Assembly (NCBI GenBank): GCA_003963115.1 | Contig: RXJQ01000036.1 | Span: 21,523-85,522, forward strand | Length of the DNA stretch: 64,000 nt | Origin: Burkholderiales bacterium | Lineage (GTDB): Bacteria > Pseudomonadota > Gammaproteobacteria > Burkholderiales > Burkholderiaceae_C | Direction of reading: 5' to 3' | In this document: positions 1-64,000 of the stretch, piece after piece | Numbering within the stretch: position 1 is the first letter of the stretch | How the letters are laid out: the number at the start of each line of letters is the position of its first letter | Notes under the pieces: model-generated | Databases searched by the model: none | What the model was told of the DNA's origin: nothing | What the model saw: the letters and a program-made list of their open reading frames with translations, nothing else | Position numbers and translations under genes: made by a program

Positions 1-430
1 CCAAGATCACGTCAATGGCATCACATAGGCTACGCACTTGATGCACCCTAGGAATTTGGAGCCCAATCAAATTCGATCAGACATAGGTGCGCCGCTTTCG
101 ACCTGACACACTCACATGGGGCAATACCACTTCGATGCGCTTAATGCCATTTTATGGAATTAACTTTTAAGCAAACAAGAAAGCAAAATTACTCAAATTC
201 AAATAAAAGCACTAACTTCCACACAAAACCAACCACAAAACCAAATGCCGTTATTATTGGATTTATTATTTATTAATATAAAATTAATATAAACATTAAC
301 ATAAACAAACAAGGTCAACAATTAATATAAACAAACACCATCAACAACAAACAAGCACAATCAATAAATACCGACAATATAAACACAAAAACAAACCATT
401 AATCAAAACACCAATTACCATTAATCAAGC
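1..430. other. AT-rich, G-depleted intergenic leader
   Basis: I see no convincing gene here. Positions 1-170 are of ordinary composition with only short broken reading frames. From about 181 to 430 the + strand is almost entirely A, C and T, with roughly one G in twenty bases and recurring patterns such as ATAAACAAACA and CAACAACAAACA. Such a G-poor strand should be nearly unstructured. It lies just upstream of a replication-type gene, so it could be an origin or an untranslated leader. That role is inference. Confidence 0.45.
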
Positions 431-634
431 ATGTCAACACCAGTACACAAAGCAGCATTAATCAACACTTACCGACACATAAACACATCATCAACCAACA
501 TAGCCAACTCCTTAGATACAAACACACCGTCAGCAATCATCTATTGTAAAAATTATCAAACCAAAATACACTATGACATCAATAACATACCAAACACACA
601 ATCGCAAGCCACACAACCCAAACCAGCGCTATGA
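431..634 (+). CDS. Small hypothetical protein, translationally coupled to the Gp2-like gene
   Basis: This is a 67-residue reading frame starting at ATG. Its stop overlaps the ATG of the next gene in an ATGA arrangement, the usual sign of translational coupling and the main reason to take it seriously. The product is rich in Asn, Thr, Ile and Gln, as expected from the G-poor DNA that encodes it. It has no recognisable motif, signal peptide or membrane segment. I do not recognise the family. It may instead be a leader peptide, or a chance frame in biased DNA. Confidence 0.35.
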   Translation: MSTPVHKAALINTYRHINTSSTNIANSLDTNTPSAIIYCKNYQTKIHYDINNIPNTQSQATQPKPAL

Positions 635-1845
635 CACGGACCTATTGGCTACCAAGCAAGCATATTGACAAGCTATCTCAATTGCCTAGGTTTTGGGATA
701 CAGAAATAGAGGATCCTATCGATGGCAAGAAGGAGATCACAGTCATTGATGGGCATATGGGCGACATATCAAAGACTATTGAACGCATTAGGGCGTTTCG
801 CAAGAAATTGATCAAATCAGGCAATGATCGACTGTTTGAAATAGTCAAAACAAAAAACAATCGATACAGTATTGAGGCCAAAAGTACAGTTGCCACAGAG
901 TTAGAACGCCTGTATTCTTCATTCTCTCAGATAGAGAAATGGGTGCAACGCACGCACATACTGGCCCCATATGGCCGGGTGTTTGCAGACACTCAAAGAA
1001 GGATTCCTATTAGGTGGCCAGATGTAAAGAAACCTCACCTTTCAGAGGAGGAAGCACAGACACACCTAAACAGACTGACTCGGATTATCAACATACTCAC
1101 CAAGAGATTCAAGAATCCAAACGTCATTCGAATGGAGTCAAATTTCAGGCGGGGACCTATGCAAAACTTCACGTCAACGCTGGAGTTTCTCGATGCTTGC
1201 GCCAAGATGCGCAGCAACGTGTTAATGTTGCGAATAGATCTTCAATATGAACGATCGAAATGTCCTATAACGCAGATTCGCGATCACTCAAACCGTCCTG
1301 TTGAGTATTTCGACTACGATGAGATCATGCGCCATAGAGAGCGACTCACTGCCGAGATAAACAAAATATATGGAAACGGACTGGTTGGGTATGTGATCAA
1401 ATTTGAGTTGGGATACGAGAGAGGGCCCCATTTTCATTGTCTTTTTATTCTCGACGCCGCACTGCACCACAAGAAGGACTTTCACGACTATCAGATTGCG
1501 GGGATATGGAAGGACGTAACGGCGGGCAATGGCACGTATTACTGCTGCAAAGAAGATAAATACCGATGGAAGATTGTGGGCAGGCGCGATATGCTTGATG
1601 AGAACACTCGCATTGGCCTTGTATTTTTTGCAGGTTATATCTGCACGACAGAAACGCTGCTTAAGCCCCGGGTGCCCAGCCATCACAGGCTCCTGACAAA
1701 GGGGTGCATAACAGCCCCGAGTGCACCAAATAAGGTAGGACGCCCACCTAAGGCCCGCCATGCCGATTCACTGATGAATCTAGACATAAGCGAGCGTCTT
1801 AAGGCAAATTTATCTCCGGCTTTAAAATCTCATGAAGCCTCGTAA
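631..1845 (+). CDS. Inovirus Gp2 / YagK-YfjJ C-terminal domain-like replication protein
   Basis: The 404-residue product resembles the YagK/YfjJ C-terminal (inovirus Gp2-type) family found on prophages and integrative elements. The key feature is H-F-H at residues 267-269, inside a Gly-Pro-His-Phe-His-Cys-Leu-Phe context, which matches the HUH metal-binding signature of rolling-circle replication nucleases. An upstream basic region and a downstream Tyr/Cys-rich segment (YYCCKEDKYRWK) fit a DNA-processing enzyme. The catalytic tyrosine cannot be assigned by eye. Codon use is far more AT-rich than the chromosome, supporting horizontal acquisition. The start overlaps the stop of the 67-residue frame upstream. 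Family assignment is by motif and general resemblance. Confidence 0.68.
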   Translation: MTRTYWLPSKHIDKLSQLPRFWDTEIEDPIDGKKEITVIDGHMGDISKTIERIRAFRKKLIKSGNDRLFEIVKTKNNRYSIEAKSTVATELERLYSSFSQIEKWVQRTHILAPYGRVFADTQRRIPIRWPDVKKPHLSEEEAQTHLNRLTRIINILTKRFKNPNVIRMESNFRRGPMQNFTSTLEFLDACAKMRSNVLMLRIDLQYERSKCPITQIRDHSNRPVEYFDYDEIMRHRERLTAEINKIYGNGLVGYVIKFELGYERGPHFHCLFILDAALHHKKDFHDYQIAGIWKDVTAGNGTYYCCKEDKYRWKIVGRRDMLDENTRIGLVFFAGYICTTETLLKPRVPSHHRLLTKGCITAPSAPNKVGRPPKARHADSLMNLDISERLKANLSPALKSHEAS

Positions 1846-2158
1846 GGCCTCATTCGCTCGATTACAGCCGTTTTGAATGGAGCTGACTCTATTTCAAGCT
1901 TATGCGAAAGCTTGAAGTCATTTCGAGGAATCCACTCGATGCTGACCTGGTCTCCATCCTTCGGGTCCGAGACATCATCAAGACACTTTGGCCGAGCACC
2001 GCTAAATGTTGCCCTCAATCAAATCTGGAATGGCGATATAGCCTCCCGCCTTGCACTTCGAGCTGGATGTCAAGAGCCCAACCTTGGGTTAGACGCTGGT
2101 ACAACGGCCGCGACCTTCTCGAAATAGGGAGGATCATGGACATCACGGTCAGGCTCAT
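1830..2158 (-). pseudogene. Decayed or frameshifted reading frame between Gp2-like and HTH genes
   Basis: On the minus strand, protein-like sequence runs across three frames in succession. One frame gives a short stretch including DPPYFEKVAAVVPASNP, a second gives GGYIAIPDLIEGNI before a stop, and a third gives a 60-residue stretch containing CLDDVSDPKDGDQVSIEW and ending at 1830. A nominal ATG at 2158 overlaps the stop of the upstream HTH gene (ATGA), but that frame ends after 47 unconvincing residues. The simplest reading is one small protein with one or two frameshifts. Several tiny genes are also possible. The family is unknown. Confidence 0.3.
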
Positions 2159-2922
2159 GTCTCTACGCCACGACCATTCACGATTCGCTCTACAGCATCG
2201 AGAGGCCACGCCAATCGGCGATTCGGTAGCTTGGTGGGAGTCACACCGCAGTAATGTCCATTGTTGGACCTCGCCTTGTGGATGGACTCCGGCTCCACAT
2301 TGAGTGCTCTTGCAAGTTCCTCTGTCGTGAGATGGGAACGATGCCCGTTCGCCAGCTTGACCTCGCCCGTATCCGATCTCATCTTTTTGGGGTTGGCATC
2401 CTTTTTACGCGCTGCTTGAGCAACATCTCGACCAAGGTCGTCCAACTTGCCCAAAATCGTCTGCAATGGTTCAGCCGACTTTTCAATGTGTGCCGCCACA
2501 TCGAAGTCAATGAACTCAGACTTGGGCTCAAAGCCCGCCAGACTCTTAAACACGTCAATCCAAGCCATTGGGCTAAAGGTCGCATATTCCTCTTGGACCT
2601 GATCCTCAATGCACCACGCGATGAAGTCCCGGGGCGACACCTTGATAGGAAAGTGCTGGTCATCTTCACAGCGAACATTCCACGCCTTCAAGATCAAGTG
2701 AGCATCAGAAAAAGGTCTGTTTGCCGAGCCCTTGATCACCACCCCATCCAAGCTCACGCCGCCATCCTTGGGCACAGCGGTACAGCCCAATTCAGGACGA
2801 ATGCCGGCAAGAAGCATGGCTCCCATGACCGGCGTCCAACTCGCCATGTCCATGTACTGACGCAACGTATCTCGCAACCGCAAAGTCAGCGTGATTCGCT
2901 CTTGAATCGTCTTACGTGCCAT
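2155..2922 (-). CDS. Element-borne protein with C-terminal helix-turn-helix region
   Basis: This is a 255-residue protein if started at the internal ATG (MARKTIQERITL); upstream in-frame codons extend to 2988 but look non-coding. The N-terminal half is not recognised. Residues 200-250 contain LTTEELARALNVEPESIHKA followed by a basic segment and a Leu-Pro-Asn-Arg-Arg-Leu-Ala-Trp-Pro stretch, resembling small helix-turn-helix DNA-binding modules that discriminate a target and pair with integrases. It lies 70 bp downstream of the recombinase, in the same orientation and probably co-transcribed. A role as regulator or directionality factor is inference from this context. Confidence 0.5.
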   Translation of the reverse strand: MARKTIQERITLTLRLRDTLRQYMDMASWTPVMGAMLLAGIRPELGCTAVPKDGGVSLDGVVIKGSANRPFSDAHLILKAWNVRCEDDQHFPIKVSPRDFIAWCIEDQVQEEYATFSPMAWIDVFKSLAGFEPKSEFIDFDVAAHIEKSAEPLQTILGKLDDLGRDVAQAARKKDANPKKMRSDTGEVKLANGHRSHLTTEELARALNVEPESIHKARSNNGHYCGVTPTKLPNRRLAWPLDAVERIVNGRGVET

Positions 2923-2992
2923 TGATAGCCTGCCCCCGTCATGTCCAAATGAGCAACACCGACCTGGCCAAGTCAAGCCAATCGCCAATCAA

Positions 2993-4345
2993 TCAGTCCG
3001 CACTGACCGCGTCAATTGAAGCAGCCATACCCGCTTGCTCTAGCATCCAGGTTTCAATTTTGTCATGCCACACCCGCAGAAGGTCTAGTGGTCGGCGACG
3101 GTAGTGCTTCTCGGCAATGGCCGATGGCTTGTGCCCCTGGATTTGAGCAACCACCCCTACCGGCACTTCCACCCATTCAGAAAGTGTGCCAAAGGAGCGT
3201 CGCAATCCATGCAAGGTCAGGTGAGGTAACTCAGCTTGCGCCAATGCGCTGTTGTGAGCAATACGTGGCTCTGCAAGCTTGCCATCGGCCGACGTATCAC
3301 TGGCAAATACCCAGGGCGATGGCGTCCACGCACGGCCTTGTGCCTCAAGACGGCGGGCCTTACGACTGCTCGGTGGCATTTCGTTCCGACGTTTGAGATC
3401 GAGCAACAGGCCTGCAAGGTAAGGAGTCAAAGGAATCGTGCGGCCACCGGTACCCTCTACCTTGTCATCAAGGACCATACTGCGCCAACGAAAATCGACA
3501 TCTTCCCAACGAAGTCCAGCAAGCTCCTCTCGCCGTGCCCCAGTGATGAGCAATCCTTGAAGGTATGCGCTGATAACAGGATTGGGCAGGTTGCGCACAG
3601 AGTTGAACCAAGACTTCAACTGTTCACGCTGCAAACAATCCGTCTTGGCCTTTGCCCTTGGTAAGCGTTCCCGAATACGCTTGTTGGTACAGACCTCCAT
3701 TGAAGCCAGATCTGCGAACTCCGGTTGCTCCTGACACCAAGCAACAAATGCCCGCAGCAACGCAAATGCAAGTCGTGCACGCGCAGGCCGTGCGACCGAC
3801 TCATCAGCGAGCCAATCATCTACCACACGAGCTGATAGCTCTGACAGACGCAGCTTCATCAGCGTCGCCAATGGTCCGGCAACGATCTTTCGACCACCCT
3901 TCTTGGCCTGGCGTCCACCCTCCTCGGACAGTCGCACGTGGTCGCTGTAATGACGCTCGGACCACTTGCTCTTTCGATCCTCCAGGTATTGCTGCCAAGC
4001 CTCTGCCACGAACAGGTCCTGCCGTTTCACCTCTGCTCGGCGCGCCTCGTGAGCGGCCTGCTGTTGCGCCCGCACTTCACGTGGATCCTTGCCGTCATCA
4101 ACCAACGTTTTAAGGCGTGCGGCCTCGGTGCGAGCACGCCCCAGATCCCAAGCCCGGGTGTCCCCAATGGTCACGCGAACTGTTTTGCGAAACAAACGCG
4201 ACTCAAAGATGTAGGCCCTTGCGCCGGCCGCAGTGACCCGCACGCCAAAACCTGGCGTCTTGGCGTCCCAGTAAATCGTCTGCTGCTTACCCGGCTCACA
4301 TTGCGCACTTTCAACACGCGCAACAGTCAAATTTTGTTTGCTCAC
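2993..4345 (-). CDS. Tyrosine recombinase / integrase with arm-binding domain
   Basis: This site-specific recombinase of 450 residues has an N-terminal DUF4102-like arm-DNA-binding domain (about 1-90, including GFGVRV and TIGD), a core-binding domain (about 105-220) and a C-terminal catalytic domain. Catalytic residues visible are Arg271 (TGARREEL), His379-x-x-Arg382 (LHGLRRSF), His405 (QGHK) and the nucleophile Tyr415 (HYRRR). All are present, so it is probably active. Its start lies about 165 bp from the tRNA fragment at 4511-4561, the expected attachment site. The length is typical for P4-type integrases. It should drive integration and, with a directionality factor, excision of the element. 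Confidence 0.93.
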   Translation of the reverse strand: MSKQNLTVARVESAQCEPGKQQTIYWDAKTPGFGVRVTAAGARAYIFESRLFRKTVRVTIGDTRAWDLGRARTEAARLKTLVDDGKDPREVRAQQQAAHEARRAEVKRQDLFVAEAWQQYLEDRKSKWSERHYSDHVRLSEEGGRQAKKGGRKIVAGPLATLMKLRLSELSARVVDDWLADESVARPARARLAFALLRAFVAWCQEQPEFADLASMEVCTNKRIRERLPRAKAKTDCLQREQLKSWFNSVRNLPNPVISAYLQGLLITGARREELAGLRWEDVDFRWRSMVLDDKVEGTGGRTIPLTPYLAGLLLDLKRRNEMPPSSRKARRLEAQGRAWTPSPWVFASDTSADGKLAEPRIAHNSALAQAELPHLTLHGLRRSFGTLSEWVEVPVGVVAQIQGHKPSAIAEKHYRRRPLDLLRVWHDKIETWMLEQAGMAASIDAVSAD

Positions 4346-4510
4346 ACGTCCTCCTCAGTGATCGCCATGTAGGCACCGTGTAGGCAAATTGTATCCCGAT
4401 CAATCCCTATCGCTCCATCTCAAGTCCAGAGAAAAAACCATAACTCATTGATTTACAATAAATAATTCTATTCAGATGTATATCGATCCACATCAATCCG
4501 CACGAACTCC

Positions 4511-4561
<51 letters not shown>

Positions 4562-4596
4562 GAATAAAGCCTTGTGCATCAAGCACTTAGGCGCAG

Positions 4597-4620
4597 AAGC
4601 CACCCTCGCGGTGGCTTTTT
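4597..4620 (+). terminator. Rho-independent terminator of the original tRNA locus
   Basis: The hairpin AAGCCACC / GGTGGCTT with a short loop is followed by a run of T. It sits 35 bp after the CCA end of the tRNA fragment, in the right orientation to terminate the intact tRNA transcript before the element inserted. Confidence 0.75.
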
Positions 4621-4688
4621 GCTTTGGGGCTTCAGCACCTCTTACAGACCAAGGTACAGGGTTTTTGCACTAAACAAAGGAATGAACC

Positions 4689-4997
4689 TTGAAGGCCCGA
4701 AAGACCAATAACGACCAGATCACCCTTGGTGAGGGCTGGCGTAAGTTTGCCTTTGAGCGACCGGACCTTGAATACCTGAGCGTGATCCGTCGAGGCATCG
4801 AAATTGGCGCACTGGCCAAAGACAAAGACAGCGCGTTCTTGCAAGTAAATGGCGACATGCGCCAGCCCCTCAACACCAGCAGGATTCAGGCGCTACTGCG
4901 GTCGGCTCGTTCGGTTGTCAGGCCGGCACGCGTGGCGAGCCAACCAACACAGGAACAGCGTGCGGCTGTGGTGGTCACCGAAGCGTCCGACCAGTGA
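4689..4997 (+). CDS. Hypothetical protein, TTG start
   Basis: The product is 102 residues. The start chosen is TTG at 4689, because AAGGA sits eight bases upstream. The nearby ATG at 4682 is in another frame and stops after nine codons. The first 65 residues are charged and protein-like (ITLGEGWRKFAFERPDLEYL), while the last 30 are low-complexity and Ala/Val-rich. No signal peptide or membrane segment is seen. I do not recognise the family. It is the first chromosomal gene after the tRNA locus and seems to be a single-gene unit. Confidence 0.6.
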   Translation: MKARKTNNDQITLGEGWRKFAFERPDLEYLSVIRRGIEIGALAKDKDSAFLQVNGDMRQPLNTSRIQALLRSARSVVRPARVASQPTQEQRAAVVVTEASDQ

Positions 4998-5227
4998 AAG
5001 CCAGAAGCACCGGCTCCAAACTGCGCACCACCGAAGTGCAGAACCCCATATTTGAGTCTGACGATTCCCGCGAATGCCAAGTTACCGAATGGCGTCACGG
5101 TGATGACACATCGTGATGCTGAAGTCTCCTTACCTTTTGACTGGTATGGCATCCATCCAAACTGCCCTCCCAGACTTACACTCCGTCGTCGCCCCATGCT
5201 GTCGACACCCACATTGAGGGAACCGTC

Positions 5228-5596
5228 ATGACCACACTCGACATCGCGAACAAATTGGTTGACCTGTGCAAGCAGGGCAAGAACGCAGAGGCCAAGGCTC
5301 TGTATTCCGAGGAGATCGTCAGCATCGAGGCGTTCGCACCACCGGGCGGCCAAAAAGAAGTCAAGGGCCTTGCTGCGCTTCAGGCCAAGAGCAAGTGGTG
5401 GGTGGACAACCACGAAATTCATTCCGCCGTGGTGACCGGGCCCTGGCCAAATGGGGACCGCTTCATTGTCGGTTTTCACTATGACGTGACGCACAAGCCA
5501 TCTGGCCAAAGAATAAAGATGGAAGAGGCCGCGCTGTACACGGTCGAGAACGGCAAGATCGTGCGTGAAGAATTTTTCTACGCTGGCGGCGCATAA
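5228..5596 (+). CDS. SnoaL-like / NTF2-fold protein
   Basis: This 122-residue cytoplasmic protein has the pattern of the SnoaL-like polyketide-cyclase branch of the NTF2 superfamily: an N-terminal helix pair (IANKLVDLCKQGKNAEAKALYSEE), a strand with SIEAF, a KGLAALQAKSKWW helix, then alternating strands ending EEAALYTVENGKIVREEFFY. Proteins of this family bind or isomerise small hydrophobic ligands. The substrate cannot be told. The start is supported by a GAGGGA Shine-Dalgarno sequence before ATG. It stands alone and faces the glsB-like gene convergently, with a large hairpin between them. Confidence 0.85.
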   Translation: MTTLDIANKLVDLCKQGKNAEAKALYSEEIVSIEAFAPPGGQKEVKGLAALQAKSKWWVDNHEIHSAVVTGPWPNGDRFIVGFHYDVTHKPSGQRIKMEEAALYTVENGKIVREEFFYAGGA

Positions 5597-5606
5597 GCTG
5601 CTCTGT

Positions 5607-5645
5607 CGAGGCAGCAAGCCTGAGGTTTTGGCAGGCCTTGCCTCG
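5607..5645. terminator. Nested hairpin between convergent genes
   Basis: The outer arms CGAGGCA and TGCCTCG enclose inner arms GCCTG and CAGGC around a nine-base loop. It lies ten bases after the stop of the SnoaL-like gene and 50 bases before the end of the convergent membrane-protein gene. There is no T tract on either strand, so it may stabilise mRNA ends or terminate weakly in both directions. Confidence 0.4.
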
Positions 5646-5696
5646 CAGCAGACGTCAAAGGGGCTCCCTAGCACCCTGCTGAACTGCTGAGAGGGA

Positions 5697-5942
5697 TCAG
5701 GCGCGCTTGATGAGTCGCACTGCAAAGAGCAGGACCACGGCGCCAATCGTGGCCACGATGATGCTGCCAATCAAGCCGCCCCCGGCAGAGATGCCGAGAG
5801 AATTGAACAGAAATCCGCCAACGAGCGCACCGACAATGCCGACGGCGAGATCACCCACGAGGCCAAACCCGCCTCCCTTGACCAGCTTGCCGGCCAACCA
5901 GCCAGCCACCACGCCAACAACGAGAAACCAAAGCAGACTCAT
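5697..5942 (-). CDS. GlsB/YeaQ/YmgE family small membrane protein
   Basis: This is an 81-residue integral membrane protein started at MSLLWFLVV; the upstream in-frame codons to 6023 are not membrane-like. It has three hydrophobic helices, with the family's Gly-rich pattern (GWLAGKLVKGGGFGLVGDLAVGIVGALVGGFLF, in pieces) and a final helix ending in a basic KR. The family is annotated as stress-response or transglycosylase-associated inner-membrane proteins. Its biochemical role is unknown. It is monocistronic. Confidence 0.88.
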   Translation of the reverse strand: MSLLWFLVVGVVAGWLAGKLVKGGGFGLVGDLAVGIVGALVGGFLFNSLGISAGGGLIGSIIVATIGAVVLLFAVRLIKRA

Positions 5943-6379
5943 AGGGACCTCCTGATCAGTGAGTAGATTTTGACGACGTTCTATCGTAGACACCCACGAA
6001 TTCAGCCACGAGCTTAGGGGCAATCACAATCGGGTACAGAAACGGCTTCGAAGCCAGCGTCGGCCACTGGTTAAACGGCTGCATCCACCTTCCCACCAAG
6101 CCGGGGGGAAGGCGCCAGGGCTTCCACTGCCTATCTCTGTTTCACCGATGTCCATACACCGGTACCCAATGATGGCGCCGGCTACACCGATGCGCAGTGC
6201 CTGAAGATCACTGAGCGCGAGGACAGTGGCACGACATTGATCCTGCAGTCTCAATAGAGTCGGCAGACTACAGCCTGTCACGGTTTGTCATACATCTCCT
6301 GTCATCTCGGATTCAGCAAACTGCGTTGTGACTACACCGCCGCAAGGCATTCACAACACCTCTCAATCTGGAGCTGAAG
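5943..6379. other. Intergenic region, no gene seen
   Basis: These 437 bases separate the divergent membrane-protein and periplasmic-protein genes. A minus-strand frame at 6024-6281 has no ribosome binding site and an unconvincing composition. The region should contain both promoters, but I cannot place them with confidence. Confidence 0.4.
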
Positions 6380-6715
6380 ATGAACACCACCAAGCTGATC
6401 GTTTCCGCCATGACTCTGGCCTTTGCTGGCGCCCTGGCCGCACCCGCCTTTGCCGAAGAGGGCCAATGGGCCAAGAACCACCCGCGTCGTGCGCAGGTGA
6501 ACAAGCGCCTGGAGCGTCAGAACAAGCGCATCCACGAAGAGCGCAAGGAAGGCGAGATCACGAAGGATCAGGCCCAGGCGCTGCACAAGGAAGACCACCA
6601 GATCCGTCAGGAAGAGCGGGACATGGCCTCGCAAAACGGTGGGCACATCACCAAGCAAGAACAAAAGACGCTGAACCAGCAGGAGAACGCTGTCAGCAAG
6701 CAGATCGGCAAGTGA
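6380..6715 (+). CDS. Small charged periplasmic protein
   Basis: The 111-residue precursor has a clear Sec signal peptide: MNTTK, a hydrophobic core, and an Ala-rich cleavage site near AFA-EE at about residue 25. The mature part is almost wholly helical and charged, rich in Lys, Glu, Gln and His, with repeated heptad-like segments (ERQNKRIHEERKEGEITKDQAQALHKEDHQ, in pieces). That suggests a soluble coiled coil or a metal- or protein-binding helix bundle. A GGAG Shine-Dalgarno precedes the ATG. Similar short proteins occur as hypotheticals in Burkholderiales. No function is assigned. Confidence 0.75.
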   Translation: MNTTKLIVSAMTLAFAGALAAPAFAEEGQWAKNHPRRAQVNKRLERQNKRIHEERKEGEITKDQAQALHKEDHQIRQEERDMASQNGGHITKQEQKTLNQQENAVSKQIGK

Positions 6716-6731
6716 GCTGAAGAACGCAGGC

Positions 6732-7052
6732 TCAGCGCACCCGGCTGAACACCGGCGCGGCCACGGCAGGCTGCACCGCAGTGGGTGCGCTGATCTGTGG
6801 GGGCTTGATCTCGACTGTCAGGTTGGTGGGCGCGGCAGCTGGTGGAATAACCAGCGGTTCCGACACCAGTTCTTCAGCAGGCTGGCTCATCGAGATGGAC
6901 GGCGCCTCCACTTCATGCTGAACCAGTTCGATCGCCTTGTTCAACTCGGCCACGAGGTGGCTGATGACCTCGGGATTGTTGGGCATGAACGCACCGCTCT
7001 CGGTGGCAGAAGACACCGGGATGGTGAAGATCCGGACAGATGGCTCAGACAT
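6732..7052 (-). CDS. Hypothetical protein coupled to the metallophosphoesterase
   Basis: This 106-residue protein uses the ATG at 7052, which overlaps the stop codon of the upstream phosphoesterase gene. That indicates translational coupling and a shared role. The N-terminal part contains a short helix (PEVISHLVAELNKAIELVQHEV). The C-terminal half is Pro/Ala/Val-rich and probably disordered. No signal peptide or membrane segment is seen. An in-frame ATG twelve bases upstream is also possible. I do not recognise a family. It is likely an accessory or partner of the phosphoesterase. Confidence 0.6.
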   Translation of the reverse strand: MSEPSVRIFTIPVSSATESGAFMPNNPEVISHLVAELNKAIELVQHEVEAPSISMSQPAEELVSEPLVIPPAAAPTNLTVEIKPPQISAPTAVQPAVAAPVFSRVR

Positions 7053-9468
7053 GATGCGCCCCATGATAGATCATTTCGATTTCCTCGGTGAGCTTCAATC
7101 TCAGCGCATGTGTGTAATCCTTGATGCTCATACCTTGGGGCACATCGGTGGTCCTCAAGGGGGTGGTGGTCGTGTCGGTGCTGAGCTGCAGCACGGCATA
7201 GGGCCAGTCCGGCGCTTCCATGGGTGCCAGGGGGATGGCCAGGATGGCCACCTCGGGCACGCTGTCACCTGGCAAAACCGGTTTGCCATCGGGGTGGACA
7301 TAGCCCCATGGTCGTTCCCCGGGCGTTGAGGGCGGCCTGCGGAAACTCACGGCCTGCCCGGCCTTGAACGCGCGCCCTGGCAGCCCCAGGCCATAGTGAT
7401 AGCGGGCCTCGCGCCTGGGGTCTGCTTCAGCGTGCGTGCCAACCAGATAGTGCAGGCATTTGTCGGTGGCATCGAAGGTGAACAGCGCGATGTCGAGCGG
7501 CGACTGGTCGTCACCATTGCCCAGCACCGTGCGGGCGTTGAACTCGGTGGCCTCCATCCTCTGGGCGAGCATTTGGGCCAGCTTGGGTTGCAGTGGCTTT
7601 GTACGCAAGGTGTTGAGCCACTTGCGCAGCTCCAGCGCGCGCTCGATGCCCCGCTCGCGCACCACGTTGCCATCGCCGTAGATGTTCTCTTCCAGATCCC
7701 AGTTGATCTGGTAGAGCGCGCCTGGCCTTGGGTAGAGGATCCGCATCTGTGCGGTGTTGCGCAAGCCCAGCCAGACCAGCGAGGACGGCGGGATCCAGCT
7801 CCAGTTCACGTCCTCGCCTGTGCGATGACCGATGCGTGGCGAGAGACGGCGGGGCCGCTTCATGCCGATTGGAAAGCTCGCTTCCACGATGAGCTCGCGC
7901 ACGGCCAGGCCATCGGGTACCTTGAAGCGGATGTCCTCGGTGCTTTTGGCTTCGTCGGCGTCATCGCCCGTCACGCTGGCATACATGCACTCGGCCTGCC
8001 ACTGGTTGAGCGCGAAGGCGTTGTTGCCGTAGACCTCGGTGAAGAAGTCGATCGGGGCGTCGTGTTCCAGCAGGCCGGCGCCCTCGAAATGCAACTCGAC
8101 TTCAATGCGCTCGGCCGTGCGCACGCTGTTGGGCGTGGGACGCACCGTCACGCGTGGGCCGTGAGATGACAGTCCGCGCACGGTGTAGGCCTCCATCAAG
8201 CCACATTGCCCATACGCCACCAGCGTGCTGGGCAGCTTCTTGACGCAAGACCTGGGCGTGGAGACCTGGACGTACTCGCGGAAAAAACGCGCATCGCCGT
8301 AAGGGTTGATGTCCACCGAGCAGATCAGGCGTTCGCAGTGGATGTCGGATGTCTGCAGGCTGGCCTCATAGCGCCAGCGGTCCTGGTTTTCCGGGGGCGT
8401 GAGGTCGAAGCGCTTGTCCACCTTGAAGGCGCCACCGGTGGGTGGCCCCTGGTACATCTCGACCGTGGCGTTGCCGTCCGGCGCGATCTCGATCACGTTG
8501 AAGCCATGCCAGAACGCACCCGCATTGCGGGCCTGCGTGGGCGTGCCTGCTGACAGCACGGCGATGTCGGCGGTGGGGTCGGTCGCGGCATTGATCACGA
8601 CACGCGCGAAGTGCTGATGGTGCTTGTGCCCATGCAGCAGCAGGCGGACGCGGTGCCCCGCCAGCTCGGCCAGCACCGACCCTGCATTGCCCATCACCAT
8701 CATCTGTTCCTTGTCATGGTCATAAGGCAAGGGCAGCACGTGGTGATGGACCACGGCGATCAGCATGGTGTTGTCGTGGCCCGGGCCTGCTGGCGAACGC
8801 AGCCTTTGCAGGTCTTCCTTCAAGACGGCCAGCCCGTCGGCCGTGACTTCGCCTCGGGCCCAGGAGGTGTCGTAGGTGGCCGAATCCAGCGGCACGATGC
8901 CCACGCGCCCGCCTGCGCTGACCTGGCCCTTGGTCAACCACAGCTCGCCGCCCATGGCCTTGGCCAAATCACGTGTCACCAGGAGCCGCAAGACCACTGT
9001 CAACACGGCAAGCCCACTCCAGCCCCAGGTCGTGGCGCACAAGAGCCAGGCCAGCCAGACGGGATACGCACACGACAAGCCCCTCAGCCAGGCGCTGCCC
9101 GCAGCCAGCAGGGCACACGCGAGCGCGATGCGCCACAGCCAGATGACCGGCACGAGGCCTGTGATCTTGGTGTCGTGGTTGCCGGGTATGGCCCACACTT
9201 CGCACTGGCCATTGGGCGCCACCTTGGCCAGATCCTGCTTCAGCTCGGTCAAGGCCGTGCGCGCCCGCTTGAGCATCCAGAACCAGGGCGTGTTGACCAG
9301 GTCGCCCGTGACGACGACGAGATCGGGCTTGAGCGTCAGGACGGTGCTGCGCAGCTGCCGCCAGTTGCTCTTCTGGAAGTTGAAGCCGAAGTGCAGGTCG
9401 GACAGGTGCACCACCCGCATGGTGCTACCCGCCTGGTCACAGGCTGTCTGCGGTGGCTCATCAGGCAT
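7045..9468 (-). CDS. Membrane-inserted calcineurin-like metallophosphoesterase with GAF-like C-terminus
   Basis: The product is 807 residues from the ATG at 9468, chosen for the GGGGAG upstream; the ATG at 9420, directly before the domain, is the alternative. The phosphoesterase fold shows its metal ligands in order: DLHFG, GDLVN, GNHD, VVHHH and HGHKHH. Between GNHD and the later histidines sits a hydrophobic insertion of about 60 residues (WLWRIALACALLAAG to LAVLTVVLRLLV) that looks like two transmembrane helices. Residues 370-640 are beta-rich and unrecognised. Residues 650-800 resemble a GAF sensor (LFTFDATDKCLHYLVG, GLGLPGRAFKAGQAVSF, PYAVLQLST). A ligand-controlled membrane phosphodiesterase or nuclease is an inference. 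The coupled small gene follows. Confidence 0.78.
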   Translation of the reverse strand: MPDEPPQTACDQAGSTMRVVHLSDLHFGFNFQKSNWRQLRSTVLTLKPDLVVVTGDLVNTPWFWMLKRARTALTELKQDLAKVAPNGQCEVWAIPGNHDTKITGLVPVIWLWRIALACALLAAGSAWLRGLSCAYPVWLAWLLCATTWGWSGLAVLTVVLRLLVTRDLAKAMGGELWLTKGQVSAGGRVGIVPLDSATYDTSWARGEVTADGLAVLKEDLQRLRSPAGPGHDNTMLIAVVHHHVLPLPYDHDKEQMMVMGNAGSVLAELAGHRVRLLLHGHKHHQHFARVVINAATDPTADIAVLSAGTPTQARNAGAFWHGFNVIEIAPDGNATVEMYQGPPTGGAFKVDKRFDLTPPENQDRWRYEASLQTSDIHCERLICSVDINPYGDARFFREYVQVSTPRSCVKKLPSTLVAYGQCGLMEAYTVRGLSSHGPRVTVRPTPNSVRTAERIEVELHFEGAGLLEHDAPIDFFTEVYGNNAFALNQWQAECMYASVTGDDADEAKSTEDIRFKVPDGLAVRELIVEASFPIGMKRPRRLSPRIGHRTGEDVNWSWIPPSSLVWLGLRNTAQMRILYPRPGALYQINWDLEENIYGDGNVVRERGIERALELRKWLNTLRTKPLQPKLAQMLAQRMEATEFNARTVLGNGDDQSPLDIALFTFDATDKCLHYLVGTHAEADPRREARYHYGLGLPGRAFKAGQAVSFRRPPSTPGERPWGYVHPDGKPVLPGDSVPEVAILAIPLAPMEAPDWPYAVLQLSTDTTTTPLRTTDVPQGMSIKDYTHALRLKLTEEIEMIYHGAHHV

Positions 9469-9537
9469 GAGCGGGCTCCCCATCTCTGTACATGGCGAGC
9501 GGTTTACCTGAGGGCAGGCACCGCGTCAATGGGCCAG

Positions 9538-10854
9538 CTAGCTGTCGAAGGCCTGCTCCGGCTTGGTGGACGACAGGCACAGGGCCGCCAGGCTGATGGC
9601 CGCCGCCAGCGACAGGTAGTAGCCCACATAGGCCAGGCCATGCCGCGTAGCCAGGGTGGTGGCGAGATAAGGCGCCAGCGAGGCCCCGAGGATGCCGGCG
9701 AAGTTGAAGGTAATGGACGAGCCGGTGTAGCGCACGGCGGTGGGGAACATCTCCGACAGCAAGGTGCCAAGCGGCCCGTAGGTCATGCCCATCAGGCCCA
9801 GGCCGATCGACAGGAACAGGGTTACGCGGGGAAGGTTGCCGGCCTCGAACATGGGCGCCACCAGAAAGCCAAAGGCCACGATGGTGGCCGACACCAGGAT
9901 CAGCGTGAGGCGGCGGCCGAAGCGGTCCGCCAGCCATGCCGATACCGGGATGCACAGGGCGAAGAACAGCACGGCAAACAACTGGCCGTGCAGGAAATCG
10001 TGGCGCGAATAGTGCAAGGCGCTTGTGCCCCAGCTCAGCGCGAACACGGTCATCAGGTAGAACAGCACGAAGGTGCAGGTGGCCGCCAGCGTGCCCAGAA
10101 TCAGTGCCGATGTGTGCTGGCTCAGCACCGTGAGCATGGGCACCTTGACGCGCTTGTCGCTGTCCAGCGCTTTCTGGAAGACAGGGGTTTCGGTGATGCG
10201 CAAGCGCACGAACAGACCCACGAACACCAGCACGGCGCTGGCCAGGAAGGGAATCCGCCAACCCCACTGGAAGAACTCGGCTTCGCTCAGGGCATCGCCC
10301 AGCCACAGGAAGATGCTGCCCGACAGCAAGAAGCCGATGGGTGCCCCCAGTTGCGGAAACATGCCCCACCAGGCCCGCTTGCCCGGTGGCGCGTTCTCGG
10401 TGGCCAGCAGCACCGCCCCGCCCCATTCGCCGCCCAGGCCAAAGCCCTGGCCGAATCGGCACAGCGCCAGCAGCAAGGCGGCAGCGGTACCCCAGGTTTC
10501 ATAGGTGGGCAGCAGGCCGATGGCCACGGTCGAGATACCCATGGTGAGCAACGCGCCCACCAGTGTGGCCTTGCGGCCGATGCGGTCGCCAAAGTGGCCG
10601 AACACGGCCGAGCCAACGGGCCGCGCGAAGAAGGCCAGGGCAAAGGTGATCAGGGATTGGAGCGTGGCTGCGGTTGGGTCCGACGAAGGAAAGAAGGCCT
10701 TGGGGAAGACGAGGACGGCCGCCGTGGCGTAGATGTAGAAATCGAAGAACTCGACGGTGGTGCCGATCAGGCTGGCAAACAAAACGGTGGCGGGCGAGTT
10801 GGCGGGGGCGTGTGCAATGCGGCTTGGGTCGCCTTGGTCAGTTTGGGCGGTCAT
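9538..10854 (-). CDS. MHS-family MFS metabolite:proton symporter
   Basis: This 438-residue inner-membrane transporter starts at MTAQTDQ; the codons upstream to 10950 are not protein-like. It has twelve predicted helices. The MHS signatures are clear: TTVEFFDFYIYATAA at the first helix, FFARPVGSAVFGHFGDRIGRK between helices 2 and 3, and FGLGGEWGGAVLLATENAP. The family imports organic acids such as shikimate, alpha-ketoglutarate, citrate or proline with protons. The substrate cannot be inferred. It ends about 70 bp from the start of the metallophosphoesterase and shares its orientation, but the gap makes an operon uncertain. Confidence 0.9.
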   Translation of the reverse strand: MTAQTDQGDPSRIAHAPANSPATVLFASLIGTTVEFFDFYIYATAAVLVFPKAFFPSSDPTAATLQSLITFALAFFARPVGSAVFGHFGDRIGRKATLVGALLTMGISTVAIGLLPTYETWGTAAALLLALCRFGQGFGLGGEWGGAVLLATENAPPGKRAWWGMFPQLGAPIGFLLSGSIFLWLGDALSEAEFFQWGWRIPFLASAVLVFVGLFVRLRITETPVFQKALDSDKRVKVPMLTVLSQHTSALILGTLAATCTFVLFYLMTVFALSWGTSALHYSRHDFLHGQLFAVLFFALCIPVSAWLADRFGRRLTLILVSATIVAFGFLVAPMFEAGNLPRVTLFLSIGLGLMGMTYGPLGTLLSEMFPTAVRYTGSSITFNFAGILGASLAPYLATTLATRHGLAYVGYYLSLAAAISLAALCLSSTKPEQAFDS

Positions 10855-11026
10855 CGGCGTGTGTCCTCGTGATCTGCGGCGTGCAGGGTCGACATCATAG
10901 GCCGCAGCACCATGCGCCGGGCAAAACCGCCATAAGCAGGGCCGAGCCATGCCAATCCCGTGGATTGGTGGCGGGGCCTTCGGGCGATCATGTGCCCATC
11001 TGCCCTGGCCCGCCTACAGGTGACAC

Positions 11027-11635
11027 ATGACCACGACCAACACCAGCCTCTCCAGTGTCTTGTCTGCCTATGGCAGCTATGGCGGCGCCTTCTCGGGCAC
11101 CGGCACGACCGTGGCCAGCACCTCGCAGAATCAGGCCAGCAAGGCCTCGTCGAGCTCGGCCAGCAACAGCACGCCGCTGAGCTACCAGTCTCCCGCCAAG
11201 GCGGCCGTGGCCCGTCAGCAGCTCAACACGCTGCAATCGGCGCTGGGCAAGGACATCCGGGCGGCCCTGACCAAGGCCGGCCAGCACCTGAGCGGCACGG
11301 TGGACGTGAGCCTGGGCAGCGACGGCAAGCTGGTGTTCTCTGGTAGCGATGAAGACAAGGCCAAGCTCAAGGCTGCCTTGAGCGCAGACAAGTCCACGCC
11401 TTCCCTCACAGCCCGGCTGGTCTCGCTGGCCAAACAGGCCGAGTCCTTCGACCGTCAAAGCGTGCAATCCGCCGCCTTGACCACGGCCGCGCGCATGGCG
11501 GGCAAGACCTCGCAGAACCTGGTGGAGCTGTACCGCTCGTTGATGACCACCCAGTCGTCCAGCACGGCGGTGTTTTCGCTGTCGGACAAGAGCAGCCAGG
11601 TGGCCTTCAAGGGCGCGGTGTCTGCGTCGGCCTGA
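11027..11635 (+). CDS. Hypothetical Ser/Ala/Thr-rich protein
   Basis: This 202-residue protein starts at ATG after AGGTG. The first 60 residues are low-complexity Ser/Thr/Ala/Gly, without a classical signal peptide. The rest is mixed helix and strand (ARQQLNTLQSALGKDIRAALTKAGQHLSGTVDVSLGSDGKLVFSG and following, in pieces), with an Asp-Glu-Asp turn. The pattern vaguely recalls secreted or flagellum-associated proteins that lack cleaved signals, but I do not recognise a family. It is divergent from the transporter and monocistronic. Confidence 0.6.
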   Translation: MTTTNTSLSSVLSAYGSYGGAFSGTGTTVASTSQNQASKASSSSASNSTPLSYQSPAKAAVARQQLNTLQSALGKDIRAALTKAGQHLSGTVDVSLGSDGKLVFSGSDEDKAKLKAALSADKSTPSLTARLVSLAKQAESFDRQSVQSAALTTAARMAGKTSQNLVELYRSLMTTQSSSTAVFSLSDKSSQVAFKGAVSASA

Positions 11636-11688
11636 GTGAGTCGACCAGATCTCCGGGCGGGCTTTGTCTGCAGGGTGATGTGGCTGCT

Positions 11689-12456
11689 TCAGTTCGCTCG
11701 CGCGGCTCGGCGCCTGGTGGCCGCAGCAACGCCAGCCAAGCCCAGGCCCATCAAGGCATAGGTATTTGGCTCGGGAATAACGGGCGGCGTGCCGATGACC
11801 GAAGTGATCGTCCCGAAGTCGGTCACGCCCGACAAGGCCGCTTTGCCCAGGCTCAGCAAACCCAGGGATTGCGAGAACTTGTTAAAGCCGCTGGTCGTGA
11901 TGGACAGGCCGCTCAGGGTTGTGGAAAACGTACCCGGCCCGGAGATGGCTGTCGAACCCGTGACACTGCCAATGTCCCAAAGATAGAAATTGGTCAAGGT
12001 GCCCACGCCGTTGCCGCCGATCAGGGTCGCGTAGACGCGCTTGTTGGCCAAGTCGACATTGAGGTCCGTCACGGTCAAGGAACCGCCACTCGATACGCTC
12101 TTGAGCACAGGTGCAACCTGGGTCGCACCACCGGTGGTGGCCGCACCCAGCACCTGATTCGTGCTGGTATCAATCGTGAGCGAGGTAAGCGGTGCACTCA
12201 CCGATACCTGGCTGTATAAGCCGTCGGAATCCTTGAGGATGTTGCCGACGGCCGCACCGAAGGGCGACACGGAGACCTTGCCGACATCCAGCGCGCTCGT
12301 CAGGTCCGCACTGAAGGTCAGTGTGCCGCTCCCAACAAAGATAAGCCCGTTATAAACACCCGTGCCCGCAGGCACCACCACGGACGCCGCCTGCGCCCCC
12401 AAGGCCAGGGTCATCAAAGACGCCATGGCGGTCAAACGCACAGCAACTCGCATCAT
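11689..12456 (-). CDS. PEP-CTERM sorting-domain protein
   Basis: The 255-residue exported protein has an N-terminal signal peptide (MMRVAVRLTAMASLMTLALGAQA) and a C-terminal PEP-CTERM tail: PEPNTYALMGLGLAGVAAA followed by the basic cluster TRRRAAR. That tail is recognised by exosortase (EpsH) systems and anchors or releases proteins with exopolysaccharide. The body is a beta-rich Gly/Ser/Thr/Val domain. It shares its layout with the neighbouring secreted protein at 12704-13378, suggesting duplication. No exosortase gene is in the window. Confidence 0.9.
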   Translation of the reverse strand: MMRVAVRLTAMASLMTLALGAQAASVVVPAGTGVYNGLIFVGSGTLTFSADLTSALDVGKVSVSPFGAAVGNILKDSDGLYSQVSVSAPLTSLTIDTSTNQVLGAATTGGATQVAPVLKSVSSGGSLTVTDLNVDLANKRVYATLIGGNGVGTLTNFYLWDIGSVTGSTAISGPGTFSTTLSGLSITTSGFNKFSQSLGLLSLGKAALSGVTDFGTITSVIGTPPVIPEPNTYALMGLGLAGVAAATRRRAARAN

Positions 12457-12566
12457 GTTTCCTCTCTGACAGTTGAATGGATGTGGTCACATTAACGCAT
12501 AAGGCCATCGCCCATTCAATCTCTCAAAAGCACGCACAAGCAACAGCTTGCAACAGACCCAATGAA

Positions 12567-12594
12567 AAGGCCCACCCGTTTGAAGGGGTGGGCC
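12567..12594 (-). terminator. Rho-independent terminator after the 224-residue secreted protein gene
   Basis: Read on the minus strand, GGCCCACCC pairs with GGGTGGGCC around a short loop, followed by TTTTC. It lies about 110 bp after the stop at 12704 and separates the two secreted-protein genes. Confidence 0.7.
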
Positions 12595-12703
12595 CGCAAG
12601 CCGAACCGATGGCGACCAACGATCAGAGCAGTTTCAGTTTAGGTAAGCCTTGTTGCTGAACGATGGCTTTCAACACGCCTGTCGGTAAAGTTGTGTGGAT
12701 CAA

Positions 12704-13378
12704 TCAGGGCGCCGGCACGTAAGGCGTGGCCGACACGGGCTTGGAGCGGAAAGCCACCAGGATGTCCTGCGTCAGGGTACCGAAGGTGGTGATGGAGTCC
12801 AGCGCAGCGGCCAGGGCCGGCGTGAGCTTGAGCGCCGACTTCATGGTGGCGTTCATCTCAGGCGTCAGCGTCAGTTGATCCAGCACTTCGTGAGCGGTGA
12901 TGGTCAGCGGGAACTTGTACTTGATGCCCAGCGGGGTCTGGGTCTGGAAGTTGTACAGAGGCGATTGCTTGGCCGTGGTGCCGCCCAGCGGGGTGGTGTC
13001 GGCCAGCACCTGCTTGGTCTGGTAGTTGATGGTGAAGTTGGCGATGGTCACGCCCACCGTGCCGGCACCCTTGGCCAGACGAGTGAGTTGCAGGGCCGAG
13101 CCACTGGCTTGGCCACCGGCGATGCTCAGACCCTTGCCGATCGTGATCGAGGTGATGGGGAAGCTGTAGCTACCGTCCGTCGGGCTGGTGGCATTGCCCA
13201 GGGGCGTGATGGTCACACTGCCTGCGGCGAAGGCGTCCGTGGCCTCAGACGAGAAAGCCTGCACCGAGTTGGCGACCAGCGCGTTGGTGGGGATGGTCAG
13301 ACCGGCGTGGGCAGCAGCGCCGGCAGCCATCAGGGCCACGGCCACGGTAAGCGAACGGACAGAAAAAGATTGGTTCAT
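12704..13378 (-). CDS. Secreted protein related to the PEP-CTERM neighbour but lacking the anchor
   Basis: This 224-residue protein has a clear signal peptide (MNQSFSVRSLTVAVALMAAGAAAHA). Its mature part is beta-rich and Thr/Ala-rich. Its early segment (FAAGSVTITPLGNAT) parallels that of the downstream protein (LDVGKVSVSPFGAAV), as do the following strand patterns, so the two appear to be diverged paralogues. It ends in a Pro-rich tail (SKPVSATPYVPAP) with no PEP-CTERM helix or basic cluster. It has its own terminator. The function is unknown; surface or matrix association is inferred from the neighbour. Confidence 0.72.
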   Translation of the reverse strand: MNQSFSVRSLTVAVALMAAGAAAHAGLTIPTNALVANSVQAFSSEATDAFAAGSVTITPLGNATSPTDGSYSFPITSITIGKGLSIAGGQASGSALQLTRLAKGAGTVGVTIANFTINYQTKQVLADTTPLGGTTAKQSPLYNFQTQTPLGIKYKFPLTITAHEVLDQLTLTPEMNATMKSALKLTPALAAALDSITTFGTLTQDILVAFRSKPVSATPYVPAP

Positions 13379-13671
13379 CTCGACACTCCTGTGCTAGGTC
13401 CATGTGCCCGCTTGGTGATGTGCAGGGCGTTGTGTTGGTGTAGTAAGAATGGTGCGCCTCCACCCCGCCGGGTGTCATCAGGCATGCCCCCTGAATAGGG
13501 TCCGTAGAAACGTGGAGAAACCGGGTAAAGCAAGGGTTAGCCTTGAGAGATTCATGGGATCACCGATTCGGGGTTTCACGTAGTCATGGCGTTAGTACCT
13601 AACCGTTTGGGCTGATCACAAAAAAGCCCGGCATGTAGCCGGGCTCGTGTGTTTGGCGTGTGCTGTCGCGA
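13379..13671. other. Intergenic region containing the chemoreceptor terminator
   Basis: This gap of about 290 bases lies between two minus-strand genes. It contains the terminator at 13621-13645 and presumably the promoter of the 224-residue secreted protein. No gene is seen. Confidence 0.5.
13621..13645 (-). terminator. Rho-independent terminator of the chemoreceptor gene
   Basis: On the minus strand, AGCCCGGC pairs with GCCGGGCT around a short loop and is followed by six T. It begins about 27 bases after the stop codon of the methyl-accepting chemotaxis gene. Confidence 0.85.
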
Positions 13672-15024
13672 TCAGAAGGTTTCCCAGTCGTCACTGGCTC
13701 CTTTGGGTTCTGCGCGAGGTTCGATGACCGGCGGCGTATGCGGTTCGCTGCGCGGTGCGGCTGCCGTGGGCTTGGGCGTGGCCGCCTGCGCTGCCAGATG
13801 CGGTGCGCGGCTGCCGGCACGGCGCTCCGTGCCACCGTAGTTATCAGGCTGTGCAGCGGCGGGCTTGGCAGCCGCTGCGGCCATCGGGTGCACGTTCACG
13901 CTCCGTGAGGACAGGCTGCCACCCATGCCATGGTCCACCTTGAAGACGGCCACGGCCTGCACCAGTTGTTGTGCCTGCTGCTTGAGGCTTTCGGCAGCGG
14001 CGGCGCTTTGCTCGACCAGCGCAGCGTTCTGCTGCGTAGCCTGGTCCATCTGGCTGACGGCATCGCCCACCTGGGCCACGCCACTGCTTTGTTCGACGCT
14101 GGCGGCGCTGATCTCACCGATGATGTCGGAGACGCGCTTGATCGAGGCCACGATCTCCTGCATGGTCGAGCCGGCCTGGTCGACCAGACCCGTGCCTTGC
14201 TCGACACGCTCCACGCTGGTGTTGATCAGGCTCTTGATTTCCTTGGCGGCCTCGGCGCTGCGTTGCGCCAGATTGCGCACTTCGCCGGCCACCACGGCAA
14301 AACCGCGGCCTTGCTCGCCTGCACGGGCGGCTTCCACGGCCGCGTTCAGCGCCAGGATGTTGGTCTGGAAGGCGATGCCGTCGATCACGCTGATGATGTC
14401 GGCGATCTTGCGCGAGCTTTCGTTGATACCCTTCATGGTGTCGACCACCTGGGACACGACCTCGCCACCTCGCGCAGCCACACTGGAGGCGCCTTGCGCC
14501 AGTTGATTGGCCTGGCGAGCGTTGTCGGCGTTCTGGCGCACCGTGGAACCCAGTTGCTCCATGGACGAGGCGGTCTGCTGCAGCGAGGAAGCTTGCTGCT
14601 CAGTACGGCCCGACAGGTCCTGGTTGCCTTGGGCGATCTGCGTGCTGGCCGTGGCCACGCTGTCGGAGTTGCGGCGCACGGTGCTGACCACATTGGCCAT
14701 CTCGGAGCGCATGCGGTCGAGGGCTGCGACGAACTCGCCGACCTCGTCGTCACCCTGGTGTACGCCGCGGTTGGCGGTCAGATTCAGCGCGGCCAGTTCG
14801 TCGGCCTGGGCCTTGGCAAAGGCCAGACGTGAAGCCAGGTTGCGCACGATCATGAAGCCACCAATGACGCCGCCGATGCCAACCAGTGCGCTCACCACGA
14901 CGAGTGCCGTGGCCGCGCCGCCCTGACTGGCGCCATTCGATTGCGACAAGGCCAGCGCGCAAACGGCAACCACGCCGGCGAGCATGCCGCCCGTGAGCAC
15001 CTTGACTTGGGTGGTGAGTTTCAT
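13672..15024 (-). CDS. Methyl-accepting chemotaxis protein with CheR/CheB tether
   Basis: The 450-residue product starts at MKLTTQVKV, preceded by AAGGACG. Two transmembrane helices near residues 8-25 and 33-58 enclose only a very short periplasmic loop, so there is no ligand-binding domain outside the membrane. A HAMP-like or linker stretch follows, then a long cytoplasmic coiled coil. The signalling hairpin tip is intact ([33 protein letters not shown]). A Pro/Ala-rich linker ends in DDWETF, equivalent to the NWETF tether that binds CheR and CheB. It should signal to CheA/CheW. Without a periplasmic sensor it probably senses membrane, redox or cytoplasmic cues. Confidence 0.93.
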
Positions 15025-15292
15025 GAACAACGTCCTTCTCTTCGACTTGGTCAATCCATTGAAGTCCGCGCCCCGCCCCAACAGGGACCGGCCTCGCAGA
15101 CTCAGCGACTTGCTATCGGCGTTGCTATCGGCGCAAAGGGCCCCCAACTTGAATTCAGGACGTGCGCACGGGCCGCCAACGCCCTCAAGCAGGTGGCGAT
15201 TCGTGACGCATGGCGCAATCGATCGCCACAGCCCCGCGCCTTGCTCCACAATGACGCGTTAAATCGAAGTCATCACGCTGTACCTGCCGTCC

Positions 15293-16363
15293 ATGCCCCC
15301 ACCCCAGCCCTGGAATGCCACGATCCCGGCCTCCTACGGTCTGTCGCTGCTGTCGCTGATGACAGAGCGGGGCTACGCCACGGACAGCGTCCTCGAAGGC
15401 AGCCAGCTCGAGCGCAGCCAGTTGCAGGACCAGCACGCCCAGATCGGCGGCTGGCAGTACGTGGTCATGCTCAACAACGCGCTGCGCCTGGGTGGCGACG
15501 ATGGCCTGGCCTACGAGCTGGGCCTGCGCAGCCAGGTCACCAAGCATGGCTTCGTGGGCTTTGGCCTGCTCAGCTGCGCCAACCTGCGCGAGGCCATCGA
15601 GTTCAGCGAGCGCTATTTCCAGGCCCGCGTGTCGGTGTTCCGCAGCGAGGTGACCATCAAGAGCGATCAGGTGGTCATCGGCCTGCACGAGACTGTACCC
15701 ATGGGGCCCATGCGCCCCTTGATCATGGACATGGCCCTGGTCGAGCTGTGCAGCTTGTTCGCCAAGGTGATGGGGCTGGACCCGTCCACCTCCGGCTGGA
15801 TCAGCGAGATCTGGGTGCCCTACCCCGAGCCGCCCGCCTACGCGCGCTACAAGGCCCGTCTGCCGCGCTTTCGCTTCAAGCAGTCGGCCGTGCAGATCCG
15901 CTTTCCAGCGCGGTTGCTGGATGCGCCCATCCCCTCGGCAGACCCGGTCAGCGTGCGGTTGGCCATCGACCGCTGCGAGCAGGAGATCGCCAGCAAGGCC
16001 AGCCAGCAGACCACCTCGGACATGGTCTACACCCGGCTGGTGTGCAAAGACGGCCGCTACCCGGACGTGGCCACGATGGCCAGTTGCCTGTTGATGTCGG
16101 AGCGCACGCTCAAGCGCCGCCTGCAAGAGGAAGGCAGCAGCTTCCAGGCGCTGCTGGACAAAGTGCGCCACCAAGACAGCCTGCGCCTGCTGGAGAACCC
16201 GGCGCTGGCCATCAAGCAGGTGGCCGAGGCCGTGGGCTATGCGGACCCCGCCAACTTCGCCAGAGCCTTCGCCAAGTGGACCGGTTTTTCACCACGTGAA
16301 TGGCGTCAGCGCCAGACCAGACCTGACGCGTTTGAAGCACCTGGACCACTTGGCCCAAATTGA
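15293..16363 (+). CDS. AraC-family transcriptional regulator
   Basis: This is a 356-residue regulator with the N-terminal arabinose-binding-type sensory domain common in Burkholderiales AraC proteins (YGLSLLSLMTERGYATDSVLEG, KHGFVGFGLLSCANLREAIEF) and a C-terminal AraC DNA-binding domain with two helix-turn-helix units (TMASCLLMSERTLKRRLQEEG and VAEAVGYADPANFARAFAKW). It lies 84 bp upstream of, and co-directional with, a fatty acid desaturase gene, its likely target. It is similar in architecture to the regulator at 34349-35431. Confidence 0.92.
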   Translation: MPPPQPWNATIPASYGLSLLSLMTERGYATDSVLEGSQLERSQLQDQHAQIGGWQYVVMLNNALRLGGDDGLAYELGLRSQVTKHGFVGFGLLSCANLREAIEFSERYFQARVSVFRSEVTIKSDQVVIGLHETVPMGPMRPLIMDMALVELCSLFAKVMGLDPSTSGWISEIWVPYPEPPAYARYKARLPRFRFKQSAVQIRFPARLLDAPIPSADPVSVRLAIDRCEQEIASKASQQTTSDMVYTRLVCKDGRYPDVATMASCLLMSERTLKRRLQEEGSSFQALLDKVRHQDSLRLLENPALAIKQVAEAVGYADPANFARAFAKWTGFSPREWRQRQTRPDAFEAPGPLGPN

Positions 16364-16447
16364 CAGGTTTTCGGCCTGATCACCCCTCACGGTGACCGGG
16401 CCTGGCTGGGTACGCTTCGTGGTGAGATTGCCGATAATGAGGAGACC

Positions 16448-17545
16448 ATGAGCCAACACGTCAACCCCAACCGCATGAGCGATGCGCAGAAGTCCGAGCA
16501 CATCCGGGCGGTGGTCCTGCAAGCTGGTGTCGAGCTGCGCCAGCGTCATCCCTGGCTGCGCCATCAGGATGCCATCGGCGTCACGGTGATGACCGTGTCC
16601 CTGCTGGGCATGATCGCCAGTGGCTGGGCCTACATCGCCGGGCAGATTCCCTGGTGGGTCTGCGTGCCGGTCACGGCCATCTTCGCGTCCTTCATCCACG
16701 AGCTGGAGCACGACCTCATCCACCAGATGTACTTCCGTGACAAGCCCTGGGCCAACAGCCTGATGCTGGGCATTGGTTGGGTGGCGCGGGCCAGCACCGT
16801 CAGCCCCTTCGTGCGCCGCAAGCTGCACTTGCATCACCACAAGGTGTCGGGCACCGAGTCGGACCTGGAAGAGCGCGGCATCACCAATGGCGAGCGCTGG
16901 GGCATTCGCCGCCTGCTGATGACGGCCGACAACCTGCTGGGCATCATGCTGCGCCCCGAGACGATGCGCAAAGCGCTGTTCGCCTATGTGAAGGCGCAAA
17001 AGCCTCGTGACAAGCAGGAGTTCACCAGCCTGGTGCGCGAACAGGCGTCTGCCTTCTTCCCCATCGGCACGCTCTACAACCTGGTCTTCCACGCCTGGCT
17101 GGCCTTGCATCTCTTCGCCTGGGTGGCCCCCTTGCTGGGCTACACCGGCCCCGGTTGGCTGGGCGGCGTGCTCGAGAAGTTGGATGTATTGGGCGTGGTG
17201 TACATGCTGCCCAGCCTCCTGCGCACCTTCAGCATCCAGTTCATCAGCTCGAACATGCACTACTACGGCGATGTGGAGGCACGCAATGCCATGCAGCAGT
17301 GCCAGGTGCTCAACCCCTGGTGGCTGATGCCGCTGCAGCTGTTCTGCTTCAATTTCGGCAGCACGCACGCCATCCACCACTTCGCGGTGAAGGAGCCGTT
17401 CTACATCCGTCAATGGAACGCCGGCATCGCCCACAAGGTGATGCGCGAGATGGGCGTGCGCTTCAATGACTTCGGCACCTTCAAGCGGGCCAACCGCTTC
17501 CACCGCGGGCCCGCCCCGGTGCCGACACAAGTGCGCTCGGCTTGA
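16448..17545 (+). CDS. Membrane fatty acid desaturase
   Basis: This 365-residue integral membrane di-iron enzyme carries the three histidine boxes of acyl desaturases and hydroxylases: HELEHDLIHQ near residue 88, HLHHH near 126 and HAIHH near 308. Four hydrophobic helices anchor it. The enzyme should introduce double bonds into membrane acyl chains or related lipids, using electrons from a ferredoxin or cytochrome partner not seen here. An AraC regulator lies upstream on the same strand, suggesting ligand- or temperature-responsive control. The position of the double bond cannot be told from the sequence. Confidence 0.9.
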   Translation: MSQHVNPNRMSDAQKSEHIRAVVLQAGVELRQRHPWLRHQDAIGVTVMTVSLLGMIASGWAYIAGQIPWWVCVPVTAIFASFIHELEHDLIHQMYFRDKPWANSLMLGIGWVARASTVSPFVRRKLHLHHHKVSGTESDLEERGITNGERWGIRRLLMTADNLLGIMLRPETMRKALFAYVKAQKPRDKQEFTSLVREQASAFFPIGTLYNLVFHAWLALHLFAWVAPLLGYTGPGWLGGVLEKLDVLGVVYMLPSLLRTFSIQFISSNMHYYGDVEARNAMQQCQVLNPWWLMPLQLFCFNFGSTHAIHHFAVKEPFYIRQWNAGIAHKVMREMGVRFNDFGTFKRANRFHRGPAPVPTQVRSA

Positions 17546-17584
17546 TCGACAATGGGAGGCTGACGCTTCAAGCAGCCTCCCGAG

Positions 17585-18316
17585 ATGCCCCCACTACACC
17601 CGCTACAAGCTCCTGCCCTGATCCTGGCCGCCGGCCGCGGCGAACGCATGCGGCCCCTGACCGACACCACGCCCAAGCCTTTGCTGGCTGTGCAGGGCAA
17701 GCCGCTGATCGAGTGGCATCTGGAGGCGCTGGCCCGTGATGGCGTGCGCGAGGTCGTGATCAACACGGCCCATCTGGAAGACCAGTTCCCCGCCGCGCTG
17801 GGTGATGGCAGCCGCTGGGGCTTGCGCATCCGCTACTCGATGGAAGGGCGTGACCATGGCGGCGCACTGGAAACGGCCGGCGGCATCGCCAAGGCCTTGC
17901 CCATGCTGGGCGACACCTTCTGGGTGCTGGCCGGCGACGTGTTTGTGCTGGGCTTTCGGTTCGACGCGAGCGAGGCCGAGGCCTTCGCGCAAGACAGCGA
18001 CTGGGGCCGCATATGGCTGGTGCCCAACCCTGCTCATGTGCCGCAAGGTGACTTCGCCTTGAGCGATGCGGGACGTGTACTGCGCAAGGACGCGGCCCCC
18101 AGCGGCACACCGACCTACACCTACTCGACCATCGGCCTGTACCGGCCGGCCATGGTGGCGGGCATTGCGGCAGGCGAGAAAGCCGCGCTGCGCCCTAGTC
18201 TGGAGCGCGCCATTGATGCGGGCAGGCTTTCCGGGCGCCTCTACACGGGCCCCTGGGTGGACGTGGGCACGCCGCAGCGCCTGGCGGAGCTGAACGCCTT
18301 GGACGCCGTAGGTTGA
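17585..18316 (+). CDS. murU: N-acetylmuramate 1-phosphate uridylyltransferase-like nucleotidyltransferase
   Basis: This 243-residue sugar-nucleotidyltransferase has the signature LILAAGRGERMRPLTDTTPKPL near the N-terminus, with Lys in TPKPLL and the catalytic Asp in LAGDVFVL. It ends with WVDVGTPQRLAEL, typical of MurU/HddC-like enzymes. MurU makes UDP-MurNAc from MurNAc-1-phosphate in the peptidoglycan-recycling bypass with the kinase AmgK. AmgK, usually adjacent, is not in this window, so the substrate assignment rests on overall resemblance to MurU. Its stop is within ten bases of the speD start, suggesting co-transcription. Confidence 0.78.
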   Translation: MPPLHPLQAPALILAAGRGERMRPLTDTTPKPLLAVQGKPLIEWHLEALARDGVREVVINTAHLEDQFPAALGDGSRWGLRIRYSMEGRDHGGALETAGGIAKALPMLGDTFWVLAGDVFVLGFRFDASEAEAFAQDSDWGRIWLVPNPAHVPQGDFALSDAGRVLRKDAAPSGTPTYTYSTIGLYRPAMVAGIAAGEKAALRPSLERAIDAGRLSGRLYTGPWVDVGTPQRLAELNALDAVG

Positions 18317-18324
18317 CACACGTG

Positions 18325-18750
18325 ATGACCGCTGCACCCTCCCCTGGCACACCGCACCCCGCCGGCACGCACCTGACGGCCGACCTGTCGGGTTGCGCGC
18401 CAGACCACCCCTGGATGAGCCAGCCCGAGGCCTTGCGCGACGCCTGCGTGCAGGCCGTGGCGGACGTGGGCCTGCACGCCGTGGGGCAGTGCTTTCACCG
18501 TTTCTCGCCCGCGCCGGGACAAGGCCAGGCGGGCATCACCGGCGTCGTGCTGCTGGCCGAATCCCACCTGGCGGTGCACACCTGGCCGGAGCTGGGCGTG
18601 GTCACGCTCGACGTGTATGTATGCAACCTGCTGAGCGACAACGCCGAGCGGGCACAGCGTCTGATGGACCAGCTGGTGGCAGGCTTCGAGCCACGGCAGC
18701 AGGCGCGTCAGGCCATGCGGCGCGCCATACCGGACGCGGCCAGCACCTGA
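18325..18750 (+). CDS. speD: S-adenosylmethionine decarboxylase proenzyme
   Basis: The 141-residue product belongs to the small prokaryotic AdoMet decarboxylase class (SpeD/SpeH). The self-cleavage site Ser80 lies in LLAESHLAVHTWPE, with His85 and Cys100 (TLDVYVC) at the expected catalytic positions. Processing would give a pyruvoyl-containing enzyme that makes decarboxylated AdoMet, the aminopropyl donor for spermidine. ATG at 18325 is chosen; GTG at 18322 and TTG at 18313 are in frame. Its 3' end overlaps the convergent FAD-protein gene by 43 bp. It plausibly supplies the membrane aminopropyltransferase encoded at 20408-21991. Confidence 0.9.
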   Translation: MTAAPSPGTPHPAGTHLTADLSGCAPDHPWMSQPEALRDACVQAVADVGLHAVGQCFHRFSPAPGQGQAGITGVVLLAESHLAVHTWPELGVVTLDVYVCNLLSDNAERAQRLMDQLVAGFEPRQQARQAMRRAIPDAAST

Positions 18751-20411
18751 GTGGCAGCCCTCACGCCGTGCGTAAAGGCTTCTTCAAACACCGAGTAGGC
18801 CGACAGGTCGCTGTGGGCAAAGTGCACGCGCCCATGAGGCTGGGCCAAGGCAGCCAGCGCGTCGTGGCCCCTCACACCCGGCGCGGGGATGCTCATGGCG
18901 TGGCCATACCGCATCAGGTGCGCCTGACCGACCAGGCCGGGCAGGTCCGGGTGGATGCGTACCAGATCGCTGGCCACACGCTGGGCCCAGTCCTGCCAGC
19001 TGTCTTGCAGCAGGGCCTTGCGCCAGGCCTGCTCCTGCGCCCGGCTTTGGCCGCCCAGCGCCCAGTAATGGGTCAACAGCATGGGCCCGGTCACCGGTGA
19101 GAGGCTTTGATGCCGGGCATCGACATAGCCCAGCGAGGGCGCCTCGACACCCGGCACGCCCATATGCGTATACGCCACGTTGTCCCATGAGAGCGGTGCA
19201 CCGGGCCGGTCAAAGAAAGGCTTGTCCAGCAGCAGGTTGCTGACGAGCCAGGGCGCGTACTGCATGCGTGGCGCCATCTCCTGCACTGGCGGCACGGGTG
19301 TCTTGAGCAAGCGGTTCGCCACGAATAGAGGCACAGCCAGGATGAGCTGCCTGGCCACCCAGGTCTGTGCGCACTGGCGCTTGACCTGCCAGCTGCGCAC
19401 GCTCACCTCGTGGCGCCGCGCGTCGATGTCCAGCGCCACGTGCCCGGCCTGCCACCGCGAACCCAGGTCTTGCGCAAGATGACGCGTGAGCCAGCCGTTG
19501 CCCTCGGGCCAGGTGAGCACGGCATCGTGGCCTTCGCCCTGACCGGGTGCGTCGAAGCCGTGGCGGCTGGCGAAGTAGTGCAGGCCAGCCCAGGCTGACA
19601 CACGCTGCATGCCGGCGCCATAGTCATCGCGGCACACGTAATCCAGCAGCCACAGCAAGGGCTTGGAGGTGTAGTTCTTGTCTTGCAGCCATTGGGCGAA
19701 GCTTTGCTGGTCCAGCGCGGCCAGGCCTGCGTGCCAGGGGCGCTTCGTGGTCGGCACGGCGAAGCCCAGCTCCCGGGTCGCGCTGGCCACGTCTTGTGCA
19801 AAACGGCGGTACTGGGCCTGGTCTTCGGTGCTGAGGCCCTGCTGCGGCAGCAAGCCATCGAACCACTGGCCGCGCCACAGGCCGGGCTTGTCCTGCTTCG
19901 CGTCCGGCACGAAGAGGCGCTCATGCGGACTGTAACAGAGGTGGCGCTCGTCACCCACCCAACGACCATGCTCATGGCGGATCAGGCCGATCTCCTCCAG
20001 CCATTGCGCGACCTCCGTGGCATCTGGCCCCGGCATGGGCAGGTAGTGCGCACCCAGCGGACAGGGCAGCGCCCCCATCATGTGGCCGCGCGCGTTGCCG
20101 CCGGGCTGGTCTTCCAGGTCCAGCACCACCAGATCATCAAGTCCTGCCTGCATCAAGGTACGGGCCGCCGACAGTCCGGCCACGCCCGCGCCGATGATCA
20201 GGGTATGCACGCGGATGGGTTCGCCGCAGGTGGCTTGCGGTGTCTTCGCATCACGCCAGGCATGAGCACGGTCCACATGGGCTCCGACCCAGCCGCCTTG
20301 CAGGTCGGCACGCAGCAAGCTGGCTTCGTGATGCCAACAAGCGCTCAGGCCCGGCAGCAGGCAGGATGCGGTCGTGGCGGCAGACACACTCAACCATTGC
20401 CGGCGCTTCAT
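18708..20411 (-). CDS. FAD-dependent amine-oxidase-like lipoprotein
   Basis: The 567-residue product starts at MKRRQWLSV, whose ATG overlaps the stop of the upstream aminopropyltransferase gene (ATGA). The N-terminus combines a twin Arg with a lipobox LSAC (Cys25), predicting a lipoprotein, perhaps Tat-exported. A Rossmann FAD site follows (LIIGAGVAGLSAARTLMQAG, then the acidic end VLDLEDQPGGNARG), as in flavin amine oxidases and phytoene-desaturase-like proteins. The C-terminal FAD motif resembles HFAHSDLSAYSVFEEAFTHG. In this operon it may oxidise a polyamine or a polyamine-modified lipid at the envelope. The substrate is inference. Confidence 0.82.
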   Translation of the reverse strand: MKRRQWLSVSAATTASCLLPGLSACWHHEASLLRADLQGGWVGAHVDRAHAWRDAKTPQATCGEPIRVHTLIIGAGVAGLSAARTLMQAGLDDLVVLDLEDQPGGNARGHMMGALPCPLGAHYLPMPGPDATEVAQWLEEIGLIRHEHGRWVGDERHLCYSPHERLFVPDAKQDKPGLWRGQWFDGLLPQQGLSTEDQAQYRRFAQDVASATRELGFAVPTTKRPWHAGLAALDQQSFAQWLQDKNYTSKPLLWLLDYVCRDDYGAGMQRVSAWAGLHYFASRHGFDAPGQGEGHDAVLTWPEGNGWLTRHLAQDLGSRWQAGHVALDIDARRHEVSVRSWQVKRQCAQTWVARQLILAVPLFVANRLLKTPVPPVQEMAPRMQYAPWLVSNLLLDKPFFDRPGAPLSWDNVAYTHMGVPGVEAPSLGYVDARHQSLSPVTGPMLLTHYWALGGQSRAQEQAWRKALLQDSWQDWAQRVASDLVRIHPDLPGLVGQAHLMRYGHAMSIPAPGVRGHDALAALAQPHGRVHFAHSDLSAYSVFEEAFTHGVRAATQVLAASGMARRMA

Positions 20412-21991
20412 TGATGGATCCGCCCCCACTCGGCCTCGAAGGTCTGCACCAGCACCTGGTTGCTCAGGCGATTGGGCTCGGCATCCACGCGGGCCATGTC
20501 CGGCGGGAAATCGAACAAGGCGGGCAGGCTGGACGCCGTCACGAATTGCAGACCCCTTGGCAAGTTGGTGGGCATGCGCCAGGGCCGATGGTGCGCCAGC
20601 ACGAAGCCCCATTCGCCGAAGCTGGGCACGTGGGCATGGTAGGGCGTGGTCTGGAGGTCGACGGCCTCCAGCGTGCTGACCACGGTCCAGAAGCTCTTGC
20701 GGGCGATCAGCGGCGAGGTGGTCTGGATGACGGCATAGCCGCTGGCCGACAGATGCTGATCCAGCAGGGCATAGAAGGTGGTGGTATAGAGCTTGCCGAT
20801 GGCGTGGTTGGTGGGGTCTGGGAAGTCCACCACGATGACGTCATAGACCTCGTCGTGCGAGGCCAGCCAGGTGAAGGCATCGGCGTTGACCACCTTGACC
20901 TTGCTGTTGAGCAGCGAGCCCTTGTTGAGTTCGGTCAAGCGCGCATCGTGGCTGAACAAGCGGGTCATGGCCGGGTCCAGCTCGACCAGCGTGACCTGCT
21001 GCACGCTGGGGTACTTGAGGATCTCGCGCACGGCCATGCCATCGCCGCCGCCGAGCACCAGCACACGCTTGGGCGCACCCTGTGCGCTCATGGCCGGGTG
21101 GACCAGGGCCTCGTGGTAACGGTATTCATCACGCGAGGCGAATTGCAGGTTGCCGTTGAGAAACAGGCGCGTGCCGCCAAGGCCCTGCGTGATCACGATG
21201 TGCTGGTAAGGCGTGTCTTGCCGCAGCACGACGCCTTCGCCATAGAAGCTGTCTTCAGCCCAGGTGGTCAGCGGTGGTGCACCCACCATGGCTGCAGCCA
21301 GCACCACCAGGATCAGGCCGCAGGCCCAGGCATGCCCATGCCAGGCCCGCAGCTCGCTGCGAAACAGGTGCAGCACCCACACGGCCACCAGCACATTGAG
21401 CAGACCGAAGAACACGCCTGTGCGCACGATGCCCAGGTGCGGCACCAGCAGCAGCGGGAAGGCCACCGACACCACCAGGGCACCGAGGTAGTCGAAGGTC
21501 AGCACTTCCGAGACCAGGTCCTTGAGCGCGTAGCGGTGGGCAAATTGGCGCTTGAGGATGCGCATCACCAGCGGGATCTCCAGCCCCACCAGCACGCCTA
21601 TCAGCATCACCATGGCGTACAGCAAGGCCCGAAACGGCGTCGAGGCCCATGCCGGCAGCAGGCTGTTGGCCACGAACAAGGCGGCAGGCATCAGGCCGCC
21701 GAAGAGCCCCACCATCAGCTCGATGCGCAGGAAGTGCGCCACCAGCTGGCGCTCCAGATAGCGCGACAACCACGAGCCCACGCCCATGGCGAACAGGTAG
21801 GTGCCGATGACCGTGGAGAACTGCAGGATCGAGTCGCCCAGCAGGTAGCTGGCCAGGGCGCCGGCCGCCAGCTCATAGACCAGCCCGCAAGCCGCCACGA
21901 CGAAGACCGAGCCCAGCAGCGCCAGTTCGGCTGGCGCCATCCGACCGGCGGTATGGTCAGCGCTATGGCCGCGCTCCTGCTGTTCAGCCAT
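20408..21991 (-). CDS. Membrane-embedded aminopropyltransferase (spermidine synthase-like)
   Basis: The 527-residue protein has about seven transmembrane helices in residues 20-245, followed by a cytoplasmic spermidine-synthase domain. The methyltransferase-fold signature is VLVLGGGDGMAVREIL, with VTLVELDPAMTRLF and the catalytic-loop region VIVVDFPDPTNHAIGKLYTTTFY. The fold transfers aminopropyl groups from decarboxylated AdoMet to amines. The membrane part suggests a membrane-bound or lipid-linked acceptor, or polyamine transport. It overlaps DUF350 upstream and the FAD lipoprotein downstream. speD on the opposite strand probably supplies its donor. Confidence 0.88.
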   Translation of the reverse strand: MAEQQERGHSADHTAGRMAPAELALLGSVFVVAACGLVYELAAGALASYLLGDSILQFSTVIGTYLFAMGVGSWLSRYLERQLVAHFLRIELMVGLFGGLMPAALFVANSLLPAWASTPFRALLYAMVMLIGVLVGLEIPLVMRILKRQFAHRYALKDLVSEVLTFDYLGALVVSVAFPLLLVPHLGIVRTGVFFGLLNVLVAVWVLHLFRSELRAWHGHAWACGLILVVLAAAMVGAPPLTTWAEDSFYGEGVVLRQDTPYQHIVITQGLGGTRLFLNGNLQFASRDEYRYHEALVHPAMSAQGAPKRVLVLGGGDGMAVREILKYPSVQQVTLVELDPAMTRLFSHDARLTELNKGSLLNSKVKVVNADAFTWLASHDEVYDVIVVDFPDPTNHAIGKLYTTTFYALLDQHLSASGYAVIQTTSPLIARKSFWTVVSTLEAVDLQTTPYHAHVPSFGEWGFVLAHHRPWRMPTNLPRGLQFVTASSLPALFDFPPDMARVDAEPNRLSNQVLVQTFEAEWGRIHQ

Positions 21992-22208
21992 GCACCGCCG
22001 CCGCCACGATCATGCCGATGGAAAGGCACATGGCCGCCACCACGATGGCCAAGGCCATGTTCTTCTTCTCGACAATCTCGCCCCACAGGTCATAGGGCGT
22101 GATCTTGTCCACAATGATGAAGCAGATCCAGAACACGAGTACGCCGATCAGCGCAAAGGCGATCGACCCCAGGAACACGCCAGGCTTGAGCCATTCGATG
22201 TCGAACAT
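21984..22208 (-). CDS. DUF350 family membrane protein
   Basis: This 74-residue protein has two hydrophobic helices (GVFLGSIAFALIGVLVFWICFIIV, in pieces, and MALAIVVAAMCLSIGMIVAAAV) separated by DKITPYDLWGEIVEKKN, the characteristic DUF350/YjfL pattern. DUF350 proteins are inner-membrane proteins of unknown activity, often encoded beside polyamine or envelope-stress genes. It starts 9 bp after the DUF4178 gene and overlaps the aminopropyltransferase start, so it is part of the same operon. It is short, consistent with one DUF350 repeat. Confidence 0.88.
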   Translation of the reverse strand: MFDIEWLKPGVFLGSIAFALIGVLVFWICFIIVDKITPYDLWGEIVEKKNMALAIVVAAMCLSIGMIVAAAVHG

Positions 22209-22217
22209 GATGATCTC

Positions 22218-23813
22218 CTACTTGTGAAAGCCGCCGCTGTTGTAGCCGCCGTATGAACCGCCATGACTGCTGCCACCGCCTTGATTGGCACTGCATTGTT
22301 GGTACTCGCTGCTGTATTGGCCATAGTTCTCGCGCACGTCGCTGCAATCGTCGTCGCATCGGTTCATCAGCCAGACGATCGCCAGAAAAAACACAATCCA
22401 CATCAGCTGTGTCATCCATTTCTTAGGCTCCACGGAGATGGGCATGGCATCGCGCTTGAACGCCCCCACCTGCTGGGGCGCAATGCCGAACGCCTGCATG
22501 ACCGCACGCGCCTCCAATGTCTCACCAAAAGACCAGGTGATCTCACTGCCGGTCTGCTCGCGGTTGAGCAGCAGGCGGCTGTCGGAGCCCATGCCGGCGT
22601 AGTCCGAGTTGAGCGAGCGCTGGTTCTTTCGCACGGGCCAGTAGAACTCGCCCAGTACATAGGTGGTCATGGCCGTGTAGGTGTAGCGCTGGCGAAAGGT
22701 CTTGCCTTGGTAGACGAGCTTGTCGCCCTTCACGGCCGGCACGCCGGTCACCGGGCGCACGATGCTCCAGCCGTCTTGCGCATCGACCAGGAAGGCAAAG
22801 CCCTGCATGCGGTTGTAGAGCAGGTACTCGCGCCAGAAGGCCTGCTCCTCGCGTGGCCCATCGGGGGCTTCGCAGCGCTCCTGGTAGCCCACTACCTGCC
22901 AGCTGTCCGGCCTGCCATCGACCTTGAGCCTGCCGACCTTGCCCAGCGGGATCAAGGGCTCCAGCATATTGTCTTGGCGGTAGTAGGCCAGGTCGCCGCC
23001 CAGGCCCTTGCTGATGTCGATCACCGAATGGCAACTGGTGCAGACGATGGACTGGGCACTGTCGAGGCTGGGTGTGAGCGAGGTGCCGCAGTTCGGGCAT
23101 TCAATGCCCTTGGCCTTGAGCTGGCCCTCGGAGGCCTGTTTGGCATCAGGGATGCCGCTCAGGCGCAGGTCGGCCAGTTGGACCGATCGCCCCACATCCA
23201 GGCGCGGCGGCTGGGCATCGGGCTCGACCGACAGCACCTCGCCGGCCGTGTTGCGCAACTCCAGCACGGCAAAGGCCTTGCTCAGATCGGGCTTGAGCGC
23301 CAGCTCGCCTTCGGCCGCATGCACGCGGGCCTGCACACGCGAGGACAGCACCCAGGGCTGGCTGTCGATGATCACGCTTTGGCCGATCAGGCTGCTGGCC
23401 AGCTCCACCATGGGCAGCAGGCGCGAGGGCCGCCAATCAAAGGACATGACATAGGCGCCGTTGTCCTCGCTCAGGGTGCCGCTGCGGCCTGAATCGAACA
23501 GGGCATGCCATTCGGTCCAGCGCCCTTCTTCCCCCTCTGCATCGCGGTAAGCGAATTGCAGCCGACCGATCAGCGTGAAAGCGAGCCCCTGGTGCTGGCC
23601 GCGTGCGCCCAGCGCCAAGGGGCTGTGGTCATCGAACAGCTCGGCGCTCTGGCCGATTCGGCGCAGCGCATCGCCATCGCGCACCAGCGTGCTCTTGCAA
23701 AACGAGCACACGGCCATGGGCGATGCCGCCGATCGGAACTCGACCGGCGCGCCGCAGAAGGTACACGTGGATCGCCAGGCGCGTTGCGCGCCCGGTCCGC
23801 CTGTTTCGCTCAT
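22218..23813 (-). CDS. DUF4178 protein with two zinc ribbons and a C-terminal membrane anchor
   Basis: This 531-residue protein has an N-terminal zinc ribbon (CTFCGAPVEF with VCSFC), a beta-rich DUF4178 domain, a second ribbon near residue 240 (CPNCGTSL with VCTSC), a second DUF4178-like beta domain (about 280-430), a single transmembrane helix near 475-495 (LMWIVFFLAIVWLM) and a short tail rich in Cys/Asp and then Gly/Ser/His. DUF4178 has no proven activity. The gene sits between the SPFH gene (25 bp gap) and DUF350 (9 bp gap). It may be a scaffold that links the membrane enzyme to the SPFH platform. Confidence 0.85.
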   Translation of the reverse strand: MSETGGPGAQRAWRSTCTFCGAPVEFRSAASPMAVCSFCKSTLVRDGDALRRIGQSAELFDDHSPLALGARGQHQGLAFTLIGRLQFAYRDAEGEEGRWTEWHALFDSGRSGTLSEDNGAYVMSFDWRPSRLLPMVELASSLIGQSVIIDSQPWVLSSRVQARVHAAEGELALKPDLSKAFAVLELRNTAGEVLSVEPDAQPPRLDVGRSVQLADLRLSGIPDAKQASEGQLKAKGIECPNCGTSLTPSLDSAQSIVCTSCHSVIDISKGLGGDLAYYRQDNMLEPLIPLGKVGRLKVDGRPDSWQVVGYQERCEAPDGPREEQAFWREYLLYNRMQGFAFLVDAQDGWSIVRPVTGVPAVKGDKLVYQGKTFRQRYTYTAMTTYVLGEFYWPVRKNQRSLNSDYAGMGSDSRLLLNREQTGSEITWSFGETLEARAVMQAFGIAPQQVGAFKRDAMPISVEPKKWMTQLMWIVFFLAIVWLMNRCDDDCSDVRENYGQYSSEYQQCSANQGGGSSHGGSYGGYNSGGFHK

Positions 23814-23838
23814 ATCGGATCTGGCCTCAGACCCGGGT

Positions 23839-24879
23839 TCAGACCAGCTTCTTGAGCAGCTCGGCCTTCTTGGCGCTGAACTCGTCCTCGGTCAGGATGC
23901 CCTTGGCCTTGAGCTCTGCCAGCTTCTCGATGGTGGCCATGACCTCGTCGGGCTTGATGCCTGCGCCGCCCGCAGCCGTCGCACCCGTGGCCGCCTGCGC
24001 ACCCTGCAAGCCTTGCTGGATGGACTGCGCCATGACCTGGCCCAAGGCGAGGCCGGCCCCCAGCCCGGCTGCATCGCCCGCCACGCCGCTGCCCTGGCCC
24101 GATGCCGCTGCGATCGTCGGCAAGGCCTGCGCGGCCTGGTACTGCACGAACTGGCCCATGTTCTGGCCGACCATGCCCATGCCGATCTTCTGGTCGAGGA
24201 TTTTTTGCAGCTCTTCGGGCAGGGACACATTCTGGACGGTCAAGCCTTCGAGCTTGATGCCCAGTGCCTCGAAAGCCGGCGACACAGCTGTGGACAGGGC
24301 CTTGGCAAACTCGATTTGGTTGGCCGCCAGGTCCAGGAAGGGGATGCCGCTCTGGGCCACGGCATCGCTCAGGTGCTGCAAGAGCAGACCACGCAGCTGG
24401 CCATCGAGATCGGCCACGGTGTAGCTCTCGCGCGTGCCCGACACCTCGGTGTGGAACTTGCGCGGATCGGCCATGCGCACCGCGTAGTTGCCAAAGGCAC
24501 GCAGCCGCACGGCGCCGAAGTCCTTGTCGCGCAGGGTGATAGGCTGGCTGGTGCCCCAGCGCAAATCGAGCTGCTGGCGCGTGCTGAAGAAGTAGACGTC
24601 GCTCTTGAAGGGCGAGGCGAACAGCTTGTCCCAGTTCTTGAGGTTGGTCAGCAGCGGCAGGGTCTGCGTGGTGAGCTTGTGCGTGCCGGGGCCGAAAAGG
24701 TCGGCCACCTTGCCCTCGTTCACGAACAGGGCCATCTGCGACTCGCGCACCACCAGGGTCGCGCCCGTCTGGATTTCGCGGTCCTCAAAGGGGTAGCGCC
24801 AGGCCAGCACGCCGTCGGTGGATTCGGTCCACTCGATGACGTCGATGAACTGTTTCTTGATGAAATCGACCAATCCCAT
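23839..24879 (-). CDS. SPFH (virion-core-protein-like) protein with SHOCT tail
   Basis: The 346-residue protein starts at MGLVDFIKKQFIDVIEW and carries an SPFH/band-7 domain of the YdjI or 'virion core protein' type (residues 30-210, including GPGTHKLTTQTLPLL and VQNVSLPEELQKIL). An Ala/Gly/Gln-rich linker follows, and a C-terminal SHOCT module (IEKLAELKAKGILTEDEFSAKKAELLKKL). It has no transmembrane helix, so it may assemble on the membrane. It is the first gene of the five-gene operon, and its promoter must lie in the 95 bp before the divergent gene at 24975. It is probably the assembly platform of the system. Confidence 0.88.
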   Translation of the reverse strand: MGLVDFIKKQFIDVIEWTESTDGVLAWRYPFEDREIQTGATLVVRESQMALFVNEGKVADLFGPGTHKLTTQTLPLLTNLKNWDKLFASPFKSDVYFFSTRQQLDLRWGTSQPITLRDKDFGAVRLRAFGNYAVRMADPRKFHTEVSGTRESYTVADLDGQLRGLLLQHLSDAVAQSGIPFLDLAANQIEFAKALSTAVSPAFEALGIKLEGLTVQNVSLPEELQKILDQKIGMGMVGQNMGQFVQYQAAQALPTIAAASGQGSGVAGDAAGLGAGLALGQVMAQSIQQGLQGAQAATGATAAGGAGIKPDEVMATIEKLAELKAKGILTEDEFSAKKAELLKKLV

Positions 24880-24974
24880 GGTGCTCTCCCGCAGCGTAGT
24901 GGGCGTGATCTTACCCAGATCCCCCGCTCTCCAGTAAAATCGCCCCCTCGACCAACAGCCCCTGGATCTACACC

Positions 24975-25454
24975 ATGCCCCGCTGTCTCAAGTCGGTCAC
25001 GGCCGCCCTGGCCCTGATCGCCCCTGCCCTGGCATTTTCACAAAGCGCCGTGCTTGGCGCATCGGCCAGCGCCTCCTCCAGCACCACCTCCACCCCCGAC
25101 TCGAAAGCCACCCTGTCGAACTCGACCGGGCCTGCCGGCCGCGCCATCCCCATTCCGGTCCAGACGCTGCGTGGCGAAATCACCTTTGGCCTGCCGCCCG
25201 AGGTCAAGCTCAATGGCAGCGCGGCCCGCCTCGCCCCCGGCGCGCGCATCCGCAACGAGCACAACCTGCTGACGCTCTCGGGCAACCTCATCGGCCAGAC
25301 CTACAAGGTCAACTACACGATCGACACCTATGGCCTGCTGATGAACGTCTGGCTGCTGACGGCCGACGAAGCCAATCAGCTGTGGCCCACCACGGCCAAG
25401 GAAGCTGCCACGTGGACCTATGACCCCGTCAGCCACATCTGGGTCAAGCCCTGA
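24975..25454 (+). CDS. Hypothetical secreted protein upstream of miaB
   Basis: The 159-residue precursor has a signal peptide (MPRCLKSVTAALALIAPALAFSQ). A Ser/Thr/Ala-rich linker precedes a compact C-terminal domain of about 90 residues (RGEITFGLPPEVKLNGSAARLAPGARI and following, in pieces, then QTYKVNYTIDTYGLLMNVWLLT). Equivalent proteins are found upstream of miaB in many Burkholderiales as hypotheticals. It is 45 bp upstream of miaB and co-directional, so probably co-transcribed. The function is unknown. Confidence 0.8.
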   Translation: MPRCLKSVTAALALIAPALAFSQSAVLGASASASSSTTSTPDSKATLSNSTGPAGRAIPIPVQTLRGEITFGLPPEVKLNGSAARLAPGARIRNEHNLLTLSGNLIGQTYKVNYTIDTYGLLMNVWLLTADEANQLWPTTAKEAATWTYDPVSHIWVKP

Positions 25455-25499
25455 TCCGCGCCATCCCGCCGCGCCATCCGTTTTGAGAAGAAGACCGCC

Positions 25500-26903
25500 A
25501 TGAGCTCCCTGCCCACATCCCGCGCCGATGCGCCCACACCCGACAGCGCATCCAGCAGCGGCAAGAAGGTCTACATCAAGACCTACGGCTGCCAGATGAA
25601 CGAATACGACTCGGACAAGATGTCCGACGTCATGAACGCCGCCAAAGGCTACACGCCCACCGACAACCCTGAAGAGGCCGACCTCATCCTCTTCAACACC
25701 TGCTCGATCCGCGAGAAGGCGCAGGAGAAGGTCTTTTCCGACCTGGGCCGCGTCAAGCACCTCAAAGAGAAAGGCGTGATGATCGGCGTGGGCGGCTGCG
25801 TGGCCAGCCAGGAAGGTGCCTCCATCATCGAGCGCGCACCGTATGTGGACGTGGTCTTCGGCCCGCAGACCCTGCACCGCCTGCCCGCCATGCTGGAAAA
25901 GCGCCAGCAGACCAAGCGGCCCCAAGTCGACATCAGCTTCCCCGAGATCGAGAAGTTCGACCACCTGCCGCCGCCGCGCAAGGAAGGTGCCTCGGCCTTT
26001 GTCTCCATCATGGAAGGCTGCTCGAAGTACTGCAGCTACTGCGTGGTGCCCTATACACGCGGTGAAGAGGTCTCGCGCCCCTTTGAAGACGTGCTGACCG
26101 AGGTGGCCGATCTGGTCGACCAGGGCGTCAAGGAGATCACCCTGCTGGGCCAGAACGTGAACGGCTATCGCGGCAAGATGGGCGACACCAGCGAGATCGC
26201 CGACTTCGCCACCCTGGTCGAGTACATCGCCGAGATGCCCGGCCTGGCGCGCATCCGCTTCACGACCAGCCACCCCAACGAGTTCAGCCAGCGCCTGATC
26301 GACGTCTACGGCAAGACCAGCAAGCTCGTGAACCACGTGCACCTGCCCGTGCAGCACGGCTCGGACCGCATCCTCATGGCCATGAAGCGCGGCTACACGG
26401 CGCTCGAATACAAGAGCACCATCCGCAAACTGCGCGCCGTGCGCCCTGACATCCGCCTGTCCACCGACTTCATCGTCGGCTTCCCTGGCGAGACCGATGA
26501 AGACTTCGACAAGCTCATGAAGCTGGCCACCGACATCGAGTTCGACGCCTCTTTCAGCTTCATCTTCAGCGCCCGCCCCGGCACACCCGCCGCCGCGCTG
26601 GAAGACACGACCCCGCACGAGGTCAAGCTCAAGCGTCTGCAGACGCTGCAGGCCTATCTGGAAGCCAATGTGCTGCGCTACAGCGAAGCGCTGGTCGGCC
26701 AGACGCAAACCATCCTGGTCGAAGGCCCCAGCCGCAAGGACCCGTCCGAGCTCATGGGCCGCACCGAGTGCAACCGCATCGTCAACTTCGCGGTCGGCGC
26801 AACGCAGACCCAGCGCGATCGCCTGGTCGGCCAACTGATCGATGTGCGCATCACCAGGGCCTACCCGCACTCGCTACGGGCTGAACTGATCCTGAAGGAC
26901 TGA
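25500..26903 (+). CDS. miaB: tRNA-2-methylthio-N6-isopentenyladenosine synthase
   Basis: MiaB is a radical-SAM methylthiotransferase that adds the 2-methylthio group to isopentenyladenosine-37 of tRNAs. The 467 residues show the N-terminal UPF0004 domain with its three cluster cysteines ([28 protein letters not shown]), the radical-SAM CxxxCxxC ([13 protein letters not shown]) and a C-terminal TRAM domain. Length and motifs are complete, so the enzyme should be active. The 30-residue N-terminal stretch before [10 protein letters not shown] is Ser/Ala-rich, and the true start may lie slightly downstream. Confidence 0.97.
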
Positions 26904-27040
26904 AACTGAAGGGTGTTTCAAACAGACATCGCGTGAAGATGTTGGCAGATCCGCCTTAAATGATGGGGGTGCGGTCTTTCACTTTTTGACTTTCTGGTCG
27001 ACATTCGTTTCAGAAGTCATCAAAGAAGTGGACAGACTGT

Positions 27041-28159
27041 ATGAAGTTGTTGCGTCTGTGTGCCCATCAAATCCGACTCAACGAGCCGCTGCCCTGGAAC
27101 GTGCGCAACGAACCAGGGCATCTGCTTTTGGGCAAGGGCTTTTTGCTGACCGACCAGGCCCAGATCGACACGCTGATGGACCGTGGCGTGTACGTGGACC
27201 AGGACGAGTACGAGGCCCACGAGAAGGCCGTCAAGGAGGCCCAGAAGAAGAAGGACCCCTTCTCGCGATGGGCGCAGATCCTCAAGCGCACCGGGCAAGT
27301 CCTGCGCAACCACCAGGACAACCCATGCTTCGCGCAGGATATGGCCGAGTTGTCCGACCAGGTGCAAAGCGCCATGCACGAGGACGTGAACGCCGGCACC
27401 TTCGAGATGGTCTATGGCGATCCGACGGGCTACTCCGTCACCCACGCCTTGCAGACTGCGTTCGTGGCCACGCTGGCCGCAGAGCGTCTGGGCTGGAGCG
27501 AGAACGAACGCATCACGCTGATCCGCTCGGCCTTGACCATGAACATCGCGATGATGGACATGCAAAACGCGCTGACCACCCAGACCACGCCACTGACGTC
27601 GCAGCAGCGCGCCGACATTGCCGCGCACCCCACCAAGGGCCGCGCCATCCTCGAAGCCGCCAGCGTGAACTGCTCTGACTGGCTCAGAACCGTGGAGCAG
27701 CACCACGTGACCATCGACGGCCGCGGCTTGCCGCAAGAACAAAGCGCCGTCAGCCCGCTGGCCTGCATGGTCCACTACGCCGACGTCTACCTGGCCAAGC
27801 TGAGCCCACGCGCCAACCGCCCCGCCTTCGCCGTCAACGTCGCCGCGCGCGAGCTGTATCTGAAATCAGGCGGCGCCCAGAACCCCTATGCCGCCGCCAT
27901 CATCAAGGAGATGGGTATCTTCCCACCCGGGTCCTTTGTGAAGCTGGCCAATGGCGATACCGCCGTGGTCCTGCGCCCAGGCGCCACCGCCGACACACCG
28001 CAGGTGCACAGCCTCATCAGCGCCGATGGTTGGGTCTTCCCGGACACCCGGCCGCGCGACACAGCCAAGCCCGAGTTCAAGGTCGTGGCGGCCGTGCCCC
28101 GTGGCAACGTGCTGATGCGGCTGGACCGCCAGAAGCTCTTTGGTTACGCCACCGCCTGA
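27041..28159 (+). CDS. HD-GYP-like protein with degenerate metal site
   Basis: The 372-residue protein has an N-terminal DUF3391-type domain ([32 protein letters not shown]) and an HD-GYP-type domain at about 130-290. HPTKGRAIL and [12 protein letters not shown] match parts of the HD-GYP consensus, but the HD dyad (normally HDIGK) reads MNIAMMD and GYP reads GLP. Loss of HD argues against cyclic-di-GMP hydrolysis; it may bind the nucleotide or act as a scaffold. The C-terminal region ([18 protein letters not shown]) is the usual extension. It overlaps the convergent bioF gene by 16 bp. Confidence 0.8.
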
Positions 28160-29397
28160 GACGCGGACTTCGCCGCCAAGGCCAGGGCCGCGCACAGGCG
28201 GTCCACATGCTCCACCGTGTGCGCCGCCGACAAGGAGATGCGCAAACGCGCCGTGCCCTCGGGCACCGTGGGCGGCCTGATCGCAGGCACCCACAGGCCT
28301 TGCTCGTCCAGTTGCGCCATCACCGCCAAGGCATCGGCATTGCTGCCGATCACCAGGGGCTGGATGGCCGTGTCGGATGACATCAAGGTCCAGGGCAAGC
28401 GAGCCGCATCCACGCCCTCGCGCAAACGCCCTTGCAGCGCGCGCAAGTGATCGCGTCGCTCGGGCTCATCCAGCATGACCCGCATGGCCGCGCGCAAGGA
28501 CTCGGCCACGATGGCCGGTGCCGCCGTGGCGAACATATAGGTGCGGGCCTTCTGCATCACCCACTCGACCAGACTGGGCTCACCGGCGATGAAGGCACCG
28601 GCCACACCCGCCGCCTTGCCAAGCGTCGCCATGTAGATGAGGCGATCGAGCCGCCCCCGCCACTGCGGCGCCACACCATGGAGGCCCGCGATGCCGTGAT
28701 AGGACAAGGTGCCCTCGCCCCGCTCGCCCAGCACACCGAAGCCATGGGCATCGTCGATCATCAGCCAAGCGTCGTGGCGCTCACACATCTCCAGCAATGC
28801 GGGCACATTCGCCACATTGCCGTCCATGCTGAACACCGCATCGGTCACCACCAGCTTGCGGCGCGCTGTGCTGGCTTGCAAGGCCGCTTCGAGCGCGGCC
28901 AGATCGGCATGCGGCAGGATGTGCGACTCGGCCCGCGACAGGCGGATGCCATCGATGAGACAGGCATGATTGAGCGCATCGGAAAACACCGCATCGCCCC
29001 GGCCCACCAGCGCGGGAATGGTGCCCACATTGGCCGCATAGCCCGCATAGAAATACAAAGCACGCGGCAAGCCCACACGGGCGGCCAGCTGCTGCTCCAA
29101 AGCCTCGTGCGCAGGGCTGTGGCCACACACCAGCGGCGAGGCCGTGGCCCCCACGCCGTAACGCGCCGCAGCCTCCTGTGCAGCAGCGATCAAAGCCGGA
29201 TGTTGCGAAAGGCCCAGGTAGTCATTGCTGCCAAAGGACAGGCGCGCCTGGCCATCGATCACATAAGTGGTGCCACGCAAGGACTCGTCCTGCGCACCCA
29301 GATCAGCGGGGGCCATCAAGGGCGCAACCTGACGACGCTTGCGCGTCAGATGCACCGCGTTCAAGCGGGCCAGTTCCTTGTCGAACAATCCAGTCAT
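28144..29397 (-). CDS. bioF: 8-amino-7-oxononanoate synthase
   Basis: BioF is the PLP enzyme that condenses pimeloyl-ACP (or -CoA) with L-alanine in biotin synthesis. The 417 residues show the family pattern: [12 protein letters not shown] near the N-terminus, [16 protein letters not shown], the cofactor aspartate in [17 protein letters not shown], and the PLP lysine in [15 protein letters not shown]. It is the last gene of a minus-strand operon with a DMT exporter and an aminotransferase (9 bp gap), while bioA and bioD lie 19 kb away. Its 3' end overlaps the convergent HD-GYP gene. Confidence 0.92.
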
Positions 29398-29406
29398 GCT
29401 GCAAGG

Positions 29407-30645
29407 TTAACAGGCATGGGCCACCGCGTGCCGGATGTGGTCTGCCAGGCGGCGCACAGCCTCCTCAATCTGCGCCACGCTCAGCGTCACGAAGGACAGC
29501 CGCATCTGGCGCCGCGGCAAAGCCTGCTCATCCACATTTGCACCCGTGGCCGTCCCGACATAGAAGGCCGATCCGGGCACATAGGCCACGCAACCTTCAA
29601 CCGCCGCATGCAGGCTCGCTGCTGCATCGAAGCCCTGCGGCCCCTCCATCCAAAAGAACATGCCCCCTTGCGGAACCTGCCATGCACACCCTGGCGGCAT
29701 GTGCCGCGTCAAGGCCGCGGCCATGGCATCTCGCTGCGCCTTGTAGCGAAGCCGAACCTGCGCCACATGCGCGTCCAGGTCGAAGCCATTGGCCAGCAAT
29801 TGCAGCACCAATCGCTGGTTGAAACCCGGCGTGTGCAGATCAGTAGCCTGCTTGGCCTGCAGCAGCCGCGCACGCAATGCCAAGGCACCTGGCGCATCAT
29901 CGGGCGGCGTCACGATGCAGCCGATGCGCAAGCCCGGCGCCAGCACCTTGGACAAGGAGCCCAGGTACACCGTGTGATGCGGCGCCTGCGCGGCAATGGG
30001 CAAAGGCGGGGCTTCGTCGTACCACAGCTCGCCGTAGGGGTTGTCTTCCACCAAGGTCACGCCGCTGCTGTTCAAAGCCTCGGCAATCGCCCTGCGACGC
30101 CCTGCAGACAGGCACAGACCTGATGGGTTCTGATAGCTCGGCACCAGATAAGCTGCACTGGCCGACGCGGCCTCGGCATCCAGCAGCGCAGCCGGATCAG
30201 GTCCCTGCGCATCATGAGCCCATGGCTTGAACACGGGCTCGTACACCGCGAAGGCCTGCAAGGCACCAAGGTAGGTGGGCTGCTCCACCCACACGGGCCG
30301 TCCTGGGTCCAGCAAGACCTTGCCCAGCAGGTCCAGACCCTGCTGCGAGCCGGTCGTCACCAGCACCTGCTCGGGGCGCACCGGCCACTCAGGCCGGCTC
30401 AGGCGTTCGGCAAACCAGGCGCGCAAAGGCATCAAGCCCTCGCTGTTGGCGTACTGCATGGCCTGCGCCCCTTGTGTTCTCCACACCTGCTCGCTGGCCT
30501 GGGCCAGTGCCTCCAGCGGAAAGCTATCAGGCGATGGCAAGCCACCCGCCAGGGACAGCACACCGGGGCGCTCGGTGAGCTTGAGGATCTCGCGGATGGC
30601 GGATGAATTCATCTGCCGCGTGCGGGCGGCCAGGGTCAGGCTCAT
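29407..30645 (-). CDS. PLP-dependent aminotransferase, class I/II (2-aminoadipate type)
   Basis: The 412-residue fold-type I aminotransferase resembles the LysN/2-aminoadipate and MocR-linked aminotransferases. Key positions are LSLAGGLPSPDSFP at the N-terminus, TTGSQQGLDL, YLVPSYQNPSG, EDNPYGELWYDE, the PLP lysine in YLGSLSKVLAPGLRIG, and a C-terminal Arg in RLSFVTLS. Its ATG overlaps the stop of the DMT-transporter gene (ATGA), and bioF follows at 9 bp. The substrate cannot be assigned. With the exporter and the divergent MocR regulator, an amino-acid or amine-catabolic role is likely. Confidence 0.88.
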   Translation of the reverse strand: MSLTLAARTRQMNSSAIREILKLTERPGVLSLAGGLPSPDSFPLEALAQASEQVWRTQGAQAMQYANSEGLMPLRAWFAERLSRPEWPVRPEQVLVTTGSQQGLDLLGKVLLDPGRPVWVEQPTYLGALQAFAVYEPVFKPWAHDAQGPDPAALLDAEAASASAAYLVPSYQNPSGLCLSAGRRRAIAEALNSSGVTLVEDNPYGELWYDEAPPLPIAAQAPHHTVYLGSLSKVLAPGLRIGCIVTPPDDAPGALALRARLLQAKQATDLHTPGFNQRLVLQLLANGFDLDAHVAQVRLRYKAQRDAMAAALTRHMPPGCAWQVPQGGMFFWMEGPQGFDAAASLHAAVEGCVAYVPGSAFYVGTATGANVDEQALPRRQMRLSFVTLSVAQIEEAVRRLADHIRHAVAHAC

Positions 30646-31676
30646 GTGGAACTCGCTTCAGCAATGGCAGGCTGAACCTGCAAGCAAGAGGAGGCGGAAG
30701 ACGACGACCGCGATGCGGCATCGGGCTGGCCAGGACGCGCCATGCGCTGCCCCAGCAGCACGACGCCCAGCACCGCCACCGCAAACAGCCAGGCCTGCCA
30801 GGACACGGCCTCGCCCAACACGCTGGCCGATACCAACATGGCCAGCAAAGGCTGCAGCAGTTGCAACTGGCTCACACGCATGGCGTCGCGGGCCAAGGCC
30901 GCATACCAGAGGAAAAAGCCCAACCAGGTCGAGCACACGGCCACATAAGCCAGGCCGAACCAGGCAGACGGCAGGATCTGCGAACGGGCCTGAGCCAGGC
31001 TGTGGAGATGATCTGGCCACCAATGCACGGACAGGAGCAAGGTCACCGGCCAGGCCAACACCAGCGACCACGACATGACCTGCGACGACGGCATCTCACG
31101 CGCCAGGCGTGCCCCGGCCACATAGGCCACCGAAGCACCCAACATGCCCAGCAACAAGCTGGCATCGGCCACCAGGGAAGACGCCCCCGACGCGGCACCC
31201 GATGAAGCCGTCAAGGCGAACACCACCATCAGGCCGGCCCCTACCGCACTGGCCAGCCAGAACCCGGCACGTGGCCTGTGCCCCAGCCAACGCGCCGCCA
31301 GCATCGCCGTGCACAAAGGCAGCAAGCCCGTGATCACCGCCGCATGCGATGCCGGCACGATGCGCACGGCCCAGCCCATGCCCAGCGGGAAGCCCATCAC
31401 CCCGCCGACCACGATGGCCAGCAGCCAAGGCCGATGCGCCCGTGCAGGCCAGCGCGCCCGCACCCACAACAAGTGCGCGCAAGCCAGCATGCCGGCCAGG
31501 GCCGCCCTCGCACTGGCCACGAACAAGGGCGGCCATTGGGGCTCGCTCACCGAGCCATTGGCCAGACGCGTCATGGGCAGGGTCAGCGCAAACACCATCA
31601 CGGCCAGGGCACCCAATGCCCGGGGCCACCAGGGGTGTCGCTGCCAATGTGAAGGGACTTGCCATGCGGTATTCAT
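30642..31676 (-). CDS. DMT-superfamily (EamA) transporter
   Basis: The 344-residue inner-membrane protein has about ten helices in two EamA repeats (for example ALAVMVFALTLPMTRLA and AYVAVCSTWLGFFLWYAALARD). The start used is ATG at 31676; codons upstream to 31739 overlap the operator and look non-coding. EamA proteins usually export amino acids, nucleosides or small amines. It is first in the operon with the aminotransferase and bioF, and the divergent MocR regulator and its apparent operator lie directly upstream, so it is the likely regulated target. Confidence 0.9.
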   Translation of the reverse strand: MNTAWQVPSHWQRHPWWPRALGALAVMVFALTLPMTRLANGSVSEPQWPPLFVASARAALAGMLACAHLLWVRARWPARAHRPWLLAIVVGGVMGFPLGMGWAVRIVPASHAAVITGLLPLCTAMLAARWLGHRPRAGFWLASAVGAGLMVVFALTASSGAASGASSLVADASLLLGMLGASVAYVAGARLAREMPSSQVMSWSLVLAWPVTLLLSVHWWPDHLHSLAQARSQILPSAWFGLAYVAVCSTWLGFFLWYAALARDAMRVSQLQLLQPLLAMLVSASVLGEAVSWQAWLFAVAVLGVVLLGQRMARPGQPDAASRSSSSASSCLQVQPAIAEASST

Positions 31677-31697
31677 GTATGGCAATGTAGGGGCCAC

Positions 31698-31749
31698 AAC
31701 CAATACAGAACCAATACAGATGAACACATCAACCAACACACTGTATTGG
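31698..31749. promoter_or_regulatory. Probable MocR operator in the divergent promoter
   Basis: AACCAATACAG occurs twice in immediate tandem (31698-31708 and 31709-31719), and its core appears inverted as CTGTATTGG at 31741-31749. A weaker copy (CCAACACAG) follows near 31760. The region lies between the DMT-transporter start (31676) and the MocR start (31788). MocR-family regulators typically bind closely spaced direct repeats, so control of both divergent units is likely. Confidence 0.7.
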
Positions 31750-31787
31750 CCGCATCACCAACACAGCACCTCCCCTACACCCGCACC

Positions 31788-33251
31788 ATGGACCGGCCCG
31801 CCGAACACCATCGCAGCCCGCACGCGAGCCACTGCACCTTGAGCCGCGACAGCGACCAGACCCTGACCACGCAACTCGCCCAGCGCTTCGCCGACCGCAT
31901 CCGCCAGCACTGGCTGGCCCCGGGCAGCAAGCTGCCGTCGGTGCGCGAATGCGCGCGCAACCACCAGGTCAGCACCTACACGGTCGTGGCCGCCTACGAC
32001 CAGCTGTTGGCGCAAGGCCTGATCGAGGCACGCAGCCAGCGCGGCTACTTCGTGCGCCAGGCGCCGCGCGCCCTGCCCGAGCACAACCCCGCAGACAGCA
32101 AGCCTCACCCTTTCCAGCCCAGCACACCCATCGATGCCACCACCTTGATCCGCGGCATGTTCCATGAACCCGGTGCACGCCCCATGCCCGGCCTGGGTAC
32201 CCTGCCGCCAGCCTGGCTGGACGCCAACATGCTGGGCACCGCCCTGCGCCGCGTCACCCAGGGCGACAAGCTGGTGCCTCTCACCCTGCACTATGGCGAG
32301 CCCGCCGGCGATGCCCGCTTTCGCCGTGCCATGGCCATGCGCCTGGCCGAATGCGGCCTGAAGGCCGATGCCGACCAGCTCATCACCACGGTGGGCGCCA
32401 CGCATGCGCTGGACCTCGTCACCCGCACCCTGCTTCAGCCGGGCGATGCCGTGCTGGTGGACGAACCAGGCTGGCCAGTGGAGTACGCACGCTTGGCTCA
32501 ACTGGGTCTGCGCGTGCTGCCCGTGCCACGCGGCACGGATGGGCCCGACCTGGCCATCATGCACAAGTTGGCCCAAGCCCATCACCCCAAGCTGTATGTG
32601 ACGGTGTCGGTGCTGCACAACCCCACCAGCACCATGCTCTCACCGGGGCATGCCCACCAGGTGCTGCGCCTGGCCGAGACGCATGGCTTCCACATCCTGG
32701 AGGATGACGTCTACGGCTTTCTGGCGCCCATCCATGCCACGCGCCTGAGCGTGCTGGACAACCTCCAGCGCACCATCATGGTCGGCAGCTTCTCCAAGAT
32801 CCTCACGCCCAGCTGGCGAGTGGGCTATGTCGTGGCACCTCGCCAACTCGTGGAGCGCATCACCAACACCAAGCTGCTGACCTCGCTGACCTCGCCGCCC
32901 ATCCTGGAGCAGGCACTGGGCCTGTGCCTGGAACAAGGCCAGTTGCGGCGCTTTGGCGAACGCGTCACCCAACAGCTGGATGCGGCCCGGTCCCGCACGG
33001 TCCAACTGGCCCGGCAGGCTGGCTGCGAATTCGTGTTCGAACCCCAAGGCCTGTTTGGCTGGGTGGACACCGGCATGGACACCGAGCGCCTGACCATCCC
33101 CATGCTGGACGCCGGCTGGCTGATCGCGCCGGGCGCCCTCTTCCACGCACAGCGCCGGCCGTCCACGCTCATGCGCATCAATTTCGCCAGCTCGCAAGAC
33201 GCCAAGTTCTGGAAAGCCTTGCAGGCTCAGCGCAAGCGCACCACCCTCTGA
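31788..33251 (+). CDS. MocR-type GntR-family regulator with aminotransferase domain
   Basis: This 487-residue regulator has an N-terminal GntR winged helix (LAQRFADRIRQHWLAPGSKLPSVRECARNHQVSTYTVVAAYDQL, in pieces) joined to a full fold-type I aminotransferase domain. The PLP lysine is in GSFSKILTPSWRVGY, and PVEYARLAQLG and LYVTVSVLHNPTSTML are typical. ATG at 31788 is the start; the upstream frame covers the operator. It is divergent from the DMT-aminotransferase-bioF operon, which it probably controls through the tandem repeats at 31698-31749. Its 3' end overlaps the convergent SDR gene by 25 bp. Confidence 0.92.
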   Translation: MDRPAEHHRSPHASHCTLSRDSDQTLTTQLAQRFADRIRQHWLAPGSKLPSVRECARNHQVSTYTVVAAYDQLLAQGLIEARSQRGYFVRQAPRALPEHNPADSKPHPFQPSTPIDATTLIRGMFHEPGARPMPGLGTLPPAWLDANMLGTALRRVTQGDKLVPLTLHYGEPAGDARFRRAMAMRLAECGLKADADQLITTVGATHALDLVTRTLLQPGDAVLVDEPGWPVEYARLAQLGLRVLPVPRGTDGPDLAIMHKLAQAHHPKLYVTVSVLHNPTSTMLSPGHAHQVLRLAETHGFHILEDDVYGFLAPIHATRLSVLDNLQRTIMVGSFSKILTPSWRVGYVVAPRQLVERITNTKLLTSLTSPPILEQALGLCLEQGQLRRFGERVTQQLDAARSRTVQLARQAGCEFVFEPQGLFGWVDTGMDTERLTIPMLDAGWLIAPGALFHAQRRPSTLMRINFASSQDAKFWKALQAQRKRTTL

Positions 33252-34228
33252 TCGGTCTCGCCATTCAAGGCGGCATCGTCATAGCGAAAGCCCGTCGCCT
33301 GTTCAGACTGAGCCCAAAAGCGAGCCACCTGATCGGCGTCCCGTGCACGCTTTGGCGCATCGACCAGTTTGGGGTAGCCGCGTGACTCTTGAAACCCATC
33401 CGGCCCGATGTAGTCACCACTCTTGACGCCCGGCTCCGTGGCGGCATACAGCGCCGGCAAAGCGCCCATGGACGCGGGCTGCGCCAGCAAGGCGTTCGAC
33501 AAGCGCATCGATGCGCGGCTCAAGCCCGCCAACCAAGGTGAAGCACTCAAGTTGGCCGCACCGAACTGCAGATTGGTGGCCGCATAACCCGGATGTGCCG
33601 CGACACTGGCGATGTGCGAGCCAGCGCGCGCCAGACGGGACGACAGGGCCCGAGCAAAGACGATGTTGGCCAGCTTGGTGTCGCAGTAAGCCCTGTGCCT
33701 CGAATAGCCTGGCTGCCCCTTGAAGCCCCCTTGCGGCAAGCGCCCGTAGTGGTTGAAGCCACTGCTCATTGTCACGATGCGCGCCGCCGGCGCTTGTGCC
33801 AGCTGGGGCAGCAGCAAGCCCGTCAGCAGAAAGTGCCCCAGATGGTTGCAGGCCATCTGGATCTCGAAGCCATCGGCCGACAGGGCATAAGGCAGGAACA
33901 TCACACCGGCGTTGTTGACCAGCAAATCGACGCGCGGATGCGCTGCCGCCAGCGCCGCCGCGCACGCCCTCACCTTGTCCAGGCTGGCCAGATCCAGCGC
34001 CTGGAAGCTCAACCGGGCATCGGGTACCTCGGCGCGGATCGCGTCCATCGCCTGCATGGCCCGCGCCTTGTCCCGGCAGGCCATCACCACGTGGGCGCCT
34101 TGCCGAGCCAGTTGCAGGCTGATGTGCCAGCCCAGGCCGCTGTTGGCCCCGGTGACCACCGCCAGCTTGCCGGCCTGATTGGGAATGCGGGTGTGATCCC
34201 AGCGAGCTTGGGGCATGGTTGGCTCCAT
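33227..34228 (-). CDS. Short-chain dehydrogenase/reductase (retinol-dehydrogenase-like)
   Basis: The 333-residue NAD(P)-binding oxidoreductase shows TGANSGLG (cofactor loop), LVNNAGVM, the catalytic Ser in MSSGFNHYG and the YxxxK active site in YCDTKLAN. The long C-terminal part and overall pattern match the WW-domain oxidoreductase/retinol dehydrogenase-like SDR subgroup. It reduces or oxidises a lipophilic alcohol, aldehyde or ketone; the substrate is unknown. It is divergent from the AraC regulator at 34349, which probably controls it, as the other AraC protein sits beside the desaturase. Confidence 0.9.
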   Translation of the reverse strand: MEPTMPQARWDHTRIPNQAGKLAVVTGANSGLGWHISLQLARQGAHVVMACRDKARAMQAMDAIRAEVPDARLSFQALDLASLDKVRACAAALAAAHPRVDLLVNNAGVMFLPYALSADGFEIQMACNHLGHFLLTGLLLPQLAQAPAARIVTMSSGFNHYGRLPQGGFKGQPGYSRHRAYCDTKLANIVFARALSSRLARAGSHIASVAAHPGYAATNLQFGAANLSASPWLAGLSRASMRLSNALLAQPASMGALPALYAATEPGVKSGDYIGPDGFQESRGYPKLVDAPKRARDADQVARFWAQSEQATGFRYDDAALNGETDQRVVRLR

Positions 34229-34348
34229 TCATCCGTGATTGATTGAACACGGTCGCCATGATGCTGTGGCACCCGCTCAAGGTGTGAGCGGTGGGCGTGC
34301 CAAAATGCTTGTCACTTTGGGCCATTTTCTGAAACCTGCCGATCCACC

Positions 34349-35431
34349 ATGGCCACGCCCACTCCATCTCGCGCCACCGCCGTCGGCCAGAACGAGATCA
34401 GCATCACCGCGGCCTACCCCCGGCGCTTGCTGAACCTGCTTGCCGAGCGAGGCCACGATATCGGCCCCGCCCTGCTTTCACTTGGCCTGAGCCTGACCGA
34501 CCTCGATGGCGCCGAAGCGCGTGTGTCGCTGCTGCAATACGCGGCCATTGCCCAGGCCGCCATGGATGCCACCGGCGACGAAGGCCTGGGCTGCGCGCTG
34601 GCCTTGAACACGCCCCCCACCGCACACGGCCCCTTGGGCTACGCGATGATGACCGCGGCCACCCTGGGCGACGCCTTGGCGCTCGGCCTGCGCTACATGC
34701 CTTTGCTGCAAGGCAAGGCGGTGCTGGCCTATCAGGCCGACGCCCAGCATGCGATCTTGTGCCCCTTGTTCAACCCGGCCATGACGCCCCCTTTGCCGCT
34801 CAGGCGCTTCTTCGCCGAAGCCTTCATGGTGGGTGTGGCACGCTCGGCCGCCTGGCTCGCCGGCCTGGAGCGCATCGAGGAAGGCGAGCTGTGGTTCGAC
34901 TTCCCTGAGCCGCCCTACCATGCCCTGTATGCCGCGCAGCTGCCGCCCGTGCGACATGGCATGCCGACCACGCAATGGCGGGTGCCGCTGTCGGTCCTGC
35001 AACGCCGGCTGCCATTGGCCGACCGGGCCTCGTGCGAGCGCGCGCTGGCGCAATGCGACCGTGAAATGGCGTGGCTGGCTGGCGGCTCGGTCAACCTCAG
35101 CGCACGCGTGCGCGAGCACCTGCAAACACAGCCCGGCCACTACCCGGCGGTGGACGATGTGGCCGAGCAGCTCAAGCTGTCGAGCCGCACGCTCAAGCGC
35201 CGTCTGGCCCAGCAAGGCACCAGCTTCAGCGCCCTTCTGGAAGAGGCCCGCCAGCTCGATGCCATCGCCTTGTTGCGCAGGCCGCAGCTCTCGCTGGAGC
35301 GCGTGGCCACGGAGTTGGGCTACGCCGACCCGGCCAACTTCACGCGGGCCTTCAAGCGCTGGACGGGCCTGACGCCCAGCGCCTTTCGCGACAAGGACAA
35401 GTCGGACAAGGCCGTATCCAAGACAAGTTGA
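34349..35431 (+). CDS. AraC-family transcriptional regulator
   Basis: This 360-residue regulator has the arabinose-binding-type sensory domain at the N-terminus (LLNLLAERGHDIGPALLSLGLSLTDLDGAEARVSLLQYAAIAQAA, in pieces) and a C-terminal AraC domain with two helix-turn-helix motifs (VAEQLKLSSRTLKRRLAQQG and VATELGYADPANFTRAFKRW). It closely parallels the regulator at 15293-16363. It lies 120 bp from the divergent SDR gene, its likely target. The inducer is unknown, perhaps a lipid, since both copies flank lipid-type enzymes. Confidence 0.92.
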   Translation: MATPTPSRATAVGQNEISITAAYPRRLLNLLAERGHDIGPALLSLGLSLTDLDGAEARVSLLQYAAIAQAAMDATGDEGLGCALALNTPPTAHGPLGYAMMTAATLGDALALGLRYMPLLQGKAVLAYQADAQHAILCPLFNPAMTPPLPLRRFFAEAFMVGVARSAAWLAGLERIEEGELWFDFPEPPYHALYAAQLPPVRHGMPTTQWRVPLSVLQRRLPLADRASCERALAQCDREMAWLAGGSVNLSARVREHLQTQPGHYPAVDDVAEQLKLSSRTLKRRLAQQGTSFSALLEEARQLDAIALLRRPQLSLERVATELGYADPANFTRAFKRWTGLTPSAFRDKDKSDKAVSKTS

Positions 35432-35446
35432 ACCGCGTCTGGCACA

Positions 35447-36352
35447 TCATTGCGTCCAGGCTGCAAACAGCCCCTCACGCGCGGCCTGCGTGATCGCCAC
35501 GACACCAGGATGGCGGATGCGCCGCTCCACCGTGATCACATAGAAGGACTCCACCAAGTCCTTGGCCTCGCCCAGGCGCTTGACGCCATACTGCGCCCGC
35601 ACAGACTCATCCAGCACCATGGGCGACATGAACACGCCATGCCCCAGATGGCCCAGCGCATTGGGCAAGGCGTTGTCGTCGAACTCCCCGATGATGCGCG
35701 GCTTGAGCTTGTGCGCCCCCAGCCATTGCCCCAGCCGCATGCCCAGCGCCGAGTCCGATGCCGGCGCCAGCAAAGGTGCGCCATGCAGACAGGCCGGGAA
35801 GCGCCCCTGCAAGGTGGCGGCCAGCTTCTTGCCCGCATAGAAGCCCACGCTGGCACCACCCAGGCGGTGATTGAACGCGCTGACGCTCATGTCCGCCGGC
35901 AAAGGCCGGTCTGACAAGACAAGGTCGAGCCGGTGCACGGCCAACTCGGCCAGCAGGCTGTCAAGCTTCCACTCACTGCACACGACCTTGAAAGGCTGCT
36001 GGTGCTGCAAGACAGGCTCCAGCAAGCGACACGCCACCAACTTGGGCACGGCGTCGGCGATGCCGACGCGCAACTCCATGGGCCTGGGCGTGCCCTTCGG
36101 TTGCCGCACCACCTGGTCCAGCTCCTCACCCAGGCTGAAGATGTCCTTGGCATAGCTGAAGGCCAGTTGGCCGGTCTCGGTCAGCTCCAGCGTGCGCCCC
36201 TTCTTCTGGAACAGCGGACGCCCAAAGTGCTCCTCCAGCAACTGGATCTGGCCACTGACCGTCTGGGGCGTGACATGCAGGTGCTCGCTGGCCTTGACGA
36301 CCCCGCCCAGCCTCGCCACCGCCCAGAAGTATTGGAGGTGCTTGTAATTCAT
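35447..36352 (-). CDS. nhaR: LysR-family regulator, NhaR type
   Basis: The 301-residue LysR-type protein begins MNYKHLQYFWAVARLGGVVKASEHLHVTPQTVSGQIQLLEEH, a form specific to NhaR, the sodium-responsive activator of nhaA in enterobacteria. The rest is the usual periplasmic-binding-like effector domain. No nhaA gene is nearby. It is divergent from the hpf-like gene at 36453, with a large palindromic site between them, so it may regulate that gene or itself. The effector in this organism is unproven. Confidence 0.88.
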   Translation of the reverse strand: MNYKHLQYFWAVARLGGVVKASEHLHVTPQTVSGQIQLLEEHFGRPLFQKKGRTLELTETGQLAFSYAKDIFSLGEELDQVVRQPKGTPRPMELRVGIADAVPKLVACRLLEPVLQHQQPFKVVCSEWKLDSLLAELAVHRLDLVLSDRPLPADMSVSAFNHRLGGASVGFYAGKKLAATLQGRFPACLHGAPLLAPASDSALGMRLGQWLGAHKLKPRIIGEFDDNALPNALGHLGHGVFMSPMVLDESVRAQYGVKRLGEAKDLVESFYVITVERRIRHPGVVAITQAAREGLFAAWTQ

Positions 36353-36370
36353 GTCGAATTTCCCGAAGTA

Positions 36371-36399
36371 TTCGCGTCAGAAATTCGAATTTACGCGAA
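36371..36399. promoter_or_regulatory. Palindromic operator between nhaR and the hpf-like gene
   Basis: TTCGCGT and ACGCGAA are perfect inverted repeats around a 15-base centre that contains the self-complementary AAATTCGAATTT. The site lies 19 bases upstream of the nhaR ATG. A plausible + strand promoter (TTTACG at 36390, 17-base spacer, TATATT at 36413) overlaps its right half. LysR proteins bind such dyads, so a NhaR operator is likely. Confidence 0.7.
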
Positions 36400-36452
36400 G
36401 TATGGGCTTTCGTATATTGAGGCTGTCATTTACATCGAGCGAGGCCACATCC

Positions 36453-36836
36453 ATGCGTGTACTCATTCAAACCCAAGGTCTGAACCTCTCGCGTGAAGAC
36501 CAGAACCACATCCGCCAACGTCTGCGCCAGACGCTGTCCCGCTTCGGCGAGAAAGCCATCGGCGTGACGCTCTACCTGCGCGACACCAAGGGCCCACGCG
36601 GCAGCGAAGACACAGACTGCCAGCTGGTGGTCGATCTGGAAGACACCACCGCCGTCGTGCGCGACCGTGGACATTAGGTCCGCGCCCTGGTGGACCGCGC
36701 CCTGCACCGCGCCGTGCACACCATCGGCAAGCAGCTTGGCCGCATCCGCGACAAGTCCGTGCGTGCTCCCCAGTTCGGCAAGGGACGCGGACGCCCTTCG
36801 CTGCGCGATCTGGACGCCCTACCCGATGGCGCTTGA
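36453..36836 (+). pseudogene. HPF/RaiA-like ribosome-associated protein interrupted by an in-frame amber codon
   Basis: From ATG at 36453, 74 codons encode MRVLIQTQGLNLSREDQN and a beta strand set resembling the S30AE/HPF fold (GVTLYLRDTKGPRG, CQLVVDLEDTTAVVRDRGH). A TAG follows at 36675-36677, and the same frame then continues for 52 sensible codons to a TGA at 36834. One G-to-T change (GAG to TAG) would explain it. It may be a real pseudogene, a truncated functional protein or a sequencing error; readthrough is less likely. HPF proteins bind the 30S subunit and promote ribosome hibernation. The BAX-inhibitor-like gene follows 54 bp downstream. Confidence 0.65.
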
Positions 36837-36890
36837 TTGATGAGGCCCCATCCGCAAAGCCCCCCGCACGTCTGATTGAAGGAGTTCCAC

Positions 36891-37589
36891 ATGTTGTCCC
36901 GCAACACCTCTCAAGCCCGCGCTGTGGCTTGGCCCAGCCAGGGCAACGCCACCACCGTCAGCACGGTCGGCAGCCAGCGTGTGCTGCGCAATACCTACGC
37001 CCTGCTGGGCATGACGCTGGCCTTCAGCGCCGCCATCGCCGGCCTGGCCATGACCTTGCATCTGCCCGCACCGGGCCTGCTGCTCACGCTGGTCGGCTTT
37101 TACGGCCTGATGTTCCTGGTGCACAAGACCGCCGACAGCGGCTGGGGCGTGGCCTCGGTGTTCGCCCTGACCGGCTTCATGGGCTATACCCTGGGCCCGC
37201 TGCTGAGCGCCGTGCTGGCCATGCCGCATGGTGGCGCCGTGATCACCAATGCCCTGGGCGCCACGGCGGCAGCCTTCCTGGGTTTGTCGGCCATTGCCTT
37301 GACCAGCAAGCGTGACTTCAGCTTCATGGGCAAGTTCCTGATGGTCGGCATGCTGGTGGCCGTTGTGCTAAGCCTGGGCGCCATCTTCTTGCAGATCCCC
37401 GCGCTGAGCCTAGCCATCTCGGGCATGGTGGTCCTGCTGATGAGCGGCATGATCCTGTTCGAAACCAGCCGCATCATCCACGGCGGCGAAACCAACTACC
37501 TGATGGCCACCGTCAGCCTGTATGTGTCGATCTACAACCTGTTCACCAGCCTGCTGATGCTGTTTGGCGTGGCAGGTCGTGACGAGTAA
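36891..37589 (+). CDS. BAX inhibitor-1/YccA family membrane protein
   Basis: The 232-residue inner-membrane protein has about seven transmembrane helices. The start is ATG at 36891 with AAGGAG upstream; an in-frame TTG lies at 36876. The family pattern is visible in YALLGMTLAFSAAIAGLAM, GFMGYTLGPLLSAVLAM, FETSRIIHGGETNYLMATVSLYVSIYNLF and the C-terminal acidic end. BI-1/YccA proteins modulate membrane proteolysis (FtsH) or ion leak; the bacterial role is partly known. It is downstream of the interrupted hpf-like gene and probably co-transcribed. Confidence 0.93.
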   Translation: MLSRNTSQARAVAWPSQGNATTVSTVGSQRVLRNTYALLGMTLAFSAAIAGLAMTLHLPAPGLLLTLVGFYGLMFLVHKTADSGWGVASVFALTGFMGYTLGPLLSAVLAMPHGGAVITNALGATAAAFLGLSAIALTSKRDFSFMGKFLMVGMLVAVVLSLGAIFLQIPALSLAISGMVVLLMSGMILFETSRIIHGGETNYLMATVSLYVSIYNLFTSLLMLFGVAGRDE

Positions 37590-37604
37590 ACAGCGCGATC
37601 GGGC

Positions 37605-38651
37605 TCAGCCGTTCAAGGCCACGAGACCAGCCAAACGCCCGGTGATGGCCCGCGCCTCGGCCATCACCCGATCGACGATCTCGGCCACGCTGGCCACGTC
37701 GTGAACAAGGCCTTGCGACTGGCCGATCAACTGCACGCCATCCACGTGGTTGCCCTCATGGATGGCTTTTCTCATGGCCAGCGTGGCCGCACCGAAGTAA
37801 GCCACCTTCACGGCACCCACCAGGCCCTGGTCCATCGCGTCCCTGGCCAATGAAGTCAAGGGCGTGTTGAGCTCACGCGCTGCCGCCAGCGAGCGGCTGA
37901 TGGCCACCGGCGGGCTGAGCTTGCGGGCCGTGTAGCGGCGCCCGCCCGGCGTCTTCATCACGCGGCAAGGGAAGGTGTCGAAGTTGCTGGAGTAGATGGT
38001 CTCTTCGGCTTCCTTGTCGATCACCAGTTGCTTGGTATCGGCATGCACTGGGCTTTCACGCGAGGTGGCAAAGCGCGTGCCCATGGCCACGGCGTCCGCG
38101 CCCAAGGCCAACGCGGCCACCAGGCCACGGCCATCGGCGAAACCACCTGCGGCGATGATGGGCAGGTCGGTCATGTCGCGCACCGCCGGGATCAGCACCA
38201 TCGAGGTCACCTTGCCACCATGCGCGGCAGCCTCATGCCCGGTCACGATCAGCCCATCCACGCCGGACTCGATGGCCGATTGCGTGTGCTTCTCGTTGGA
38301 GACCGTGGCGATCACCTTGCCACCGTAAGCGCGTGCACCTTCGATCACCCACTCGCCCTTGCCCATCGACACATTGATCACGGGCACGCGTTCTTCCAGG
38401 GCCACCTTGGCGCAATCGGCCGCGCCGGGCAACATCAGGCTGCACCCGACGCCAAAGGGCTTGTCGGTCAGACTGCGAATCTCACGGATGGCTGCGCGGC
38501 ACTCCTCGGATGACAAAGCCCCCGAAGCCAGGATGCCCAGGCCCCCCGCGTTGCACACCGCTGCCACCAAAGAAGGCACAGCGATATAGGTCATGCCGGG
38601 CAGCACGATGGGGTGGGCGATGCCCAGCATCTCGGTCAGGCGGGTCTTCAT
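37605..38651 (-). CDS. NAD(P)H-dependent flavin oxidoreductase / nitronate monooxygenase family
   Basis: The 348-residue FMN-dependent TIM-barrel protein starts at MKTRLTEMLGIAHPIVLPGM. Family features are GGLGILASGALSSEECRAAI, the FMN-binding GTRFATSRESPV and the loop TGHEAAAHGGKVTS. It belongs to the 2-nitropropane dioxygenase/nitronate monooxygenase family, whose members oxidise alkyl nitronates or act as enoyl reductases. The true substrate is not clear from sequence. It is divergent from the cholesterol-oxidase-like gene at 38895, with a 243 bp gap that should contain both promoters. Confidence 0.88.
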   Translation of the reverse strand: MKTRLTEMLGIAHPIVLPGMTYIAVPSLVAAVCNAGGLGILASGALSSEECRAAIREIRSLTDKPFGVGCSLMLPGAADCAKVALEERVPVINVSMGKGEWVIEGARAYGGKVIATVSNEKHTQSAIESGVDGLIVTGHEAAAHGGKVTSMVLIPAVRDMTDLPIIAAGGFADGRGLVAALALGADAVAMGTRFATSRESPVHADTKQLVIDKEAEETIYSSNFDTFPCRVMKTPGGRRYTARKLSPPVAISRSLAAARELNTPLTSLARDAMDQGLVGAVKVAYFGAATLAMRKAIHEGNHVDGVQLIGQSQGLVHDVASVAEIVDRVMAEARAITGRLAGLVALNG

Positions 38652-38759
38652 GGCTGTCTCGCGCGATGAGTGGTGATGGGTATTGGGCAATCGGCCGGAC
38701 TCTAACACTGCCCTCCGACACCCTTGAGCACGGGGGGGCGGCGCCTTCCCACCCCATGA

Positions 38760-40541
<1,782 letters not shown>

Positions 40542-40556
40542 TCGGCCTTGTGCCAA

Positions 40557-42986
40557 TCAGGCCCGGTGGATGCGCACCGGGTCTTGCCGGCGCTCGACCT
40601 GCCGCACCGAGAACCAGTGCAGCAAGGTGAGGAAGAGCGCCCGCGTATCGACAGGCTTGGCCAGATGGCCATTCATGCCCGAGACCATGCAGGCCTCTTT
40701 TTCTTCCTGCAGCACACTGGCCGTCATCGCCACAATGGGCAGATCCTGTTGACCAGGCAGCTGCCGGATCAGACGCGTGGCCTGCAGGCCATCCATCTGC
40801 GGCATGTGCACGTCCATGAGGACCAGATCGAAGGGTTGCCGCTCGACCAGGGTCACCGCATCGGCGCCATTTTTGGCAGGTGTGGCATTGACCCCCGCCA
40901 TGGCCAGCAGCTCCATGGCCAGCATGCTGTTGATGGGGTTGTCTTCGGCCAGCAGCACGCGGGCGCCTGCATGGTTGCGTCGCAACAGGGCCGCGGCCTC
41001 TTCGGTCGTCAGGTTCTCATCCACGGCCTGCGGTGAGGCTTCAACAGCTTGCGGGCTCTGTGCTTCGGCCAGTTGCAGCGTCAACAGACACCAGAACACG
41101 CTGCCATGGCCCACCTGGCTGCGCACCCCGATTCGCCCGCCCATCAGCTCGACCAGGCTGCGCGTGATGGCCAGGCCCAAGCCCGTTCCACCGAAGCGGC
41201 GCGTCGTGGAATCATCGGCCTGAACAAAGGCATTGAAGAGCTTGCCCGCCTTGTCGGCCGGGATGCCCAGACCCGTGTCATGCACCTCGATGCGCAGGCC
41301 CACCTCCTGCTCTGAGCGCGGCTCCGAGCGCACCACCAGGCGGATCTGACCCTGCTCGGTGAACTTCACCGCATTGCTCAGCAGGTTGATGAGGATCTGG
41401 GACAACCGCATGCTGTCGCCCCGCAAGCGGGCCGGGCAACCTTCGGCATCGACCACCATCTCCAGGTTCTTCTCACGCACCTTGTCGGTCACCATGGCAG
41501 CGGCCTTCTGCAACAGCTCGGGCAGGTCGAAATCCTCCTGCGTCAGCGTGAACATGCCCGCCTCGATCTTGGACAGATCCAGGATGTTGTTGATGATGTC
41601 CAGCAGGTGCTCGGCCGCCTCCTTGACTGTGCTCAGGCGCTCGGCCTGCCCTTGTAACAAGGGGCCCTGCTGCATGAGATAGGTCACACCCATGATGGCG
41701 TTCATCGGCGTGCGGATCTCGTGGCTCATGTTGGCGATGAAGGCGCTCTTGGCGCGCGTGGCGGCCTCGGCCTTGTCACGCGCCGACTGCAACTGCTCCG
41801 TGCGCTGCGCCACCGTTTCCTCCAGGTGATCGCGGTAGGTGGCCAGCTCGTCCAAGCGGGCTTGCAGGCGGGTGTGCATGTCATGCAAGGCCTGCGACAG
41901 CAAAGCGATTTCCTCGCCCTGCTTGGGCCCCAGGTCGAACTGGGCCCTGGGCGCATCCCCTTCGCGCAGGGACTGGGCGGCCTGAGCCAGCCTGTAGAGC
42001 GGCCGGGTGATGCGACCGGCCAGCCACCAGCTCAGGAGCATGAACAGGCCCGAGGCGAGCACCCCGACAAACAGCATGCGCTGCCACAGCTTGTTGGCTG
42101 CACCATAGACCGTGTCCGGGTTCTGGCGCAGCACCATCATCAAAGGTGGCTTACCCTCGCGCTCGAACCAGCGCACCGGCACCACGGCCGTGAGCTGCTC
42201 GCCAATATCGGGCCACTCGATGACCCGCGCGACACCTTGGGCCCGCAGTTCCTCGAAACCGGGCGGACTGAGCTTCTTGCCCATCCAGGGCAAAGGCCCG
42301 ACCGCGACCTCGCCGCCGGGCGTCAACAGCAGGGTGTGCGCCAGGCTGTCGTCCTGGGCGACCATGGCGCTGTGCATGTCACGGACCCAGCGCCAGTTGA
42401 GCATGCCCACCACCACGCCGATCTTGCGGCCTTCGTAGTCCACCACCGGCACAGCCATGTCGATGAGCTGAACCGGCCGGCCATCCACGTCCAGCGGCAG
42501 GAAAGGCGCCAGGGGCCCGGCGGATTGGGGCTTGCCCAGCCAGGGCGACATCATCCCCGACACGAACCAGGGCTGCGCCGAGAAGTTCTGCCCCTCCAGC
42601 CGGGCACCGGTGGCCGTGGTCACGACGCCGCGCGCATCGGCCAGTGCCAGCCATTCGAATTCGGGTCGTGCCGCCTTGACGCGCTCCAGTGCCAGGCGCA
42701 TGGCGCTCGCATCAACCAGGCCGCTGGCCACCTCCGGCTGCGAGGCCAATTGCTGCAAATCGCGTTGGCGATCGGCCAGCGCCGTGGACACGATCTGACC
42801 CAAGGCACTGGCCTCGCGCCGCGCCGCCTCGCTGACGGCCTGTTGCAGTTGCTGCCGCTGGTCCTGCGCCAGCCACAAGGACAGCAGCACGGCAAACAGC
42901 ACGCCGCTCACCCCCGTGGCCCAGGCGAAACGGGTACGCACATTCCGGAGAGGCCAATAGGGTTTCAGGCGATCAAGGGCTGTCAT
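40557..42986 (-). CDS. Hybrid sensor histidine kinase with periplasmic Cache-like domain and receiver
   Basis: The 809-residue kinase begins with a transmembrane helix ([20 protein letters not shown]), then a periplasmic dCache-like domain of about 270 residues, a second helix ([21 protein letters not shown]), a HAMP segment, a short coiled coil, HisKA with phospho-His422 ([16 protein letters not shown]), an ATPase domain ([28 protein letters not shown]) and a C-terminal receiver with Asp725 ([13 protein letters not shown]). No separate response regulator or Hpt protein is adjacent. It is divergent from a solute-binding-protein gene (84 bp gap), suggesting that the kinase responds to the bound ligand or regulates its uptake. 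Confidence 0.93.
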
Positions 42987-43070
42987 GATGGCGAAAAGTG
43001 GACTCACCGCCCTGCGGTACAACCCAAAGCAAGGCCATATGGTCCAATCATAAACATTTGGAGGCGCTTC

Positions 43071-44381
43071 ATGTCTTTCTCACGGCTGCTGGCTGTGGCG
43101 ATCAGTGTGACTTTGCTCATGACCCGCATGGCGCAAGGGGCGGAACTGGTCATCGCCACGGTCAACAACGGGCACATGATCACGCTTCAGAAGCTGTCTG
43201 GCGAGTTCGAGCGCCAGCATCCCGACATCCAGCTCAAGTGGATCACGCTGGAAGAAGGCCGGCTGCGGCAGCAGGTCAGCCAGGATGTGGCGACCAGAGC
43301 AGGACAATTTGACGTCATGACCATCGGCGCCTACGAGGTGCCCATCTGGGCCAAGCGAGGCTGGATACGGTCCATCAACCCGCCCCCCTCGTATGACGCC
43401 GACGACCTGCTGGTGCCCATCAGGCAGTCACTGACCGTCAGCGGGCACCTCTACGCCTTGCCCTTCTATGGCGAAAGCACCATGACCATGGTGCGCACCG
43501 ACCTGCTCAAGGCCACAGGCATCAGCCTGAGCGCCACGCCCACCTGGGATCAGATCAAGACGGCGGCCGAGCGCCTGCACGCGCCGGACAAGGGCGTCTA
43601 TGGCATCTGCCTGCGCGGCAAGCCGGGTTGGGGCGAGAACATGGCCCTGATCAGCATCATGGCCAACACCTTCGGCGGCCAGTGGTTCGACATGAACTGG
43701 ATGCCCCAGCTCGACACCCCCGCCTGGCGCAATGCCGTGTCGCTGTATGCGGATCTGCTCAAGCGCTTTGGCCCGCCAGGTGCTGCGGCCAATGGCTACA
43801 ACGAGAACCTGGCCTTATTCAGTGCAGGGCGCTGTGCCATCTGGATAGACGCGACCGTGGCAGGGTCTTTCATCAACCGAGCGGACGTCTCCCGAGTGGC
43901 AGGCAAGGTGGCCTTCCTGCAAGCCCCGGTGGCATCCACACCCAAGGGGTCGCACTGGCTTTGGACCTGGGCGCTGGCCATGCCGATGGCCACCAATCAA
44001 CCCGAGGCGGCTCAGGCCTTCATGGAGTGGGCCACCTCGAAGGACTACATCCGATTGGTGGCGCAACGGGAGGGCTGGGCGGCTGTGCCTTCAGGCACCC
44101 GCACATCGACCTACGCCGAGCCGGCCTTTCGCCAGCTCAACCCCCATGCCGATGTGGAGCGCCACGCGATCAGCACAGCCAACCCGCACGACGCCACCTT
44201 GCCAGCATCGCCCTATGTGGGCATCCAGTTCGCAGCGATCCCGGAGTTCCAGTCGATCGGCACGGCGGTTGGGCAGCAGATCGCGCGCCTGTTGCAGGAG
44301 CCCGTCAGCGTCAAAGAGGTGTTGCAGGCTGCGCAGCAGATCAGCGTACGCAAGATGCGCGATGCAGGCTACTTGCGCTGA
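43071..44381 (+). CDS. Periplasmic extracellular solute-binding protein (family 1, ABC type)
   Basis: The 436-residue precursor has a signal peptide (MSFSRLLAVAISVTLLMTRMAQGA) and a family 1 binding fold: ELVIATVNNGHMITLQKLSGEFERQHPDIQLKW (in pieces), ALPFYGESTMTMVRTDLLK, and FSAGRCAIWIDATVAGSF, as in sugar and polyol binding proteins of the SmoE type. TTGGAGG precedes the ATG; the very long upstream frame is an artefact antisense to the kinase gene. No permease or ATPase genes are adjacent. The divergent kinase suggests a ligand-sensing role, possibly in place of, or in addition to, transport. Confidence 0.9.
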   Translation: MSFSRLLAVAISVTLLMTRMAQGAELVIATVNNGHMITLQKLSGEFERQHPDIQLKWITLEEGRLRQQVSQDVATRAGQFDVMTIGAYEVPIWAKRGWIRSINPPPSYDADDLLVPIRQSLTVSGHLYALPFYGESTMTMVRTDLLKATGISLSATPTWDQIKTAAERLHAPDKGVYGICLRGKPGWGENMALISIMANTFGGQWFDMNWMPQLDTPAWRNAVSLYADLLKRFGPPGAAANGYNENLALFSAGRCAIWIDATVAGSFINRADVSRVAGKVAFLQAPVASTPKGSHWLWTWALAMPMATNQPEAAQAFMEWATSKDYIRLVAQREGWAAVPSGTRTSTYAEPAFRQLNPHADVERHAISTANPHDATLPASPYVGIQFAAIPEFQSIGTAVGQQIARLLQEPVSVKEVLQAAQQISVRKMRDAGYLR

Positions 44382-44388
44382 GGCTGGT

Positions 44389-45861
44389 TCATAAGCCCTG
44401 CCACGCTGACACCAGGGTCTGTACTTGCTTGGCCATGCGGTCTTCATGCGTGTTCGCATACCCCATGACCAGGCCATTGAAGCCCGCCACCCCGCCCGTG
44501 CCGTACAGGCTCAGCGGGCGGGGGCTGATTCCACGCTGGTATGCAGCCTGAGCCAAGGCCGTGTCGGCGGCAGGCAGGCTGAGCACCAGGTGCATGCCGG
44601 CCTGCCCACCAAGGATCTGCCCTGGTACGGGCCAATGCCGTTGTAAGGCCTCACGCAAAGCGGCCTGCCTGATCGCATAAAGCTTGCGCATGCGGCGCAG
44701 ATGGCGGGTGAAGTGCCCCTCGTCGATGAAGGCCGCCAGGGCACGCTGCTCGAAGGGACGCCCCTGTAGCACCAGCCCGCCCACCACGCCCATCACCCGG
44801 TCTGCGAGCGCCTCTGGCCACACGACAAAGCCCAATCGCAAAGCCGGGAACATGGACTTGCTGAAAGTGCCGAGATAGACCACCGGGGCATCGGCCACCT
44901 GGCCTTGCATCGCGGCGAGCGGCGGCCCATCGTGGCGGAACTCGCCGTCGTAGTCGTCCTCCAGGATCCAGGTGCCCGCACGGCGAGCCTGCTCGATGAG
45001 ATGCAGGCGCCTGGGCAGGCTGAGCACCGAGCCCAGCGGGTATTGATGCGAAGGCGTGATGTAGATCAGGCGTGGCGGCCGGCTTTGCCACCAGTCCTCG
45101 GGTGGCGCGATGCCCTCCGCATCGACCGTCACGGGCTGCAGTGTCAGGCCGGCCTGCGTCAAGACCGTCCGGGCGCCGCCATAGCCGGGGTGCTCGATCC
45201 AGGCTGTGTCACCCACATCGGCCAGGATCTGCGCACACAGCGCCAGACTGTGCTGGGTGCCATCGGTCATGGTGATCTGATCGGCGTGGCAACGCACACC
45301 ACGTGCCACCCGCAGATACGTGGCAATGGCCTGGCGCAACTCCGGCTCGCCCACCGCGTAGCGATAGCCCAGATCCTGCGTGCTGCCCTGCCTGGCGGCC
45401 CGGTCGCACAAGCGCAGCCAAGTGCGCAGCGGAAAGGCATCCAGCGCAGGCATGCCCGGCATGAAGGCGCGCAGATCGTCCTCGGGTGTGCGACGCCGGT
45501 TGCAGTGGCGCACACGCTGCGCGACCTCCGCATTGGGCCATGAAGCCGCCTGATCGCGCCGCCTAGTCTGCCCGACCGATGAAGAAGCCGCCGAGAACGC
45601 CGCCACAACGGTACCTTGGCGACTGGGCTGGACATAGCCTTCTGCCGCCAGTTGCTCATACGCGTAGATGACACCATTGCGCGCCATGGCCAAGTCGCGC
45701 GCCAGATCGCGGCTGGAGGGCAGCACCGCGCCGGCTTGCAGGCGGCCTTGTGCGATCGCGTCCCGCAAGGCCTCATAGAGGATGCGCTGCATGGCCTGGC
45801 GACGCTCACGTGCCTGTGCCTTCAAGCGACGCCCGTCCAGCAAGAGATGCAGATCAGCCAT
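44389..45861 (-). CDS. PdxR/MocR-type GntR-family regulator
   Basis: The 490-residue protein starts at MADLHLLLDGRRLKAQ, with a GntR winged helix (IAQGRLQAGAVLPSSRDLARDLAMARNGVIYAYEQL, in pieces) fused to an aminotransferase fold. The PLP lysine is in LGTFSKSMFPALRLGFV, and EDDYDGEFRHDG and ITPSHQYPLGSVLSLPRR are typical of PdxR-like members. It is divergent from a PNPOx-like flavoprotein gene. PdxR-type regulators sense PLP levels, which fits a vitamin-B6-type target, although the target here is not proven. Its stop lies 8 bp from the convergent binding-protein gene. Confidence 0.92.
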   Translation of the reverse strand: MADLHLLLDGRRLKAQARERRQAMQRILYEALRDAIAQGRLQAGAVLPSSRDLARDLAMARNGVIYAYEQLAAEGYVQPSRQGTVVAAFSAASSSVGQTRRRDQAASWPNAEVAQRVRHCNRRRTPEDDLRAFMPGMPALDAFPLRTWLRLCDRAARQGSTQDLGYRYAVGEPELRQAIATYLRVARGVRCHADQITMTDGTQHSLALCAQILADVGDTAWIEHPGYGGARTVLTQAGLTLQPVTVDAEGIAPPEDWWQSRPPRLIYITPSHQYPLGSVLSLPRRLHLIEQARRAGTWILEDDYDGEFRHDGPPLAAMQGQVADAPVVYLGTFSKSMFPALRLGFVVWPEALADRVMGVVGGLVLQGRPFEQRALAAFIDEGHFTRHLRRMRKLYAIRQAALREALQRHWPVPGQILGGQAGMHLVLSLPAADTALAQAAYQRGISPRPLSLYGTGGVAGFNGLVMGYANTHEDRMAKQVQTLVSAWQGL

Positions 45862-45884
45862 GCTGTCGTGGATCCATTTGAAGT

Positions 45885-45925
45885 GATAGTTGTGGTTCTT
45901 TTCATGGTGCCACAAACCATCTATC
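45885..45925. promoter_or_regulatory. Dyad in the PdxR / PNPOx-like divergent promoter
   Basis: GATAG (45885-45889) mirrors CTATC (45921-45925), and the inner pair TTGTGG (45890-45895) mirrors CCACAA (45910-45915). The site is 24 bases upstream of the regulator ATG and about 57 bases upstream of the flavoprotein ATG, the expected place for the regulator's own operator. Confidence 0.5.
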
Positions 45926-45981
45926 GTCACGGCATTCAACATCAACAGAGGGCCCCAAGGCCATACCGAGGGGCGGCGACC

Positions 45982-46677
45982 ATGTCATCAGAAGCAGGAC
46001 AAAGCACAGAACAGGAAAAGGTTGCCGCCCCCAGTGCACGTTCACGCGTGCGCCGCGCGGCCGAGCGGGGCCATTACGACGAGGCCACCGTCCATGCCAT
46101 CGTGGACGAGGCCTGGCTGTGCCACGTGGCCTTCGCCTGCCCGGACGTGCTGTGCCTGCCCACCACCTGCTGGCGTGTCAAAGACAAGCTCTACATCCAC
46201 GGCTCCAATGGCAGCCGTATGATGAAGCACCTGGCCAGCGGGGCGCCTGCCTGCGTCACGGTCACGCATCTGGACGGCCTGGTCATGGCGCGCTCGGCGT
46301 TTTCGCACTCGATGAACTACCGCTCGGTAGTGATCCACGGCGCCTTCGAGGTGGTGGCCGATGAAGACAAGCCGGCCGTGCTGCATGCCTTGATGGAGCA
46401 CATCGTGCCGGGCCGTGGCAGCGACAGCCGCGTGCCCGATGCCAAGGAACTCAAGGCCACCACGGTGCTGGGCATCTCCTTGCGTGAAGCCGCCGCCAAG
46501 ATCCGCAACTGGGGGCCACGCGACAGCGAGGAAGACATGGCCTTGCCACACTGGGCTGGGGTTCTGCCTTTGATGACGCAGCGCCTGGCTCCCGTCAGCA
46601 ACCAGCAGCGCATCAAGCCTGTGCCAGACTACATCGCCAAGTGGCTGAATCAGGCGCGTCCACCCGAGATGATCTGA
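45982..46677 (+). CDS. Pyridoxamine 5'-phosphate oxidase family flavoprotein
   Basis: The 231-residue protein starts at MSSEAGQSTEQ. It has the split-barrel FMN-binding fold of the PNPOx/NimA-like family: RGHYDEATVHAIVDEAWLCHVAF, DKLYIHGSNGSRMMKHLASGAPACVTVTHLDGLVMARSAF (in pieces) and VVIHGAFEVV. The family includes flavin or heme reductases and nitroimidazole-resistance proteins rather than true PdxH, which lacks this pattern. It is divergent from the PdxR-type regulator, which probably controls it, and is followed 42 bp later by osmC. A role in flavin or B6 redox stress is inferred. Confidence 0.85.
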   Translation: MSSEAGQSTEQEKVAAPSARSRVRRAAERGHYDEATVHAIVDEAWLCHVAFACPDVLCLPTTCWRVKDKLYIHGSNGSRMMKHLASGAPACVTVTHLDGLVMARSAFSHSMNYRSVVIHGAFEVVADEDKPAVLHALMEHIVPGRGSDSRVPDAKELKATTVLGISLREAAAKIRNWGPRDSEEDMALPHWAGVLPLMTQRLAPVSNQQRIKPVPDYIAKWLNQARPPEMI

Positions 46678-46719
46678 GCCCGGTCACCACATCATCATTC
46701 GATTCAAGAGGAACACCCC

Positions 46720-47187
46720 ATGCCCCATCTCTACACCGCAGAGACCATCTGGCACAGAGCTGATCAGCCCTTCACGGATCAGCGCTACAGCCGTGGCCAC
46801 CTGCTGCGTTTCGATGGTGGCGTTGACGTACCTGGCTCTTCATCGCCCCACTCCGTGCCGCTGCCCATGTCTGTTGAGGCGGCCGTGGACCCGGAAGAAG
46901 CGCTGGTATCTGCCGTGTCGAGCTGCCACATGCTGTGGTTCCTCTCGCTGGCCTGCGATCGGGGCTTCATCGTGGACGACTACCACGATCAGGCCGAGGG
47001 CGTGATGCGCCGCAATGAGCAAGGCAAACTCGCCATCACCCTGGTCACCTTGCGACCACGCGTTGTGTTCTCGGGCCCTTCCATCCCGAATGAGCAGACC
47101 ATAGCCGAGCTTCATCACGAGGCCCATGAGGCCTGCTTCATTGCCAACTCGATCAGAAGCGAAGTCAAGGTCGAGCCACGCGCCTGA
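46720..47187 (+). CDS. OsmC-family peroxiredoxin-like protein
   Basis: The 155-residue protein has the OsmC fold. The first reactive cysteine lies in AVSSCHMLWFLSLA, and the second in EAHEACFIANSI near the C-terminus, so the peroxidatic and resolving cysteines are both present. OsmC proteins reduce organic hydroperoxides. The N-terminal extension (YTAETIWHRADQPFTDQRYSRGHLLRFDGG, in pieces) fits the group with a DQR-type start. It follows the PNPOx-like gene at 42 bp and is probably in the same transcript. Confidence 0.9.
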   Translation: MPHLYTAETIWHRADQPFTDQRYSRGHLLRFDGGVDVPGSSSPHSVPLPMSVEAAVDPEEALVSAVSSCHMLWFLSLACDRGFIVDDYHDQAEGVMRRNEQGKLAITLVTLRPRVVFSGPSIPNEQTIAELHHEAHEACFIANSIRSEVKVEPRA

Positions 47188-47234
47188 CTGATCGGCTCAG
47201 GCCGAGGCAACGGCCCCGCCCGGCCTCGCCGGCT

Positions 47235-47933
47235 TCAAGGCAAATCGATGCGCTTGGCCAGCTCGGCCGGCGTGGCCTGAGGGTCCCAGCCCCAATGGGC
47301 CAGCATGGGCGCCTGCAGATGGGCCTGCAAGGTCGCCAGATTCGCCGCCTGCTCGGGCATGTTCGGGTCCACAGCATTGGCCACCCAGCCCGCCAGCGTC
47401 AAGCCACGCGCGAGGATGGCCTCCTGCGTCAGCAGCGCGTGATTGAGGCAGCCCAGGCGCAAACCCACCACCATGATCACCGGCAGCCACAGGCGTTGAG
47501 CCAGGTCGGCACTGGTCAGGAACACGCCGGGTTGCTCGCACAAGGGCACAATGAAGCCACCGGCACCCTCCACCACCACGGCATCGGCATGCTGCTGCAA
47601 GGCATGGAAGTTGGCTTCGATGTGATCGAGGTCGATCTCGGTGTTGGCCAGCTTCGCGGCAATGTGGGGCGACACCGCGGCCGGCAAGGCATAAGGGTTG
47701 TCGAAGGAAGAAGGCACGTGCAGGCTGGATGCCTGGCGCAGGGCCACGACGTCTTCATTGAGCCATTGGCCCGGATGGCCGTTGATGCCGTCCACCCAAT
47801 CGCAACCGGCCGCCACGGGCTTCATGCCAACCACGCGGGCATGCCCGGCCCCCCTCAGTGCATGGATCAGGGCCGCGCTGGTGCGGGTCTTGCCCACGCC
47901 CGTGTCTGTACCGGTGACGAAATAGGCGGGCAT
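47235..47933 (-). CDS. bioD: Dethiobiotin synthetase
   Basis: BioD is the ATP-dependent enzyme that closes the ureido ring of dethiobiotin from 7,8-diaminononanoate. The 232 residues begin MPAYFVTGTDTGVGKT, the family P-loop. KPVAAG (substrate lysine region), VEGAGGFIVPL and RLGCLNHALLT (base recognition) are present. It lies about 70 bp downstream of bioA on the same strand, forming a bioA-bioD unit. bioF is 18 kb away and bioB is not in the window. Confidence 0.95.
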   Translation of the reverse strand: MPAYFVTGTDTGVGKTRTSAALIHALRGAGHARVVGMKPVAAGCDWVDGINGHPGQWLNEDVVALRQASSLHVPSSFDNPYALPAAVSPHIAAKLANTEIDLDHIEANFHALQQHADAVVVEGAGGFIVPLCEQPGVFLTSADLAQRLWLPVIMVVGLRLGCLNHALLTQEAILARGLTLAGWVANAVDPNMPEQAANLATLQAHLQAPMLAHWGWDPQATPAELAKRIDLP

Positions 47934-48002
47934 CTTGGTTCGTGGCGTCTTGTTCGGACTTTTGGTCGGACTCTGGTTCGGGCGAAAACGGTTCAGACCA
48001 CG

Positions 48003-49415
48003 TCAGGGCACGGGCACGACAGGCGTATCGGCCGAGGGCAACTGGTCGATCTCGGCCAGCACCTGGTCCAGCACGCGCAGCATGCCTTCGGCCAGGAAGC
48101 GCTGGTCCGACTCGCCCAGGACATAGGGCGGCATGGTGTACAGGGTAGAGCCAATCGGCCGCAGCAGCAAGCCGGCGTCCAGCGCAGCACGGTGGTAGCG
48201 CGAGGCGAAAGTGGGCTCGGCGCAGTCCACATCCCAGGCCCAGATCATGCCGATGTGGCGGGATGACTTCACCCGTGGGTGGCGGCTCAAAGGTTCAGTC
48301 AGACGCGTGAAGCGCTCGGCCGCGATGCGGTTGCGGGCCAGCACGTCCAGGCCCTGCTCGTCTTGCACGGCGAAGGTGTCCAGCACGGCCAGCGCCGCAC
48401 GACAGGCCAGCGGGTTGCCTGTGTAGGAGTGGGAATGCAGGAAGCCATGCACCACGCGGTCATCCCAGAAAGCCGCATACACATCATCCGTGGTGAGCAC
48501 AGCAGACAGTGGCAGCACGCCGCCTGTCAGGCCTTTGCTCAGGCAGATGAAGTCAGGCTTGACGTCCTGGCCATCGGGCATGACGGCCTGCTGGTGCGCG
48601 AACATCGTGCCGGTGCGGCCAAAGCCCACGGCAATCTCATCGGCGATCCAGTGCACCTGGTACTGATCGCACAAACGGCGCACGGCCAGCAGATAGGCTG
48701 GGTCGTACATGGCCATGCCGGCAGCACCTTGCACCAAGGGCTCCAGGATCAAGGCGGCCGTGTGCTCATGGTGCTCGGCCAGGTAGGCGGCCAGCGCGTC
48801 GATGGCCGACTGCAGATGGGCCTGGGCCGGCACGCCCGGCGCAGCATGGCGCGGATCAGGCGAGGGCAGCGTGGCGCTCAGCCTCAACAAGGGCGCGTAG
48901 GCCTCGCGGAACAAGGGGATGTCGGTGACGGACAGGGCACCCGCCGTTTCACCGTGGTAACCGCCTTGCAGGCCGATGAACTGGTTCTTGCCCGCCTGCC
49001 CCCGATTGTGCCAGCTGTGCGCGCTCATCTTCAGGGCGATCTCGGTGGCGCTGGCCCCGTCGCTGGCATAGAAGGCATGGCCCAGACCGGTCAGCTCGGC
49101 CAGGCGCTCAGACAAGGCCACCACAGGCGGATGCGTCAGCCCAGCCAGCATCACATGGTCGAGCTTGCCAAGCTGGTCGGTGATGGCCTCGCGGATCGGG
49201 CCGAAGTTGTGGCCGAAGAGGTTGGTCCACCAGGAGCTGACCGCGTCCAGGATGCGGTGCCCTTGGTCGTCGATCAGCCAGGGGCCATCAGCGGCCACGA
49301 TGGCGCGCGGCGGAAAGCGCTCGTGCAGCTTCATCTGCGTGCACGGATGCCAGACGGCCTGGCGGCTGCGTTCAGACCAGTTGCCGGAGTGCTCGCCGAT
49401 GCGGTCGGTGCTCAT
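48003..49415 (-). CDS. bioA: Adenosylmethionine-8-amino-7-oxononanoate aminotransferase
   Basis: BioA transfers the amino group of AdoMet to 8-amino-7-oxononanoate. The 470 residues start at MSTDRIGEHSGNWSERSRQAVWHPCTQM; codons upstream to 49577 are not protein-like. Key features are HPCTQM near the N-terminus, VSSWWTNLFGHN, DEIAVGFGRTGTMFAHQQ and the PLP lysine in CLSKGLTGGVLPLSAVLTTDDVY (in pieces). bioD follows downstream; queD and queE lie upstream at 13 bp, so a queE-queD-bioA-bioD transcript is possible. Confidence 0.95.
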   Translation of the reverse strand: MSTDRIGEHSGNWSERSRQAVWHPCTQMKLHERFPPRAIVAADGPWLIDDQGHRILDAVSSWWTNLFGHNFGPIREAITDQLGKLDHVMLAGLTHPPVVALSERLAELTGLGHAFYASDGASATEIALKMSAHSWHNRGQAGKNQFIGLQGGYHGETAGALSVTDIPLFREAYAPLLRLSATLPSPDPRHAAPGVPAQAHLQSAIDALAAYLAEHHEHTAALILEPLVQGAAGMAMYDPAYLLAVRRLCDQYQVHWIADEIAVGFGRTGTMFAHQQAVMPDGQDVKPDFICLSKGLTGGVLPLSAVLTTDDVYAAFWDDRVVHGFLHSHSYTGNPLACRAALAVLDTFAVQDEQGLDVLARNRIAAERFTRLTEPLSRHPRVKSSRHIGMIWAWDVDCAEPTFASRYHRAALDAGLLLRPIGSTLYTMPPYVLGESDQRFLAEGMLRVLDQVLAEIDQLPSADTPVVPVP

Positions 49416-49428
49416 GAAGTCATGAAGA

Positions 49429-49800
49429 TCAGGTCGTGGGTCGGTAGACGCAACGGTCGCCCGCCGCACGCGACACGGACACGCTCGACACCTCGGGGAT
49501 CTGCTTCTTGGCCTGCGCATAAATGAACACGCACAGGTTCTCCAACGTTGGCGCGCCCAGGCCCGACACCTCATCAAGGAAGTGGTGGTCCAGTTGGTTG
49601 CGGATGCCCGCGATCACCCCGCGGACCACAGCCAGGTCCACCACCATGCCCGACTCGGGCTGGCGCTCGCCCCGCACGAAGACTTCAGCCGTGTAGGTGT
49701 GACCGTGGATGCGGCGGCTGCCCGCGGCTTCCTCGGCGGACACCTTGCGCTTGAGCGTGTGGGCGGCATCGAAAGAAAAGGTCTGGCTCAACTCGAACAT
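49429..49800 (-). CDS. queD: 6-carboxytetrahydropterin synthase
   Basis: QueD converts dihydroneopterin triphosphate to 6-carboxytetrahydropterin in queuosine biosynthesis. The 123-residue protein starts at MFELSQTFSFDAAHTL, giving the first zinc histidine; HGHTYTAEV supplies the other two, and ELDHHFLDE-type sequence (NQLDHHFLDEV) and a C-terminal Glu region complete the tunnel fold. It lies 14 bp downstream of queE and 13 bp upstream of bioA on the same strand. The start used is the one that keeps the family N-terminus. Confidence 0.93.
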   Translation of the reverse strand: MFELSQTFSFDAAHTLKRKVSAEEAAGSRRIHGHTYTAEVFVRGERQPESGMVVDLAVVRGVIAGIRNQLDHHFLDEVSGLGAPTLENLCVFIYAQAKKQIPEVSSVSVSRAAGDRCVYRPTT

Positions 49801-49814
49801 CTCAACAACAATCC

Positions 49815-50477
49815 TTAGCGAATCCCCAGTGTCTTGTGGGTCTGCACACTGAGCAACCAGCGTGGATGGTCCAGGCACCACTGAACGGCCCATTCCATGG
49901 CTTTTTTCCGGTCTTGCGGCTGGGCACAGTCCATGGCCTGCACGCGCCATTGCGTGAAATCCAACTGCTCGAACGCCAGCAGGTCGGCCTCGCTGAAACC
50001 CGCCTGCGGCACCACCACCTTCAACTCGTGCCCCGAGGTCTGCACCAGGGTCGAGCCCGCCTTGGGGCTCACGCAGACCCAGTCCAGCCCGGCAGGCGCG
50101 GCGATCGTGCCATTGGTCTCCACCGCCAGCTCGAAACCCTGGGCGTGCAAGGCGTCGATCAGTTCGGCGTCGACCTGCAAGAGCGGCTCGCCACCGGTCA
50201 TCACCACGAATCGCTTGCCCTGGGCACCGGCTTCGGTCGCGGGCCAGAAGGACGCGATGCGCTCAGCCAGCGCCTGGGCCGTGTCGAACTTGCCGCCACC
50301 CAGGCCATCGGTGCCCACGAAATCGGTGTCGCAGAACTGGCAGACGGCCGTGGCGCGGTCGGCCTCGCGGCCCGTCCACAGATTGCAGCCCGCAAAACGG
50401 CAGAACACAGCCGGGCGCCCGGCATGTGTGCCCTCGCCTTGCAGGGTGTAGAAAATCTCTTTGACGCTGTAAGTCAT
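49815..50477 (-). CDS. queE: 7-carboxy-7-deazaguanine synthase
   Basis: QueE is a radical-SAM enzyme that rearranges 6-carboxytetrahydropterin to 7-carboxy-7-deazaguanine. The 220 residues begin MTYSVKEIFYTLQGEGTHAGRPAVFCRFAGCNLW (in pieces). The cluster cysteines are spaced CNLWTGREADRATAVCQFC, with 14 residues between the first two rather than three, the known QueE variant. TGGEPLLQ and ETNG are also present. queD follows directly, supporting the assignment. queC is not in the window. Confidence 0.94.
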   Translation of the reverse strand: MTYSVKEIFYTLQGEGTHAGRPAVFCRFAGCNLWTGREADRATAVCQFCDTDFVGTDGLGGGKFDTAQALAERIASFWPATEAGAQGKRFVVMTGGEPLLQVDAELIDALHAQGFELAVETNGTIAAPAGLDWVCVSPKAGSTLVQTSGHELKVVVPQAGFSEADLLAFEQLDFTQWRVQAMDCAQPQDRKKAMEWAVQWCLDHPRWLLSVQTHKTLGIR

Positions 50478-50478
50478 C

Positions 50479-50748
50479 TCAACGCAATCCCGTCCACCAG
50501 ACCGTCAGGGCCGAAGCGAGCACCAAGCCCGTGTAAGTCAACATGGCGCCATCCCGCCCGGTGAGCAGCAAGCCAGCCATCAGCACCAGGGCATTGACCA
50601 GCGACAGCCATTTCACCTGACGCAACCACCCCGCGCTCTTCAAGGCCTTCCACCACACCAGGCGCGCCAGGCTGGGCACCAGCAAAGCCATGCCCAAAGC
50701 GGGCAAAAAGAAGTTCACGGCGTGGTTCAGGGCATCCAGAAAACCCAT
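50479..50748 (-). CDS. Small hypothetical membrane protein
   Basis: This 89-residue protein has three probable transmembrane segments (ALNHAVNFFLPALGMALLVPSL, WLSLVNALVLMAGLLL, AMLTYTGLVLASALTVWW). It begins MGFLDALNHAVNFF. Its stop abuts the queE start, so it is probably the first gene of the queE-queD transcript. I do not recognise a family beyond a Burkholderiales-type hypothetical. A link to queuosine synthesis is not evident. Confidence 0.72.
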   Translation of the reverse strand: MGFLDALNHAVNFFLPALGMALLVPSLARLVWWKALKSAGWLRQVKWLSLVNALVLMAGLLLTGRDGAMLTYTGLVLASALTVWWTGLR

Positions 50749-50911
50749 GGGGCTCCTCGGTCGGCGCGCACCGGCTCGGTCGCTTCAGACCCCGGCCAAT
50801 TCTTGCGCTGCATCAAATCTGGCGAGGGTTTCAGCAGGCAAGCTACGCATCCATCCTTTGAAAGAACGGAAGTTGCATATCCGGCAGCAACCCAGGCAAA
50901 GGGTGGGATTT

Positions 50912-50917
50912 TATAAT
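50912..50917 (+). promoter_or_regulatory. Candidate -10 box directly before hemA
   Basis: A perfect TATAAT lies only eight bases before the hemA ATG at 50926. A start site at the usual distance would leave a leader of about zero to two bases. No convincing -35 box is seen at 17 bases upstream, so it remains a candidate. Confidence 0.4.
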
Positions 50918-50925
50918 CTTGTCTC

Positions 50926-52290
50926 ATGACTGTCTTGACCCTGGGCCTCAACCACACGACCGCCGCCGTCGACCTGCGCGGCCGGTTCGCGTTCGCTGTG
51001 GACCAGTTGGCCCCCACGCTCAAGACTTTGCACCAGCGTTTGACGGGCTCGGCACACGCAGAAGTCGCCTTGCTGTCCACATGCAACCGCACCGAGCTGT
51101 ACTGCGCGGCGGGCGGCCTAGGCGGCCCGGCGCATGCGCTCCAGCACGCTGCCGTGGACTGGCTCTCGGGCATCGGCGGCGTTGGCCGCGAAGAACTGCT
51201 GCGCCACACCTACATGCTCGAAGGCGGCCACGCGGCGCGCCATGCCTTCCGTGTCGCCAGCGGGCTCGATTCGATGGTGCTGGGCGAGCCCCAGATCCTC
51301 GGCCAGATGAAGCAGGCCGTGCGCGAGGCCGACACCGCCGGCACCCTGGGCACGACCCTGCACCAGCTCTTCCAGCGCAGTTTCGCCGTGGCCAAGGAGG
51401 TGCGCACCTCCACCGAAATTGGCGCGCACTCCATCAGCATGGCCGCAGCCGCCGTGCGCCTGGCCTCGCAGCTGTTCGAAGACTTGGGCCGCACCAAGGT
51501 GCTCTTTGTGGGCGCCGGCGAGATGATCGAGCTGACCGCCACGCACTTCGCCGCCCGCAACCCGCGCGCCATGGCCGTGGCCAACCGCACGCTGGAGCGC
51601 GGCGAAAAGCTCGCCACCCACCTGGGCGCCCAGGCCATGCGCCTGGCCGATCTGCCCCAGCGCCTGCACGAGTTCGACGTGGTCGTCTCCTGCACGGCCA
51701 GCACCCTGCCCATCATCGGCCTGGGCGCGGTTGAGCGCGCGCTCAAGGCCCGCAAGCGACGCCCCATCTTCATGGTCGACCTGGCCGTGCCGCGTGACAT
51801 CGAACCTGAAGTCGCCCGCCTGGACGATGTCTACCTCTACACCGTCGATGACCTCTCCACCCTGGTCCAGACCGCCGGCGAAAAACGCCAGGCCGCTGTC
51901 GCCCAGGCCGAGGCCATCATCGAAACCGGCGTGCAGGGCTTCGTGCACTGGCTGGACCAGCGCACCACCGTGCCCCTGATCCAGGCCCTGCACTCGCAGG
52001 CCGATGCCTGGCGCGCCGCCGAGCTGACGCGCGCCCGCAAGCTGCTGGCCAAGGGCGAAGACATCGAAGCCGTGCTGGAAGCCCTGTCACGCGGCCTCAC
52101 GCAAAAAATGCTGCACGGCGCCATGGCCGAGCTGCACAGCGCCGACGCCAGCCAGCGCCCGCAGGTGGCCGCCTCGCTGTCGCGCCTCTTCCTGCGCGGC
52201 GAGCTGGTTGCGGGCCGCAACCTGAGCGCCAGCAGCCCGCCCGATGGCGCCGAGCCCGGCCGACACGACCCTCGGGGGGAGCAAGCGTGA
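50926..52290 (+). CDS. hemA: Glutamyl-tRNA reductase
   Basis: HemA reduces glutamyl-tRNA to glutamate-1-semialdehyde, the first step of C5 tetrapyrrole synthesis. The 454-residue protein begins [23 protein letters not shown], as in the family. The catalytic Cys53 is in [10 protein letters not shown]. The NADPH fold includes [16 protein letters not shown], and the dimerisation helix follows. It overlaps prfA in GTGA form, and the hemA-prfA-prmC order is the common beta- and gammaproteobacterial arrangement. Confidence 0.97.
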
Positions 52291-53411
52291 GCGCCGGTCT
52301 GGCGCCCTCCCTGGCCTCCTCGCTCGAACGCCTGGCGCACCGCCTGCAAGAGCTGGACATGGCCCTGTCCGACCCCATCATCGCGGCGGACAACAAGCGC
52401 TTTCGCGACCTCTCGCGCGAGCACGCCGAAGTCAGCGGCGTGTGCGAACTCGCCCAGCGCCACACGCGCCGGCAGCAAGACCTGGCAGGGGCCAAGCAGA
52501 TGCTGGACGAGGCCGGCGACGACGCCGAGATGCGTGCCATGGCGCTGGACGAAATCAACCAGGCCGATGCCGACTTGGTGCAGCTCGAACAGCAGTTGCA
52601 GACCGCCCTGCTGCCCAAGGACCCTGACGACGTGCGCAACGCCTTCGTCGAAATCCGCGCCGGCACAGGCGGGGACGAATCAGCCCTGTTCGCCGCCGAT
52701 CTGGCCCGCATGTACACCCGCTATGCCGAACGCATGGGCTGGACGACCGAGATCATGTCGGCCAGCGAGTCCGATCTGGGCGGCTACAAGGAAGTGGTGC
52801 TGCGCTTTGAAGGCAATGGTTCGTCTGGAGGGGTGTACGGCCAGATGAAGTTCGAGTCCGGCGGTCACCGCGTGCAACGTGTGCCGGTGACCGAAACGCA
52901 GGGCCGCATCCACACCAGCGCCTGCACCGTGGCCGTGCTGCCCGAACCCGACGAAGCCGAGGAAGTCCAGATCAACCCGGCCGACCTGCGCATCGACACC
53001 TACCGTGCCAGCGGCGCGGGCGGCCAGCACATCAACAAGACCGACTCGGCCGTGCGCGTCACCCACATCCCCACCGGGATCGTCGCCGAATGCCAGGACG
53101 ACCGCAGCCAGCACCGCAACAAGGCCAAGGCCCTGGCCGTGCTCGCCGCCCGCATCCGCGACAAAGAGCGCACCGAGCGCCAGGCCAAGGAAGCCGCCCA
53201 CCGCAAGAGCCTGGTGGGTAGCGGCGACCGCTCCGACCGCATCCGCACCTACAACTTCCCCCAGGGCCGCCTGACCGACCACCGCATCAACCTCACCATC
53301 TACAAGCTCGCTGCGGTCATGGAAGGCGAGCTGGACGACGTGGTGGCCGCCCTGCTGAGCGCCCAGGCCGCCGACCAGTTGGCCGAGCTGGAAGCCGCCA
53401 CAGGCGTATGA
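52287..53411 (+). CDS. prfA: Peptide chain release factor 1
   Basis: RF1 reads UAA and UAG stops and triggers peptide release. The 374 residues show the class I release-factor architecture with GAGGQHINK (catalytic GGQ near residue 245) and the UAG-type recognition loop (tripeptide PVT, in [10 protein letters not shown]). It uses a GTG start overlapping the hemA stop, and its own stop overlaps the prmC ATG (ATGA). PrmC methylates the GGQ glutamine, so the operon pairs enzyme and substrate. Confidence 0.97.
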
Positions 53412-54247
53412 GTCTCGCTGCGCTCACCGTCCATCAGGCCTTGCGACAAGCCCGCGCACAAGGCGTAGAACGGCTCGATACCCAGTTGCTGCTGTGCGCC
53501 GCCCTGCAGCAAAGCCGTACCTGGCTGCTGGCGCACGACACCGACCCGCTGTCCCCTGAGCAGCAAGCTCGGTTTGAAGGCTGGCTCGAACGCCGCGTCG
53601 CTGGCGAACCCCTGGCCTACATCCTGGGCGACAAGGAATTCTTCGGCCTGACGTTGTCCGTGTCGCCCGACGTGCTGATCCCCCGGCCGGACACCGAAAC
53701 CCTGGTCGACTGGGCCCTGAGCCTGATCCCCGACAGCCACCCCGACCGCCCCTTCACTGTGCTGGACCTCGGCACTGGCAGCGGCGCCATCGCCCTGGCC
53801 ATCCAGCACCAGCGCCCGCAGGCCCAGGTGAGTGCCGTCGACGCCAGCGAAGCCGCCTTGCGCGTGGCCCAGGCCAACGCCCGCCAGCTGAACCTGCCGG
53901 TGCGCTTCCATCACGGAAGCTGGCTCGCCCCCGTGGCTGGGCAGCGCTTCGACCTCATCGTCAGCAACCCGCCCTACATTGCCGAGGGCGACCCACACCT
54001 GGCCGCACTCGGCCACGAACCCCGCCAGGCGCTCACCGCCGGCCCCGACGGCCTGGACGACCTGCGCGCCATCATCTTGGCCGCGCCAACGCACCTGAAT
54101 CCGGGCGGCTGGCTGTTACTGGAGCACGGTTACGACCAGTCTGTCGCCGTCTCGCAACTGCTGAGAGACAGCGCTTTCGCGAATGTAAGTACACGCTTCG
54201 ATCTGGGGGGCCAGCCACGCTGCACGGGCGGCTGTTTCCAGACGTAA
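53408..54247 (+). CDS. prmC: Release factor glutamine methyltransferase
   Basis: PrmC N5-methylates the GGQ glutamine of release factors. The 279 residues carry an N-terminal helical domain and a Rossmann methyltransferase with [14 protein letters not shown] and the substrate motif NPPYIAEG near residue 187. The start overlaps the prfA stop. Length is normal. Confidence 0.96.
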
Positions 54248-54383
54248 AGCCCCTCAGGAACCCGGACAAACCCCCTCCCCAGCCGCTTCCGCCCGACGAA
54301 AATGGCTTGACGAACGCTCACAACTTTGCCGCACAAGCCGATAGGTGGGGCGTAGCATGAAATCGTTCGTTCAGGAGATTGCC

Positions 54384-55187
54384 ATGTTCCATCCAGCCCA
54401 TACCGACGCGCGCAAGCGCAGCCTGGCTTCAGGAGATGGAAGCTCGCGCGCCCTGCAACATGCGCTGAAGACCACCTTGCTGGGTGCCCTTCTCGCCGCC
54501 GGCTGCGCTCAGGCCCAGATGGTCCCCTTCCCCGAACACGCGCTGCGCCAGAACACCGGCGGTACCGACTACACCGCCGTTCGCATCCACATCGCCAGTG
54601 CAGAAGACGCCGCCAACGATGAGACCGCCGTGCGCGGACGGGGCCTGGCCCTGCGCGGCCAAGGCTTCTGGCCGCATTGGGAAGGCCGCGTCGGCGTGGT
54701 TGTCGACCGCCCGATCAACCCGCTCAAAGACTCCTTCGTGCTGGCCCAGCCCAACCAGGGCGGCCTGCGCATGCGCAGCGTGCACATCCTGTCCGACTAC
54801 TACGTCGAAGGCGGCTTCCGCGCCACAGCCGGTCTGGTGGGCGGCAACAACGGCCAAGCCTGGTGGGGCAGCGGCGGCAACGGCGGCGGCCTCAACATCA
54901 GCCTCCAGCGCCTGGACAGCCTCGGCCTGGCCGGCAACAACGGCCTGAACAACGCCGCCGACCTGCAGACCTCGCCCTACCTGGGCGCAGGCTACAGCAA
55001 CAGCCTGACGGTCAACGGCGCCCCCAGCGCCTGGCGCTTCAATGCCGACCTTGGCCTCATTGGCAGCAACGCCGCCAACATCAACCGCATCGGCCAGGTC
55101 TTCCAGGGTGACCGCAGCCTTGACGACCTCGTGCACGAGATGCGCTTGCGTCCTCTGGTGAAGGTATCTGTCGGCTATTCCTTCTGA
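54384..55187 (+). CDS. Hypothetical outer-membrane beta-barrel-like protein
   Basis: The 267-residue precursor starts at the ATG at 54384, which follows AGGAG; an in-frame ATG at 54357 lacks a good site. A basic N-terminus and a hydrophobic signal (TTLLGALLAAGCAQAQ) are followed by beta-strand patterns with many Asn/Gly, and a C-terminal VKVSVGYSF ending in aromatic Phe, the outer-membrane barrel signature. A lipobox-like AAGC is present in the signal but followed by AQAQ, so cleavage type is uncertain. It resembles other Burkholderiales hypotheticals; the function is unknown. Confidence 0.72.
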   Translation: MFHPAHTDARKRSLASGDGSSRALQHALKTTLLGALLAAGCAQAQMVPFPEHALRQNTGGTDYTAVRIHIASAEDAANDETAVRGRGLALRGQGFWPHWEGRVGVVVDRPINPLKDSFVLAQPNQGGLRMRSVHILSDYYVEGGFRATAGLVGGNNGQAWWGSGGNGGGLNISLQRLDSLGLAGNNGLNNAADLQTSPYLGAGYSNSLTVNGAPSAWRFNADLGLIGSNAANINRIGQVFQGDRSLDDLVHEMRLRPLVKVSVGYSF

Positions 55188-55253
55188 CGCAGCAAACCCC
55201 TCGCAGGCCTGATATAACCGGGCCTGTTTTCATTCTCTCGACATGGTTTGCAT

Positions 55254-55568
55254 ATGAGCGACGTTCAACAACGCATTGATACCCTGGTCAAGGGCCATCG
55301 CGTCGTGCTGTTCATGAAGGGCACGGCCCAATTTCCACAATGCGGTTTCTCCGGCCGCGCCATCCAGATCCTCAAGGCCTGCGGCGTGAACGACATCACC
55401 ACGGTCAACGTGCTGGAAGACGAAGAAATCCGCCAGGGTATCAAGGACTACGCCAACTGGCCCACGATCCCACAGCTCTACGTCAAGGGCGAGTTCATCG
55501 GCGGCTCGGACATCATGATGGAGATGTACCAGGCTGGCGAACTGCAACAGACCCTGGCGGCCCAGTAA
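55254..55568 (+). CDS. grxD: Monothiol glutaredoxin (Grx4 type)
   Basis: The 104-residue protein is a monothiol glutaredoxin with the CGFS active site (FPQCGFSGRA), WPTIPQLYVKGEFIGGSDI (glutathione and cis-Pro region) and a C-terminal helix. Such proteins bind and transfer [2Fe-2S] clusters with glutathione and BolA. It is 85 bp upstream of ubiX-type sequence on the same strand and follows prmC's region, the usual Burkholderiales order. ATG at 55254 is the start. Confidence 0.96.
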   Translation: MSDVQQRIDTLVKGHRVVLFMKGTAQFPQCGFSGRAIQILKACGVNDITTVNVLEDEEIRQGIKDYANWPTIPQLYVKGEFIGGSDIMMEMYQAGELQQTLAAQ

Positions 55569-55590
55569 GCCCCACCGTCTGACCACGACT

Positions 55591-56169
55591 GTGCAGGACG
55601 CCCACCGGCCCGCTCGACTGATCGTCGGCATCACGGGTGCCAGCGGCGCCGTCTATGGCGTGCGCCTGCTGGAGCGGGCCCGCGCCCTGGGCGTGCAGAC
55701 CCACCTTGTGGCCACGCCCGCCGGCATCCTCAATGTGCACCACGAACTGGGGCTGGACCGCGCGGGCCTCGAAGCGCTGGCCACCCAGGCCCACGCGCCA
55801 GGCGATATCGGCGCCTGCATCGCCAGCGGCAGCTTCATGACCGACGCCATGGTGATCGCGCCGTGCTCCATGAAGACGCTGGCAGCGGTCGCCCACGGCC
55901 TGGGCGACAACCTCCTCACCCGCGCTGCCGACGTCACCCTCAAGGAACGCCGCCGCCTGGTGCTGATGGTGCGCGAGACGCCCTTCAACCTGGCCCACCT
56001 GCGCAACATGACCGCCGTCACCGAGATGGGCGGCATCGTCTTTCCGCCGCTGCCAGCCTTCTACCATCGCCCGCAAAGCATCGACGAGCTGGTCAACGAT
56101 ACGGTTGAGCGTGTGCTGGCGCTGTTGCACATTGAGCGCGCACAGCCGCAGGAATGGCGCGGCCTGTAA
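55591..56169 (+). CDS. ubiX: Flavin prenyltransferase
   Basis: UbiX attaches a dimethylallyl group to FMN, giving the cofactor of UbiD-type decarboxylases in ubiquinone synthesis. The 192 residues show LIVGITGASGAVYGVRLLE, the APCSMKTLAAVAHG loop and KERRRLVLMVRETPFNLAHLRNM (in pieces) typical of the family, with the PP(L)PAFYHRP end. GTG at 55591 is the start, and grxD ends 22 bp upstream, so they may be co-transcribed. Confidence 0.95.
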   Translation: MQDAHRPARLIVGITGASGAVYGVRLLERARALGVQTHLVATPAGILNVHHELGLDRAGLEALATQAHAPGDIGACIASGSFMTDAMVIAPCSMKTLAAVAHGLGDNLLTRAADVTLKERRRLVLMVRETPFNLAHLRNMTAVTEMGGIVFPPLPAFYHRPQSIDELVNDTVERVLALLHIERAQPQEWRGL

Positions 56170-56197
56170 GCCTGGCGCAGATCTGAAAAGCTGGCGT

Positions 56198-56896
56198 TCA
56201 GCGTGTCGATGGCGAAGGTGTAGCCCCACCAGCATCGGCCACCTGGGCCACCAGGCGGTCGGCGTCTTGCCAGGCACGACGCGCGGCCGTGACCATGTTC
56301 GGGTACTCGGCCCGCCCACGGCTGCCGTTGTAGCGGCCCAGGGCCATGAAGAGGTTGCCCTTTTCCTGATCCAGGTAGTGGCGCAGGATCACGCAACCGA
56401 AGCGCAGATTGGTCTGCATGGTGAACAGGCTGCTGGTGTCGCCATTGCCGATGGTGCGTGCCCAGAACGGCATGACCTGCATGTAGCCGCGCGCACCGAC
56501 CGATGAAATCGCGTATTTGCGGAAACCGCTTTCCACCTGGATCAGCCCCATGACCAGGGCCGGATCCAGCCCGGCGCGCTTGGATTCATAGCACACCGTC
56601 TGCAGGAACTCGCGGCGCACCAGGTCTTCAGGCTTGCGCTTGGCGAGCTTGGCTTCCAGCGCCAACGACCAGGCCTCGCATTGTTGACGCTGCGTGGCGT
56701 CGGCGAACACCAGCGTGGGCGCCGCGCCGTTGCCGATCGCGGCCGACAGCGCCGTGCGCACCGCATCGGCCAGCGGCTCTTCGATCTGCGCGCCGGCCAG
56801 GGCCACGCCGGGCGCGCACAAGCCCGCCAGCAGACCCAGGCCTGCCAGCACGCCAGTCAGAGCGGTGATCCAGCGTTGCGGCAACATCATCATCAC
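56198..56896 (-). CDS. Lytic transglycosylase (SLT domain)
   Basis: The 232-residue exported protein has a signal peptide (ITALTGVLAGLGLLAGLCAPGVALA) and an SLT-type lysozyme-like domain: catalytic Glu in GLIQVESGFRKYAISSVGARGYMQVMPFW (in pieces), then NLRFGCVILRHYLDQEKG and ALGRYNGSRGRAEYPNMV. It should cleave the peptidoglycan glycan strand and form 1,6-anhydro-MurNAc. The MurU-like gene at 17585 would act on its recycling products. It lies 33 bp downstream of proS and may be co-transcribed with it. Confidence 0.92.
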   Translation of the reverse strand: MMMMLPQRWITALTGVLAGLGLLAGLCAPGVALAGAQIEEPLADAVRTALSAAIGNGAAPTLVFADATQRQQCEAWSLALEAKLAKRKPEDLVRREFLQTVCYESKRAGLDPALVMGLIQVESGFRKYAISSVGARGYMQVMPFWARTIGNGDTSSLFTMQTNLRFGCVILRHYLDQEKGNLFMALGRYNGSRGRAEYPNMVTAARRAWQDADRLVAQVADAGGATPSPSTR

Positions 56897-56929
56897 GCGT
56901 CAAAGATAAACCAGCCCGGCCCGATACGG

Positions 56930-58678
56930 TCAGCCGATTTGCAGGCGCGACAGCAGCTGATTCAGGACTTCCGTCACGGGAACCTTGGCCGCGGCGGCAT
57001 CCTGGCGGCCCTGGTACTCGGCCAGACCTTCCTTGAGGCCCTTGTCGCCCAGCACCACGCGGTGCGGCACACCAATGAGCTCCCAGTCGGCGAACATGGC
57101 GCCGGGCCGCTCGCCACGGTCGTCCAGGATCACGTCCACGCCCTTGGCCAGCAACTCGCCGTAGAGCTTGTCGGCAGCAGCCTTGACGTCTTCCGAACGG
57201 TCATAGCCCACCGGGCAGATCACCACGGTGAAGGGCGCGATGGCGTCCGGCCAGATGATGCCGCGCTCATCGTGCTTCTGCTCGATGGCCGCGCCCAGGA
57301 TGCGCGTCACGCCGATGCCATAGCAGCCCATCTCGAAGTGCTTGGGCTTGCCGTCGACGTCCAGGAAGGTCGCGTTCATGGCCTTGGAGTACTTGGTGCC
57401 CAGGTAGAACACATGCCCCACCTCGATGCCGCGCTGGATGGCCAGCACGCCCTTGCCGTCGGGCGAGGGGTCGCCTTCCACCACATTGCGGATGTCGGCC
57501 ACCACATCGGGCTCGGGCAGGTCACGGCCCCAGTTCACGCCCTGGATGTGGAAGCCTTCTTCATTCGCACCGCACACGAAATCGGCCATGTTGGCCACGG
57601 TGCGGTCGGCCACGATCTTGACGGGCTGCTTCAAACCGATCGGGCCCAGATAGCCGGGCTTGCAGCCGAAGTGTTCGACGATCTCTTTCTCGGTGGCAAA
57701 GCGGAAGCCCGTCTTCAGGCCCTCAACCTTGCCGGCCTTGACTTCGTTGAGATCGTGATCACCACGCACCAGCAGCAGCCACACGGTGGACTTGACGATC
57801 TCACCCTTGTCATTGGTCTCGTCCGTGGCCAGCACCAGCGACTTCACCGTCTGGCTCAGCGGCAGGCCCAGCAGCTCGGCCACATCAGGGCAGGTGCTCT
57901 TGCCGGGCGTGGCCACCTTCTCGCAAGCCTTCGTGGCCGCACCGCGCTGCGCGATCAGCGCCACGCCTTCGGCCAGCTCGATGTTGGCCGCGTAGTCGCT
58001 CGTTGGGCAGTAGACGATGGCATCTTCACCCGTGTCGGCGATCACCTGGAACTCATGCGAACGGTCACCACCGATGGCGCCAGTGTCCGCCGCCACGGCG
58101 CGGAATTGCAGGCCCAAGCGCTCGAAGATGCGCGTATAGGCCGCGTACATCGCGTCATAGGTCTTGCCGGCGCCTTCCACATCACGGTCGAAGGAGTAGG
58201 CGTCCTTCATCGTGAACTCGCGGCCACGCATCACGCCAAAGCGAGGGCGACGCTCGTCGCGGAACTTGGTCTGGATCTGATAGAAGTTCTTGGGCAACTG
58301 GCGGTAGCTGCGCAGCTCCTGGCGGGCAATGTCGGTCACCACTTCTTCGGCCGTGGGCTGCATGACGAAGTCGCGCTCATGGCGGTCCTTGAAGCGCAGC
58401 AGCTCGTCGCCCATCTTGTCGAAGCGGCCGGTCTCCTGCCACAGCTCGGCGGGCTGCACCACGGGCATCACCAGCTCGATGGCACCGGCCTTGTTGAGCT
58501 CCTCGCGGATGATGTTCTCGACCTTGCGGATGGTGCGCAGGCCCATGGGCATGTAGTTGTACAGACCCGCACCCAGCTTCTTGATGAGACCCGCACGCGT
58601 CATCAGCTTATGGCTGACGATCTCGGCGTCGGCGGGCGCTTCCTTGAGGGTGGAGATGAAGAACTGGGAGGCTTTCAT
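56930..58678 (-). CDS. proS: Prolyl-tRNA synthetase (bacterial type)
   Basis: The 582-residue class II synthetase starts at [26 protein letters not shown]. The motif 2 region ([25 protein letters not shown]) and motif 3 ([17 protein letters not shown]) are present, with the INS editing domain between them, as in bacterial-type ProS. A C-terminal anticodon-binding domain follows. Upstream in-frame codons to 59266 are antisense to rppH and were left out. It is divergent from rppH with a 105 bp gap. Confidence 0.97.
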
Positions 58679-58783
58679 GTGCGTAAAAAAATACACCGCA
58701 TGAATGAGGCATTGACAAGCCCCTCTAGGCGCAAGGCCATCACGGTGCAATAATGAAACTAGTTGAAAAATTCGGAGTTGATT

Positions 58784-59440
58784 ATGCTCGACCGGGAAGG
58801 CTTTCGTCCCAACGTCGGCATCATCCTGCTCAACCACCGGAACCAGGTATTTTGGGGCAAACGGATCCGGACCCATTCCTGGCAGTTCCCTCAAGGCGGC
58901 ATCAAGCACGGTGAGTCGCCTGAGCAGGCGATGTTCCGCGAGCTCCACGAAGAAGTGGGCTTGCTGCCCGACCACGTCCGCATCATCGCTCGCACACGCG
59001 ACTGGTTGCGTTACGAGGTCCCTCAGCACTTCATCCGCAAGGATGCGCGTGGCCACTACAAGGGTCAAAAGCAGATCTGGTTCTTGTTGCAACTCACAGG
59101 CCGAGATTGCGACATGAATCTGCGCGCCACCAGCCACCCCGAGTTCGATGCCTGGCGTTGGCACGAATACTGGGTGCCCCTGGATGCGGTCATCGAGTTC
59201 AAGCGGGGCGTCTACGAGATGGCGCTGTCCGAATTGGCGCGCTTCCTGCCCAAACCGCAGGGGCACCAGAACCGCTTTCTGCGCGGCAACATGCGTGGCC
59301 CCAATGGGCGCAAACCGGATGGCACGGATGAGCCATTGCTTGACGAGCCGCCCACGCCCACCCTCTTGCCCGCCGTCGTGCAGGCGCAGCAGGATGTGAC
59401 GACCTTGGTCAGCGAGATCGTCCAGATCGAGTTGAAATAG
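58784..59440 (+). CDS. rppH: RNA pyrophosphohydrolase (Nudix)
   Basis: RppH removes pyrophosphate from the 5' end of mRNAs and starts RNase E-dependent decay. The 218 residues start at [15 protein letters not shown]. The Nudix box is [24 protein letters not shown], and the C-terminal [23 protein letters not shown] resembles the family. It is longer than the E. coli protein by a C-terminal Pro-rich tail. It is divergent from proS. Confidence 0.96.
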
Positions 59441-59503
59441 CCTTCAATTCAATCTTTCAGACGAACGGTCGAAAAGCATGGGCAACCATTGGAGGTTTCG
59501 CCC

Positions 59504-59578
59504 ATGCTCCCAGTTCGTTGTCTTGTCGCACTGACGCTTTGCATCGGCTTCATGCCCAGCGCCTACGCGCTTTGCTGA
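59504..59578 (+). CDS. 24-residue signal-peptide-like micro-ORF
   Basis: ATG at 59504 follows GGAGG at eight bases and opens 24 codons that read like a bare signal peptide (MLPVRCLVALTLCIGF, then MPSAYALC) and stop at a TGA. The frame stays open beyond the stop, antisense to the next gene. It may be a remnant of a secreted protein, a small membrane peptide, or chance. There is no other gene in the 190 bp between rppH and the convergent binding-protein gene. Confidence 0.3.
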   Translation: MLPVRCLVALTLCIGFMPSAYALC

Positions 59579-59634
59579 ACTCAGCAACTCGCTAAGCAAA
59601 GCGGCGCACTGACCAAGTCAAGTGCGCCACGCAC

Positions 59635-60705
59635 TTACTCCACCTCGCTCTTGGTGGCGCACTCGGCGTCGGTCGGGTTGATGCTGCAACGGGCCTTCTT
59701 GATGATGTTCAGGCCGGTCTTGTTGTACATGCCGTCCTTGGCGATCTCGATGCGCGCTTCACGCAGCATCAGCACATACTTGGGGATGCTATCGGCAGGC
59801 AGGTCGTCCCACATGTTGGCAGGGATGCCCTTCTCGGCCGTGGCGATGATGTTCATCGCGCGATCGAACTGGCTCAGCCAATATTGACGCGACTTCTCGC
59901 CAAAACCATCAGGGAACTTGGTCTTGTTGAGGATGACCTGTACGGTCGGAATCATGATGGGGAAGCGGCCGATGCCGCCGGTCTTGCCGATGCCCTTGTA
60001 CAACTCGAAGGGCTTGAAGGCCACGGCAGGCAGGGTCACCATGTCGACGAAGCCGTTGTTGAACTTCGGGCCGATGTTGGTCACGTCCACGGACACGGGC
60101 TGTGCGCCGATGCGCTGGATCATGGTGCCCTGGGCCTTGTCGTAGTCAAAGGCCGCGATCTTCTTGCCGGACAGGGCCTCGACCGAGTTGATCTTGCGGT
60201 CACGCACGATGGGGTAGGCCGCGCCCAGCGGGAAGATGCCACCGACTTCGTAGTTGCCTTCCACCATCAGCTTGCCGGCTTGGGGCGAGGTGAAAACCTG
60301 GATGACCTTGCGGACCACTTCGTAGCTCGCGTTGATATCGACCTTGCCGCCCTTGATGATGGTGGTCGAGCCGATGCTGTCGATCGAGCCGGCGACGCTG
60401 TTGAACTGGCGGGTGCGGAAGGCCGTGGCAATCACGCCGTCACACTGACCTGCGCGAAAGTCCTCGATGGCCACGCGTTCATCGACATAGCTCTTGAGTT
60501 CGATGTCGGCGCCATTCTTTTGCATGGCCAGGGCGTAATCGGTTGCTGAACCGTACACATCCCCGGTCTTGCCTGCGACATCCCAGACGCAAATCAGGCT
60601 TTTGGCTTGTGCGGACATCGACACACCCACGGTGCCACCAATTGCGGCGACAGCAGCCAGAGAGACAGAGGAAAGGCGAGCGAGGGTGTTTTGCATGAGA
60701 GCCAT
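59635..60705 (-). CDS. Putative solute-binding protein (AdeT-like)
   Basis: This 356-residue exported protein has an N-terminal signal ending near MSAQA and a TRAP-like two-lobe binding fold: KSLICVWDVAGKTGDVYGSATDYALAMQKNGADI (in pieces), then AFRTRQFNSVAGSIDSIGSTT. It matches the family once called AdeT and now annotated as putative solute-binding proteins with a Cys-bearing C-terminal (ARCSINPTDAEC). No transporter gene is adjacent. The ligand is unknown; the original link to RND efflux is doubtful. Confidence 0.85.
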   Translation of the reverse strand: MALMQNTLARLSSVSLAAVAAIGGTVGVSMSAQAKSLICVWDVAGKTGDVYGSATDYALAMQKNGADIELKSYVDERVAIEDFRAGQCDGVIATAFRTRQFNSVAGSIDSIGSTTIIKGGKVDINASYEVVRKVIQVFTSPQAGKLMVEGNYEVGGIFPLGAAYPIVRDRKINSVEALSGKKIAAFDYDKAQGTMIQRIGAQPVSVDVTNIGPKFNNGFVDMVTLPAVAFKPFELYKGIGKTGGIGRFPIMIPTVQVILNKTKFPDGFGEKSRQYWLSQFDRAMNIIATAEKGIPANMWDDLPADSIPKYVLMLREARIEIAKDGMYNKTGLNIIKKARCSINPTDAECATKSEVE

Positions 60706-60952
60706 CAGGGCCTCCTTCGAGAACAGAAAGAAAAGGAAACAAGGGTCACGGTTTTAACGTAGAACGCCACCACCCCAAGGACAGTACGAACCCTTGGTCA
60801 CGAGAAAAGGGGGGGTGGAAAAGCGGGCACCGCCTTGCGCCAACCGAAATTTCATTGACGAAAGTTACCCGTCGTTAACAGGCTTGCATGGCGTGAAAGC
60901 GCGATCCTCCAGCCATTCAACAAGCATCGACAAACGAATTGGTAGCCCGCAG

Positions 60953-62074
60953 TCAGGCCAGCACCAGGTTGTCGCGGTGGATCATTTCGGGCTCGCTGGT
61001 GAAACCCAGGATGTGCTCAATTTCGGACGAGGCCTTGCGCGCGATCAGGCGGGCCTCACCGCTCGCATAGTTGGCCAGGCCACGGGCCACGTCCTGCCCG
61101 GCCAGATTGCGCACGGCGATCACGTCGCCACGATGGAACTCCCCCACCACCTCGATCATGCCGATGGGCAGCAGGCTCTTGCCTTCGTCACGCAGCTTGG
61201 CCACGGCGCCATCGTCGATCACCACGCCACCGCGCAATTGCAGATGGTCGGCCATCCACTGTTTGCGGGCCGTGAGCTTGGCCGTGGTGGCCACGAACAG
61301 CGACCCGATGGACTCGCCTTTGGTCAGGCGCACCAGTACATCGGGCTCGCGCCCCCATGCGATCACGGTGGATGCGCCACTGCCGGCCGCGCGCCGGGCC
61401 GCCAGCACCTTGGTGATCATGCCGCCCGTGCCCACGCGCGAGCCGGCCCCACCGGCCATTTGCTCCAACGCGGGGTCGCCGGCCGTGCAGACGTCGATGA
61501 AGCGCGCATTGGGGTCCTTGCGCGGATCGGCGCTGTAGAGGCCCTTCTGGTCGGTCAGGATGACCAGGACATCGGCATCGACCAGGTTGGCCACCAGGGC
61601 ACCGAGCGTGTCGTTGTCGCCGAACTTGATCTCGTCGGTCACCACCGTGTCGTTCTCATTGATGACAGGCACGACCTTGTGCGACAACAGGGTCAGCAAG
61701 GTCGAGCGGGCATTGAGATAGCGCTCGCGGTCGGCCAGGTCGGCGTGCGTGAGCAGCACCTGGGCACTGCCCATGCCGTGTTCGCGCAGCTTGGTCTCGT
61801 ACATCTGAGCCAGGCCCATCTGGCCCACGGCCGCAGCGGCCTGCAACTCGTGGATCTCATGTGGGCGCGTGCCCCAGCCCAGGCGCTTCATGCCTTCGGC
61901 AATGGCACCGCTGGACACCATGATGACCTCGCGACCATCGGCGGCCAAAGCGGCCATCTGGCGGCACCAGGTGCCGATGGCATCGGCGTCCACGCCCTTG
62001 CCTTCGTTGGTGACCAGACTGGAGCCCACCTTGACGACAATGCGGCGGGCGTTCTTCAACACATCGTGGCTCAT
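60953..62074 (-). CDS. proB: Glutamate 5-kinase
   Basis: ProB phosphorylates L-glutamate in the first step of proline synthesis. The 373 residues show an amino-acid kinase domain ([57 protein letters not shown]) and a C-terminal PUA domain ([24 protein letters not shown]). It lies 25 bp downstream of obg on the same strand, the common rplU-rpmA-obg-proB layout of betaproteobacteria. Confidence 0.97.
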
Positions 62075-62100
62075 GATGCTGGCGGCGTGGTGGAGGGGGA

Positions 62101-63567
<1,467 letters not shown>

Positions 63568-63635
63568 TTATCCCGTCTGGTGAAGTGGATCGTCACCGTC
63601 GGCTACCCCGACAAAGCGCGCGACGAGAAACGACA

Positions 63636-63657
63636 AAGCCCCGGCAGGCCGGGGCTT
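63636..63657 (-). terminator. Rho-independent terminator after rpmA
   Basis: On the minus strand, AAGCCCCGGC pairs with GCCGGGGCTT with a very short loop, followed by TTTGTCGTTT. It is about 85 bp after the rpmA stop and before obg, as expected for a rplU-rpmA unit. Confidence 0.7.
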
Positions 63658-63742
63658 GGATTCGGCGCCGCCTGACTTGAGCCTGGCGACGGCCGAGGTG
63701 TACCTGAGGCGATCCGGATGGGACCGCTTTAGGCCGCAATGA

Positions 63743-64000
63743 TCAAACCGGCGTGACGATGACCGTCTTGCGGTTCAGGGCACCCTTCGTGGCGAAGGAC
63801 ACGGTGCCGTCGACCAGCGCGAACAGGGTGTGGTCGCGGCCCATGCCGACGTTGGTGCCAGCGTGGAAACGGGTGCCGCGTTGACGGACGATGATCGAGC
63901 CAGCGGAGATCACTTGACCGCCGTAAGCCTTCACACCCAGCATCTTCGGTTGGGAATCACGGCCGTTCCGCGTGGAACCGCCGCCTTTTTTCTGTGCCAT
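63743..64000 (-). CDS. rpmA: 50S ribosomal protein L27
   Basis: L27 is a component of the peptidyl-transferase region of the large ribosomal subunit. The 85 residues start [16 protein letters not shown], with the conserved [20 protein letters not shown] and [17 protein letters not shown]. The ATG lies at the last base of the window; rplU (L21) is expected just beyond. Confidence 0.98.

Follow-up and report, generated by a model that had tools for sequence, protein, structure and literature searches.

A membrane aminopropyltransferase operon with a candidate protein acceptor, the final lysine of a tail with a predicted membrane anchor

Passages of Ravi et al. (2024, PMC11237479) describe PSP-linked polyamine operons that encode DUF350 and DUF4178 proteins together with a spermidine-synthase domain to whose N-terminus a 7TM segment is fused. 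The same passages describe a variant in which a protein with a band-7 domain, two TM segments and a SHOCT domain replaces CesT/Tir-PspA and is accompanied by an AdoMet decarboxylase and a polyamine oxidase. Their wording is compatible with a band-7 variant carrying either the TM synthase or an ATP-grasp ligase, and they also describe Actinobacterial operons of the DUF4247/DUF2617 type (PMC11237479).

The operon analysed here lies in a 64,000-nucleotide stretch of DNA from a Burkholderiales bacterium (the window). It fits the band-7/SHOCT variant, having a band-7 domain with SHOCT, DUF350, an AdoMet decarboxylase, an oxidase (Amino_oxidase match) and the TM synthase. Five closely spaced genes make up the minus-strand operon, which is convergent with speD; they encode an SPFH/SHOCT protein, a DUF4178 protein, a DUF350 protein, a membrane aminopropyltransferase and a Tat-like FAD amine oxidase. 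Its features are as follows.

18325..18750, plus strand: speD, AdoMet decarboxylase, convergent with the operon (TIGR03330, 82.9 bits, cut-off 75.65)
18708..20411, minus strand: FAD amine oxidase, 567 aa, predicted exported lipoprotein (PF01593, 7.9e-23)
20408..21991, minus strand: membrane aminopropyltransferase, 527 aa, with seven TM helices predicted ahead of a spermidine-synthase domain (NF002956)
20591..21235, minus strand: its catalytic domain, residues 253-467, predicted extracytoplasmic
20813..20827, minus strand: DFPDP, residues 389-393, the DxPDP family signature
21242..21934, minus strand: its seven-helix segment, residues 20-250, predicted N-in by the positive-inside rule
21984..22208, minus strand: DUF350 (YjfL-like) protein, 74 aa (PF03994, 3.2e-13)
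22218..23813, minus strand: DUF4178 protein, 531 aa (Pfam PF13785, 6.9e-26, two stretches)
22221..22280, minus strand: Gly/Ser/His tail, DUF4178 residues 512-531, candidate acceptor, ending GGYNSGGFHK
22362..22421, minus strand: predicted TM helix, DUF4178 residues 465-484, preceding the tail
23839..24879, minus strand: SPFH / Band_7_1 protein with a C-terminal SHOCT domain, 346 aa (Pfam PF13421, 1.4e-75; SHOCT PF09851, 5e-9)

Gaps of 25 bp and 9 bp separate the SPFH/SHOCT gene from the DUF4178 gene and the latter from the DUF350 gene. The DUF350 gene overlaps the aminopropyltransferase gene by 8 bp, which in turn overlaps the FAD oxidase gene by 4 bp (ATGA), and the 3' end of the FAD gene overlaps speD by 43 bp. 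The speD ATG is at 18325, and its product contains the AESH processing site. The DUF350 protein, judged by eye, probably has two TM helices. The SPFH protein may act as a scaffold. A preliminary description of this DNA had listed the five minus-strand genes in this order with a convergent speD; all are present and none was misnamed. It had also noted the lack of a PspA homologue, and the operon's genes have Pfam matches to neither PspA nor DUF2170/CesT-Tir; a PspA-type system was rejected or given less weight for want of PspA. Its statement that DUF350 and DUF4178 proteins occur near PspA and polyamine genes agrees with the passages of PMC11237479, but it made this set of genes look newer than it is, because those passages already describe the band-7/SHOCT variant with AdoMet decarboxylase and polyamine oxidase.

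The aminopropyltransferase passes NF002956, the model for polyamine aminopropyltransferases of the TM type (680.7 bits, cut-off 472, residues 14-524). It fails the canonical cytosolic speE model TIGR00417 (138.2 bits, cut-off 249.55), on which ground an operon for free spermidine alone was rejected or given less weight. Catalytic-type residues of the synthase domain are conserved: Q263, H293, D317, D339, D371, D389 and D392 are invariant in 20/20 aligned rows, and within the family signature D389, P391, D392 and P393 are invariant in both alignments A1 (20 rows) and A2 (40 rows). A single draw of 299 Pseudomonadota genomes contains 31 with the enzyme and 20 with DUF4178; all 20 fall within the 31, the window's genome being one of those with both, and this co-occurrence is above chance. 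The preliminary reading, which depended on these genes recurring together elsewhere, is left standing by the other genomes that have both. The enzyme is also present in 18 of 247 genomes from the phylum of Solitalea and in 20 of 119 from the phylum of a Bryobacterales locus. Spread as a plasmid cassette was rejected or given less weight, with 13 of 72,556 plasmid records matching at E 1e-30 and nine of the 13 exceeding 1 Mb, as was spread by phages, where one of 50,697 records matches at E 1e-20 and aligns to 38% of the query with 32.5% identity.

The DUF4178 protein contains two four-cysteine zinc ribbons (Cys 17/20/36/39 and 239/242/258/261) whose cysteines are invariant in the alignment. 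A Foldseek search gave no usable fold for it, the top-ranked PDB matches having TM 0.08-0.18 in the first five rows. Its last codon, at 22221-22223, specifies a lysine that was overlooked in the preliminary description. Tail residues G518, G522, G523, G527, G528, H530 and K531 are invariant in 33/33 aligned proteins, the window's included, and residues 517-531 have pLDDT below 50 in AlphaFold2. The tail is predicted to lie outside the cytoplasm because Lys and Arg precede the TM helix and Asp follows it (by eye). The window combines, beside a TM synthase, a predicted membrane-anchored, disordered tail with a C-terminal lysine, which is the arrangement by which we propose to recognise a lysine-tail aminopropylation system.

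A lysine-ended tail beside the enzyme was found, by rule plus inspection, in 116 of 119 assessable loci, which share descent and are in many cases related, so that they do not amount to 119 independent cases. All loci were selected by the presence of the aminopropyltransferase, and some genomes in the sample may overlap others; L202 and L203 were removed as duplicates of L147 and L143, and L193 and L194, which carry an ATP-grasp ligase, were kept apart. The rule, which picks tails by position or homology and is blind to the last residue, was composed once the lysine pattern was already known, and 97 of its 100 candidate tails end in lysine; 21 of the 100 came by homology to lysine-ended queries, six of the 21 being the queries themselves. 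At each of its three misses (L136, L144 and L218) the locus has a lysine tail that the rule skipped. By inspection, 16 of the 19 further assessable loci also have one, and none was seen in L060, L077 and L199. No DUF4178, DUF350 or tail homologue was within reach at 16 of 137 loci, among which L198 still has a lysine tail. As a control, the best products of seven other families at the same loci end in lysine in 13 of 460 cases, with two small families often lysine-ended (DUF2170, 5/8; PspA, 2/8).

The carriers of this lysine vary in size and anchor: they include the C-terminus of DUF4178, microproteins of 46-110 aa, proteins of 236-367 aa judged by eye to start with a lipobox-like sequence and one protein of 576 aa. 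A carrier from Novosphingobium has 48 aa. Fusions of the tail to DUF4178 occur in Burkholderiales and also at L207, which belongs to the phylum of Solitalea. Where DUF4178 has an acidic C-terminal stretch, a separate one-TM microprotein of 46-110 aa ending -HK or -GK follows it, and at other loci the protein that ends in lysine is lipoprotein-like or is a small membrane protein. Some of the microproteins may be mutually related, and for ten lysine-tail carriers Pfam gave no match above cut-off. Short DUF4178-like proteins in PspA-type loci take that label from phmmer queries rather than from Pfam.

Beside PF03738 ATP-grasp ligases the last residue is different. The search listed 42 places, 30 of them with loci; tails, chosen by eye, were identified in 26 of the 30 (none was clear in L226, L232, L237 and L240) and end in glycine (17), serine (8) or glutamate (1), and never in lysine (0). 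L193 and L194 have both enzymes, and their tails beside the ligase end SYGG. The E. coli gene yjfM, which adjoins yjfC (annotated 'peptide--spermidine ligase'), likewise encodes a protein ending HWGG. Unlike the G/S ends beside these ligases (25/26), the window tail ends HK, and PF03738 (GSP_synth) has no match in the window's genome at E 1e-20.

The comparative sequence data favour a protein as the target, namely the last lysine of a membrane-anchored tail, over a lipid or polyamine export. With moderate confidence, we propose that the predicted 7-TM enzyme aminopropylates this final lysine using decarboxylated AdoMet, likely supplied by speD, and that it probably does so at the outer face of the inner membrane, as loop charges suggest. 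The aminopropyl group would be moved onto the side-chain amine of the lysine. Like putrescine, that side chain carries an amine on a chain of four carbons, so the reaction would yield N-epsilon-(3-aminopropyl)lysine, an analogue of spermidine tethered to the protein. SPFH and DUF350 may serve as scaffold or channel, and the FAD amine oxidase, predicted to be exported, might later trim or convert the tag. With its extra positive charge, the tagged tail would then bind anionic polymers of the envelope or report on the envelope's state. Part of the preliminary interpretation is retained here: a membrane or envelope platform was rightly supposed, dependence on decarboxylated AdoMet from speD is likely, and an oxidase as second step is apt as a possible later one. 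Decarboxylated AdoMet is not known to occur in the periplasm, and getting it outside is the weak point of the proposal. Alternatively, the lysine could serve for recognition without being the acceptor.

The alternative that survives best, which we nevertheless regard as unlikely, is that free spermidine or a variant is made at the membrane and that the lysine tail is an unmodified cationic sensor or docking end. The catalytic domain is indeed nearest to the solved free-polyamine enzymes 1uir, the best PDB match, and 6bq2. However, an exact C-terminal lysine on varied carriers, together with glycine or serine beside the ATP-grasp ligases, is better explained by an enzyme that reads a C-terminus than by a charge sensor. 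Li et al. (2019, Biochem J) are said to have proposed an acceptor other than putrescine for an MFS-spermidine synthase fusion associated with AdoMetDC, and to have noted DUF350; the fusion reportedly does not complement an E. coli speE mutant for spermidine. In the window's genome, speD is the sole PF02675 match and no other protein exceeds a speE-type equivalog cut-off. Three other PF01564 proteins all exceed the Pfam cut-off and two exceed the generic NF037959 cut-off, so there may be other users of decarboxylated AdoMet.

Quite improbable, but sharing its chemistry with the aminopropylation that we favour, is modification of the tail lysine in the cytoplasm, before or during export, with the predicted topology wrong or the active site facing inward. 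Decarboxylated AdoMet is produced in the cytoplasm, and the sister ATP-grasp ligases must act there because they need ATP; modification of the tail before export is therefore possible. On the other hand, loops 2-3, 4-5 and 6-7 are richer in Lys and Arg than the remaining loops in 20/20 and 40/40 rows of two alignments, both of which include the window sequence as a row, and this supports an N-in, seven-TM, C-out topology. The AlphaFold2 model (pLDDT 86.7), from which the fold is inferred, also shows seven helices. If the loop charges are a true guide, the catalytic domain would lie outside the cytoplasm, on the same side as the tail.

Still less probable is that the tail lysine serves as substrate of the exported FAD oxidase, which would convert it to allysine for cross-linking while the aminopropyltransferase has another target. 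The oxidase starts MKRRQWLS, with an RR (Tat-like) motif and a lipobox-like LSAC, and both it and the tail are predicted to be outside the cytoplasm; polyamine, putrescine and spermine oxidases are its best PDB matches, which are weak and lie in the FAD-binding N-terminus. Yet no FAD gene was detected in L047-L066, among which lysine tails are nonetheless present, whereas the aminopropyltransferase defines every locus. The least probable reading, that an envelope lipid or other small amine is aminopropylated and the conserved tail is a complex-assembly signal, accords with a membrane-embedded enzyme and with SPFH and PspA proteins, which act at lipid membranes, but leaves unexplained both the exact C-terminal lysine and the G/S found instead beside ligases. 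Systematic scoring of neighbours covered the operon families, so lipid genes may still be linked to these loci.

If the tail lysine is aminopropylated, a widespread enzyme family would gain its missing substrate, and there would be a reason for a genome to keep speD without a protein above the canonical speE cut-off. It would also mean that proteins at the bacterial envelope undergo a new, polyamine-based kind of modification, and dozens of uncharacterised microproteins would gain a role. The question of the membrane spermidine synthase's target is reduced to one mass-spectrometry measurement on one short tail. More tentatively, decarboxylated AdoMet might be exported or passed through the 7-TM enzyme in a new extracytoplasmic modification that caps the C-terminal lysine of tethered, Gly-rich tails ('exo-hypusine'-like). 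Together with the ATP-grasp peptide-spermidine ligases, this might constitute a general code, the last residue of a tail (K or G/S) specifying which polyamine chemistry is applied to it.

The fusion attributed above to Li et al. is of the same enzyme type, and reportedly no acceptor was named for it, whereas a specific acceptor and membrane side are proposed here. The E. coli YjfC/YgiC peptide-spermidine ligases, found with YjfM/YgiB, reportedly attach a polyamine to a peptide (Pederick et al. 2023 are said to have described them). Those systems share a DUF350 partner and a tail protein with a Ser/Gly-rich C-terminus, but they use ATP-grasp amide ligation on a tail ending in G/S, whereas the window system would use alkyl transfer to a tail ending in K. 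Deoxyhypusine synthase, acting on eIF5A, offers the precedent of a polyamine-family enzyme that lengthens the side chain of a lysine within a protein by adding an amine; it differs in its unrelated fold, its aminobutyl group, its internal lysine and its cytoplasmic location. The ydj operon of Bacillus subtilis, with PspA, TPM, band-7 and zinc ribbons, shares the membrane platform of band-7 and double zinc ribbon, although the passages of PMC11237479 drawn on here name no polyamine enzyme for it. For the PSP-linked operons, those passages mention no C-terminal lysine, tail microprotein or membrane side of the catalytic domain (PMC11237479), and no mention of a lysine tail with this enzyme was found in the open-access titles, abstract openings and passages that were covered. 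Most of the gene set is already in print (Ravi et al. 2024); what is new is the candidate acceptor.

The operon proposed in the preliminary description is present in the window as described, and every gene name assigned there is matched by Pfam and NCBIfam. Its five minus-strand genes, which encode an SPFH/SHOCT protein, a DUF4178 protein, a DUF350 protein, a transmembrane (TM) aminopropyltransferase (hereafter the synthase) and an FAD amine oxidase, overlap or are spaced by 25 bp or less. The probable start of the FAD gene is the ATG at 20411, which yields a 4 bp overlap with the synthase stop codon, and its 3ˊ end shares 43 bp with the convergent speD gene. On the plus strand, murU (N-acetylmuramate-1-phosphate uridylyltransferase, 17585-18325) ends 8 bases upstream of the speD ATG, and therefore speD may share a transcript with this peptidoglycan-recycling gene. 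A 159 aa signal-peptide-like ORF (24975-25454), for which no Pfam family scored above cut-off, diverges from the SPFH gene with its start 95 bp away. By protein similarity, this Burkholderiales genome lies near Aquabacterium.

The association of DUF4178 with a spermidine-synthase-type gene recurs in other genomes. The synthase is found in 31 of 299 Pseudomonadota genomes (NF002956, E 1e-80), and these include all 20 genomes that carry DUF4178 (E 0.001), a co-occurrence with a hypergeometric probability of 1.2e-23 uncorrected for kinship. Two further samples contain the family as well: 18 of 247 genomes in the phylum to which Solitalea belongs, and 20 of 119 (19 of them above the cut-off) in that of a Bryobacterales locus. 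At least three neighbourhood builds exist among the loci compared:

Build 1 (the window's own): SPFH, DUF4178, DUF350, synthase, FAD oxidase and speD
Build 2: PspA, DUF2170, DUF350, a lipoprotein-like protein and synthase
Build 3: a small protein, a long DUF350, synthase and speD

Other genes can intervene between DUF350 and the synthase, including a TonB-dependent receptor gene (locus L042, 9639-11789, minus strand) and a gene that matches Schlafen/AlbA_2 and HATPase_c_4 (L038, 9320-11338, minus strand). In L087 and L096, the synthase is preceded by an ORF sized like the L042 receptor gene and with an almost identical C-terminus. One genome from the Bryobacterales-phylum sample (G626, locus L199) encodes two different TM synthases on opposite strands, approximately 4.5 kb apart.

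The final 20 residues of the window's DUF4178 protein form a Gly/Ser/His tail ending in GGFHK, whose Gly pairs, His and final Lys are invariant in 33 aligned proteins. One predicted TM helix precedes this tail, and pLDDT stays below 50 for residues 517-531. Where DUF4178 instead has an acidic C-terminus, the gene directly after it encodes a separate small protein (46-110 aa), a microprotein with one hydrophobic segment and an -HK or -GK end:

L112, Gallionellaceae: ...NVSHK
L141, Solitalea: ...SYYHK, two copies in tandem
L145, Gemmatimonadetes: ...YLHGK
Novosphingobium plasmid, RefSeq WP_193828724.1 ('hypothetical protein'): ...GPSHK

In Solitalea agri (L141, 4131-11205), the unit of DUF4178, microprotein and DUF350 occurs twice in tandem ahead of one synthase. 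Elsewhere (L047, L053, L055, L056, L062-L064) the tail is carried by a protein with a lipobox-like start and an ...RGK or ...GGK end, and two plasmid loci outside the main count (L251, L252) have lysine-ended small proteins immediately before the synthase. In L207 (8295-9689, minus strand; phylum of Solitalea), a DUF4178 domain is fused to a lysine tail (...SGSHK), apparently independently of the Burkholderiales fusion.

The window and 138 further loci (139) gave 137 after removal of two duplicates; two with an ATP-grasp ligase were set aside, and 119 were assessable. In 16 of the 137, no homologue of DUF4178, DUF350 or a tail lies within reach, although one of them (L198) still has a lysine tail. 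A candidate-picking rule blind to the last residue, devised after the lysine pattern was already known, found candidates in 100 loci, of which 97 end in lysine; because the loci are related by descent, these tail counts are not independent trials. By carrier, lysine ends 38 of 38 DUF4178 tails, 38 of 41 microproteins and 21 of 21 homologues of other carriers, six of the last being the lysine-ending queries themselves. Each of the three exceptional loci has a lysine tail that the rule missed. Among the 19 assessable loci left open by the rule, inspection revealed a lysine tail in 16 and none in L060, L077 and L199, the latter two lying at locus or contig edges. As a control, the best products of seven other families from the same loci end in lysine in 13 of 460 cases, with frequent lysine ends in DUF2170 (5 of 8) and PspA (2 of 8), both small families.

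Structurally, the synthase model comprises seven long helices followed by a spermidine-synthase domain, and its closest PDB match is 1uir, a polyamine aminopropyltransferase from Thermus. Residues Q263, H293, D317, D339, D371, D389 and D392, which correspond to those that bind the donor and act in catalysis in spermidine synthases, are invariant in 20 synthase rows. On the acceptor side, by contrast, DFPDP and PSFGEWG replace DSTEP and PTYPSG of the solved Bacillus enzyme in the structure-match alignment. In every row of both alignments (20 of 20 and 40 of 40), loops 2-3, 4-5 and 6-7 together hold more Lys and Arg than the other three loops; after TM7, acidic residues exceed basic ones on average. 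Thus, the synthase is predicted to have its N-terminus inside and its catalytic domain outside. Several tail carriers are likewise predicted to be exported because of their lipobox-like starts, and the TM-flank residues of DUF4178 agree with a predicted external tail. In the FAD oxidase, an RR motif is accompanied by a lipobox-like site. A crude pattern count over 46 relatives found an RR motif ahead of the FAD motif in 42, a lipobox-like site in 30 and the two together in order in 16.

The lysine side chain is a butylamine, a tethered half of putrescine. Because the donor site is kept, the acceptor side is changed and the gene adjoins one encoding a loose tail that ends in lysine, we infer that the synthase most simply would aminopropylate this residue to N-epsilon-(3-aminopropyl)lysine. 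The location and downstream role are similarly conjectural: SpeD would supply the aminopropyl donor, the SPFH and DUF350 proteins would hold the complex together, and the FAD oxidase may trim the tag or turn it over. The window's genome has one speD and three further PF01564 proteins. Their equivalog scores (209, 189 and 69 bits) fall short of the respective cut-offs (304, 304 and 472), but all three exceed the Pfam cut-off, and two, at 48.3 and 61.8, also exceed that of the generic NF037959 model (40). The donor therefore probably, but not certainly, serves the tail reaction.

Li et al. (2019) reportedly proposed an acceptor other than putrescine, and Pederick et al. (2023) worked on peptide-spermidine ligases. 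The operon is of a known kind. PMC11237479 describes the family and suggests polyamine monitoring or aminopropylation of other substrates, and PMC10948618 again ties DUF2170 and PspA to a membrane spermidine synthase. The literature titles and abstract openings searched yielded no mention of lysine or protein aminopropylation as a modification, and among 15 of 42 papers matched in one search, none contained the terms specific to lysine or protein. As far as searched, the lysine-tail rule, its Gly/Ser counterpart beside ligases and the predicted outward-facing enzyme are new, and they make the old question of the synthase substrate directly testable.

This counterpart is found with ATP-grasp ligases (PF03738). 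In E. coli, yjfC, annotated 'peptide--spermidine ligase', adjoins yjfL (DUF350) and yjfM, whose product ends in ...HWGG. PF03738 was found in 42 places, with loci obtained for 30; in the 26 where an upstream tail protein was identifiable by eye, the last residue is Gly in 17, Ser in eight, Glu in one and Lys in none. Two loci from the phylum-of-Solitalea set (L193, L194) encode a ligase, with proteins on its side ending in SYGG, and a divergent TM synthase, and possibly combine both chemistries within one pathway. SpeD is also encoded in both loci. Since nearly all ligase-side tails end in Gly or Ser and nearly all synthase-side tails in Lys, the last residue goes with the modifying enzyme; DUF350 is known from both systems.
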